A stretch of DNA of 36,377 bases from a virus. Shown piece after piece: positions 1 through 36,377 of the stretch. Made by a program: the position numbers and the translations under genes. Each line of letters opens with the position of its first letter. Within the stretch, counting starts at the first letter, position 1. Location of the stretch: positions 1-36,377 of IMG/VR virus record IMGVR_UViG_3300025778_000043. One strand, written 5' to 3'. The notes below the pieces were generated by a model, which saw nothing but the letters and a program-made list of their open reading frames with translations, made no database searches and was not told the DNA's origin.

Positions 1-164
1 CAGTATCAGGCGGAGCAGCGTTAGGGGCGCAGGAAGTCTCTGCAGCTACCTCTCCTGGCACGATGTCTGGCACAGGACTTACGTTATCCACAGACCCTAA
101 TGTTTCTGGCGAACCTGGCTTAAAAGCCCCTTCTAGTTTTTCTTCTAGTGAGACCTTAACGCCT
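1..164. repeat. terminal overlap, left copy
   Basis: These 164 bases match 36214-36377 except at position 20 (G here, A at 36233) and position 38 (C here, A at 36251). Both differences fall on third codon positions and leave Ala and Val unchanged. The overlap shows that the sequence closes on itself, giving about 36,213 bp. It could be a circularly permuted or circular genome sampled past one turn, or a short direct terminal repeat. Confidence 0.9.
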
Positions 165-545
165 GGCGCTCCTCAAGAACCAGGTATTCAATACACCCTA
201 GCTAACCCAACGGTAACTCCTGGCGGGGTGGATTACGGGTTTACTCAGGCTACCCCTCAAGATACACTTACGTCTGCACCACAGACAACTCCAGGTTTAA
301 CCAAGGCTCAACAAGATGCGCTACAAAGCGTATTTGGCTTTGGAATAAGTACGGCTTTAGCTCCAAAGTCAACAGGGATAGGTGGACTAGGCGTTGCGAC
401 TACGGGAGGCGGTACAACTGGTACAACTTCTAGTACAACTGGCGGTTCTCCTGGCGGTACAGAGCTAGACCCTAGCACGGGTAAATCCCCAGAGTTGGCG
501 TGGGGCGATAAATATTCATCATTGAAGGAAGGCTTAAACTTATGA
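3..545 (+). CDS. C-terminal part of a virion-module protein that crosses the circle junction
   Basis: The frame is open from the left edge and is the same frame as the gene beginning at 35778. Joined through the terminal overlap, the gene is 981 bp and codes for about 326 residues. The internal ATG at 63 is therefore not the true start. This part is rich in Pro, Thr, Ser and Gly (stretches such as TTGGGTTGTTSSTTGG) and low in predicted secondary structure. The stop overlaps the next start (ATGA at 542-545), so the two genes are probably translationally coupled. The position between the fibres and the large ejection-type proteins suggests a minor virion or internal protein; this is inference from context and no family was recognised. 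Confidence 0.75.
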   Translation, partial: VSGGAALGAQEVSAATSPGTMSGTGLTLSTDPNVSGEPGLKAPSSFSSSETLTPGAPQEPGIQYTLANPTVTPGGVDYGFTQATPQDTLTSAPQTTPGLTKAQQDALQSVFGFGISTALAPKSTGIGGLGVATTGGGTTGTTSSTTGGSPGGTELDPSTGKSPELAWGDKYSSLKEGLNL

Positions 546-1609
546 GCGCAATTAAAAAACTTACAGGCATGGGCGGAGATGTTCGCCAAATTGCTAAATT
601 GCTTCAAGCAAAAGCTCCTCCTGGACACAAACTAGCCTTCATTAATGAAGAAGAAGCACAGCTATTAAAGAAGCGTGGTGGCTCTGGTCGTATTACTCCC
701 GAAGGTATTCCTTCTTATGAGTTAGAAGATAGCTTATCAATTACAGGGGCATCTCCTGCAACAGAGCAAGCTCCTACACCCACTCCTCCTGCGTCTGAAG
801 CGGTTTCTTCTCCTGTCGCAACACCTTCATCTGGAACACCTTCGGAGTTACCTGCATTAACAACTCCTTCGGATGCTTATTTAAATCTTCCTGCTCAACA
901 ACAAGGAATAACTCCAGCCATTGAAGCTATTAGAGACCCGCAAGCTGATTTTAGAAAATCTGAAATTTCTCAAGAAAACTTAGCTGCCCAATCAGTAGGT
1001 TCACCTAATGTTTTTCAGGGAACATCTGCTGAAGCTATTCCCGTTCAGCCTCCTGCTCCTGAGCCATCTTTATTAGAAAGAGCTAAATCTGCCGTAACAG
1101 GATTAGACCCTAAGACTTATGCTGCTCTTGGAATTGGTGGAGTCCAGTCTATTCTTGGAGCTAATGCCGTGCGAAAAGCTCAAGATGAGGCTGCACAGGC
1201 TAAGGCTCAACTTCAGTCTATGGCTGCACCTTATCAACAACAGGGTCAGCAATTACAACAGTTGGCTAACCAGGGACAGCTCACTCCTGCTAACCAACAG
1301 ATTCTTCAGGCTGCTCGTGCTCAGTTGGCACAAGGGGCTGAGTCCAGGGGTGGCGTAGGCAATCAACAAGCAGTCAATCAAATAGCTACATTGACGCAAG
1401 GCTTGTTATCAAATCAAATGAATCTTGGTATTCAGTTGCAAGGTATGGGTGACAAGATTGCTCAAGGCGCTATTCAGACAGGCATACAACAAGACCAATA
1501 TATTAACAATCTTACTTCTAGTTACGCTCAAAACATTGCTAGAACGGTTGCGGGAGCTGCGGGTATTGGTGGTCAAGGTAATGTTACTGTTACAACAAGC
1601 GGAGCTTAA
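542..1609 (+). CDS. putative internal virion (DNA ejection) protein, 355 aa
   Basis: Starts at ATG 542 with AAGGAAGG upstream and overlaps the previous stop by 4 bp. The N-terminal half is Pro/Thr/Ser-rich linker (about residues 65-180). The C-terminal half is Ala/Gln-rich and helical, with QAQLQSMAAPYQQQGQQLQQ near residues 225-245 and repeated Gln-Asn stretches up to a Gly/Ala-rich hydrophobic end (VAGAAGIGG). Long Gln-rich helices placed directly before two larger coiled-coil proteins are typical of the ejection protein set of podoviruses (P22 gp7/gp20/gp16 are the functional analogues). No sequence motif proves the role; the call rests on composition and gene order. It could instead be a tail-associated structural protein. 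Confidence 0.6.
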   Translation: MSAIKKLTGMGGDVRQIAKLLQAKAPPGHKLAFINEEEAQLLKKRGGSGRITPEGIPSYELEDSLSITGASPATEQAPTPTPPASEAVSSPVATPSSGTPSELPALTTPSDAYLNLPAQQQGITPAIEAIRDPQADFRKSEISQENLAAQSVGSPNVFQGTSAEAIPVQPPAPEPSLLERAKSAVTGLDPKTYAALGIGGVQSILGANAVRKAQDEAAQAKAQLQSMAAPYQQQGQQLQQLANQGQLTPANQQILQAARAQLAQGAESRGGVGNQQAVNQIATLTQGLLSNQMNLGIQLQGMGDKIAQGAIQTGIQQDQYINNLTSSYAQNIARTVAGAAGIGGQGNVTVTTSGA

Positions 1610-1611
1610 TA

Positions 1612-2964
1612 ATGGATGTAGAAGATAAACCAATCGACACTACAGTAAATGTCCCTCCGTTAAAGTCTGGTGGGCGTTTGTCTGTTAACGACCTTATGGG
1701 GATGGAAGCTCCTTTTTTGCGTAAAAAAGCCGAGTTATCTTCTGAGGCGACCAAAGCCAAAGGCGAAGAATTACAAGCAAAACAAGCTCAGTCTGAAACA
1801 GAAGCAACAGGAGTTTCTGCTGCGTTTCAAAAAGGAGCAGAACAAGAACGACAAGCCAGAGAAAAATACAAAGCAGATATTGCTGCTAACCCATTACCAG
1901 CATTTGTCCCGTCTAAAGAAGATGCGGGAGACATGGGTCTTTTGTTTACCCTTACAAACATTTTAGGTTTTGCGGTAGGGGCAAAAGGTCATGCACAAGC
2001 ATCCTTGTCTGCCATGAACGGTATGCTTGAAGGTCATCAAAAAGGCAGAGAAGACCTTTATAAACGTGAAAAAGACGAGTTTGATAAAAACTTTAAAGTA
2101 TTGATTGAAAAGCAAAAAACATTAAGGCAGGAAATGGAAGACGCTATTAAGCTGTCAGCCACGGATAGAGAGGCTGGACAACAAGCAGCTCATCTTGCTG
2201 CCGTTCGTTCAGGAAGTGATGTTGTTAAAGCTCAAGTGGCTCAAGGTAGGTTAGTAGACGCTTACAAACAAGTTGAAGACAATCAAAAGATTGCTGAGAA
2301 GGCTTTAGATATTGTTGAAAAACAACGTGAAAAAGACTTAGAGTACGGTCGTCAAAAAGAACTCAAGCAAATGGAGATTACTGCTACAAAGTTAAAAGAA
2401 AACAACAAAACGGCAGTACCAATGATTCAAGGTATACGTGGTATTGAGAGACTGCAAGAACAATTAAGAGACCCTGAAATAAGGACTGGTTTATTAGCTA
2501 AAACAGCACCTTGGATGGAAAAATTAAAGTCTATTTCTAAGGCTGGAGACAATGAAGACTTTGAGTCTGTTGTAAATAGAACCTTAACAGGTGATGACAA
2601 AACAACGTTGTTCTTAAAGGACGCATTGCTTGAATCTTATGCTATTGAACGTGCTGCCAATGCTGGTCAACGAGTTACTGTTCAAATGATGAAACAAGCA
2701 GGACCTGTTCTTGACCCAACAAACTATACCCCTCAAACCTATAACGCTTTGCTTGATACTAGGCGTAAAGTGTTGTACGACAACTTGCAAGATATGGGCT
2801 ATTCTCCTGAGCAGATTAAAAAGTCATCTGCTGCTCATGAATACACGCCTTATGGCGGTCAACCTCAATCAGCATTAAAAGAAGTTAAGACTCAAGCGGA
2901 ATTTGATGCGCTGCCTTCTGGAAGTGAATATTTAGAAGACGGTAAAAAATATAGGAAACCATAA
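1612..2964 (+). CDS. putative ejection / internal virion protein, 450 aa
   Basis: ATG 1612 follows GGAG at a normal distance and lies 2 bp after the preceding stop. The protein is dominated by charged helical segments: residues 35-85 and 165-250 are rich in Glu, Lys and Gln and should form coiled coils. A short hydrophobic segment, LLFTLTNILGFAVG, sits near residues 105-118 and could be a membrane-interacting helix. The end (residues 430-450) is hydrophilic. Size, coiled-coil character and position between two other virion-module genes suit a protein packaged in the head and ejected with DNA. No catalytic motif is visible. The function is inferred from context. Confidence 0.6.
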   Translation: MDVEDKPIDTTVNVPPLKSGGRLSVNDLMGMEAPFLRKKAELSSEATKAKGEELQAKQAQSETEATGVSAAFQKGAEQERQAREKYKADIAANPLPAFVPSKEDAGDMGLLFTLTNILGFAVGAKGHAQASLSAMNGMLEGHQKGREDLYKREKDEFDKNFKVLIEKQKTLRQEMEDAIKLSATDREAGQQAAHLAAVRSGSDVVKAQVAQGRLVDAYKQVEDNQKIAEKALDIVEKQREKDLEYGRQKELKQMEITATKLKENNKTAVPMIQGIRGIERLQEQLRDPEIRTGLLAKTAPWMEKLKSISKAGDNEDFESVVNRTLTGDDKTTLFLKDALLESYAIERAANAGQRVTVQMMKQAGPVLDPTNYTPQTYNALLDTRRKVLYDNLQDMGYSPEQIKKSSAAHEYTPYGGQPQSALKEVKTQAEFDALPSGSEYLEDGKKYRKP

Positions 2965-2965
2965 A

Positions 2966-4747
2966 ATGCCTAGTAAATTTGGTGGTATTGCTGTAGAAGA
3001 TAGTGCTCCAAGCGGTTCTAAGTTTGGTGGAGTTGCCGTTGACGAAACTCCTTCTCCCAAAGCAGAAAAACCCCAAATGGGTTCTAGTCAGCTTGCTTTT
3101 AGCAGAGGATTAGCCGAAAGCGTTTTAGGTTTTCCTGGTGATGTTGAAGCTATGTTTATTCCTGGTGAGCCTAAATATGGCGAAACCATGTTTCCTACGA
3201 GCAAAGAAGTTTCAAAATCCTTAACTCAATTTGGTGTTCCTGAATCAACAAAACGCACAAAATCAGCCGAAACTGCTGGAGAGATGTTTATTCCCGTTGT
3301 TACGGGAGGCAGAGCTTTATACGGATTAGGCAAGTATGGATTGGCAAGTGCTAAAGATTTGATTTCTGGCGGTGGTGCAAAAGTAGAAGAATTAGCTAGT
3401 GCGTTAAGAGGTAAGTTGCCTGGTTATGGTAGGGAAGCTGAACAAGCAATCACAGAGCGTGCAGCAGGAGAAACTCAAGCTGAATACGAAAAGCGCGCCA
3501 GACAACAAACCGCTTTAAAAGAAGCGGAACAAAAGTTTACAACTGAGGCTCAAAAGAAAAGCGAAGAATCTGCTCGTTCTTTTTCTGATTTAGGAAAACC
3601 GAATAAAGTCGCTGAGTTAGGCGATGAAATGCAACGCAGAATTACTGGCACAGAGTTTACTGGCGGAGCAAGAAGACAGCAAAGAGCTTCTGAAGATTTT
3701 GGTAATTATTTTAAACAGGCAGAAGGTTTTGAAACTTCAAATCCACGGCAAGTAATGCTGTCTCGCTTGCAAAAAATGTCAACAGACCCAGGAGCAGGTT
3801 CTGCGGGTAGAGCTTATGCGACTCAAGCGTTGAAAGATTTAGAGCAATCTCAAAACGCTATGGGAGCAGAGTTAGAGTTTAGAAAATATTTTGAACAAGC
3901 GTCAGCTCCTCAGAAAGAAGGATTTACGGCTGTTCAACAGGATGCAAATAGAAAAGTTAGCGATATTATTGGTGAAGCGTTAAATACTCATGCTCCTTTG
4001 CGGGTAAAAGCTAGAGGAAATTACAAAGAGTTTAGCACGCCTTTAGACGCATACGAAACTTTGTTTGGCAAAAAAGGTGTTGCTACAGAAGCGGGAGTTC
4101 CTGGTCGAGTCAAGATGATGCCGACAGATTATCCAAACACTTATTTTAAAAACAGAGACACTCTTAACGCTTTACGAGAACAATTAGGCGGAGATGAGGC
4201 AGCTGTTCGTAAATTTGCTAATCAACACGCAGTTAATGAATTAGAAGGAAAAACTGCTACCCAGGCTGCTGATTGGATAAAAAACAACTCTGGTTGGGTT
4301 AATGAGGTTGAAGGTTTAAATACTCGTGTAAATCGTTATGTCCAAAAACTTGCGGAAAACGAACAGCAAGCTAAGAAGTTGTCCGAATCTGCCCAAAAAC
4401 TAGGAGCTAAAGCAAAAGAAGTTGGGACTAAGCGAGAAGTTACTGAGGCAAAGATTGCGGAGACTGCGGGTCAACAAAGAGAAAGAATCAATAAGTTTAA
4501 AGACGATTTGAACCTTTATCCTGAAAAGTCTAAAGCTGTTGCAGAGAATATGCTGAAGTATTTGTCTGACAACAAAATATTACCTGTGGATAAATTGCAG
4601 AATCTAAAAAAAGAAATTGATGCAATATCAGAAGCTCAGGACGCTGCTAGAAAGTCAGCAGAAGTCAGACAAAAATTTGTTAAGTACGGTATTTTGTCCA
4701 CGGGGGCAGGATATGGCACTTATGAGATAGGTAAATCACTGTTCTAG
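2966..4747 (+). CDS. putative large ejection / internal virion protein, 593 aa
   Basis: ATG 2966 is preceded by AGGAAAC. The N-terminus holds two copies of an SKFGG(I/V)AV motif (residues 3-10 and 18-25), then a Pro-rich linker and mixed sequence. Residues 150-215 and 455-575 are strongly charged coiled-coil segments. The C-terminus is a short glycine-rich hydrophobic stretch (GILSTGAGYGTYEIGKSLF). It is the last and largest protein in the presumed ejection set, matching the place and size of P22 gp16-like proteins, although no homology to gp16 can be seen by eye. No lytic transglycosylase motif was found. The role is inferred from order and architecture. Confidence 0.6.
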   Translation: MPSKFGGIAVEDSAPSGSKFGGVAVDETPSPKAEKPQMGSSQLAFSRGLAESVLGFPGDVEAMFIPGEPKYGETMFPTSKEVSKSLTQFGVPESTKRTKSAETAGEMFIPVVTGGRALYGLGKYGLASAKDLISGGGAKVEELASALRGKLPGYGREAEQAITERAAGETQAEYEKRARQQTALKEAEQKFTTEAQKKSEESARSFSDLGKPNKVAELGDEMQRRITGTEFTGGARRQQRASEDFGNYFKQAEGFETSNPRQVMLSRLQKMSTDPGAGSAGRAYATQALKDLEQSQNAMGAELEFRKYFEQASAPQKEGFTAVQQDANRKVSDIIGEALNTHAPLRVKARGNYKEFSTPLDAYETLFGKKGVATEAGVPGRVKMMPTDYPNTYFKNRDTLNALREQLGGDEAAVRKFANQHAVNELEGKTATQAADWIKNNSGWVNEVEGLNTRVNRYVQKLAENEQQAKKLSESAQKLGAKAKEVGTKREVTEAKIAETAGQQRERINKFKDDLNLYPEKSKAVAENMLKYLSDNKILPVDKLQNLKKEIDAISEAQDAARKSAEVRQKFVKYGILSTGAGYGTYEIGKSLF

Positions 4748-4755
4748 GAGTAATC

Positions 4756-4911
4756 ATGCCATTACGTAAAGGAAAGTCTCGTGAAATCATTTCAGAAAAC
4801 ATTAGCAAACTCACAAAAGAAGGTGGTCGCCCCAGGAAGCAAATTATTGCTATCGCTTTGTCAACGGCTCGTAAACCCAAAAAATCAGCCAAAAGGAAGT
4901 CCAAAAGATGA
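4756..4911 (+). CDS. small basic phage protein, DUF6496-like, 51 aa
   Basis: ATG 4756 follows TAGGAGTAATC, a good ribosome binding site. The product begins MPLRKGKSREIISENIS and contains GGRPRKQIIAIALSTARK, the pattern of the DUF6496 family of short phage proteins (family recalled, not searched). The C-terminus is almost entirely Lys/Arg/Ser. The protein is very basic and could bind nucleic acid. Its stop overlaps the next ATG (ATGA, 4908-4911). Function unknown. Confidence 0.75.
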   Translation: MPLRKGKSREIISENISKLTKEGGRPRKQIIAIALSTARKPKKSAKRKSKR

Positions 4912-5135
4912 GCGACAAAAAACCTAATCTATCCGTTGGCAGAGGTGAGAAGCAGTCTGTTGCAGCAGGTGGTGGACTTACCGCTAAAGGCAGGGCTAAA
5001 TACAACCGTGCTACAGGTAGCAATTTAAAAGCGCCCCAGAAGTCTGGTCCACGTCATAAGTCTTTTTGCGCCAGGTCTAAGAGCTGGAAAGGCGAAAGAG
5101 GCAAGGCTGCTAGACGCAGATGGGGTTGCAGATGA
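4908..5135 (+). CDS. small basic phage protein, DUF6321-like, 75 aa
   Basis: Overlaps the preceding gene by 4 bp. The sequence contains GGLTAKGRAKYNRATGSNL and a C-terminal SFCARSKSWKGERGKAARR block with two cysteines. This pattern is common in small proteins of tailed phages (DUF6321-type, recalled and not searched). Strongly basic and glycine-rich. The stop overlaps the next start (ATGA at 5132-5135). Position between ejection proteins and lysis genes gives no clear role; a nucleic acid or virion association is only a guess. Confidence 0.7.
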   Translation: MSDKKPNLSVGRGEKQSVAAGGGLTAKGRAKYNRATGSNLKAPQKSGPRHKSFCARSKSWKGERGKAARRRWGCR

Positions 5136-5353
5136 GTAAGAAAAAAGATAAAGGTATCAGTCCAGCGTTAGAGAAGGCTATTGCAGACCTGCTAACTTCT
5201 ACCATGCTAGACCCTACCGCTTCTCTGACTGACAAGACTAAGATTATTGACCGTGCTCTAAAACTTGAGGCTTTAAAAGCAAAAGTGTCGGATGATGAAT
5301 ACGGTTCAGGATTCTTTGACCACGCAGACGAGGAAGATGATAAGGATATATGA
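5132..5353 (+). CDS. small helical acidic-tailed protein, 73 aa
   Basis: The start at ATG 5132 overlaps the previous stop. Upstream in-frame codons add only four residues, so the coupled ATG is preferred. The product is helical (ALEKAIADLLTSTML, then KLEALKAKVSDDEYG) and ends in a very acidic tail (DHADEEDDKDI). Similar small proteins often sit in phage genomes beside the basic DUF proteins. No function is recognised. The acidic tail next to two very basic neighbours may be meaningful. Confidence 0.6.
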   Translation: MSKKKDKGISPALEKAIADLLTSTMLDPTASLTDKTKIIDRALKLEALKAKVSDDEYGSGFFDHADEEDDKDI

Positions 5354-5388
5354 TAATATGATTACCTTTAACGCAAAGGGGGGTAATT

Positions 5389-5622
5389 ATGGATTCAGTA
5401 GCTTTAATTCGTCTAGCTTTAGAAGTCATCTCAGACCGATTGATAACGATATTGGCGTTGTCGATGAGTTGCGGTCTGACTTGTTACACGCTGTGGGCGG
5501 GGGATTGGACAAGAGTCGCAACTTTGAGTATATTCGTACTATTCAGTTATCTAATGGTAACAAACAAGGAGAGAAGTAATGCCAAGCAACAACCGAAATA
5601 TCAACCCGATGAGTCCGAGTGA
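5389..5622 (+). CDS. small membrane protein with two predicted TM helices, 77 aa
   Basis: ATG 5389 is preceded by GGGGGG four bases away. Residues about 18-37 (LITILALSMSCGLTCYTLWA) and 42-58 (RVATLSIFVLFSYLMVT) are hydrophobic and look like membrane helices. The C-terminus is hydrophilic and Gln/Lys-rich. It could contribute to lysis, since holin and endolysin lie 1.2-2 kb downstream, but no holin family was recognised. It overlaps the next gene by 44 bp. Confidence 0.6.
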   Translation: MDSVALIRLALEVISDRLITILALSMSCGLTCYTLWAGDWTRVATLSIFVLFSYLMVTNKERSNAKQQPKYQPDESE

Positions 5623-5860
5623 CGCTTATGAGAATAGCCACATGGCTAACTCTAAGCACCAAAGACCTCATGAGGTGAACCAGCAAATAGCCAAGTCCAC
5701 ACGTCCACAGTTACCCAGAGACGGAACTGCTGATATGGAACGCTGGACTCCTGGTCAGTTGCCTAAAGGTGGCTTCCGTGCAGTCTTTGACTTCTCTGGC
5801 ACACCTAGCTACAACACTAAACAAAGTCCTACTAGGGGCGCTGGTAAAAAGGTGTATTAA
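5579..5860 (+). CDS. conserved-looking hydrophilic phage protein, 93 aa
   Basis: ATG 5579 has a strong ribosome binding site (AAGGAGAGAAGTA) inside the end of the preceding gene. The N-terminal part is Asn/Gln/His-rich and probably disordered. The C-terminal part includes ERWTPGQLPKGGFRAVFDFS, suggesting a short folded element. The stop shares a base with the next start. Unknown function. Confidence 0.55.
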   Translation: MPSNNRNINPMSPSDAYENSHMANSKHQRPHEVNQQIAKSTRPQLPRDGTADMERWTPGQLPKGGFRAVFDFSGTPSYNTKQSPTRGAGKKVY

Positions 5861-6204
5861 TGGCTAATAATATTGCTTTCCAAGCCATGGGTAACACTGT
5901 GGCTTTGACATCTACTTCGGGGGTGCAGTCAAATGTCGCTACCATCACGGCATTGACTCCTTGCCAACAGTATTTGTTGACCAACCAAGACTTATCTAAC
6001 ATTGCTTTTGTTCAAATTAGTTCGTCTAGTTCGTTCAACATTGCTGCCCCTAATGCAACAAGCAGTTCTTTCGTTATTCCTGTTTCTCCTTTTAACGAAA
6101 AGGTTGTTACGGCAATTCAGGTAAGTTCTACGTCAAACACCTACGCCAGAATCATATCTAGCGGTACATCTACGGTCTACATCACGCCTGGAGAGGGTTT
6201 ATAG
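5860..6204 (+). CDS. beta-rich virion-type protein, paralogue of 33037-33372, 114 aa
   Basis: Begins at ATG 5860 after AAGGTG and overlaps the preceding stop by one base. The sequence is rich in Ser, Thr, Val and Ile and short of charged residues, as in beta-structured virion proteins. It ends TSTVYITPGEGL. The protein at 33037-33372 is the same size and ends ATIYITPGDGD, with a similar N-terminal pattern of alternating Thr/Val strands, so the two are probably paralogues. The other copy lies among fibre genes, so a capsid decoration or spike role is plausible. Confidence 0.6.
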   Translation: MANNIAFQAMGNTVALTSTSGVQSNVATITALTPCQQYLLTNQDLSNIAFVQISSSSSFNIAAPNATSSSFVIPVSPFNEKVVTAIQVSSTSNTYARIISSGTSTVYITPGEGL

Positions 6205-6221
6205 ACCCGTTTACGTTGGCG

Positions 6222-6695
6222 ATGATGGCGTTCTCTGCTGTAAAAAGCGGAGTGGCTGCCTATAAAGAAATAAAACAAACAGGCGGAGAAGTTGTTCAAA
6301 TCGTAAACGAGCTGAGTGGTGCACTTGGCTCTTTTTTTGACCATCAAGACAAGGCTAAGAAGGCTGACGCAGAACTCAAGAAGAATCCTCCCAAGGGTAA
6401 ATCCTTACAAGCTATCGCCCTAGAAAACGTACTGCGTAAAAAGCAATTAGAACAGGCTGAGTACGATTTAAGGCAGATGCTTGTATACGAATCGCCTCCA
6501 GAGCTAGGCGCTGTCTGGACGGAGTTTGAGGCAGAAAAATCTAGATTAATAAAAGAACAAGATGCTCTAGATAAAGCTCAAAAAAAAAGGAATTGCTCGA
6601 ATCACACGAAAGGCGTATACGAGAAGGAAATCTCAAGGTGGGAATCGCAATCTGCATTGCTGTTTTTGTCGTTGCGTTTACCATTGGCGGTTTGA
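6222..6695 (+). CDS. N-terminal frame of a coiled-coil membrane protein split at an A9 run
   Basis: ATG 6222 (or 6225) is chosen over an upstream TTG at 6216; the ribosome binding site is weak. Residues to about 120 form a convincing protein: an amphipathic start (SAVKSGVAAYKEIKQTGGE) and a long charged helix (ENVLRKKQLEQAEYDLRQML, then EAEKSRLIKEQDALDKAQKK). After the nine-A run at 6580-6588 the reading frame becomes poor (RNCSNHTKGVYEK), whereas the -1 frame continues with a charged helix and a membrane segment. The real product is therefore probably the first 121 codons joined to the frame of 6593-6847. An assembly error in the homopolymer is the simpler alternative to programmed frameshifting. 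Confidence 0.55.
   Translation: MMAFSAVKSGVAAYKEIKQTGGEVVQIVNELSGALGSFFDHQDKAKKADAELKKNPPKGKSLQAIALENVLRKKQLEQAEYDLRQMLVYESPPELGAVWTEFEAEKSRLIKEQDALDKAQKKRNCSNHTKGVYEKEISRWESQSALLFLSLRLPLAV
6580..6588 (+). other. candidate -1 frameshift site (A9)
   Basis: In the frame of the gene starting at 6222 the codons here read CAA AAA AAA AGG, so a heptamer A AAA AAA sits in the correct phase for -1 slippage. A shift leads through AAG GAA into the frame of 6593-6847, which encodes the missing continuation. A short GAGA/TCTC hairpin lies about 30 bases downstream. No upstream Shine-Dalgarno stimulator is apparent. A miscalled run length would produce the same picture. Confidence 0.5.
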
Positions 6696-6847
6696 TGTAT
6701 CAGATTCATCTCTGGACAGAGGAGCGCAGGAAAGAGGAGCGTTGGTATATTGAGTTTCATAAGAAATTCGAGGAAAATAGCAAAGAGATAGAGTGCTATA
6801 AGATATTTCGAGAGACAGGATACTTACCTAAATACTGTAAGGATTGA
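6593..6847 (+). CDS. C-terminal frame of the coiled-coil membrane protein (or small separate TM protein)
   Basis: The frame encodes a basic helical stretch (SHERRIREGN), a hydrophobic segment IAICIAVFVVAFTIGGLMY and a charged C-terminus with two cysteines (ECYKIFRETGYLPKYCKD). The first possible start, TTG 6593, has its AGGA only one base away and is unlikely. GTG 6638 preceded by AAGGA is a workable independent start and would give a 69-residue membrane protein. The better explanation is continuation of the gene at 6222 by a -1 shift. It lies directly before the holin, so it may be a lysis accessory protein; it has no lipobox, so a spanin role is not supported. Confidence 0.5.
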   Translation: MLESHERRIREGNLKVGIAICIAVFVVAFTIGGLMYQIHLWTEERRKEERWYIEFHKKFEENSKEIECYKIFRETGYLPKYCKD

Positions 6848-6848
6848 T

Positions 6849-7349
6849 ATGGATTGGTTAAAAACGATTGCCCCCACTATTGCTACAGCTCTTGGTGGAC
6901 CATTTGGAGGATTGGCTTATGAAGCAGTTTCAAAAGTTCTTGGAGTTTCTCAAGACGATGCAAAGAAAATGCTTGACGATGGCAAGCTCACTGCTGACCA
7001 GATTGCAAGCGTTCAGCAAGCGGAAATAGCACTCAAGGCTAAGGCTCAGGAGTTAGGTTTAGACTTTGAAAAGGTAGCCGTAGAAGACCGTTCTAGCGCT
7101 AGAGCTATGCAGTCTAATACTCATTCCTGGATTCCTCCATTCTTGGCAGTCGGTATTACGGTTGGTTTCTTTGGCATTTTGTACGCCCTTATGACGGACA
7201 AAGTGACTAAATCAGATGAACTAATGATTATGCTTGGCTCATTGTCAACTGCCTGGACAGGTGTTATTGCTTTTTACTTTGGCTCTAGTGCTGGTTCACA
7301 GGCTAAAGACCAACTGCTCCATCAATCAACACCTTCGGGGGCAAAATGA
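6849..7349 (+). CDS. holin, 3TM superfamily type (GTA_holin_3TM-like)
   Basis: ATG 6849 follows AAGGATTGAT. The first 90 residues are amphipathic, with APTIATALGGPFGGLAYEAV near the start and a conserved-looking VEDRSSARAMQ segment (78-88). Two strong membrane helices follow at about 94-114 (WIPPFLAVGITVGFFGILYAL) and 124-146. The arrangement, and the RSSAR followed by H-W-I-P-P at the first helix, fit the 3TM phage holin superfamily (PF11351, recalled). The protein would form the inner-membrane lesion that releases the endolysin. It overlaps the endolysin start by 4 bp (ATGA), a standard lysis cassette arrangement. Confidence 0.85.
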   Translation: MDWLKTIAPTIATALGGPFGGLAYEAVSKVLGVSQDDAKKMLDDGKLTADQIASVQQAEIALKAKAQELGLDFEKVAVEDRSSARAMQSNTHSWIPPFLAVGITVGFFGILYALMTDKVTKSDELMIMLGSLSTAWTGVIAFYFGSSAGSQAKDQLLHQSTPSGAK

Positions 7350-7765
7350 TTAACTCAAGAGACCTGAATGAATTACTCCCAGAAGTCAAAGCCAAGGTCG
7401 AACACTTCATCTCCTTATGCAAAGATGCTGGAATTGAACTCCTCATTACATCCACTTATAGAGACGATGAAAGCCAGGCTGCGCTCTATGCTCAAGGGAG
7501 AACTGCTCCAGGCAATATTGTTACGAACGCTGGACCTGGTGAGTCTTATCATAACTACCGCTGTGCTGTGGATGTTGTGCCTTTGGTTAATGGCAAGCCT
7601 GATTGGGATGGAAGCCACCCAGTTTGGTCTACTATTGGAACGCTTGGTGAACAGTCTGGTTTAGATTGGGCGGGTAAGTGGGTGCACTTTAAAGAGCTTG
7701 CCCACTTCCAGTACACAGGCGGGTTGACTATTGCTCAACTAAAAGAAGGCGTTGCCATAGCCTAG
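7346..7765 (+). CDS. endolysin, M15 peptidase (VanY / L-alanyl-D-glutamate peptidase type), 139 aa
   Basis: The protein has the zinc peptidase signature of family M15: S-Y-H-N-x-x-x-A-V-D at residues 67-76 (ligands His69 and Asp76) and E-x-x-H at 117-120 (Glu117 catalytic, His120 ligand). An upstream ITSTYRDDESQAALYAQGR segment (35-52) is also typical. It should cut the peptide stem or crosslink of peptidoglycan. The length matches single-domain T5-type endolysins, there is no signal peptide, and it needs the holin encoded just upstream. The start overlaps the holin stop. It ends the rightward transcription unit and faces the FkbM gene tail to tail. Confidence 0.93.
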   Translation: MINSRDLNELLPEVKAKVEHFISLCKDAGIELLITSTYRDDESQAALYAQGRTAPGNIVTNAGPGESYHNYRCAVDVVPLVNGKPDWDGSHPVWSTIGTLGEQSGLDWAGKWVHFKELAHFQYTGGLTIAQLKEGVAIA

Positions 7766-7817
7766 AAAATTCTAAAAACGAATTTCGCTCCCCCGCCACC
7801 AAGAAAAATCGATTTTC
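7766..7817. other. convergent intergenic gap with a 12-bp AT palindrome
   Basis: Endolysin (plus) and FkbM (minus) genes converge here. The gap contains AAAATCGATTTT at 7805-7816 and a weak GAAATTC/GAATTTC pair just after the endolysin stop. Neither is a GC-rich hairpin with a U tract, so no clear terminator is seen, although transcription from both sides must meet here. Confidence 0.35.
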
Positions 7818-8507
7818 CTAATTTGGTATGCAAACCATATTAAGAGGGTCTGCTATTACAAACTGGTAACCTCTGCCTACAGCGTCTGCTATAGCCTGTA
7901 CGCCCACGATGTGATGTTCTACCCATAATATGGGTTTAAACGTACTTATGGTGCTTTTAGCGCCTTTTATAGCTTGTATTTCAAAGCCTTCTACGTCAAT
8001 CTTGATAAAGTCGCATCTGGGCAAATCCATAGCATCAATCGTTATTCCTCTTACCATTGAATTACGCATAAATGTGTTTTCTTCGGTTTCTCCAGATTTA
8101 ACCTGAACCGTACCGTAGTCCATCTTCATGCTGTAATCAATAATTGGCAAAATCAAAGATTGAGCACAGTCTGAAATTGCTGCGTTATGGGCGTAAATAT
8201 TGCTTATGTCGTTAAGTGCTATAGACCCACATAGTGCGTTATAAAGGATTCTTTGCGGTTCAAACGCAATAATTGAAATATCCTTGCGTCTGTGCGCAAC
8301 AGGAATACTGAAAAGCCCTATATTTGCTCCTGCGTCTATAACTATCGCTCCAGGTGTCAATTTATCGACAAATTGGAAGATATTTTGTAATTCAGGCTCT
8401 ATGTGAGTACGCCCCGTCTTGGCGAGAGCATCTATTTGAAAATCACAGTTTCTGTTGACTATGATTTTTCCGTAAATAGACTCTACAACGGTAAAGTTGT
8501 TAATCAT
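7818..8507 (-). CDS. FkbM-family methyltransferase, 229 aa
   Basis: A SAM-binding motif I is clear at residues 56-65 (VIDAGANIGL). It is followed by an acidic strand end (IIAFEPQ, about 79-85), and by FIKIDVEGFEIQAIKGA near 165-181, which is diagnostic of the FkbM family of SAM-dependent O-methyltransferases. These enzymes commonly methylate sugar hydroxyls. Its ATG overlaps the stop of the upstream glycosyltransferase (8504-8507), so the two probably act together on a glycan. It is the last gene of the leftward unit. The target may be host surface polysaccharide, a virion glycan or modified DNA; the sequence does not decide. Confidence 0.88.
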   Translation of the reverse strand: MINNFTVVESIYGKIIVNRNCDFQIDALAKTGRTHIEPELQNIFQFVDKLTPGAIVIDAGANIGLFSIPVAHRRKDISIIAFEPQRILYNALCGSIALNDISNIYAHNAAISDCAQSLILPIIDYSMKMDYGTVQVKSGETEENTFMRNSMVRGITIDAMDLPRCDFIKIDVEGFEIQAIKGAKSTISTFKPILWVEHHIVGVQAIADAVGRGYQFVIADPLNMVCIPN

Positions 8508-9259
8508 GGCGTTGGAGTAAGACCGCCTTCAAACAAATAGCTACCAAAGTGACCTAATTGCGCCCAGGGAGCGGCCCAAACCTTTAGTCCTGCCTGTCTA
8601 GCCTTCCAGCAGAAGAAGTAGTCCTCTGAGAGCAGTCTTTCTGTGCCTGGCTCTATAGCGCAAGCAAAATACTCAGTAATACGGTCATTAGAAATAGCTC
8701 CATCTAAGAACAAAACGTCATTGTTGTAACTGTTGACAACAGACTCAGACTTCATGGTTTCAAAAGTAGACCTCTTAATCAGCATAAACCCTGTACCGCC
8801 ATTAAAGATTTCCACAGGCTGGTCAACGGGAACAGTTACGCTACCTGCATAGTCCTTTAAATTGACTACAACGCTTGCTGTGCGTGTTTTTAGCCTATCT
8901 GTAGGCACACCTTCCTTAACGGCTTTCTCGACCTCTGTCCAGTTAATTTCTTTCTTAGGGTAAATACCGCAAATAATGTCTTTATCTGCCTCAATCATCT
9001 TGATAATGTCTTGCGGATTGAACTTAATGTCTGCGTCTATAAACATCAAGTGAGTACATTCGGGGCGCTGCATAAACCCGTGAGCAAGTGCGTTTCTGCC
9101 TCGCTGAATCAAAGACTCGTTAAACATAGCACTAAAAGCCATGTCATAGCCATTTTGATTGAGCACAGGACCTAGTGTTAGCATACTTTGCGTAAAGTAC
9201 CCTGTACACATTCCTCCGTACATAGGTACGGCTACGAAAATATTACCTTTTTTTTCCAT
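8504..9259 (-). CDS. GT-A type glycosyltransferase, 251 aa
   Basis: Start ATG 9259 has AAGGAACATC upstream. The N-terminus FVAVPMYGGMCTGYF opens a Rossmann-like nucleotide-sugar binding fold. The metal-binding DXD motif is DAD at residues 75-77 (LMFIDADIKF), and an E-D-Y-F-F-C-W-K-A-R block near the C-terminus is typical of phage GT-A proteins. No membrane segment. It is expected to transfer a sugar from a nucleotide donor; acceptor unknown. The operon partner is the FkbM methyltransferase. Two further sugar-related genes (18619-17900 and 19237-19944) lie elsewhere in the genome. Confidence 0.82.
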   Translation of the reverse strand: MEKKGNIFVAVPMYGGMCTGYFTQSMLTLGPVLNQNGYDMAFSAMFNESLIQRGRNALAHGFMQRPECTHLMFIDADIKFNPQDIIKMIEADKDIICGIYPKKEINWTEVEKAVKEGVPTDRLKTRTASVVVNLKDYAGSVTVPVDQPVEIFNGGTGFMLIKRSTFETMKSESVVNSYNNDVLFLDGAISNDRITEYFACAIEPGTERLLSEDYFFCWKARQAGLKVWAAPWAQLGHFGSYLFEGGLTPTP

Positions 9260-9366
9260 GATGTTCCTTGTAGTTAAGAATTGACAGACTGTGAGATTAC
9301 AGGGGGTCTGTCAGCACCTGTCCTAACTTCGGGATTTGCTCCCGTAGTTGCCTCTCACTGGAATGA
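9260..9366 (-). other. structured spacer between tRNA-Lys and glycosyltransferase
   Basis: Two strong inverted repeats are present. TGACAGAC at 9282-9289 pairs with GTCTGTCA at 9306-9313. AACT-CGGGA (9325-9334) pairs with TCCCG-AGTT (9340-9349) with a single internal mismatch and a 5-base loop. There is no U tract, so these are not ordinary intrinsic terminators. They could mark tRNA 3' processing, a degenerate tRNA, or a leader that controls the glycosyltransferase. Confidence 0.45.
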
Positions 9367-9442
9367 TGGTGAGACGTGCGGGGGTCGAACCCACGACCAA
9401 CAGATTAAAAGTCTGCTGCTCTACCAACTGAGCTAACGTCCC
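9367..9442 (-). tRNA. tRNA-Lys (anticodon UUU)
   Basis: Read on the minus strand from GGGACGT (9442) to the encoded ACCA (9370-9367). The acceptor stem GGGACGT pairs with ACGTCTC (one G-U). The D-arm region contains AGCTCAGTTGGTAGAGC and the T arm contains GGTTCGACCC. The anticodon loop is CTTTTAA with the anticodon at 9409-9407. The 3' CCA is encoded. The AT-rich codon use of the phage would profit from tRNA-Lys(UUU). It sits inside the leftward unit, so it is probably cut from a longer transcript. Confidence 0.95.
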
Positions 9443-9448
9443 TTTCAT

Positions 9449-9631
9449 TTAACCGTGAGCTATTTTAGGCGTTGAAATAAAGCTCATACCGTCCTCAAAA
9501 CCCTGCTGATAGGCTAAATCATAGATTTCCTGAAGACTCATGTTCTTGAGTTCTATGATATGTCCTCTATCCGCAGAACGTACTTTCCAGTCTTCGTGCT
9601 CTTTCTCCATCCCCATACTTGTATTTTCCAT
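9449..9631 (-). CDS. small hypothetical protein, 60 aa
   Basis: ATG 9631 follows AAGGGAAGCAGG at a usable spacing. The gene overlaps the 3' end of the upstream nuclease-like gene by 79 bp, which is unusually long for this genome. The N-terminal half is charged; the C-terminal part, MSLQEIYDLAYQQGFEDGMS (residues 30-49), looks like a folded helix pair. A shorter start at 9541 would remove the overlap but has a poor ribosome binding site. Function unknown. Confidence 0.45.
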   Translation of the reverse strand: MENTSMGMEKEHEDWKVRSADRGHIIELKNMSLQEIYDLAYQQGFEDGMSFISTPKIAHG

Positions 9632-9873
9632 CCTGCTTCCCTTACTTTTGGTAATAGTTCACTTGCCATTATTTTCTTGATTCTGTCGCTAACGCCACTG
9701 GCTGTTGCCTGAACCGCCAAGGTCTCATCTCGCTTGATAGCCAATATATCTATAAAGCCAAACAAGTCCTGGCGTATTCTGGCGTGTGGATTCCACTTTT
9801 CAACAATAGCGACCGTATAGCCTTGCTCCCGCAATACCGCTAATGTTCGAGAAGTTGGAGATTCCTTTGCCAT
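9553..9873 (-). CDS. PD-(D/E)XK nuclease-like small protein, 106 aa
   Basis: ATG 9873 overlaps the stop of the SSB-like gene (TGATG). The sequence ARIRQDLFGFIDILAI places a conserved-looking Asp after a hydrophobic strand, followed by a second strand ETLAVQATASG and a C-terminal WKIQVWGWRK strand. This is the layout of small restriction-endonuclease-fold proteins common next to phage recombination genes. The usual E-x-K triad is replaced by Q-A-T, so catalytic activity is uncertain. It could be a structure-specific nuclease or a degenerate relative that only binds DNA. It lies in the operon with RecT and the SSB-like protein. Confidence 0.6.
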   Translation of the reverse strand: MAKESPTSRTLAVLREQGYTVAIVEKWNPHARIRQDLFGFIDILAIKRDETLAVQATASGVSDRIKKIMASELLPKVREAGWKIQVWGWRKSTKTGKYVLRIEDIS

Positions 9874-10196
9874 CAGAAGGGTACGTCATTGTCATCACGA
9901 CTTCTGTTAAACGTATTTGGCTTCCTTGCATAACCTGGAGTTACCTCTTTAGGTTGCTGCTCCTCTAGCTTCTTTTTCTTGAGCCAATTATCTTCACGAA
10001 CAGAGAACATGGTTGTGCCCTGTTTTGTCTCTTTCTGCCACAAACCAAAGTTAACCCGCTCCCCAGCCTTGTAGTCTAGGTCTAAGACCAAGTGACCTGT
10101 AAAGTCTGGACCTTGCGGATGCTTTTTGTTCTCTGGAGCTACATAAAACAGAGTTCCGTAGCCTTGTTTGTCGGGATAGTTGTTGTTAGTTGCCAT
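9873..10196 (-). CDS. single-stranded DNA binding (SSB)-like protein, 107 aa
   Basis: ATG 10196 with AGGAGAAACAC upstream is chosen; a longer in-frame start at 10361 lacks such a site and would overlap the HTH gene completely. Residues 1-75 (YGTLFYVAPENKKHPQGPDF, then HLVLDLDYKAGERVNFGLW) look like a beta-rich, possibly OB-like core. The last residues are DDNDVPF, an acidic tail ending Pro-Phe as in bacterial and phage SSBs, where it docks repair and replication proteins. Together with RecT and the YqaJ-type exonuclease it would complete an annealing recombination set. The fold assignment is inferred; the tail is directly visible. Confidence 0.7.
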   Translation of the reverse strand: MATNNNYPDKQGYGTLFYVAPENKKHPQGPDFTGHLVLDLDYKAGERVNFGLWQKETKQGTTMFSVREDNWLKKKKLEEQQPKEVTPGYARKPNTFNRSRDDNDVPF

Positions 10197-10377
10197 GTGT
10201 TTCTCCTGATAAATATTTGTATTGGGCGTACTCTTTCCCGCCCTCTCTAACCATTTTTGTAATGATGCGGTGTCCCTCTTTTCGAAGGACTTCGATATGG
10301 GCTGCAAGCCTGAACGAACCGTAGTGCTTGAGGGCATCCTGTGGTGTGATGGTGAGTCCATTTTGTAGGTGTCTCAA
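10186..10377 (-). CDS. winged-helix HTH protein (HTH_39-like), 63 aa
   Basis: The sequence NGLTITPQDALKHYGSFRLA followed by HIEVLRKEGHRIITKMV matches the pattern of the short phage HTH_39 family (PF14090, recalled). The only usable start in frame is TTG 10377 with AAGAG seven bases upstream; an in-frame stop lies a few codons earlier and there is no ATG or GTG. It overlaps the SSB-like start by 11 bp. A DNA-binding regulatory role is likely; its target is unknown. Confidence 0.75.
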   Translation of the reverse strand: MRHLQNGLTITPQDALKHYGSFRLAAHIEVLRKEGHRIITKMVREGGKEYAQYKYLSGETHGN

Positions 10378-10397
10378 GATATTGCTCTTTTGAGTTC

Positions 10398-11225
10398 CTA
10401 AACGTCCTGAGACACTGACTGCTTTGGGAGTGGATTACCCCCTGCCTCTGCGATAGCTGCCTTAACCTTCAGTTTCTCAACTGTCGTAAACCCGTCAACT
10501 ACGAACTCATTAGCTACTTTCAAAGACTCTACCTTCTTAGCCTTATCGTCATCACTAATCTTGTTGGATGACATGATTCTGCTAACCATGTTGCCGTAAG
10601 CACTAATCCAGTCTTCCACAGAGTGGTAACTAGAGTGTGGCTCGTCTAGGTTTGGTACGTAGAGCTTGAACGCCCCATCTTCATTTTGAATAACAACATC
10701 CTGATTCTCTGTCTCGACTCGTTCTGCAATACCCATGTCAATCGGCTTACTTGGCGTAAAGTCTTGTACCTCCTCTGGCGTATAGACCCCAACGACACAT
10801 CCTGGGTAGACAGACCTGATACCTTCCGATACGCACCTAGCACGTAACATTGCCCGAGGATAATTCCTCCAGTTGTCCTTGTTTGCAATCCCAATGCTCT
10901 TAGCTTGCGCCAACGACCATGAGACTTCAAGAGACCCTCCTGACGGATGGCTAAATACGCCTGTGACCTTCTCATCTGTGTAATCCTTCCATTGAACCGA
11001 ACCTCCTGCCTGTTGAAAACGTGCAAGCATTGCATCTGCCTTCAGAGCTGGTCTGCCTTGGATAATATGAAAATCCCTCATTGCTATAGCAGGATGCAAG
11101 TTTTCCGCTTGACAGAGCAACATAATCGCCATTGCTTCCTCTGGATTTTTAAATCCAAACATTCTCGATTTAGATGCCACTTCAGCCATCTGTTGAATAT
11201 CTGCTAAAGGTACGATATTAGACAT
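10398..11225 (-). CDS. recT: RecT-family ssDNA annealing recombinase, 275 aa
   Basis: Family features of RecT/Redbeta-like annealases are visible: an N-terminal helical region (FKNPEEAMAIMLLCQAENLH), GRPALKADAMLARFQQAGG near residues 57-76, and NYPRAMLRARCVSEGIRSV near 142-160. The C-terminal third (about 190-275) is more charged and variable, as usual. It would pair complementary single strands produced by the exonuclease at 13751-12852. ATG 11225 lies within the end of an HNH gene and follows AAGGGG. It is followed by the HTH and SSB-like genes. Recombination may serve replication and genome circularisation. Confidence 0.9.
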   Translation of the reverse strand: MSNIVPLADIQQMAEVASKSRMFGFKNPEEAMAIMLLCQAENLHPAIAMRDFHIIQGRPALKADAMLARFQQAGGSVQWKDYTDEKVTGVFSHPSGGSLEVSWSLAQAKSIGIANKDNWRNYPRAMLRARCVSEGIRSVYPGCVVGVYTPEEVQDFTPSKPIDMGIAERVETENQDVVIQNEDGAFKLYVPNLDEPHSSYHSVEDWISAYGNMVSRIMSSNKISDDDKAKKVESLKVANEFVVDGFTTVEKLKVKAAIAEAGGNPLPKQSVSQDV

Positions 11226-11622
11226 GAGCTACCCCTTTGCTAAGGTTGTATTTTGTAATGTTTCTACGTGATGCCTCAATTTGAGAAGGCTTCATCTTTG
11301 TCAAACCAGTCTTAAATGCGTGTATTTTGTTCTCTTTAGGAGTGCACCATTCAAGATTTTCTACATGATTGTTTGCTTTGTTTCCGTCAATATGGTTAAC
11401 GTGAGGTTTACCATTTTTAGTTAAAAAAGAATCGGCAACCATGCGGTGAACTTTTTTGTTCTTACGCTTACCATCTTTGAAAAGGCAAACGTATTGATAA
11501 CCACCTCTGTCTACGCAAACGCTTAACCAGCGACCCTCTAATCGAGAGGCTTTAGGATAAGCCCACACACGACCTTCTTTGGTTACAGCGTAAAGACCTT
11601 CGTATTCGGTTACATCAATCAT
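11218..11622 (-). CDS. HNH homing endonuclease with NUMOD4-like N-terminus, 134 aa
   Basis: The N-terminus (DVTEYEGLYAVTKEGRVWAY) is a NUMOD4-like repeat. VHRMVADSF (58-66) and VNHIDGNKANNHVENLEWC (75-93) form the HNH core, with His77, Asn85 and the LEW motif typical of HNH_3 enzymes. The C-terminus holds a short helix (KPSQIEASRRNI) that may be a DNA-binding remnant. Such free-standing genes are mobile and cut intronless relatives. It overlaps the upstream gene by 8 bp and RecT by 8 bp, so it is fully woven into the recombination operon rather than sitting in an intron. Confidence 0.88.
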   Translation of the reverse strand: MIDVTEYEGLYAVTKEGRVWAYPKASRLEGRWLSVCVDRGGYQYVCLFKDGKRKNKKVHRMVADSFLTKNGKPHVNHIDGNKANNHVENLEWCTPKENKIHAFKTGLTKMKPSQIEASRRNITKYNLSKGVAHV

Positions 11623-11785
11623 CTTTATTCTCCCTTGCTTTCATCATTTCATCTGCTATTTCGTAAGCCTCTTTAGCAATATGGTCAATTCTATAAACTT
11701 GATTCCAAGGCTTATGAGCAAATAGCCCTTGCATGGCTAACCCTGCAAACCAGTCTCTAAGACTTACGGGTAATTGGATTTCCAT
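11615..11785 (-). CDS. small phage protein of the LRDWFAGLAMQ type, 56 aa
   Basis: The start at ATG 11785 is preferred to an upstream in-frame start because it begins the conserved-looking part: SLRDWFAGLAMQGLFA near residues 7-22, then a helical, acidic C-terminus (EAYEIADEMMKARENKDD). Short proteins with an LRD-x-F-A-x-x-A-M block are common in phage early regions. It resembles the protein at 12551-12342 (MDLRQYYAGQALNAM). The 3' end of the upstream HNH gene overlaps its start by 29 bp. Function unknown. Confidence 0.7.
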   Translation of the reverse strand: MEIQLPVSLRDWFAGLAMQGLFAHKPWNQVYRIDHIAKEAYEIADEMMKARENKDD

Positions 11786-12308
11786 TTTCTTTTCTTCTTG
11801 CTCTATATTCTCTTTGTCTTTGATTGTATTTTTCACGATTTTGTTCCACCCATTTTTTATACGATTCGTCACTGCACTTATTGCAATAACTTTTTCTTTT
11901 TAAAACCCCTTGTCTATGTGCATCCAAATAAAAATCATTTTCATGTTTAATTGATTTGCATTTAGGACAATATTTGTGGTCTTTAGGCATTTCTCGATAT
12001 GTATCTTCAGGCATAAATGCGTGTCTTGTATTACATGACAAACAAACAATGCCCAAAGTTCCATCTCTGTAATGCTGAAGCGTAGCAACCGTTGAACGAC
12101 CATCTTTAGCTCTCCAATTCATCTTAACTTTGCAATCTGGACAAATCATTTCAGGGTCAAATAAAACTTCTAATTCTTCATGACTAGGAACATATTTATT
12201 TGCTTTTTTTGCTCCAGACCTCATTGAGCCAAAACGATAATGCCTCTCACAAAGTTTTTGATGACCTTGTTGAATTACCGATGGTTTTTCACACTTCGCA
12301 CACTTCAT
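11757..12308 (-). CDS. zinc-finger HNH-type endonuclease, 183 aa
   Basis: Strong ribosome binding site AAGGAGG before ATG 12308. Four CxxC pairs are visible at 3/6, 56/59, 89/92 and 114/117, with a fifth at 142/145. Residues 78-96 (LQHYRDGTLGIVCLSCNTRH) contain the H...N..H arrangement of HNH nucleases. The C-terminus is a long basic helix (RQREYRARRKENG). Related phage proteins are annotated as HNH or endonuclease VII-like (recalled). It lies between two small related genes and overlaps the second, which suggests insertion into the operon. Confidence 0.75.
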   Translation of the reverse strand: MKCAKCEKPSVIQQGHQKLCERHYRFGSMRSGAKKANKYVPSHEELEVLFDPEMICPDCKVKMNWRAKDGRSTVATLQHYRDGTLGIVCLSCNTRHAFMPEDTYREMPKDHKYCPKCKSIKHENDFYLDAHRQGVLKRKSYCNKCSDESYKKWVEQNREKYNQRQREYRARRKENGNPITRKS

Positions 12309-12323
12309 AATAATCCTCCTTGT

Positions 12324-12338
12324 TATACCAATGGTATA
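12324..12338. promoter_or_regulatory. 7-1-7 palindrome upstream of the HNH gene
   Basis: TATACCA, one base, TGGTATA. It lies directly upstream of the AAGGAGG site of the HNH gene at 12308 and just after the stop of the preceding gene. The symmetry and placement suit a repressor operator or a small mRNA hairpin. No matched -35/-10 pair is obvious around it. Confidence 0.4.
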
Positions 12339-12341
12339 GCA

Positions 12342-12551
12342 TCATGGATTGTTTTGCAACTCCTTTATCAATGTATCTGCTAATTTCACGCACATTTTTA
12401 CTATTTCCTGCGTTTCTTCTTCTGAATCATCGCAAGATGGACTCATTGCATTTAATGCTTGTCCTGCATAGTATTGGCGCAAATCCATGCCTTGTTCTTC
12501 CACAATTAACCCTGTGGTTGGGTGTTTGTACATGATTGGATATGCTTTCAT
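12342..12551 (-). CDS. small phage protein of the MDLRxYYAxQAL type, 69 aa
   Basis: ATG 12551 overlaps the stop of a 28-codon gene (ATGA), so it is preferred to a TTG 15 bases upstream. The protein contains EQGMDLRQYYAGQALNAM and a helical C-terminal half rich in acidic residues (CDDSEEETQEIVKM). The LRQYYAGQALNAM block is related in pattern to LRDWFAGLAMQGL of the protein at 11785-11615, so the two may descend from a duplication. Function unknown; widespread in phage early regions (recalled). Confidence 0.7.
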   Translation of the reverse strand: MKAYPIMYKHPTTGLIVEEQGMDLRQYYAGQALNAMSPSCDDSEEETQEIVKMCVKLADTLIKELQNNP

Positions 12552-12634
12552 GCTAATTTTTCCCAAATAGATAGTAGTGTGTCGATAACGGAACTAGCCG
12601 TCAAAATGTATAGTGCCCAGTCAGGATTACTCAT
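12548..12634 (-). CDS. 28-residue hydrophobic peptide
   Basis: An ATG at 12634 overlaps the lipoprotein stop (AAATGA), and the TGA at 12548-12550 overlaps the next ATG in the same way. GTGGGG lies at a suitable distance upstream. The peptide (MSNPDWALYILTASSVIDTL and 8 more residues) has a hydrophobic middle that could be a short membrane helix. Its two coupled junctions are the main evidence that it is real. Confidence 0.55.
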   Translation of the reverse strand: MSNPDWALYILTASSVIDTLLSIWEKLA

Positions 12635-12855
12635 TTGTACCCCACTGGACAAAGAGTTTCATCGGCAACCACAACTATTGGAGGTACAACCATACCAATG
12701 AAAAATACACCAATAATCAAGTTCCATGTACTGAGCTTGTAAACCAAAGAAGGATTCTTGTCATCAAATGCACCTATACAATTCCCGTATTCGGTTCTTG
12801 TCGTGCATCCAGAAAGAAGAACAAGAAGGATAAATAAAATGGTTAGTTTTTTCAT
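12631..12855 (-). CDS. small phage lipoprotein, 74 aa
   Basis: The signal sequence MKKLTILFILLVLLSGC carries a lipobox LSGC at 14-17 with the lipidated Cys17. After it come TEYGNCIGAFDDKNP, a hydrophobic segment IIGVFFIGMVVPPIVVVADE and a terminal TLCPVGYK. This is a recognisable family of small phage and prophage lipoproteins (recalled). Spanin or superinfection-exclusion roles have been considered for such proteins, but it lies in the early operon rather than the lysis cassette. It overlaps the exonuclease stop by 4 bp (ATGA), so it is translationally coupled. Confidence 0.8.
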   Translation of the reverse strand: MKKLTILFILLVLLSGCTTRTEYGNCIGAFDDKNPSLVYKLSTWNLIIGVFFIGMVVPPIVVVADETLCPVGYK

Positions 12856-13751
12856 TTTAGTAAGAACCTCCTAGAACCTGGGAACTCCCTGACAAACTGC
12901 TTATAAATGTCAGGCATGGATTGCTCGAATAACTTGGCATCAAACTTATTGCTTGCTTTTGCAGCCTTCCATGTTGCCAACACTTTCCCGTCTATGGTCT
13001 GTAAACTTGCAGCAGTTTCCATAAACCCAGCTATTAGGGTCTGTAACTGCTCCTCACGACCTTCCAAGAGCTTAATTTCCTCTTTGATGCTACGTAGAGC
13101 TTGGCAAGCCTCCTCAACGCTCCTAGAAGCCATTCTGACGCTTTCTGGCGTATCTTTAGGGTAAAGCATCTTCACTTGCTCTAAGTCTTCTGGCGGGAGA
13201 GTAGTCCCTGCCTGTACATGACCCCATATTTTTGCCATGTTTTGAATTAACTCATCCTTTTGTTGGTTAGAGATGTCAAATGGGAACATGACGAACTCTT
13301 GTCCGCCAAATAGGACGGCTAGGTAGATGCGAGTATTTCCGAATACTGCGGTTTCGTGGACTAACTGAGCAAAATCAGCGTCAGGAATGGTATTAGAAAT
13401 ATCGTCAAACTTATTACGCACACCAGCGTTATAGTTTTTGCACTCGACCAGAATTGTTTGTCCATCTTTTGTCCCTGCAAAGTCAAAATGTGATTTAAAC
13501 CAAGATTCTTTCTTATGGGTTAAGGATTCTTCAATCTTGTTGAGTTCTACTCCTAGTTTTGCCTGAGCCAGTCTGCCGATGACGGGTTCCATGACGTGAC
13601 CCATCTGGACGGCTTCTATAGCTGACAAATCTGGGATGTCCATCTTCCCTTGTTTGGTGAGGATGACCTCATTAGCCTTGCCTTGGGCTACTCTGCGGGA
13701 ATCTCCTGACCAGATAGCGGAATTACGTGTTTGTGGTGTGAAATCAGACAT
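12852..13751 (-). CDS. YqaJ-like exonuclease (PD-(D/E)XK), 299 aa
   Basis: ATG 13751 with GGAGG upstream is chosen over an in-frame start 63 bases earlier that lies inside the previous gene. N-terminal SAIWSGDSRRVAQGKANEVI and MGHVMEPVIGRLAQ (50-63, with Glu55) precede the nuclease core: HFDFAGTKDG (88-97) and LVECKNY (101-107). Glu103 and Lys105 form the E-x-K of a lambda-exonuclease/YqaJ-type PD-(D/E)XK enzyme. The C-terminal 100 residues are a helical coiled coil. It would resect double-stranded ends to give the substrate for the RecT protein. Four small genes and two HNH genes now separate the pair. Confidence 0.88.
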   Translation of the reverse strand: MSDFTPQTRNSAIWSGDSRRVAQGKANEVILTKQGKMDIPDLSAIEAVQMGHVMEPVIGRLAQAKLGVELNKIEESLTHKKESWFKSHFDFAGTKDGQTILVECKNYNAGVRNKFDDISNTIPDADFAQLVHETAVFGNTRIYLAVLFGGQEFVMFPFDISNQQKDELIQNMAKIWGHVQAGTTLPPEDLEQVKMLYPKDTPESVRMASRSVEEACQALRSIKEEIKLLEGREEQLQTLIAGFMETAASLQTIDGKVLATWKAAKASNKFDAKLFEQSMPDIYKQFVREFPGSRRFLLK

Positions 13752-14007
13752 GGTTAACCTCCAAAGTAACGGGTTCAACGTTAAAAGGTGAGCCAGATTG
13801 CTCTTTAGCCACAAAATAGTTGGCTTCCATGCGACAAGTATCCTGGGTCTCGTAGTTCTTGCGTTCTATAGAGCAGTAGGGTAGGTCATCGTAAGGCGTA
13901 GGAGAGCCGTCTACAGGGCTTATAGTGACTTTACGGGCACATTTACCAAACTCTGGCTTATGGCTTTCCTTACACGTGTAATAGATACAGTTGATACAGA
14001 ATTTCAT
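13744..14007 (-). CDS. Cys-rich putative zinc-binding protein, 87 aa
   Basis: Begins at ATG 14007 and overlaps the exonuclease start by 8 bp. Cysteines occur at CINC (4 and 7), 12 and 23, then in LPYCSIER and QDTCRMEANYF. Spacing and the final E-A-N-Y-F fit the small phage zinc-finger-like proteins that precede exonuclease genes. It may be an accessory DNA-binding protein. An extended -10 promoter at 14075-14067 probably starts transcription here, and a CCTAACTT leader motif lies 22 bases before the ATG. Confidence 0.7.
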   Translation of the reverse strand: MKFCINCIYYTCKESHKPEFGKCARKVTISPVDGSPTPYDDLPYCSIERKNYETQDTCRMEANYFVAKEQSGSPFNVEPVTLEVNHV

Positions 14008-14066
14008 AGTGTTTTCACTTTCATTTCTAAGTTAGGAAATATCACCACATATATGATGATGAGAGG

Positions 14067-14075
14067 ATTATAGCA
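14067..14075 (-). promoter_or_regulatory. extended -10 promoter (TGCTATAAT)
   Basis: Read on the minus strand, TGC-TATAAT matches the extended -10 consensus. The -35 region (ATCTTA) is poor, as is usual for this promoter class. Transcription would start about 14060, giving a leader of roughly 50 bases before ATG 14007. It would drive the recombination block separately from the main early promoter. Confidence 0.55.
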
Positions 14076-14088
14076 TTAGATGATTAGT

Positions 14089-14418
14089 CTAAGATAAATT
14101 ATTTTCTCCTATGTTGTTTTTTTGTTTTAATTTATCTTCTATTGCGGTATAAATCATAAGAAAGTCTGCAAAATCTAAATGAACCGCATATTTGTTGTAA
14201 TTTATATTATAGATTTCAGATTTTTCCTCATCAGTCAACCCTACCCATTCTTTAGGATGAGTATAGAGAAGAACTCCAGAAGAACCAACTGTAACTTCTC
14301 GCCAAATACCATCGTTAAACTTTGCAAACTTTCCCACAGGCTCTTGTTCTTGCTTAATGTTTTCTCGTTGGCAATATTTACCGCAAAACCCACCGCAACT
14401 TGAACATTGTTTATCCAT
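14089..14418 (-). CDS. hypothetical phage protein with Cys-rich N-terminus, 109 aa
   Basis: ATG 14418 follows AAGGAGTAACAC. The first 16 residues carry four cysteines (QCSSCGGFCGKYCQ). The segment EPVGKFAKFNDGIWREVT, then LLYTHPKEWVGLTDEEKSE, is a block seen in many phage early proteins that share an EPVG/A...LYT-P...LTDEE layout (recalled). The neighbour at 14790-14422 has the same layout (GEPVAWIEH, SPLYTKPQ, PLTDEQIV), so the two share a domain type. Function unknown. Confidence 0.7.
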   Translation of the reverse strand: MDKQCSSCGGFCGKYCQRENIKQEQEPVGKFAKFNDGIWREVTVGSSGVLLYTHPKEWVGLTDEEKSEIYNINYNKYAVHLDFADFLMIYTAIEDKLKQKNNIGENNLS

Positions 14419-14421
14419 GTG

Positions 14422-14790
14422 TTACTCCTTTATGCCGTGTGCGGCTTCGATTGCTCTGGCAATTCGCATCGATGTTGAACCTTCTCGCCTGATTGCACTT
14501 CCCCGTGATGCCTCTCGAACAATTGCGACAATCTGCTCGTCCGTCAACGGCTTGCGTTGTTGTGGTTTGGTGTAGAGAGGCGAACATTTGCCACCTGGGT
14601 TGTCCCAAACCAAGTTGTCGCCACCTTTGTGATGCTCAATCCACGCTACAGGCTCACCCTGCTCCCGAATAGGGGCTTTCTCATCCCAATAATCAGGATA
14701 AACACGAATAATATGCCCAGGCTTATGCGGGTCTAGTATTTCTATGAACTTATCACCCCAATACGCTTTTGTTTCTTTTTTTATATTCAT
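14422..14790 (-). CDS. hypothetical phage protein with LTDEQ domain, 122 aa
   Basis: ATG 14790 (GGAGGCAGT upstream) overlaps the previous stop. The order QGEPVAWIEHHKGG, CSPLYTKPQQRKPLTDEQI and a C-terminal helix RIARAIEAAHG is a widespread phage early layout. It parallels the protein encoded next (14418-14089). The stop provides the ribosome binding site of that gene. No enzymatic motif. Function unknown. Confidence 0.72.
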   Translation of the reverse strand: MNIKKETKAYWGDKFIEILDPHKPGHIIRVYPDYWDEKAPIREQGEPVAWIEHHKGGDNLVWDNPGGKCSPLYTKPQQRKPLTDEQIVAIVREASRGSAIRREGSTSMRIARAIEAAHGIKE

Positions 14791-14993
14791 ACTGCCTCCA
14801 ATCCACTCATAAGAGTTACCAGGTTACCCAGTTCCTCCCTAAACCCTGCAGCATCTACCTCTGCCTCTATAAGTTTCTTATATCTTTTGATTAAGATATT
14901 CACCTCAGATATGCGTACATATATCTCTATATCTGGGGTCTTCTTATATTTAGCTTTTAGCTCTGCTTTTCGTTGTTCTAATAGTTCTATCAT
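14787..14993 (-). CDS. small coiled-coil protein, 68 aa
   Basis: Start ATG 14993 follows GGAGGGTAAAGA and overlaps the upstream stop. The first 45 residues are one long charged helix (MIELLEQRKAELKAKYKK ... ILIKRYKKLIEAEV). The rest is a short helix. Coupled to neighbours on both sides by 4-bp overlaps. Function unknown. Confidence 0.62.
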   Translation of the reverse strand: MIELLEQRKAELKAKYKKTPDIEIYVRISEVNILIKRYKKLIEAEVDAAGFREELGNLVTLMSGLEAV

Positions 14994-15217
14994 TCTTTAC
15001 CCTCCTTAAGTACATCCCCAACTGTTTTGTGTATTGCTTTATATCTCCAAAACCAAAGACCATCATAGTAAGCGAACGGCTTACCCGTACGCTCAACGTA
15101 CTCAAGCCATCTAAAATCATGGGCACTTATCTCAACTGGATACCATGCAAACCACTTATGGGGCTTTGATAGTCTCTCTATTTTTTCTAAATGGGTCTCC
15201 CCGAAATCTATCTTCAT
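14990..15217 (-). CDS. hypothetical early protein, 75 aa
   Basis: Rich in aromatic residues (HKWFAWYPVEISAHDFRWLE, then FAYYDGLWFWRYK), suggesting a compact fold. ATG 15217 is preceded by GAGAG and a CCTAACTT leader motif at 15230-15238. Upstream lie two copies of an ATATATAGAGA element, which may belong to a promoter. It follows the structured noncoding region and begins a run of coupled genes. Function unknown. Confidence 0.65.
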   Translation of the reverse strand: MKIDFGETHLEKIERLSKPHKWFAWYPVEISAHDFRWLEYVERTGKPFAYYDGLWFWRYKAIHKTVGDVLKEGKE

Positions 15218-15299
15218 TTTTTTACTCTCAAGTTAGGATTAAATACTCTCTCTATATATATCTACATGGGTCTCTATATATAGTCTTAATACTCTGCTT

Positions 15300-15480
15300 T
15301 TTGGTGGACGTACCTAGCCTCCTAGGTTACGCCTTCAACTATGCTTCTCGGAGCCACAGCACCCGCCAGTCTTACGCTCATGGGGCACTAGCTTCGCCAC
15401 CCCTAGGACTCTCTCAGAGCTTTCCCACAGTAGTCCATTTCCTCTAACCCTGTCGTATAGCAACACCGACAATTAGACGA
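15300..15480 (-). ncRNA. candidate structured RNA, second segment of the 15.3-15.6 kb locus
   Basis: No convincing coding frame is present, and this stretch is visibly richer in G+C than its flanks. Read on the minus strand it holds several short-range helices: TGTCG/CGACA near 15453-15433, GGACT/AGTCC with an inner CTC/GAG helix, GGGG/CCCC enclosing TGGC-GAA-GCTA, TGCT/AGCA, and a long terminal hairpin at 15333-15306 (ACCTAG-GAGG-CTAGGT extended by CGT/ACG and GG/CC). Boundaries are approximate. No known RNA family was recognised with confidence. It may be an independent RNA or the leader of the gene at 15217. Confidence 0.45.
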
Positions 15481-15499
15481 TTACATTCGTTAGGACAAT

Positions 15500-15575
15500 A
15501 AAAAAAGGCTACTTTAAAAACCCCCCTAATCGCGTCCCCGTTATATTGGGGTAGGAGAGTTATCAAAATAGCCTT
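15500..15575 (-). terminator. intrinsic terminator-like stem with U tract
   Basis: On the minus strand the 11-bp stem described for the small RNA ends in TAGCC followed by seven T residues (15506-15500). The loop is unusually large because it contains a second GC-rich helix. It would end both the small RNA and any read-through from the small genes upstream. Confidence 0.55.
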
Positions 15576-15602
15576 ACTTTCTATTGCACGCGACTGCAAT
15601 GG
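15500..15602 (-). ncRNA. candidate small RNA (about 100 nt) with own promoter and terminator
   Basis: Transcription from the extended -10 at 15613-15608 would begin near 15602. The RNA opens with hairpin ATTGCA-GTCGCG-TGCAAT (15600-15583). Next is a long stem, AAGGCTATTTT (15575-15565) with AAAGTAGCCTT (15515-15505), 11 pairs with one G-U. It encloses an inner helix CCTA-CCCC / GGGG-TAGG whose bulge holds CGCGAT (15534-15529). The first hairpin's loop GTCGCG can pair with that bulge, giving a pseudoknot-like contact. A run of T follows the long stem. No open frame of note lies inside. Confidence 0.55.
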
Positions 15603-15607
15603 GGCTA

Positions 15608-15637
15608 ACTATACCACAACTTTATTTATTGGGGCAA
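15608..15637 (-). promoter_or_regulatory. extended -10 promoter for the small RNA
   Basis: Minus strand: TTGCCC at 15637-15632, an 18-bp spacer ending in TGG, then TATAGT at 15613-15608. The TG motif one base before the -10 makes it an extended -10 promoter. It points into the structured segment and no gene start lies within 380 bases downstream. Confidence 0.5.
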
Positions 15638-15646
15638 TTAGGACAC

Positions 15647-15672
15647 TTGGGGGTTTTCTGGCATACCCCCAA
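15647..15672 (-). terminator. GC-rich hairpin after the 44-aa membrane gene
   Basis: TTGGGGG (15672-15666 on the minus strand) pairs with CCCCCAA (15653-15647), 7 pairs, with a 12-base loop. It starts 11 bases past a stop codon and sits just before the small RNA promoter, so it could terminate or insulate. There is no U tract, which lowers the confidence. Confidence 0.35.
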
Positions 15673-15682
15673 CTCCTCACAC

Positions 15683-15817
15683 CTAGAAACCAAGATACAG
15701 CACCACTACACTTGCACCTGCCACAAAAGCCCCTATAAGGTATAGTACTAGGTCTTGGGTGTCTAGTGTCACTTGTGCGCGAGGGGGTTTTTCGATACCA
15801 AAATCGGGTTTATACAT
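15683..15817 (-). CDS. small single-pass membrane protein, 44 aa
   Basis: ATG 15817 has a strong ribosome binding site (AAAGGAG) inside the end of the preceding gene and overlaps it by 8 bp. The N-terminal half is hydrophilic (PDFGIEKPPRAQVTLDTQ); the C-terminal half, LVLYLIGAFVAGASVVVLYL, is a clear membrane helix. Short one-helix proteins like this are frequent in phage early regions, some as antiholins or membrane modulators; nothing here indicates which. It is the last gene before the noncoding RNA-like locus. Confidence 0.68.
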   Translation of the reverse strand: MYKPDFGIEKPPRAQVTLDTQDLVLYLIGAFVAGASVVVLYLGF

Positions 15818-16085
15818 TTTTTTCTCCTTTGTTGTCTAAGTGTTCGCTAATCTCTGCTAACCATTCTCCCGCAAATATAGCCTCATTATCAGGGGGTAAA
15901 TGGGGCAAAGCCTTGATTAAAGTCTTTCTAGCCCCCTCCAATAGTAGGTTCGCATTACCTTTGTTTAATTGCTCTATTTTTCTGTAAATATGCAGCAATT
16001 TAGCATCTAGCCGATTGTCCGTGAGTTCAAGATAATCGGCAAAGACCAGGCGCAATAATTCCATTTCCATCTCTGATAGTTTCAT
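15810..16085 (-). CDS. small helical early protein, 91 aa
   Basis: ATG 16085 overlaps the preceding stop (ATGA). Mostly helical: MKLSEMEMELLRLVFADYLE, then LLHIYRKIEQLNKGNANLLL, with a Pro-rich turn and acidic end. No motif is recognised. It belongs to a chain of five genes linked by short start/stop overlaps (16694 to 15683), implying coordinated translation. Function unknown. Confidence 0.65.
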   Translation of the reverse strand: MKLSEMEMELLRLVFADYLELTDNRLDAKLLHIYRKIEQLNKGNANLLLEGARKTLIKALPHLPPDNEAIFAGEWLAEISEHLDNKGEKNV

Positions 16086-16243
16086 GATGAACCCCCTGCA
16101 AGTGTTTTAATACAATCATTTAATAATAATTCAAGAGTATTAAAACTCTGATAATCATCTGCATCTGGGTCGTTTATGATTGCTAGAATCTCTTTTAATG
16201 AGTGTAAAACTTGTTTTATATGTTCTTCTTGATAAGTTCTCAT
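16082..16243 (-). CDS. small acidic early protein, 53 aa
   Basis: ATG 16243 overlaps the previous stop by 4 bp, as does its own stop with the next ATG. The product is helical and acidic (MRTYQEEHIKQVLHSLKEI, then NDPDADDYQSFNTLELLLND). AAAGAGGTC lies at a suitable distance before the start. No family recognised. Confidence 0.62.
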   Translation of the reverse strand: MRTYQEEHIKQVLHSLKEILAIINDPDADDYQSFNTLELLLNDCIKTLAGGSS

Positions 16244-16419
16244 TGTTTGACCTCTTTAATTGTGAAACTATCAGGCGTGAGGGTTTTATCCATGAAAAAG
16301 CCTTTAGAGCAATATTCAGGCGCTAAAACCTTAATCCAGCGCTCCGCACGCTCTAAGCTATGAAAATAGCCATGTACGGCTAACGGGTTAGATTTTTCAA
16401 CTACTTTATATCCAATCAT
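16240..16419 (-). CDS. small early protein, 59 aa
   Basis: ATG 16419 overlaps the stop of the upstream gene (ATGA) and follows GAGGTGACC. The sequence includes KVVEKSNPLAVHGYFHSLER, then AERWIKVLAPEYCSKGFFMD, a mixed alpha/beta pattern of a small folded domain, and ends KEVKQ. The family is not recognised. Its own stop is coupled to the next start. Confidence 0.65.
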   Translation of the reverse strand: MIGYKVVEKSNPLAVHGYFHSLERAERWIKVLAPEYCSKGFFMDKTLTPDSFTIKEVKQ

Positions 16420-16694
16420 ACGGTCACCTCAAAAGTAGCTAATTTATATCCCCTGCGGTTTTCTAGCTTATAGCTTAATTTAAACTCTTTTCGTCTTAAT
16501 TGATTAAGCTCTACTTTATCTCTGAACATATTAGAGCCTACTTTAGTCGTTACCATTGAGGGAGTAGAAACCCCTAGATTCAGGAGATAGTTAAACTTTT
16601 CTTTATCATCCATGTTATTTAAACCCTTGATAGAGTCACCAACGCCATTAAAGAATTGGTCGTTAACGTCTTTAATAATTGCCGTTACTTTCAT
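16416..16694 (-). CDS. early protein, 92 aa
   Basis: ATG 16694 follows GAGG, with a CCTAACTT leader motif at 16706-16714. The N-terminus is beta-like (MKVTAIIKDVNDQFF), the middle helical, and the C-terminus again beta-like (EFKLSYKLENRRGYKLATFE). Basic overall. It opens a chain of overlapping small genes. Three tandem repeats of about 10 bp lie in its leader. Function unknown. Confidence 0.65.
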   Translation of the reverse strand: MKVTAIIKDVNDQFFNGVGDSIKGLNNMDDKEKFNYLLNLGVSTPSMVTTKVGSNMFRDKVELNQLRRKEFKLSYKLENRRGYKLATFEVTV

Positions 16695-16731
16695 AATTAC
16701 CTCATAAGTTAGGATTGATGCAAAATAGCAT

Positions 16732-16762
16732 CCCCTAGAAGCCTCATAGAAGCCCCTAGAAG
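16732..16762. repeat. three tandem 10-11 bp repeats in an early leader
   Basis: On the plus strand: CCCCTAGAAG (16732-16741), CCTCATAGAAG (16742-16752) and CCCCTAGAAG (16753-16762). The spacing of one helical turn would put the copies on one DNA face. They lie between the stop of the gene at 17066-16770 and the start of the gene at 16694, so they could bind a regulator or form alternative RNA pairings. Confidence 0.5.
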
Positions 16763-16769
16763 CTGTTAT

Positions 16770-17066
16770 TTAAGCGAATTGAGGCTTAGGCATGGATAAC
16801 AAGTTTTTAAGCTCATAAGTACTCAAATACTCTACTAGCTCGTTGATGCCTTGTTTTACCTTGCCCTGATGCTTTGACGTAGTAACTGAATACTTATCCT
16901 TGTTTACAAACCACGTATTGGATTGATAAACTGCTACGGGAAAGTGTTGACCATAAGAGTAAACAACATATTTATCTCCGTCAACGAGAGCAAATAGAGT
17001 GCCATTACAGTTGAAAGCCTTACGCTCAGAAACTAATGCGGGAACTTGTTTAAGTGTAGTTTTCAT
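16770..17066 (-). CDS. early phage protein, 98 aa
   Basis: ATG 17066 follows AAAGG in a leader element shared with the gene at 17446. The sequence is beta-rich in the centre (GTLFALVDGDKYVVYSYGQH, then FPVAVYQSNTWFVNKDKYS) with a helical C-terminus (GINELVEYLSTYELKNLL). This looks like a known class of small phage proteins of the DUF8033 sort, though the family name is from memory and uncertain. Function unknown. Confidence 0.65.
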   Translation of the reverse strand: MKTTLKQVPALVSERKAFNCNGTLFALVDGDKYVVYSYGQHFPVAVYQSNTWFVNKDKYSVTTSKHQGKVKQGINELVEYLSTYELKNLLSMPKPQFA

Positions 17067-17143
17067 GATTAAACCTTTAGGAAAGATAACGATAGTAAAA
17101 GCACTATCGCATAGCCCTACACGTAAGGCTATACGCTATCGCT
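17067..17143 (-). promoter_or_regulatory. leader with two tandem hairpins
   Basis: CGATAGT (17090-17096) pairs with ACTATCG (17103-17109), and ATAGCC (17111-17116) pairs with GGCTAT (17127-17132). Nearest the start codon lies ATCTTTCCTAAAGGTT, identical to the leader of the gene at 17446. The two hairpins could attenuate transcription or control access to the AAAGG ribosome site. Confidence 0.45.
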
Positions 17144-17446
17144 TTAAGCCGTAGCCAATTCCTCACGAATGTAATTAGTGCTTATGGTGCGTCTACTTGC
17201 ATCGTAGCCCCGTGGTTTATTCTGATTACCGCAAAGCATAGGATAGAGACTAAATCCACAACCATTCTCAAACTTACGGGATTCGATAAGCTCATGTTTA
17301 ACCCAGCGAACCCTTATTTCTAATTCTTTAAGAGTTCCCGTAAATTCCTCATTATGTATTGTCGAGAATGGCATCATCATAACCATGCCTTCAGATGCTC
17401 CACGATAAGCCGAGCACGCTCTAATCATAAATTTGTATTGTTTCAT
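17144..17446 (-). CDS. first gene of the leftward early operon, 100 aa
   Basis: ATG 17446 follows AAAGG and lies about 60 bases downstream of the consensus promoter start. The protein is basic, with three cysteines and no recognisable motif; stretches such as HNEEFTGTLKELEIRVRWVK suggest a mixed alpha/beta fold and ASRRTISTNYIREELATA ends it. As the first product from the strongest promoter seen, it is a candidate for a host-takeover or immediate-early protein, which is inference only. Confidence 0.65.
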   Translation of the reverse strand: MKQYKFMIRACSAYRGASEGMVMMMPFSTIHNEEFTGTLKELEIRVRWVKHELIESRKFENGCGFSLYPMLCGNQNKPRGYDASRRTISTNYIREELATA

Positions 17447-17487
17447 TTTGTAACCTTTAGGAAAGATTGTTTAAGTTAAGATTTAAA

Positions 17488-17503
17488 CGATAATTACTTA
17501 TCG
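17488..17503. promoter_or_regulatory. operator-like dyad near the early transcription start
   Basis: CGATAA-TTAC-TTATCG. It begins a few bases downstream of the expected start of transcription from the promoter at 17541-17514. That is a natural place for a repressor, or for a hairpin at the 5' end of the mRNA. Confidence 0.4.
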
Positions 17504-17513
17504 CTTAATATGT

Positions 17514-17541
17514 ATTATATATATATAAAATGTATTGTCAA
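17514..17541 (-). promoter_or_regulatory. consensus sigma70 promoter for the leftward operon
   Basis: Minus strand: TTGACA at 17541-17536, a 16-bp AT-rich spacer and TATAAT at 17519-17514, both boxes matching consensus exactly. The expected start is near 17507. It points at the gene at 17446 and the whole leftward block. The strength of the boxes suggests use by host RNA polymerase immediately after entry; no phage polymerase was recognised. Confidence 0.85.
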
Positions 17542-17899
17542 CAATTATTTTCTAACTATTTACCCTATGTAGAATAAAGTATTATCATGTATTATTGTCG
17601 CTATATGTATTCATATATGTAGAGCTTATGTATAATATCTTATAGAGATAATATCTATGATGTGTCTGTTATATGTCTATATATTAAACAAGCCTATACA
17701 GACCGTAAGCAAATAGCGGGGTGACTATCACCGCTCTTTCACAATAAATATTTAAGTATTACCTAAGCCTATGCCTCTCCACAAAGGGAAAGGACACGTG
17801 TCATAACTATGCAAGTCATAACCATGCGTGCGTGGCAAGTGTTGGGGACTGAGAGGTGTGTTGTGCGTGCCCCCCACACTGCCCCCCCCATAAAAAATT
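17542..17899. other. AT-rich noncoding region between the early promoter and the GT-B-like gene
   Basis: No credible gene is seen. The stretch to about 17700 is very AT-rich with many TGTATTA/ATATGT-like words and an AGATA-A-TATCT dyad. Beyond it are a bulged hairpin at 17715-17735 (AGC, GGTGA / TCACC, GCT), a 13-bp direct repeat at 17800-17812 and 17815-17827 (GTCATAAC-T/C-ATGC) containing CACGTG just before it, and a 9-pair stem AGTGT-GGGG / CCCC-ACACT joining 17838-17847 and 17871-17880. An origin or control region is possible. Confidence 0.45.
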
Positions 17900-18619
17900 T
17901 TATATATCTGACAGACGGTCTAGCGTGATGGTGTCGAGTAGGTTGATGGCATGTGCTGCTGAGTAGACTATACGTGTGGGTATACGAGCGTGTACGTTAT
18001 AGGTGGGCCACATAGGTCCTGTATCTACGCCTTGTATACGGTTGACTCCTTTTGCTAGGCATCCTATGTCTGTGACGGTCATACCCAGTTCTAGGGTGGA
18101 TTGGCATAGCCCTGTAGGGTAGGTGGTGATGACTGTTGAGCCTTCGTCAATATACTTCTTGGTAAGTCTCTCAAAGAACCAGGGGTTGTAGTCTGGTAGC
18201 TGGTTAGACATGGGGACACTGTTGACGATGAGTACGTCATATTTGGGGTACTTTTTCCTGGTTAACTCTGGGTAGTCAAAGAGGAAGGTATCTGGAGTTT
18301 GTATAGGGTTCATGACTCCTAGTTTGTTAGCCAGGTAGGAGAACCAGTCTAGGTGAAAGGCTACCCAGTTCTTGTTTAACGGACTTCTATAGAAATATCC
18401 GTCTACCCCTATCCAAGCGTTGGTAGCGTCTCCCCTGTGGGGTAAGTCCTGCAGAGTAAGGGGGACACCCTCACAGACGGGGAGAAGTTGCGGGTGATAC
18501 TCTTGTTTGCAGTAGTGGATACATTCAATACTGGAATCTTCTTGACAAACCCTGCGTAGGAAGTTGAGGTGATGGAGCTGGTCGCCTAAGTGGTACTCGT
18601 TGTAGGTCCTGATTAACAT
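17900..18619 (-). CDS. GT-B-like glycosyltransferase-type protein, 239 aa
   Basis: ATG 18619 has AAGGAGAAGC upstream. The N-terminus, YNEYHLGDQLHHLNFLRRV, resembles the G-D-x-L-x-x-x-P start of heptosyltransferase-like (GT9) proteins. The C-terminal part has the order DIGCLAKGVNRIQGVDTGPM followed by WPTYN, which recalls the D-S-G-P/D-T-G-P-x-H donor-binding element of that group. The length is short for a full two-domain GT-B enzyme. A sugar transferase role is probable but not proven. It is divergent from the rightward module that includes a family-2 glycosyltransferase. Confidence 0.55.
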   Translation of the reverse strand: MLIRTYNEYHLGDQLHHLNFLRRVCQEDSSIECIHYCKQEYHPQLLPVCEGVPLTLQDLPHRGDATNAWIGVDGYFYRSPLNKNWVAFHLDWFSYLANKLGVMNPIQTPDTFLFDYPELTRKKYPKYDVLIVNSVPMSNQLPDYNPWFFERLTKKYIDEGSTVITTYPTGLCQSTLELGMTVTDIGCLAKGVNRIQGVDTGPMWPTYNVHARIPTRIVYSAAHAINLLDTITLDRLSDI

Positions 18620-18670
18620 TGCTTCTCCTTAAAGTTATGATATTATATGGTTATAGGTAGAGGTGATTAT
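18620..18670. promoter_or_regulatory. divergent intergenic with weak promoter elements
   Basis: Plus strand: TTGCTT (18619-18624), 16 bp, TATTAT (18641-18646). Minus strand: a TATAAT at 18647-18642 with no good -35. Both sets are weak on their own. The 51-bp gap must nevertheless hold at least one start for the rightward and leftward genes unless transcription enters from outside. Confidence 0.3.
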
Positions 18671-18889
18671 ATGGAGATATTAGAGATAGAAAAAGGTAGC
18701 TTACTGCCTAGCCCACGGGTGGTGTACGCATATCCGTATGACAGTATGGAGGTGGGGGATAGTTTTACAGTTCCTGTGACGGCAAGAGCGAAGGTGCTCA
18801 ACGCCAACTACAGGGCATCTAAGAGACTGGGATACAAGTTTTCTAGCAAGTCAGAGGGTGAGTTACTGAGGGTCTGGAGAGTATTGTGA
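18671..18889 (+). CDS. small protein, 72 aa
   Basis: ATG 18671 with AGAGGTG five bases upstream is preferred to an ATG at 18647. The sequence is beta-rich at the N-terminus (MEILEIEKGSLLPSPRVVYA, then YDSMEVGDSFTVPV) followed by a basic helix (NANYRASKRLGYKFSSKS). Many phages carry a similar 70-residue protein with a D-S-M-E-V-G-D-S-F box (recalled), possibly DNA-binding. It is the first gene of the rightward unit, and its stop overlaps the next GTG. Confidence 0.68.
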   Translation: MEILEIEKGSLLPSPRVVYAYPYDSMEVGDSFTVPVTARAKVLNANYRASKRLGYKFSSKSEGELLRVWRVL

Positions 18890-19101
18890 TAGAACTACTG
18901 TGGATGAACGAGGATGAGCTACGTGAGCACTGCCACGAACTGGTAGAGGCTTTGCTTATTTCTGAGCACCACAGGATAGAACTTGTTAACAACATGGGGA
19001 AAGCGTTAGCGTATGGATACAACAGAGGATATGCAGATGCGTCTGTACAACTCAAGATTGAGACTGAAGAAAGAGATGCAAAGAGCACTCTCTTGCATTA
19101 G
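18886..19101 (+). CDS. small helical protein, 71 aa
   Basis: GTG 18886 overlaps the preceding stop (GTGA) and follows GGAGAG. The product is helical and acidic in the first half (MNEDELREHCHELVEALLIS), then includes NNMGKALAYGYNRGYADAS, a phage early-protein pattern. Function unknown. Confidence 0.6.
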   Translation: MIELLWMNEDELREHCHELVEALLISEHHRIELVNNMGKALAYGYNRGYADASVQLKIETEERDAKSTLLH

Positions 19102-19240
19102 CCCTGGGTCTAAAAGATACCTGGCAAAAGAATGGAGGGAGAAATACTCTGACATTGTTTATCAAGAATTAATACGGTGTGCTAAAAACCGTAAAGCAGC
19201 AGAAGCAATATCTAACTGGAATATAGAGGAAATGAAATGA
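19076..19240 (+). CDS. small basic protein, 54 aa
   Basis: ATG 19076 is chosen because upstream in-frame starts would lie far inside the previous gene; the ribosome site (GAAGAAAGAG) is close to the ATG. The product contains SPGSKRYLAKEWREKYSDIV and RCAKNRKAAEAISNW, a charged helical protein. Its stop overlaps the glycosyltransferase start (ATGA). Overlap with the previous gene is 26 bp. Function unknown. Confidence 0.58.
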   Translation: MQRALSCISPGSKRYLAKEWREKYSDIVYQELIRCAKNRKAAEAISNWNIEEMK

Positions 19241-19944
19241 TAGGCAAGAAATTAACAGCAGCCGTAGTCACGGTAACCAAAGGTAGGCCTGAGCTAGACA
19301 AGTGTATAGCCTCTATACAAGCTCAAACATACCCTGTCCAGCACTACCTACTGTACGACAACGGTATGCTCCCCAAACTCCTCTTGCAGAAGAACCAACA
19401 CGTCTGTGTATTTCCAACAGGCATAGCCCATCCTGACAAAGATGGTCGTAGATGGTTGGCTGCAGTACCTCACCTGATAAACGAAGACGTAGTGTTCTTC
19501 TGTAACGATGATGATTGGTTTGACCCTGACCATGTAGAGTCCCTTATGGAAATCATTAAGCGGGGTAACGACTGGGCGTATGCACTGCGTAAGATACATG
19601 ACAAGGACGGTAACTTCTTGTTCAACGACAGGTGTGAAGCCTTGGGTGACCTCCATGAAGACTGGAACAACAAGGGTTGTAACTTTGTGGACTGGTGTAT
19701 GTGGGGTATGCGAACAGAAAAGCTAAAGGGAATATCTGCAATCCTTGGTATGCCTGGCTTTGGTAGTGACCGTGAGTTTTACAGAGTAGCCAAACAAATG
19801 TTCCCTAAGTACGGTACGACCAAGAAGCACAGCTTTAATTTCAGACTGGGTGGTAACCCTGGTAGTGTGACAAAAGAGTTCTTTGATGCTGGTCACAAAC
19901 ACATGACAGAAAAGTACGGTGAGACGATGCCCTGGGAGGCGTGA
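19237..19944 (+). CDS. family-2 (GT-A) glycosyltransferase, 235 aa
   Basis: The N-terminal KLTAAVVTVTKGRPELDKCI, then SIQAQTYPVQHYLLYDN, is the GT2 nucleotide-sugar domain. The DXD motif is in VVFFCNDDDWFDPDHV (Asp91-Asp93). A glycine-rich segment near FGSDREFYRVAKQ lies in the acceptor half. No membrane helix. It is immediately upstream of the large terminase gene and overlaps it by one base, so it will be expressed with the packaging and structural genes. That timing suggests modification of virion proteins or of progeny DNA, or late remodelling of the host surface; the substrate cannot be read from the sequence. Confidence 0.85.
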   Translation: MIGKKLTAAVVTVTKGRPELDKCIASIQAQTYPVQHYLLYDNGMLPKLLLQKNQHVCVFPTGIAHPDKDGRRWLAAVPHLINEDVVFFCNDDDWFDPDHVESLMEIIKRGNDWAYALRKIHDKDGNFLFNDRCEALGDLHEDWNNKGCNFVDWCMWGMRTEKLKGISAILGMPGFGSDREFYRVAKQMFPKYGTTKKHSFNFRLGGNPGSVTKEFFDAGHKHMTEKYGETMPWEA

Positions 19945-21713
19945 TGGATTTTGATTTACAAAAGTTCTATAAGTTCTGTGCCGAGCTAAAGATTGAGACC
20001 AAAGAAGAAGGTCTCAAGAAAATGGGTAAGCTCCTGGGGACACAGACCTATGTTATGGAAGAAATAGATAGGGGGTTAAAAGATGACGTTCATTTCTTTG
20101 TTATTCTCAAAGGTCGTCAGTTGGGTATCACTACTGTTAGCCTTGCCCTTGATTTGTATTGGCAATTTACTCACCCTGGTTGGCAGGGTACTCTTGTCTC
20201 CGACACTGAAGAAAACAGAGATATGTTCAGGTCAACTCTGGGAATGTATATTGACGGTTTACCCAAGGAGTACAAGATTCCTTTGGTTGCTCACAACCGC
20301 AATCAAATGGTCCTCAAAAACAGGTCCCGTATTTTTTACCAAATCGCTGGAAACAAGTCTCGATTGGGTCAAGGTAAAGCTATCACGTACCTACACGCAA
20401 CTGAAACAGCGTCTTGGGGCAATGACGAAGGTCTAGCCTCCCTAATTGCATCTCTTGCAGAAAAGAATCCTCAGCGTCTGTACATCTTTGAATCCACCGC
20501 ACAGGGATTTAATATGTTCCACGACATGTACAAGACTGCCAAACGAGCTAGAACACAACGTGCAATCTTCTGCGGATGGTGGCGTAACGAGTATTATTCT
20601 GTTCACCCTGACTCTAAAGAGTACAAAGTCTACTGGGACGGCAAGTTAAAGCCTGACGAGAAAGAATGGGTGAAAGAAATTAAAAAACTGTACGGGGTTG
20701 AGATAAACTCCCGTCAAATGGCATGGTGGCGGTGGAAGATGGCTGAGGGTATCAAAGACGAAACCCTTATGTATCAAGAGTTTCCGCCTACAGAAGACTA
20801 TGCTTTTGTAATGACAGGTACGAGCTTCTTTTCTAACAGTAGGTGTACAGATGCAGCCAAATACGCAAAATCCCTCGACTACGAATGTTACAGATACGCC
20901 TTTGGACAACTGTTCCAAGACACAGAGTGCCTACCGTCCTCAGACCGTCTGGCAACGCTTCGGATATGGCAACAACCCGTTGACACAGCCTACTACGTCA
21001 TTGGAGCAGACCCCGCTTACGGCAGCTCAGATTGGGCTGATAGATTTTGTATCCAGGTCTTTAGAGTCTATGCAGATGGACTTGACCAAGTGGCAGAGTT
21101 TGCTACCTCAGAACTCAACACATATCAGTTTGCTTGGGTCATTGCCCACCTTGCTGGAGCGTACAAGAACTCAACTCTTAATCTGGAAGTCAACGGACCA
21201 GGGCAAGCAGTCATCAACGAACTGAGAAACTTAAAACGCCTGGCAGCAGCCATACAAGGTCCTATGGCTAAGGACATGATGGACGTACTCGGCTCTATGC
21301 AAAACTACATTTGGCGTAGAAACGATACGATGGGCGGTCTGTCTAACTCCATAGGTTTCCTGACCACCTCATCATCCAAAGAACGTATGCTCTCCTACAT
21401 GAAGGATTACTTTGAGCGTGGCATGATGGGCATCTTCAGCATGGACACTCTAGAAGAAATGAAAGGAATAGTCCGTGAAGACGGATTCATAGGCGCACCT
21501 GGTCGTGGTAAGGATGACCGTGTAATTGCAGCAGCACTGGCAACCATTGCATGGGCAGAGCAAGTCCAACCTAGACTTATTGGTATGCGTTTGTCAAAAG
21601 AAATGTCGCTACGTCAAGATGAGTACACCCCTGAACAACTGGCTGTTGGCAAGAATGTAAGTAATTACTTAAAGATGATTGGCGTATACGGAGGCAGAGA
21701 TGCGTCTCACTAA
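19944..21713 (+). CDS. terL: large terminase subunit, 589 aa
   Basis: ATG 19944 (TGATG overlap, GGAGG four bases upstream). The ATPase domain shows a terminase-type Walker A, LKGRQLGITT (residues 55-64), and Walker B/coupling region ITYLHATETASWG near 150-165. The nuclease domain opens with YYVIGADPAYGSSDWADRF near 350 (first catalytic Asp) and has GKDDRVIAAALA near 530 for the later acidic residues. Length is normal. It packages DNA into the prohead through the portal encoded at 22615. No classic small terminase gene is seen next to it; the HTH protein at 21700 is the nearest candidate. Confidence 0.95.
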   Translation: MDFDLQKFYKFCAELKIETKEEGLKKMGKLLGTQTYVMEEIDRGLKDDVHFFVILKGRQLGITTVSLALDLYWQFTHPGWQGTLVSDTEENRDMFRSTLGMYIDGLPKEYKIPLVAHNRNQMVLKNRSRIFYQIAGNKSRLGQGKAITYLHATETASWGNDEGLASLIASLAEKNPQRLYIFESTAQGFNMFHDMYKTAKRARTQRAIFCGWWRNEYYSVHPDSKEYKVYWDGKLKPDEKEWVKEIKKLYGVEINSRQMAWWRWKMAEGIKDETLMYQEFPPTEDYAFVMTGTSFFSNSRCTDAAKYAKSLDYECYRYAFGQLFQDTECLPSSDRLATLRIWQQPVDTAYYVIGADPAYGSSDWADRFCIQVFRVYADGLDQVAEFATSELNTYQFAWVIAHLAGAYKNSTLNLEVNGPGQAVINELRNLKRLAAAIQGPMAKDMMDVLGSMQNYIWRRNDTMGGLSNSIGFLTTSSSKERMLSYMKDYFERGMMGIFSMDTLEEMKGIVREDGFIGAPGRGKDDRVIAAALATIAWAEQVQPRLIGMRLSKEMSLRQDEYTPEQLAVGKNVSNYLKMIGVYGGRDASH

Positions 21714-22086
21714 GTCTCAACTGACAAAAGAACTTAAATTATTCCTAGCCGACAAAGACAGAGGTATTTCTATTAAGAACTTTTGTGAGATTGCAGGTAT
21801 ATCTGAGCGTTTGTTTTTACTCATGATTAAAGAAGACAAAGCGCCAATGACTGAATCTTCTCAGCGTGGACTAAACAGGGCTTATGAGCATTGGAAAGAA
21901 GGGCGTATACGGGTAATGAAAAAACATACCAACGAGACTTATCCTGATTACAGGAAAGAACCTGCGCCCCCAATAATTCCGATGAGTAAGCTCGTTATGA
22001 CAAATACGGGGTTTAAAGTCCAAAATAAACCCGTAAATAGGCATGACTATGCGAATTTTGGCAATATTTTGATAACAAGGGGGTAA
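21700..22086 (+). CDS. HTH protein after terL, possible terminase partner, 128 aa
   Basis: ATG 21700 with GGAGGCAGAG is preferred to an earlier start; the gene overlaps terL by 14 bp. Residues 17-45 (GISIKNFCEIAGISERLFLL) form a helix-turn-helix, followed by ESSQRGLNRAYEHW and a basic region (GRIRVMKKH). The C-terminus is extended and Asn-rich. Small terminase subunits carry an HTH that recognises packaging sites, but normally lie before terL. A transcription regulator is the alternative. Confidence 0.65.
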   Translation: MRLTKSQLTKELKLFLADKDRGISIKNFCEIAGISERLFLLMIKEDKAPMTESSQRGLNRAYEHWKEGRIRVMKKHTNETYPDYRKEPAPPIIPMSKLVMTNTGFKVQNKPVNRHDYANFGNILITRG

Positions 22087-22087
22087 T

Positions 22088-22612
22088 ATGGCAGTTTTAA
22101 AAGATTATTTGTGTACAGAGCACGGTGTATTTGAATCTAGGGAGGCAAAGTGCCCTATAAAGTTCTGTAAAGGCGAATTATCGGTAATTTTCCTAAAACC
22201 AGTGGGTTTAAAGTCCGAAAAGACCAAATCTAACGACAGAAACCTAAAACAACTGGCTTTAGAGTTTGATATGACCGATATTAAGTCTACAAGGGCTGGA
22301 GAACACCAAGAAGGCTATCTAAAACGCAAAAATAAGCTATCTGACAAGGAATTTGCTCAGGCTGGTGAAGCTATGGCTCATAATCAGAAGATGCAAGAGG
22401 AACAGCTTGTTCAGCAAAGAATGAGTGGCGCAATGTGGGGTAATGGTGGTAATATCAACCTCAAATCCGTCATGTCAGGGCAGTTTAAACCTGTCGCAGA
22501 CGAGTCCGTTAGCGTTTTACCGAAAAGTGTAGGACAATTTGTACCACCTAAACCTGGCGTGGGGACTATGAATGACCATGAGGGTTTGAAGATTAACACC
22601 AGCGCGGAGTAA
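22088..22612 (+). CDS. zinc-ribbon-like protein before portal, 174 aa
   Basis: ATG 22088 follows GGGGG. The N-terminus has LCTEHGVFESREAKCPIKFC with cysteines at 9, 22 and 27 and His12, looking like a small zinc ribbon. Residues 60-130 are charged and helical (TRAGEHQEGYLKRKNKLSD). The tail is Pro/Val-rich. A protein of this layout is often found between terL and portal in phages of this type (recalled). It may assist packaging. No enzyme motif. Confidence 0.6.
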   Translation: MAVLKDYLCTEHGVFESREAKCPIKFCKGELSVIFLKPVGLKSEKTKSNDRNLKQLALEFDMTDIKSTRAGEHQEGYLKRKNKLSDKEFAQAGEAMAHNQKMQEEQLVQQRMSGAMWGNGGNINLKSVMSGQFKPVADESVSVLPKSVGQFVPPKPGVGTMNDHEGLKINTSAE

Positions 22613-22614
22613 AC

Positions 22615-24249
22615 ATGAAGATACCAAAGGGGATGCTAGACAGAGATGAGTTCTTTAGGGACATCATCTACAAATGTGAAGTTTCTTTGGCATCTCGTAA
22701 AGTAGACTATGCCTCTCTGCGTAATTGGTATTTGTTTGGTAACGGTCCTGACGAAGCTCCTGCTCTTTACAACAAAATATTCCCGCACTTAGACCAGGTT
22801 ACTTCCTTCCTGTATTCGGCTGAGACAACTCGTTTCTCTATCAACCTGGGCGCATCTGTCCCTGAGAACGAGCACAGGAAAATACCAACCCTTACCAAAG
22901 CGCTCAACAACGAGTGGCTAAATAGCAACGCTGACCAAGTTTTTTCTACAGCTACTACTTGGGCGCTTGTCTACGGGACAACTTACGTTAAGCTCATCAT
23001 GAACAACGGTATTCACCCGTACATGGTTGAGCCTGGGTGTGTGGGCGTGTTGCGTGAGGATATTACCTACACCGACAGGCAAGAAGCCATCATCCAAAAA
23101 TATTACATCACCAAGTCTGAGCTATACACCAGACTGTACAGCCACCCTAACAGGGACAAGATTATTCAGCGCATGAACTCCATGCCACATGAGAGGACTG
23201 AAATTGCGAATGGTCTGGAACGTATTATTATTTCTCAGTCTAACCCTACTATATACGGTAATGTTAATTTGGATTTGGCTGGTGGCAATCGTTACAAAGC
23301 TGAGGTCTCTGAAGATACGGTAGAGATGACCGAGCTGTGGATTTGGGATGATGACGCAGCAGATTACAGAGTTGTAACAAAGGCTGACCCAGACATTATC
23401 ATTTACGAACGCTCGGGCGAAGAAATGTTTATGAAGGGTGAGTTGCCGTTCATTCAGATTTGCCCTAACCCGCTGTACGACTATTACTGGGGCGGGTCTG
23501 AAGTTCAACGCCTGATATACCTTCAACAGTTACGTAACAGACGGATGACAGAGATTCTTGACCTGTTGTCCAAACAAGTTTCCCCTCCAACGGCTCTGAT
23601 TGGGTTTACAGGCATCCTTGATGAAAAGAACTTTGCACTCAACCGTGCGGGGGGATTACTATCCACAGATATGCCTAACGCTAAGGTAGAAAAGTTAGCG
23701 CCCACTATGCCTCCAGACCTCTTTGTTGAGATGCGGGAGATAGATGCTATGTTTGAAGAAGCGTCTGGCGTAGGTAACGTTCTCCAGGGTAAGGGAGAAG
23801 CAGGGGTCAGGTCAGCAGGACACGCAAGCCAGTTAGCCCGACTGGGGTCATCGAGAGTAAAAAAACGGGCGCTAATTATCGAAGATTCACTAGAAAAACT
23901 GGCTACTCTTTACCTCAAGTGTATGCAACTCTATGATGATACCCACCTCAAAGATACGCACGGTGTACCTTTCATTGCCGAACAGTTCACCAAAGAATTT
24001 ACGGTTAAAGTGGACGGACACTCTAACTCCCCGATATTTACGGAAGACACCCGTACCCTGGCGTTCAACCTACTCAAAGCGGGGGCTATTGACAAAAAAT
24101 CTTTACTTGATTTAATAGAGCCACCAATGAAAGAAGAACTCTTGGAAAGATTAAAGCAAATGGAGGCAAAACAGGCTGCGCAGCCACAGCAACCTCCTGG
24201 CGAACACAAGAAAGAACACAAAGCACCTGGCGGTAAAAAGGAGCAATAA
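22615..24249 (+). CDS. portal protein, 544 aa
   Basis: Size and position after terL fit a portal. Features include the N-terminal helical domain (RKVDYASLRNWYLFGNGPD), the middle FSTATTWALVYGTTYVKLIM, the wing segment with NPLYDYYWGGSEVQRLIYLQ followed by QLRNRRMTEILDLL, and the long stem helix region to about 470. The C-terminus (515-544) is a Gln/Pro/Lys-rich tail. Twelve copies should form the DNA entry ring and the base for the adaptor encoded at 28178. The family looks like those of podoviruses annotated as head-tail connector or portal (recalled). The stop shares one base with the next start. Confidence 0.85.
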   Translation: MKIPKGMLDRDEFFRDIIYKCEVSLASRKVDYASLRNWYLFGNGPDEAPALYNKIFPHLDQVTSFLYSAETTRFSINLGASVPENEHRKIPTLTKALNNEWLNSNADQVFSTATTWALVYGTTYVKLIMNNGIHPYMVEPGCVGVLREDITYTDRQEAIIQKYYITKSELYTRLYSHPNRDKIIQRMNSMPHERTEIANGLERIIISQSNPTIYGNVNLDLAGGNRYKAEVSEDTVEMTELWIWDDDAADYRVVTKADPDIIIYERSGEEMFMKGELPFIQICPNPLYDYYWGGSEVQRLIYLQQLRNRRMTEILDLLSKQVSPPTALIGFTGILDEKNFALNRAGGLLSTDMPNAKVEKLAPTMPPDLFVEMREIDAMFEEASGVGNVLQGKGEAGVRSAGHASQLARLGSSRVKKRALIIEDSLEKLATLYLKCMQLYDDTHLKDTHGVPFIAEQFTKEFTVKVDGHSNSPIFTEDTRTLAFNLLKAGAIDKKSLLDLIEPPMKEELLERLKQMEAKQAAQPQQPPGEHKKEHKAPGGKKEQ

Positions 24250-24419
24250 TGGCAACAGGAAATGTAGGAGGTCCACAAACTCAACCCAAAGCAGACCAGC
24301 CACGGGTGACCACGGAAACTTTACGCAAACAAACTACTGGACCAGGCTTGACACAAAGAACCACTGGTGTTAGAAATACGTCTGGCGGTAGAACCCAACG
24401 TAATTACGCCAGAACCTAA
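24249..24419 (+). CDS. small Thr/Gly/Arg-rich protein, 56 aa
   Basis: ATG 24249 overlaps the portal stop by one base and follows AAAGGAG. The product is hydrophilic, low-complexity and basic (MATGNVGGPQTQPKADQ ... TSGGRTQRNYART), probably disordered. It opens a group of three tiny basic genes between portal and scaffold. Function unknown; a DNA- or scaffold-contacting role is a guess. Confidence 0.6.
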   Translation: MATGNVGGPQTQPKADQPRVTTETLRKQTTGPGLTQRTTGVRNTSGGRTQRNYART

Positions 24420-24430
24420 AGGAAAAAATC

Positions 24431-24475
24431 ATGATGCACAGATACGGTAAAAAAGGTCGCAAGACTCGTAGATAA
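24431..24475 (+). CDS. 14-residue basic peptide
   Basis: ATG ATG at 24431 begins MMHRYGKKGRKTRR with a stop after Arg14. GGA lies 8 bases before the start. Nine of 14 residues are Arg, Lys or His. So short an open frame is not significant by itself; a second basic mini-gene follows at 24548 with a much better ribosome site. Confidence 0.4.
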   Translation: MMHRYGKKGRKTRR

Positions 24476-24547
24476 TTTCTTGAGAGAGAAAGAGGGTGTG
24501 GCTGCCTCCCCTTACAAGTAGGTGACCGCTGCTAAAGGAGAAATCTC

Positions 24548-24583
24548 ATGGCACGTAAAGCTCGTAAACACAAGCGTAAGTAA
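24548..24583 (+). CDS. 11-residue basic peptide
   Basis: AAAGGAG precedes ATG 24548 at ideal spacing. The peptide MARKARKHKRK has only Ala and Met besides basic residues. The ribosome site and its neighbour's similar composition argue for translation. Such Arg/Lys peptides could neutralise DNA during packaging or bind RNA; nothing proves this. Confidence 0.48.
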   Translation: MARKARKHKRK

Positions 24584-24618
24584 TTTCTTGGGGGCAACCC
24601 CTTGAAATGAACCGACAT

Positions 24619-24646
24619 TGGACGGTATGTCGTAAAATACCGTCCA
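24619..24646. repeat. 10-bp perfect inverted repeat
   Basis: TGGACGGTAT (24619-24628), 8-base loop, ATACCGTCCA (24637-24646). In RNA this is a stable hairpin but lacks a U tract on either strand. It lies just upstream of the TTGACA box at 24652. Confidence 0.6.
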
Positions 24647-24651
24647 CCCTA

Positions 24652-24683
24652 TTGACAAATAGTTTGTAAGTGGTTACAAACTA
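24652..24683 (+). promoter_or_regulatory. promoter with overlapping inverted repeat, capsid module
   Basis: TTGACA (24652-24657), 17 bp, TACAAA (24675-24680). A second 10-bp inverted repeat, TAGTTTGTAA / TTACAAACTA (24660-24669 and 24674-24683), covers the spacer and -10, the right place for an operator. Expected transcription start is near 24687, only about 12 bases before ATG 24699. If it is not a promoter, the repeat would form an mRNA hairpin just before the AAGGAG site. Confidence 0.5.
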
Positions 24684-24698
24684 GGGCAAGGAGAAAAT

Positions 24699-25172
24699 AT
24701 GAGTGTTCCGTCAGATAAGTTAATGGAGTTAATGGGAGGACAAAGGTCCGCTGGTACTCCTGTCCCTAACGCACCCCCGCCTGGGGCTAATATGTCTGAC
24801 GCTGAAGTTCCTCCAATGGGTTCACCTATGTCTACCCCAGAGCCTAAAATGGGTTCTAAGGAAGCAGCAAAGATTAACCTCGGTATGGCTCAGGACTTGC
24901 TTGAGCAATCATTACCCGCATTAGGCTCAGATACCGAAGAAGGTAAAGCAGCTCTAAGTGCAATAAGTGCAATCAACAAAGTTTTGGGCGCACGTAAAAA
25001 CAAAACAAACGAATTACAACAGTCAGAGATTCTTCAGATGTTGCAGACACTTCCACAAGCTGGTGGTGGCACTCCTGAAGGAAAAGCTATGGCTGCTGCA
25101 CCGATTCCTGGTATGCCTCCTGCTGGTGGTATGCCTCCCGCCCCAGGTGGTATGCCACCTCCCCCAATGTAA
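24699..25172 (+). CDS. Pro/Met/Gly-rich head-module protein, 157 aa
   Basis: ATG 24699 follows AAGGAG. The N-terminal 50 residues and the C-terminal 30 (PIPGMPPAGGMPPAPGGM) are Pro/Gly/Met-rich and disordered. A central helical section (EAAKINLGMAQDLLEQSLPA and ISAINKVLGARKNKTNELQQ) may form a bundle. It sits between portal and scaffold-like genes, so a role in head assembly is likely. No family recognised. Confidence 0.6.
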   Translation: MSVPSDKLMELMGGQRSAGTPVPNAPPPGANMSDAEVPPMGSPMSTPEPKMGSKEAAKINLGMAQDLLEQSLPALGSDTEEGKAALSAISAINKVLGARKNKTNELQQSEILQMLQTLPQAGGGTPEGKAMAAAPIPGMPPAGGMPPAPGGMPPPPM

Positions 25173-25184
25173 TCAGGAGTAATC

Positions 25185-25367
25185 ATGGATTTATTTAAAC
25201 CCAGAGGTAATTCTCAACCACGTAGACCTACCGACAACAATAAGAAAAACGGAGTTGTTATAAACACACCCCGTTATGCTGAGTTTGGTGGATTGTCTGG
25301 CGCATCTAAAGTTGCTGCCAACATGATGCGTGTAGAGAAGCCAGGTGACGGTAAAAAAGTTATTTAA
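25185..25367 (+). CDS. small basic head-module protein, 60 aa
   Basis: ATG 25185 follows AGGAG. The product is basic and Asn/Arg-rich at the N-terminus (KPRGNSQPRRPTDNNKKNG), then FGGLSGASKVAANMMRVEKP. No motif. It lies between two head-module genes and probably belongs to capsid assembly. Function unknown. Confidence 0.58.
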   Translation: MDLFKPRGNSQPRRPTDNNKKNGVVINTPRYAEFGGLSGASKVAANMMRVEKPGDGKKVI

Positions 25368-25387
25368 TACGATAAGAGGGTAACATC

Positions 25388-25918
25388 ATGGCATTAGAAA
25401 ATCTTTCCTTAGAAGCACGAGACGAGTTAGCATCATTGATGCACACTCTGGCTGAGTCCCCCGACACACGGGAGGACATTCTTCGTTTGACTAAAAAAGT
25501 TAAACCTGGTCTCAACATTCCTGAAATTGATTTGAAGGACAAGACCAATAGCGCACTTGAACAAATGCGTCAGGAAAATGAGTCATTGCGTAATGAGTTC
25601 AGAACTCGTGACGCACAGGCAGAACTAGAGAAACGCAGAAAGTCACTTGTCAAAAAAGGTTTGGTTTCATCTGAAGATGACATTGATGCGGTAGAAAAAC
25701 TTATGTTAGAGAAGAAAATATCTGACCATGAGACGGCTGCCGAGTATCACAGATTTATGAAAGAAGCTGCGAAGCCTACTCCTACTGGGTACAATCCTTC
25801 CGCTGTTCGCCAATTTGACCTTGGCAAATACTGGAAAGACCCACGGGGCGCTGCGCAGCAAGAGGCGGTTAGAGCTTTCCAAGATTTGAGAAAGCCACAA
25901 CGCCCAATCGGTTTGTAA
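25388..25918 (+). CDS. putative scaffolding protein, 176 aa
   Basis: Immediately before the capsid gene, with a central coiled coil (residues 55-95: ALEQMRQENESLRNEFRTRD and following) and a basic, Pro-containing C-terminus (KYWKDPRGAAQQEAVRAFQD). Coiled-coil middle plus a C-terminal region that could bind coat protein is the normal scaffold layout. No protease gene was seen, so scaffold exit rather than cleavage would be expected. The ATG at 25388 lies nine bases after GAGGG. Position and architecture are the only evidence. Confidence 0.68.
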   Translation: MALENLSLEARDELASLMHTLAESPDTREDILRLTKKVKPGLNIPEIDLKDKTNSALEQMRQENESLRNEFRTRDAQAELEKRRKSLVKKGLVSSEDDIDAVEKLMLEKKISDHETAAEYHRFMKEAAKPTPTGYNPSAVRQFDLGKYWKDPRGAAQQEAVRAFQDLRKPQRPIGL

Positions 25919-25938
25919 AAGAGGGTGTAATTTTGTCA

Positions 25939-25952
25939 GGGCAGAGATGCCC
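25939..25952 (+). promoter_or_regulatory. GNRA-type hairpin before the capsid gene
   Basis: GGGCA-GAGA-TGCCC lies 18 bases before the capsid ATG and just upstream of its AAGGAG site. A GAGA tetraloop on a GC-rich stem is very stable. It may protect a processed capsid mRNA 5' end or set translation level. Confidence 0.4.
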
Positions 25953-25969
25953 ATCTTTAAGGAGCTAAT

Positions 25970-26992
25970 ATGGCTATAGGTGGTGGAATTCTGCCCCAGA
26001 CAGGTAGTTCGCAATTCAATGAGTTGACTTACGTTACTCGGAGAGCGTTCATTCCGAAACTGGTTGTGCAGTTATATAACAGCACGCCTCTAATGGCAGC
26101 GTTGATTGCAAACAGTCAACAAGCCAGTGGTGGTGTTTCTTCAGTAACTGTACCTGTTCAGGGTGCACAGTTTGTTAACGCACAATGGTCTGACTACAGC
26201 GGTTCATTTGCTCAACCTTCAGTCCAGCAAGGTGCTTATAACGCTGAATACGACCTCAAGTTGATGATTTCTCCCGTACCGTTCCTCGGTATGGAAGGTG
26301 TTGCTCAACAAGATGCTGCAATCATTCCATTGATTGAAGCTCGTATGAATGACGCAACCAACGTGATGATGGATGCAATGGCAACAGCCTTGTACAACAA
26401 CACGACAAACAACCAAGCCTTTATCGGTCTCCCCGCAGCGGTGGATGACGGTACTGGTGGCGCTACATACCAGACTACTTACGGTAACATTAACCGTAGC
26501 ACCTACACATGGTGGCAGTCTAAGGTTTACAACGCAGGTAACGTAAACCCAACAAGACAAAACATTCTTCAGTACATCTCTGGAACAGTGAAAAAAGGCG
26601 CAGAAATGCCTTCATTCGGTGTTTGCGGATTTGGTACTTGGACATTATTGGCTCAAGACTTTGTCGGTCAAGAGCAATACGTTATCACCCCAGGCTCAGG
26701 CTTTGACGGTGACAACAATGGTCCTCAAGCAGCTTTCAGAGCATTGATGGTTGCTGGCGTTCCAATTTATCCAGACCCATATTGCCCAGAAGGTACTGTG
26801 TACTTCCTGAACACTAACTACCTCAGCCTCTATATCCATGAGCAAGGTTCATTTGTGTTCACAGGATTTGAGTCCACACTCCCTAACTGGCAAATTGGTT
26901 ACGTAGGTGCTGTTCTTATGATTGCTGAGTTGGTGTCTGTCAAGCCCAAGTCAATGTCTAAGGTCAACAACTATAACTACCTCTCACTGTAA
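25970..26992 (+). CDS. major capsid protein, 340 aa
   Basis: ATG 25970 has AAGGAG upstream. The length, the N-terminal arm, the segment FIPKLVVQLYNSTPLMAALI, a VSSVTVPVQGAQFVNAQW strand pair, PLIEARMNDATNVMMDAMAT (spine-helix-like) and a C-terminal GYVGAVLMIAELVSVKPK resemble HK97-fold coat proteins of phages with the same gene order (fold inferred). A strong leader, placement after the scaffold and codon-rich composition support very high expression. It forms the icosahedral head with the portal at one vertex. Confidence 0.85.
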   Translation: MAIGGGILPQTGSSQFNELTYVTRRAFIPKLVVQLYNSTPLMAALIANSQQASGGVSSVTVPVQGAQFVNAQWSDYSGSFAQPSVQQGAYNAEYDLKLMISPVPFLGMEGVAQQDAAIIPLIEARMNDATNVMMDAMATALYNNTTNNQAFIGLPAAVDDGTGGATYQTTYGNINRSTYTWWQSKVYNAGNVNPTRQNILQYISGTVKKGAEMPSFGVCGFGTWTLLAQDFVGQEQYVITPGSGFDGDNNGPQAAFRALMVAGVPIYPDPYCPEGTVYFLNTNYLSLYIHEQGSFVFTGFESTLPNWQIGYVGAVLMIAELVSVKPKSMSKVNNYNYLSL

Positions 26993-27003
26993 GGAGCACA
27001 CTA

Positions 27004-27351
27004 ATGTCATTAGCATTAAACAAAATCATCCTTGCAAATGCAACAGCGAACACGCCTGGTGCGTACTTCACTTTTGCTAACATTTCAGCAACAACCACAG
27101 GTAACGTTATCCCAGCAGGAACATATTTGATTCCTGGTACAGCTAACGTTTTCATCACTGTAGCTACTGCTGTTAATGCAACAACTGGAAACATCACTGC
27201 TGTTTCTAACTTGTACGCTATTAACACAGGTGGTATGGTTATTTCTGACGGTGTTAACGTATTTGCAAACGCTACTACCAACGTTGCCAACGTTACTGTT
27301 TTGACAGTTGAAGGTGGTCAGGCTGTTTCTGGTACTTATAACAACGTTTAA
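27004..27351 (+). CDS. putative capsid decoration protein, 115 aa
   Basis: Directly after the coat gene with AAGGAG upstream of ATG 27004. Thr/Ala/Val/Asn-rich, few charges (NATANTPGAYFTFANISATT, then GTANVFITVATAVNATTGNI), so probably a beta-sandwich. Such proteins often decorate or cement the capsid. It shares composition with the next gene. No motif proves the role. Confidence 0.58.
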   Translation: MSLALNKIILANATANTPGAYFTFANISATTTGNVIPAGTYLIPGTANVFITVATAVNATTGNITAVSNLYAINTGGMVISDGVNVFANATTNVANVTVLTVEGGQAVSGTYNNV

Positions 27352-27361
27352 GGAGTAAACA

Positions 27362-27823
27362 ATGGCTAATCCCGATTCAGTCAGTCAGTATTACCTGGAT
27401 TCGTTTGGGGGTGGTCGTATTGGTTCTGCCTTAGCTCAATCACTTGCAACGGTTGGTAACGCAGTTGTTACTATTCCGTTGCTCACCGGTGGTTTGACAA
27501 ACAGTGGAAACGTTACAGGTTCTGGTTCAGTTATTCTTCGTAGAATTACGTTAAATAACCCAACAGGGTCTGTAGCTTCTGCTTACGTCACAATTACAAC
27601 AAGTAATGATGGCAACGCTTCTAACGCAGTTGTTGCCAACGTGGCTTTAAGTACATTGTCAGGTACAGGAAAGTTCCAAGACTTAACCATTGCATCTCCT
27701 TATTTAGCTTCTACAGCTATTACAGGAAATCAAACTCAAGCTCTCTATGTGAACGTAACCACCGCAAGTGGTAACTCAAACACAGTTAGCATCCAAGTGT
27801 ACGGTGACGTAGTCCAGTTCTAA
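27362..27823 (+). CDS. beta-rich head protein, 153 aa
   Basis: ATG 27362 follows AAGGAGTAAAC. The sequence is Ser/Thr/Val-rich with repeated strands (SVILRRITLNNPTGSVASAY, VTITTSNDGNASNAVVANVA) and almost no Lys. A second decoration or head-surface protein is likely from its place after the coat gene. The stop shares one base with the next ATG. Function inferred from context. Confidence 0.58.
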   Translation: MANPDSVSQYYLDSFGGGRIGSALAQSLATVGNAVVTIPLLTGGLTNSGNVTGSGSVILRRITLNNPTGSVASAYVTITTSNDGNASNAVVANVALSTLSGTGKFQDLTIASPYLASTAITGNQTQALYVNVTTASGNSNTVSIQVYGDVVQF

Positions 27824-28164
27824 TGGAAAACGTTTTTGTCACTAATCGTAGCGACACCGAATTGACCATAGGTTATGACGGTGTCGTTTACGAGTTTAAA
27901 CGTAATGAGACTGTAGAGATTCCAGTTGCTGGAGCAGTACAGTTGTTTGGTTACGGATTAGACGATAGAGAACACATTTTGGTTCGGCACGGGTGGATTA
28001 AAACTCATGCGGAACTTGAGGAAAGTTTAAAAAAGCTAGACCAGTTTGTAATTACAACTGAGAAGCCAGGAAAAAACAGCTCGTTACCCTCGGCTGTAGG
28101 AGTTGTACCCCTTCGGGTTGAAAAATCCGTTGGGGGGAAATCCTCTGAAAGACGGGTAGCTTAA
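27823..28164 (+). CDS. small head or connector-module protein, 113 aa
   Basis: ATG 27823 overlaps the preceding stop by one base. The N-terminal 65 residues look folded (VFVTNRSDTELTIGYDGVVY, then EFKRNETVEIPVAGAVQLFG). The rest is charged and basic (SVGGKSSERRVA). A similar short protein with a D-G-V-x-Y-x-F pattern is common before adaptor genes in podovirus-like phages (recalled). Function unknown. Confidence 0.58.
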   Translation: MENVFVTNRSDTELTIGYDGVVYEFKRNETVEIPVAGAVQLFGYGLDDREHILVRHGWIKTHAELEESLKKLDQFVITTEKPGKNSSLPSAVGVVPLRVEKSVGGKSSERRVA

Positions 28165-28177
28165 CTATGGATGCTTC

Positions 28178-29050
28178 ATGCCAACGCTCAATGATTACCT
28201 TTATCAAGTTGAAAATCTGTTGCATGACTCCAACAATAACTTTTGGTCGCAGTCTCAGTTAACAAATTACATTAACGAGGCTAGAGAAAGATTAGTTAGA
28301 GACACAGGATGTTTGCGGACAGTGCAAACTACGTCCACGCCTATTGCATCTTCTAACCCGTACAACAGCACAAACACAAATCAAACACCTGCAACTCCGT
28401 GGGTGGCAAACACTGCTGTGACTGCGGGGCAATATGTTTTTAGCAACGTCTACATTTACCAGTACCAGACTTCTGGAACTTCTGGCTCATCAGCGCCTCC
28501 GTACCCTACTGGCTCTAATGTTTTTCCCCCATCTACTGCTTTTGCAGACGGTACAGCAACTTTGCTCTTTGTGCAAAACGCTGAGATTATTCCCTTCCAG
28601 TCATTGCCTAACGCAATTAATACGATTGACATCCTTGGTATTAATTTATACTGGGGTAACAGTCGTATACCTATGCGTTATCTGCCTTGGTCTGACTTCA
28701 CAGCTCAATTACGTTATTGGCAAAATTACATAGGCAGACCTATTTGTTTCTCTGTATACGGGCAACAACAGATTTATATTGCGCCTATACCTGACCAATC
28801 TTACTATATTGAGTTAGATACTGTCATTTTGCCGACAGCTTTGTCTTTGAGTACACCAACAGCCGTAGACCAGATATTAGACCCCTGGTCAACCTGTGCC
28901 CAGTATTACGCAGCCTACAAAGCTAAGTTTTACGAACAATCTTACGGTGAAGCTGAGATATTTAAACAGGAATACAACAAGCACGTCCTGAATGTCTTAA
29001 ATAGCACTTATACAAGAAGGATTCCAAACCCCTATAGTAGTGGAGGTTAG
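28178..29050 (+). CDS. head-to-tail adaptor protein, P22 gp4-like, 290 aa
   Basis: The N-terminal YQVENLLHDSNNNFWSQSQL, then TNYINEARERLVRDTGCL, matches the pattern of P22 gp4-like adaptors, which bind under the portal. An inserted Thr/Pro/Asn-rich section (about residues 58-115) is more variable than usual. The C-terminal half (ITYLP-like strands, then PTAVDQILDPWSTCAQYYAA, KAKFYEQSYGEAEIFKQEYN) completes the fold. This gene is part of the evidence for a short-tailed virion. The ATG at 28178 is preceded by GGATG. Confidence 0.72.
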   Translation: MPTLNDYLYQVENLLHDSNNNFWSQSQLTNYINEARERLVRDTGCLRTVQTTSTPIASSNPYNSTNTNQTPATPWVANTAVTAGQYVFSNVYIYQYQTSGTSGSSAPPYPTGSNVFPPSTAFADGTATLLFVQNAEIIPFQSLPNAINTIDILGINLYWGNSRIPMRYLPWSDFTAQLRYWQNYIGRPICFSVYGQQQIYIAPIPDQSYYIELDTVILPTALSLSTPTAVDQILDPWSTCAQYYAAYKAKFYEQSYGEAEIFKQEYNKHVLNVLNSTYTRRIPNPYSSGG

Positions 29051-29052
29051 GA

Positions 29053-31056
29053 ATGGCAGCAGCAGAGCAAAAGAAAAGCTATGCGGTTATCAAGCAATTC
29101 AAGGGAATTGACACCAAAGCCAACCGCACAGCAATCGAAAAAGATGAGTTTTACTGGTTAGAGAACGCCATGCCCGTTGGTTCGGGTAATTTGCGTATTA
29201 CGCCTCAATCTACAACTGTCAATAACTCGTCAGGCAATACGGTTGTCTTTTCCAATGCTGTCACTTATTTGACAAGCGCCAATATTACGGACGATTACAT
29301 AGTTGCATCTGAATCTAATGGTGCAATGCAATATTATGATTTGACCGCCCAGACTTCAGGCAATATTGCGTCTGCGGGGACGTTTTCTGGCTCTGGCGTT
29401 AGCGCAGCTCAGTGGCAAAACACCAATTTATTTATCGGAGACCCGTCAAAAGGTCTTTTTGAGTGGGATGGAGGTAATTTAGTTGCCATAGGTTCTGTGG
29501 GCGTTATAGCATTGACCAACCCAGGTTCAGGTTACACGGTTGCCCCAGACGTTGTTATAGGTGCACCTAATCAGACAGGCGGTATACAGGCTACTGCGGT
29601 GGCTACGATTTCTACGGCTAATACAGTTAGTTCAATATCGCTTACAAATGCAGGTTCTGGGTACACATCACCTCCTACAGTTACCATCAAGGGCGGGAAC
29701 GGTACAGGTGCTAACGCCATTACCGAGCTAACTACGTTTGCAACTGGCACTGTAGCGGTAGAAGTTACTTCTGGCGGGTTTGGATACGGTTCTAGCGGGT
29801 CTTTTTACGTCACATTCTCAGGTGGAGGCGGTACAGGCGCTAACGGCACGGCTATTGTCTTGGGTAACGTGGTAACCCAAGTTATTATGAACAATCCAGG
29901 CTCTGGATACACTTCTGCGCCTACTGTGAGCTTTGCTGCGGGGTATTCTGGCAGCGTCTCTGCTAACGCTACCGCTACTGCTATTGTCAATACCAATGGA
30001 ATTGTGGATGTAGCCACATTCTCAGGGCGTGTTTGGGTAGCTGCGGGTCGTACAGTCTATGCTTCTAGTGCGGTAAGCCCTACAGACTTTAGTTCTGTGT
30101 CTTCTGTGGCGTTCAATCTTCAAGATTCAACATTGCACAACAACATTCAGGCTTTATTGTCAGCTAATAACTTCTTGTACATCTTTGGTGACGATAGTAT
30201 CAACGTTTTCAGTAACTTACAGGTAACTTCTACAGGAAGTACCGTATTTACCAATACCAACGTATCTGCGTCTATAGGTTCTAAACGTATTTACGCCATA
30301 TTCCCGTATTTCAGGTCTGTTTTGTTCATGAACGACTATGGTGTATACGCCCTTGTCGGTTCTACGACCACCAAGATTAGTGACCCACTAGACGGTATTT
30401 TCCCTTACATAGACTTTACCAAGCCTGTGACGGCTGGACAGGCTCTGCTTAACAATATTTTGTGTGCAGTGTTTAATTTCTATGTAAATGCTTCTTGTCC
30501 TTATGGATTTGGTGGTTCCAGGTATATACAAGCCGTATTTTTTGAGAAAAAATGGTTTATCACATATCAGGGACAGATTCAATATGTTGCGTCTGCTCCT
30601 GTGGGCGGTAAAGTAAACCTTTACGGTACAAATACGTCTAATAGCCTATATCAGTTCTATAACAGTACGACAGCGTCTATTTCAAGCTACATTCAGACTG
30701 CTTTGCAAGACATGGGAGACCCCATAAGGACCAAGCAAGCGTTAAAATTTGGGGTAGAGGCAACGTTAACACAGGGCGGTAATCTTAATGTTACAGTGGA
30801 TTCTGAATCAGGGTCTACTGCGCCTTATGTCTTGACAAACGGGGGTGTTGGTTGGTATAACAACAGTGGAAATGTTATAACCTGGACCAACAATTCTGGG
30901 GCAATAATTGGTTGGTTATTTGAGTCTGGTTATTTCTTGTACAAGTCAGATGCGTCACAATACGGTAAGTATTTAGGATTGACAATGACTTCTAATAACG
31001 CAGGGTTTGTAGTAAATACGTTTGAGTTTGAACACGAATTAAGAGTGAGGTTCTAA
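29053..31056 (+). CDS. tail stabilisation protein, P22 gp10-like, with GSGY repeats, 667 aa
   Basis: The N-terminal FKGIDTKANRTAIEKDEFYW followed by LENAMPVG is typical of the podovirus protein that stabilises the packaged head below the adaptor. Residues 156-310 contain four repeats of about 40 residues with a GSGYT-x-x-P-T-V core (156, 199, 239 and 281), a domain also found in other phage tail proteins. The remainder is a beta-rich body (VWVAAGRTVYASSAVSPTDF, then FFEKKWFITYQGQIQYVAS). The repeats look like an insertion into the conserved body. The gene starts 2 bp after the adaptor stop. Confidence 0.72.
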   Translation: MAAAEQKKSYAVIKQFKGIDTKANRTAIEKDEFYWLENAMPVGSGNLRITPQSTTVNNSSGNTVVFSNAVTYLTSANITDDYIVASESNGAMQYYDLTAQTSGNIASAGTFSGSGVSAAQWQNTNLFIGDPSKGLFEWDGGNLVAIGSVGVIALTNPGSGYTVAPDVVIGAPNQTGGIQATAVATISTANTVSSISLTNAGSGYTSPPTVTIKGGNGTGANAITELTTFATGTVAVEVTSGGFGYGSSGSFYVTFSGGGGTGANGTAIVLGNVVTQVIMNNPGSGYTSAPTVSFAAGYSGSVSANATATAIVNTNGIVDVATFSGRVWVAAGRTVYASSAVSPTDFSSVSSVAFNLQDSTLHNNIQALLSANNFLYIFGDDSINVFSNLQVTSTGSTVFTNTNVSASIGSKRIYAIFPYFRSVLFMNDYGVYALVGSTTTKISDPLDGIFPYIDFTKPVTAGQALLNNILCAVFNFYVNASCPYGFGGSRYIQAVFFEKKWFITYQGQIQYVASAPVGGKVNLYGTNTSNSLYQFYNSTTASISSYIQTALQDMGDPIRTKQALKFGVEATLTQGGNLNVTVDSESGSTAPYVLTNGGVGWYNNSGNVITWTNNSGAIIGWLFESGYFLYKSDASQYGKYLGLTMTSNNAGFVVNTFEFEHELRVRF

Positions 31057-31057
31057 T

Positions 31058-31762
31058 ATGTCTGGTGTACCTTATGTTTTTGCAAATGCGTCAACGTCAA
31101 TACCGTTGTCGCAACTGGATGCCAACTTTAACACGGTGGCTACCCTTGGTAATGCCAGTGTTGGTTTGGGTAATACCACTACCTCTGTTGGTAACCTGAC
31201 GCTTGCTAACGTCACGATTGTCGGTGGCTCTGTCAACGCTACTGTTACAGGTAACTTGTTTACGCTTGGTAACACAACGATTGTAGGCAACGCCACAACA
31301 ACTAGCGTAGGTAATCTTACGTTAGCAAATCCACTTATACAAAACGCTGCTAGTGGTTCATATTCCAATGTCACAATCACAACCATTCAAGAGCCAACTA
31401 ATGTGACATCTACTGCGGCTAACGCAACACTTAATTTAGATTTTCTTAATTCGGCAATTTTGTATTGCACATCTAATGCTGCTGGAAACTTTACAGTAAA
31501 TATTAGAGGAAATTCAACAACAACATTTGCTAATGCTATTCCTAATAACACTTCTGTGTCTATGACGTTATTGGCAACTCAAGGAAACACTGCTTACTAC
31601 AATTCTTTGGTTCAAATAGATGGCAATACAGTTACACCTTATTGGCAAGGTGGTACGGCTCCAACCAAAGGAAATTCTAATGGTATTGATGGGTACACTT
31701 ATGTTGTTATTAAATCTACTGGCACTAATTACACTGTGTTGGCTACGCAAACTCAGTTTTAA
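31058..31762 (+). CDS. tail fibre-like protein, 234 aa
   Basis: ATG 31058 begins a beta-rich, Asn/Thr/Val-rich protein with no charged core. Two copies of a TSVGNLTLAN motif (in VGLGNTTTSVGNLTLANVTI and NATTTSVGNLTLANPLI) mark a repeated fibre shaft. The same motif recurs in the larger fibre gene at 33372. The N-terminus VPYVFANASTSIPLSQLDAN is the pattern of many phage fibre attachment segments. It probably binds the host surface or the baseplate equivalent. Confidence 0.7.
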   Translation: MSGVPYVFANASTSIPLSQLDANFNTVATLGNASVGLGNTTTSVGNLTLANVTIVGGSVNATVTGNLFTLGNTTIVGNATTTSVGNLTLANPLIQNAASGSYSNVTITTIQEPTNVTSTAANATLNLDFLNSAILYCTSNAAGNFTVNIRGNSTTTFANAIPNNTSVSMTLLATQGNTAYYNSLVQIDGNTVTPYWQGGTAPTKGNSNGIDGYTYVVIKSTGTNYTVLATQTQF

Positions 31763-31771
31763 GGATTAACA

Positions 31772-32638
31772 ATGCCACGTTTATCTAAAATTGGAGCCGC
31801 CGCACTTGCCGCATTTGGTTGGACAAGTGGCGGCGCGTCTGTTTCTGCTTCTTATTTAGTAGTGGCAGGAGGCGGGGCGGCTAGTTACGGTGGCGGTGGC
31901 GCGGGCGGATTACAAACGGGTACTTATTCTCTTAATCCAACTTTATCTTATACAGTTATTGTTGGAGCAGGAGGTGCGGGTGCAACAGGCGCAACTTTAG
32001 ATACTGGTAGTAATGGAAGTAATTCACAAATTGGTTCTTTTACTGCTTCCGTTGGTGGTGGTGGAGGTGGAGGTGCAGTAACCTGGACAGGTGCTAACGG
32101 AGGTTCTGGTGGAGGTGCGGGTACAACATATTCAGTAGGGCATTCTGGAGGAACAGGTACTTCAGGGCAAGGTAACAATGGTGGTAATGCAACTTCTGGT
32201 GCTATTGATTATGTTACTGGAGGTGGTGGTGGTGCAGGAGCCGCAGGTAGTGCAAACTCTGGTAATACTTCAGGTTCTGGAGGCAATGGAAGTGCATCTT
32301 CTATTTCAGGAACATCCGTAACATATGCGGGTGGCGGAGGTGGTGGATCACGGACACCTCAAGGAACAAGTCCAGGTTCTGGAGGAACTGGTGGTGGTGG
32401 CGCAGGTTCTGGTTCTGCAAACGGAGGAAATGGAACACCTAATTTGGGTGCGGGTGGTGGTGGTGCTTGTGCTACTGGAGGTGGAAATCCTACTACATCT
32501 ACTGGAGGTTCTGGTGGCTCAGGCGTTGTAATCATTTCTTACCCAGGTTCACAAAAATTTACTGGTGGAACAGTTACGTCTTCTGGTGGCAACACAATTC
32601 ATACATTTACCACTTCTGGGTCTTTAGTTCATCAATAA
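31772..32638 (+). CDS. glycine-rich tail fibre tip-like protein, 288 aa
   Basis: After a short N-terminus come long Gly-rich loops (VVAGGGAASYGGGGAGGLQ, VGGGGGGGAVTWTGANGG) alternating with short strands, ending SGVVIISYPGSQKF. This is the glycine-rich domain found in phage adhesins (PF21722-like, recalled), where polyglycine helices expose variable loops for receptor binding. ATG 31772 follows AAGGATTAAC. It lies between two fibre genes and probably sets host range. Confidence 0.8.
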   Translation: MPRLSKIGAAALAAFGWTSGGASVSASYLVVAGGGAASYGGGGAGGLQTGTYSLNPTLSYTVIVGAGGAGATGATLDTGSNGSNSQIGSFTASVGGGGGGGAVTWTGANGGSGGGAGTTYSVGHSGGTGTSGQGNNGGNATSGAIDYVTGGGGGAGAAGSANSGNTSGSGGNGSASSISGTSVTYAGGGGGGSRTPQGTSPGSGGTGGGGAGSGSANGGNGTPNLGAGGGGACATGGGNPTTSTGGSGGSGVVIISYPGSQKFTGGTVTSSGGNTIHTFTTSGSLVHQ

Positions 32639-32647
32639 GGAATAAAC

Positions 32648-33040
32648 ATGACGCATTTTGCAAAAGTAGAAAATGAAATAGTTAAAGAAGTGATTGTTGC
32701 AGAACAAGACTTTATAGATACTGGAGTTTTAGGCGACCCTGTTTTATGGGTTCAAACTTCTTATAACACCAGAGGCGGAATTCACTATGGCGTTGATGGA
32801 CAACCAGATGGAGGTCAAGCTCTTAGGGCTAATTACGCTGGTATTGGTTACACTTACGACAAAACAAATGATGTATTTTATGCGCCAAGACCATTAGATA
32901 AGAATAATGTTTCTTGTGAAAGCTGGACTGTTGGTGCGCCAAGTTGGTTGTGGACACCACCAATACCTATGCCCACAGATGGAAAAGTATATGCGTGGGA
33001 TGAATCAACAAAAACTTGGAATGAGGTTGTTCTATCATGA
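32648..33040 (+). CDS. fibre-associated protein with QTSYNTRGG / NYAGIGYTYD domain, 130 aa
   Basis: MTHFAKVENEIVKEVIVAEQ, VLWVQTSYNTRGGIHYG and LRANYAGIGYTYDKTNDVFY are hallmarks of a small protein or domain attached to fibres of many marine and freshwater phages (recalled). The C-terminus (WLWTPPIPMPTDGKVYAWDE) is the usual end. It may be a structural fibre component or an assembly factor. It overlaps the next gene by 4 bp. Confidence 0.78.
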   Translation: MTHFAKVENEIVKEVIVAEQDFIDTGVLGDPVLWVQTSYNTRGGIHYGVDGQPDGGQALRANYAGIGYTYDKTNDVFYAPRPLDKNNVSCESWTVGAPSWLWTPPIPMPTDGKVYAWDESTKTWNEVVLS

Positions 33041-33372
33041 GTGTAAGCGCCCCATTTGCCCCCTGCGGTAACACAGTCGTTATATCTGCCACTACAACGG
33101 CTTCTACGCCTGTTAACGTGCCTTCTAGTACGTTAGGTGGCAGTCAGTACAGGATTATCAATAGCGGGACTGTAACCGTTATTCTTGGATACGGCATGAC
33201 TTCAGCACAGGCAGCGTCTGGAGCTGTTGTGCCGACAACCACGCAGAATAATTGTTTGCCATTATTGCCAGGTACAGACGAGATTATTACGTTTGCTCCT
33301 AATTCGTATTTTTCAGCAAATGCAACATCTTCAACTGCAACTATTTACATAACCCCAGGGGATGGTGACTAA
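33037..33372 (+). CDS. beta-rich virion-type protein, paralogue of 5860-6204, 111 aa
   Basis: ATG 33037 overlaps the preceding stop. The protein is Thr/Val/Ser-rich with CGNTVVISATTTASTPVNVP near the start and a final TIYITPGDGD. The 5860-6204 product has the same length and ending. Placement among fibres favours a fibre or adhesin cofactor. It shares one base with the next start. Function unknown. Confidence 0.62.
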   Translation: MSVSAPFAPCGNTVVISATTTASTPVNVPSSTLGGSQYRIINSGTVTVILGYGMTSAQAASGAVVPTTTQNNCLPLLPGTDEIITFAPNSYFSANATSSTATIYITPGDGD

Positions 33373-34835
33373 TGTTAAAAACAGTAGCTATAACAGCGTC
33401 AGCGGGAGGTCCAGTTTACAAAGGCACATGGGATGCTAATGCAAACGTGCCTATTCTTGTATCGTCTGTTGGCACTGCTAATCAATATTACGTTGTCTCT
33501 GTTGCTGGTAATACCAACCTTAACGGCATCACAAACTGGCAAGTCGGTGACTGGGCTATCTTTAATGGAACTGTTTGGCAAAAAGTAGATGGTGGTTCTT
33601 ACGGTGCAGTCACACAAGTACAGGGTAACGGTAATGTCAACGGTATTACGCTTACAGGTAACGTAACATCTAGTGGAAATATCACATTAGGTGGAACACT
33701 AGGTAGTATTGCAAATAGCCAGTTAGCTAACAGTTCAATAACATTAGGTAACACGTCTGTAGCTCTAGGCAGCACTGTAAATAGCATTGGTAACTTGACT
33801 CTTTCCAACGTAACCATTATTGGTAACAACATAACAGATAACACGGTTACAGCCAATTCTTTTGTTGGCACAGGAAATATATTATCAAGTTCAAATATTG
33901 GCGTATTTTCTTATGGCAATTTATCTTATTCAGACACAGGTGTTGTTGCGTCTTATGCTTCAAATGTTAACAGTTACGTACAGATAGTTGCACAAAATCT
34001 CAGCAACGCTAATCAAGCGTCTACTGATTTTACGGTTGTCAATGACACTGGTAGTGCTTATGGCGACTTTGGAATTACATCTAGCACTTATTCTGGAACT
34101 GGAAGGTTTTATAACTCGAATGTTGTTTACGCTTATTCTGGTAACGTAGATTTAGTTATTGGTACTATTACTAATAATGCTGTTCACTTTGTAGGCAATA
34201 ACTCAACAACAGACGCAATGACGTTAAATGGTAACAACACCATTACTATTAACGCATTAGGTGCAACATTTCCTAATAGTTATTTATCTAACAGTACAGC
34301 AACATTGGGCAACGCAACCATAACGCTTGGTAGCACGACCTCTACTGTAGGTAATTTGACACTAGGAAATGCGGTTGTTACTAGCGGAAACATTACGGCT
34401 AATTTATCGGGTTCAACAATACCTGCAGCAAACATTACTGGTATTTTGCCTGTTCCTAATGGTGGTACGGGTATTGGCTCATTGTCTTCTAATTCGTTTG
34501 TTATTGGAAATGGAACAAGTGCACTGACAACAGGCGCTTTTGGCGTTAACGCTAACGGTGCTCTAACAATTACAGGAAGTGCAGGGTCTAACAGTCAAGT
34601 GCTTATCTCTACTGGAGGTGGTACTTTAAACCAGTTTTCAAACACACTGTCTAGCATAAGCATAAGCAATGTAACAATTAGCAGTGGAACAATTAACGTA
34701 CAAGCAACCAATCACACTGCTACGACTAACGCCAATGCCACGATGTCTACGGCTAGTATCCCACTTGTTCCGCAAGGATATATGCTTTTTGATTTAAATG
34801 GCACTGTCGTAAAAGTACCTTACTATGCTGTCTAA
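33372..34835 (+). CDS. large tail fibre protein, 487 aa
   Basis: The N-terminal domain (YKGTWDANANVPILVSSVGT, then VGDWAIFNGTVWQKVDGG) is a fold seen at the attachment end of many phage fibres (recalled). From residue 80 on there are fibre repeats with GNLTL cores (VNSIGNLTLSNVTI near 138-151; TSTVGNLTLGNAVV near 318-331), matching those of the gene at 31058, and an NGGTGIGSLSSNSFVIG motif of the tail-fibre-repeat type. The C-terminus (STASIPLVPQGYMLFDLNGT) would close the tip. Trimeric receptor-binding fibre is the most likely role. Confidence 0.78.
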   Translation: MLKTVAITASAGGPVYKGTWDANANVPILVSSVGTANQYYVVSVAGNTNLNGITNWQVGDWAIFNGTVWQKVDGGSYGAVTQVQGNGNVNGITLTGNVTSSGNITLGGTLGSIANSQLANSSITLGNTSVALGSTVNSIGNLTLSNVTIIGNNITDNTVTANSFVGTGNILSSSNIGVFSYGNLSYSDTGVVASYASNVNSYVQIVAQNLSNANQASTDFTVVNDTGSAYGDFGITSSTYSGTGRFYNSNVVYAYSGNVDLVIGTITNNAVHFVGNNSTTDAMTLNGNNTITINALGATFPNSYLSNSTATLGNATITLGSTTSTVGNLTLGNAVVTSGNITANLSGSTIPAANITGILPVPNGGTGIGSLSSNSFVIGNGTSALTTGAFGVNANGALTITGSAGSNSQVLISTGGGTLNQFSNTLSSISISNVTISSGTINVQATNHTATTNANATMSTASIPLVPQGYMLFDLNGTVVKVPYYAV

Positions 34836-34836
34836 C

Positions 34837-35058
34837 ATGGAACTACAACAACTATTTGATATTGTCGTAACTATTGCAGGATTTCTTGCGGGATGGGTGC
34901 TTAACAATATCACCAAGGCTATAGAACGTCTGGACGCAGATGTTAGAGATATGCCAAAAGACTATGTGACAAAAGAAGACTATCACAGAGATGTAGGCGA
35001 GATTAAAGATATTTGTAAACAGATTTTCAACAAGCTAGATAGCAAGGCGGATAAGTGA
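34837..35058 (+). CDS. small membrane protein with coiled coil, 73 aa
   Basis: ATG 34837 is chosen, 2 bp past the fibre stop; an in-frame ATG 12 bases upstream would overlap it. Residues 1-27 (MELQQLFDIVVTIAGFLAGW) are a membrane helix, the rest is charged and helical (ITKAIERLDADVRDMPKDYV, HRDVGEIKDICKQIFNKLDS). Small proteins of this layout are widespread in phages (recalled) but of unknown function. The stop overlaps the next GTG. Confidence 0.65.
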   Translation: MELQQLFDIVVTIAGFLAGWVLNNITKAIERLDADVRDMPKDYVTKEDYHRDVGEIKDICKQIFNKLDSKADK

Positions 35059-35396
35059 ATCAAAATGATTTAGCCTACGTAGAATTTGGGGATGTCCAAG
35101 GTCTCGGTAGGCTTGCGTTTGAAAACTATTTGCAACATCAGTTATTCTACGAAACACTCAATAGCAAGGGCATAGAAACACCTTTCTATCCTATAGAAGA
35201 AATAGACCCATCTAATATTGATGACTGGCTACTTATTCACAACCAGATGCACGAGTCTTTAGCGACTATTTTGAGCCTGGATAATCCGTTTCAGTTGCTA
35301 GACGCTGACTTTAACGTAGAAGATGACTTTTATGATTGGCTAGGTGTACACCAAGATATTCACCAGCAAATAGCAACCGCTTTAGGAGTAGTGTGA
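35055..35396 (+). CDS. hypothetical acidic helical protein, 113 aa
   Basis: GTG 35055 overlaps the preceding stop (GTGA). Acidic and aromatic, with paired segments of similar pattern: IDDWLLIHNQMHESLATILS and FYDWLGVHQDIHQQIATALG, i.e. an internal duplication of about 45 residues. The histidine-containing D-W-L-x-x-H-x-x-x-H pattern in both copies is notable. It lies between fibre and ejection modules. Function unknown. Confidence 0.65.
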   Translation: MNQNDLAYVEFGDVQGLGRLAFENYLQHQLFYETLNSKGIETPFYPIEEIDPSNIDDWLLIHNQMHESLATILSLDNPFQLLDADFNVEDDFYDWLGVHQDIHQQIATALGVV

Positions 35397-35776
35397 TGGC
35401 TAAGATGCAACCTATAGAAATATTGCAACATAGCCTTGCAAGGTCAGGACAAGACCCTAAGCGGATATATGCTGCCATGACCAAATTAGTCCATGATGAC
35501 CCTAAGTTTAGGATTATGCGGTCTGGAAACAGTCTTTTCTCTTATTACAACCTGGGTAATGGTACTGTAGATGTGGCTATGGACACTGCTGCTACGCCTC
35601 AAGAGTTGGTCAAGGATGTAAAAGAATTTGCTAAAGCCATGAAAGTAGCTAAGTTTCATACGGGCAGATTTCACATGGGCAACCCTCAAATTGAGAGAGT
35701 TTTGAAGATGGCGGGACTAAAGTACAAGATTCAGCCTATGCCTAATGGTCAACAAACTGTCGTGGTGGAGGTGTAA
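35396..35776 (+). CDS. hypothetical virion-module protein, 126 aa
   Basis: ATG 35396 overlaps the previous stop by one base and follows TAGGAG. A small alpha/beta protein: MAKMQPIEILQHSLARSGQD, FRIMRSGNSLFSYYNLGNGT, then VKEFAKAMKVAKFHTGRF. The order of strands and helices faintly recalls GNAT-like phage structural proteins but no acetyl-CoA binding motif is seen. It precedes the junction-crossing gene by one base. Function unknown. Confidence 0.6.
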   Translation: MAKMQPIEILQHSLARSGQDPKRIYAAMTKLVHDDPKFRIMRSGNSLFSYYNLGNGTVDVAMDTAATPQELVKDVKEFAKAMKVAKFHTGRFHMGNPQIERVLKMAGLKYKIQPMPNGQQTVVVEV

Positions 35777-35777
35777 T

Positions 35778-36377
35778 ATGGGTGGTGCAGTATCTAGCGT
35801 AGGAAATGCGGTTACAAGCGCAGTAAATACAATCTCTAGGGATGTTACTGACGTAGCTAATGCCGTTATTAAAAACCCATTACCCATCATTGAAACCCTT
35901 GCCGTAACGTCTGTTTTAGGTCCTGGAGGCGCACTTGCTTCAGGATTGACTGCTACTCAAGCTGCTGCGGTAGGGGCTGCTGCAGTTACTGCTGCCAACG
36001 GAGGCAACGTACAACAAATAGCCACGTCTGCTGCCAGTGCAGGAGTAGGTTCAGAAGTCACTCAGTTGGTTGCTCCTAGTGTTACCCCAGTAGAGGGTGC
36101 GGCAACTGGCAGTACAAGCCCTGTAGCCTCTGCTGCGGGGGGTGCTGCGGGGGGTGCTACTCAGGCTGCCTTAACAGGTCAAAATATTTTAAAAGGCGCA
36201 GCCACAGGGGGCGCAGTATCAGGCGGAGCAGCATTAGGGGCGCAGGAAGTATCTGCAGCTACCTCTCCTGGCACGATGTCTGGCACAGGACTTACGTTAT
36301 CCACAGACCCTAATGTTTCTGGCGAACCTGGCTTAAAAGCCCCTTCTAGTTTTTCTTCTAGTGAGACCTTAACGCCT
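35778..36377 (+). CDS. N-terminal part of the junction-crossing virion-module protein
   Basis: ATG 35778 follows GGAGG at ideal distance. The frame stays open to the right edge (200 codons) and continues, through the terminal overlap, into bases 3-545. The first 120 residues are Ala/Val/Gly-rich (GGAVSSVGNAVTSAVNTISR, then ETLAVTSVLGPGGALASGLT), amphipathic with possible membrane-active helices, and the rest is Gly/Ala/Ser linker. The whole gene codes for about 326 residues. Position just before the ejection-type proteins suggests a minor head or ejection component. Confidence 0.72.
   Translation, partial: MGGAVSSVGNAVTSAVNTISRDVTDVANAVIKNPLPIIETLAVTSVLGPGGALASGLTATQAAAVGAAAVTAANGGNVQQIATSAASAGVGSEVTQLVAPSVTPVEGAATGSTSPVASAAGGAAGGATQAALTGQNILKGAATGGAVSGGAALGAQEVSAATSPGTMSGTGLTLSTDPNVSGEPGLKAPSSFSSSETLTP
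36214..36377. repeat. terminal overlap, right copy
   Basis: Matches bases 1-164 with two differences (A at 36233, A at 36251), both third codon positions. See the left copy. Confidence 0.9.

Follow-up and report, generated by a model that had tools for sequence, protein, structure and literature searches.

Genomic setting and anatomy of the R1 unit

The window analysed here, a virus record from IMG/VR with a length of 36,377 bases, represents a tailed phage whose plus strand carries terminase, portal, and major capsid genes. An early region on the minus strand encodes a RecE-like exonuclease, a RecT-like annealing protein, an HNH endonuclease, and many small unknown genes. Within this region, where the initial annotation had rightly placed it in an early operon, lies a minus-strand RNA unit that we named R1, flanked on one side by a 44-aa membrane-like ORF and on the other by a 75-aa unknown gene. 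The early region is headed by a perfect sigma-70 promoter (TTGACA-16-TATAAT, 17541-17514, minus strand), which places R1, as a terminator, about 2 kb inside the operon. The early strand also carries a complete tRNA-Lys(TTT) gene (9367-9442, minus strand), and tRNA matches were found in related contigs too. A short cysteine-rich frame (15622-15705) that ends CEELGVCQKTPKCPNCPNK overlaps the conserved 44-aa ORF (15683-15817, both minus strand) in a different frame. It is conserved in relatives and joined to longer N-termini in some; an overlapping gene or a frameshift is possible.

As shown in Table 1, the extended -10 promoter, the start hairpin, and the long stem with its inner helix and U tract that had been described on this strand are all present. 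The inner helix of the long stem is CTCCTA/TAGGGG, capped by CCCC/GGGG, and the 3′ bulge ACGCGAT (15535-15529) is complementary to the P1 loop, as had been claimed for the six loop bases GTCGCG. The RNA start had been put near 15602; prediction places it closer to 15600-15602, at the first base of the hairpin. The two-hairpin fold of R1 reached -42.7 kcal/mol (RNAfold, 4 extra flanking bases), and distinct R1 RNAs had folding z values of -4.3 to -7.3. The G+C-containing stem of R1 runs straight into a U tract, which is the makeup of an intrinsic terminator, and termination is predicted. The T tract immediately follows the stem in 17/17 elements, and it does so in divergent elements too, in every complete member. 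The statement that no reading frame lies inside was not literally true, as a 51-codon TTG frame covers R1 (15599-15444). This frame, however, starts at +2, too near the RNA start to accommodate a ribosome site, and in most relatives it is interrupted (7, 2, 11, 2, 10 ... codons), indicating that it occurs by chance; R1 as a coding frame was rejected because the frame is not conserved among relatives.

Table 1. Positions of R1, its parts, and the downstream blocks (window coordinates unless a locus is given)
Feature	Position	Strand	Description
R1 unit	-35/-10 at 15637-15608; predicted RNA about 15600-15500	minus	from sequence and comparison
Promoter	15608..15637	minus	weak -35 TTGCCC (15637-15632), 18-nt spacer, extended -10 TGG-TATAGT (15616-15608)
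P1 5′ hairpin	15583..15600	minus	ATTGCA[GTCGCG]TGCAAT; begins at predicted +1; loop 15594-15589
Terminator hairpin	15507..15573	minus	P2+P3+P4; RNAfold fold, paired-cell counts
P2	15573-15563 with 15517-15507	minus	part of terminator hairpin
P3	15561-15552 with 15528-15519	minus	part of terminator hairpin
P4	15551-15548 with 15539-15536	minus	part of terminator hairpin
Bulge strand CGCGAT	15529..15534	minus	pairs P1 loop 15594-15589 (pseudoknot)
U7 tract	15500..15506	minus	predicted 3′ end of short RNA; directly follows 3′ arm of long stem
Post-terminator strand CGAATGTAAT (P0)	15480..15489	minus	alternative partner of first 10 nt of the RNA (15600-15591)
RF02932 (Betaproteobacteria-1) RNA	15361..15480	minus	cmscan 90.7 bits (gathering cut-off 49.4), E = 9e-16; just downstream of R1
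Type B block	L007 4716-4990		L007, L008, L057, L067
Type C block	L012 144-390		L012
Type D block	L024 4598-4900		L024, L028, L033, L061, L103
Type E block	L068 208-490		L068, L106
Type F block	L077 5943-6230		L077, L086

Helices and pseudoknot are conserved in relatives

Relatives of R1 were gathered from viral contigs with three kinds of query, namely the product of the adjacent 75-aa gene, the 44-aa peptide, and a DNA pattern of promoter plus hairpin. The sources are mostly metagenomic fragments, and the distances, blocks, and family size given below hold for the collections that were scanned. An alignment of 15 distinct elements (A4) was built from sequence alone, and the structure was counted afterwards. 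Across the whole R1 structure, 91.2% of the cells were paired, compared with 72.4 ± 1.3% in shuffles and at most 49.4% when the structure was slid, and 27 of the 37 pairs had changed on both sides. The P2/P3 stem was paired in 92% of the cells, with double-sided changes in 17 of 21 pairs. Pairs 1-4 of P1 were always paired and kept RTTG/CAAY, while the closing pair covaried between A-U and G-C; the apical helix P4 varied in length from 4 to about 14 pairs. The six pairs between loop and bulge were formed in 95.6% of the cells, against at most 54.4% in slid controls, and 20 cells had changed on both sides versus 5.9 ± 1.7 in shuffles.

The loop and bulge strands differ widely among members, as in GTCGCG/CGCGAT in the window, GTCGAG/CTCGAC (L008), GTAGTGC/GCACTAC (L028), GTAGTAGT/ACTACTAC (L011), GTAACGGT/ACCGTTAC (L013), and GTTGCTGT/ACAGCAAC in L077, whose near-twin L086 has GTAGCTGT/ACAGCTAC. 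In a wider set of 40 elements, 28 had their best match between their own loop and bulge, among them 17/17 strict members, and the median score was 18 for own and 9.5 for crossed combinations. This test is independent of the alignment, because the bulges were chosen structure-free by RNAfold. More divergent forms with the same logic were found upstream of RF02932 by automated terminator inspection, for example CTTGGCGGG/CCCGCCAAG (L126) and CTTGGCAGG/CCTGCCAAG (L182). As a separate observation, L013 (4357-4453) and L106 (6004-6101) come from different phages and have an identical pseudoknot pair, GTAACGGT/ACCGTTAC, the remainder of R1 being unlike.

Judged from sequence comparison alone, R1 is a conserved RNA whose shape is real and under selection, since related viruses keep the knot while its letters change. 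The initial annotation had held that the loop-bulge contact exceeds chance, and that its account of the element would be refuted if related phages lacked compensatory changes in the stems; such changes were found in all stems and in the contact itself, and both the covariation and the own-versus-cross test bore the claim out.

A cmscan search of 15200-15860 against all 4227 Rfam families, with E values up to 10, returned only RF02932 and three sub-threshold chance hits. R1 itself lies outside the RF02932 model and matched no Rfam family, and at the comparative level the description of an undescribed element therefore stands. A genome-collection scan for the host gave five chance matches only, and the window itself had no match in DNA similarity to named phages. 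Each record searched with the R1 covariance model had a single copy, and these records include MW202484.1, a Manatee Spring podovirus; among named phages, one R1 was found in this podovirus, and RF02932 in Acidovorax phage AP1. R1-type modules occur in many water-borne bacterial viruses. A type III toxin-antitoxin RNA, which would have pseudoknot repeats in tandem ahead of a toxin gene, was rejected on the basis of one copy per record, no tandem repeat in the element, and an adjoining noncoding RNA rather than a gene.

The promoter is phased to the 5′ hairpin

Promoter conservation among the hits of the DNA pattern would be circular, because that pattern itself contained the promoter. Promoter phasing was therefore examined in a set of 15 relatives whose retrieval, by protein, BLAST, or RF02932, did not involve the promoter. 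A TATAAT-like hexamer starting 12 nt before P1 had on average 4.53 of 6 matches, compared with about 1.9 at other offsets (n = 15), and it ended 6-7 nt before P1 in 14/15 relatives. This phasing of the -10 hexamer to P1 indicated that the predicted RNA start coincides with the 5′ hairpin. An own promoter and an intrinsic terminator are supported by sequence and comparative phasing, without transcript evidence. At this comparative level, given the stem covariation and the conserved phased promoter, the proposal of a self-contained small RNA gene holds, although a transcript remains to be shown.

The 5′ strand has a second partner past the terminator

A strand that follows closely on the U tract (P0) is complementary as well to the first 10-12 nt of R1, which comprise the P1 5′ strand and loop, as exemplified by CGATTGCAAT versus ATTGCAGTCG (L007), CGGCTGTAAT (L012), TGTGCGGTAA (L103), and GCGGCAAC (L142). 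For 25 elements, the Fisher combined p value was 7e-7, compared with 0.45 in the reversed-strand control, and 0 of 5000 permutations reached the observed total energy. These p values are optimistic because the loci are related, though strand swapping among relatives partly controls for kinship. A count on the MAFFT alignment was dropped because the strand was not in register, and permutation tests were used instead. The P0 of the window is modest, with 9/10 positions pairable (p = 0.18), and some members (L057, L166, and L153) have no clear P0. A complementary strand downstream of the terminator that would allow an alternative fold is thus found at the family level and is weak in the window.

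In read-through RNAs, RNAfold gave P0 a probability of 0.62-1.0 and P1 one near zero in 13/13 cases; this model is free of pseudoknots and leaves the balance of states unresolved. Because the same 5′ strand could also pair the strand past the terminator, the P1 hairpin with its pseudoknot and the long read-through rod are mutually exclusive. The ATTG at 15499-15496 is also able to pair the freed P1 3′ strand. P0 in cis cannot decide termination of the same transcript, since its strand is made only after the terminator. No signal was detected for pairing of the terminator apical/bulge region with downstream RNA (mean rank 8.4 of 16).

R1 precedes RF02932 and other noncoding blocks

Within the window, RF02932 begins 20 nt beyond the U tract, with conserved sequence extending to about 15300. 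A search with the RF02932 core pattern, without R1 in the query, found 86 viral loci (one exact core pattern), and the R1 model matched just upstream of RF02932 at 17 loci with E < 1e-4, usually 10-20 nt before it. In the window as in many phages, the two elements are same-strand neighbours, yet they are different RNAs. In other phages, many RF02932 copies without R1 are placed directly after a gene, indicating that RF02932 does not need R1; in Acidovorax phage AP1, an unannotated copy follows the primase gene. This orphan Rfam RNA, which takes its name from Betaproteobacteria, occurs commonly in viral contigs, L110-L182 among them. Among the papers searched, none on RF02932 or Betaproteobacteria-1 RNA was found.

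Elsewhere, at least five different conserved noncoding blocks (types B-F, Table 1) take this position after R1, and in most cases they span about 240-380 nt up to the first convincing gene. The R1 shared by L007 and L005 is followed by a different block in each, which indicates that the blocks are exchanged. Relatives lacking the module (L009, L107, and L108) indicate that R1 is a removable unit. Blocks B-F had no Rfam match where tested and ordinary folding energy, and calling them structured RNAs is therefore not justified yet. The 3′ ends of blocks C, E, and F resemble one another (CACCCTTGGGGAA..ATG), as do the 5′ ends of D and F. L009, without R1 and RF02932, has AT-rich tandem repeats (CTCAATATAGAAAA, 4858-4957) upstream of the 75-aa gene.

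Comparison with known phage RNAs

The C4 antisense RNA is a phage RNA co-encoded with its downstream target on the same strand. R1 resembles C4 (RF01695) in having a downstream partner on the same strand but differs in ending at its own terminator, and the C4 covariance model had no match in the window. One viral contig (L112) carries a C4 antisense RNA and RF02932 as separate elements (1656-1745 and 7882-8002).

The arrangement inferred for R1 has been experimentally shown for IsrK of the Salmonella prophage Gifsy-1, in which an own promoter and intrinsic terminator yield a short RNA, a read-through form exists, and an IsrK segment is complementary to a stretch downstream of the terminator, giving the long RNA two alternative folds (PMC4825925). 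The stable RNA STnc1160, downstream of IsrK, shares complementarity with IsrK, and the IsrK target lies in the orf45/anrP mRNA (PMC4825925). R1 likewise has its own promoter and terminator, a complementary strand past the terminator (at the family level), and an adjoining downstream RNA. It differs in its loop-bulge pseudoknot, a word absent from that paper (PMC4825925), and in the position of its partner strand, at the edge of a noncoding RNA instead of in an mRNA; trans action of R1 has not been shown. In the P4 leader, the processed CI RNA pairs seqA and seqC and causes termination (PMC4825925). R1 is comparable as a phage early leader that joins an RNA element upstream to a stable RNA downstream and has complementary strands, but RF02932 is not known to pair R1 beyond its own 5′ edge, and P4 is a satellite whereas the phage of the window is tailed, with its own terminase and portal. 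No IsrK or P4 seqA-type covariance model of Rfam matched in the cmscan of 15200-15860; with no Rfam family matching it, R1 was not filed as a member of either.

A possible self-terminating leader

The comparison of relatives supports the promoter phasing, the helices, the pseudoknot, the terminator, the second complementary strand, and the tandem arrangement with noncoding RNAs. Transcription, read-through, switching, and regulatory direction are inferred. Given a 5′ strand with two exclusive partners, an own promoter and terminator, and the IsrK-like arrangement, we propose, with a probability of roughly 0.5, that R1 serves both as a self-terminating small RNA and as a leader whose attenuation gates the downstream RNA and the operon. 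In this model, a host-type promoter would start the RNA exactly at P1, the P1 loop would pair the bulge in the terminator hairpin, and RNA polymerase would normally halt at the U tract, releasing a compact RNA of ~100 nt. A fraction of polymerases would read through, and in the longer RNA the first 10-12 nt would leave P1 and the pseudoknot to pair P0 at the 5′ edge of RF02932, forming a long rod. The module would so gate and time production of the downstream RNA and the operon. The short RNA may also bind the P0 strand of read-through transcripts in trans, as IsrK does in Gifsy-1, an action that is untested here.

The initial annotation had missed the tandem RF02932, the interchangeable noncoding blocks found after R1, and the second strand past the terminator with which the 5′ end could pair. 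With these, an attenuating leader, or one with dual output, becomes likelier than a free-standing sponge. Tentatively, and with somewhat more reserve than for the leader itself, R1 could stand for an undescribed, widespread class of bistable, pseudoknotted promoter-terminator phage RNAs, making up a two-RNA control system together with RF02932 and with unrelated replacement RNAs, and having pairing strands that diversify like an RNA immunity specificity. R1 adds a strongly covarying phage RNA family absent from Rfam and supplies the first functional context known to us for the orphan RF02932. Whether many phages control an early operon via a self-terminating RNA able to pair its own read-through product thereby becomes testable.

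Other explanations were weighed against this leader. R1 could be a free-standing, trans-acting small RNA (a host regulator, a sponge, or a protein-binding decoy) that the pseudoknot makes compact and nuclease resistant, its adjacency to RF02932 reflecting mere clustering of RNA genes. Its own promoter and terminator, its 5′ end locked in a hairpin, and its very stable fold agree with this, and quick sequence change at constant shape suits recognition by shape. We nevertheless consider it unlikely, though not to be dismissed, because the fixed short gap to RF02932 or another block across phages of unrelated sequence, and the covarying complementarity with the post-terminator strand, would be left unexplained. 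That R1 is merely a promoter with a strong terminator or insulator, halting operon transcription ahead of the next unit, the pseudoknot aiding hairpin folding or preventing misfolding, appears rather improbable: every complete member retains the stem followed by a U tract, but a 21-pair hairpin requires no pseudoknot in order to form, and neither a start-phased P1 nor the P0 complementarity would be expected.

A put- or EAR-like RNA acting in cis as an antiterminator, with the pseudoknotted transcript remaining on RNA polymerase and modifying the enzyme, would fit a structured element at the transcript start of an early operon. Its precedent is the put RNA of HK022, described as a promoter-proximal structured phage RNA that suppresses termination in early transcription (PMC9378689). 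R1, however, ends in a canonical terminator, which is unlike put (PMC9378689), and has few invariant bases outside its helices, unlike an RNA presenting fixed bases to polymerase; we regard this explanation as very unlikely. Hardly credible is a region that is part of a replication origin (an RNA primer or R-loop) or a DNA palindrome, with no RNA regulator. DnaA-box sequences do follow the blocks in L007, L008, L057, and L067 and RF02932 in L167, and the read-through form of the unit is one long inverted repeat. Yet 65/69 distinct loci have no TTATNCACA box within -400 to +1200 of RF02932, no DnaA box lies near R1 in the window, the GC skew of the window tracks gene direction, and a pseudoknot has no obvious meaning in duplex DNA. 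A replication origin was thus rejected, DnaA boxes occurring near a few type B blocks and being generally absent near RF02932.

Exact or near DnaA boxes were located directly after type B blocks at L007 4879, L008 4704, L057 7323, and L067 about 8236-8258, and L167 has two tandem TTATCCACA downstream of RF02932; these particular sites are possible origins.
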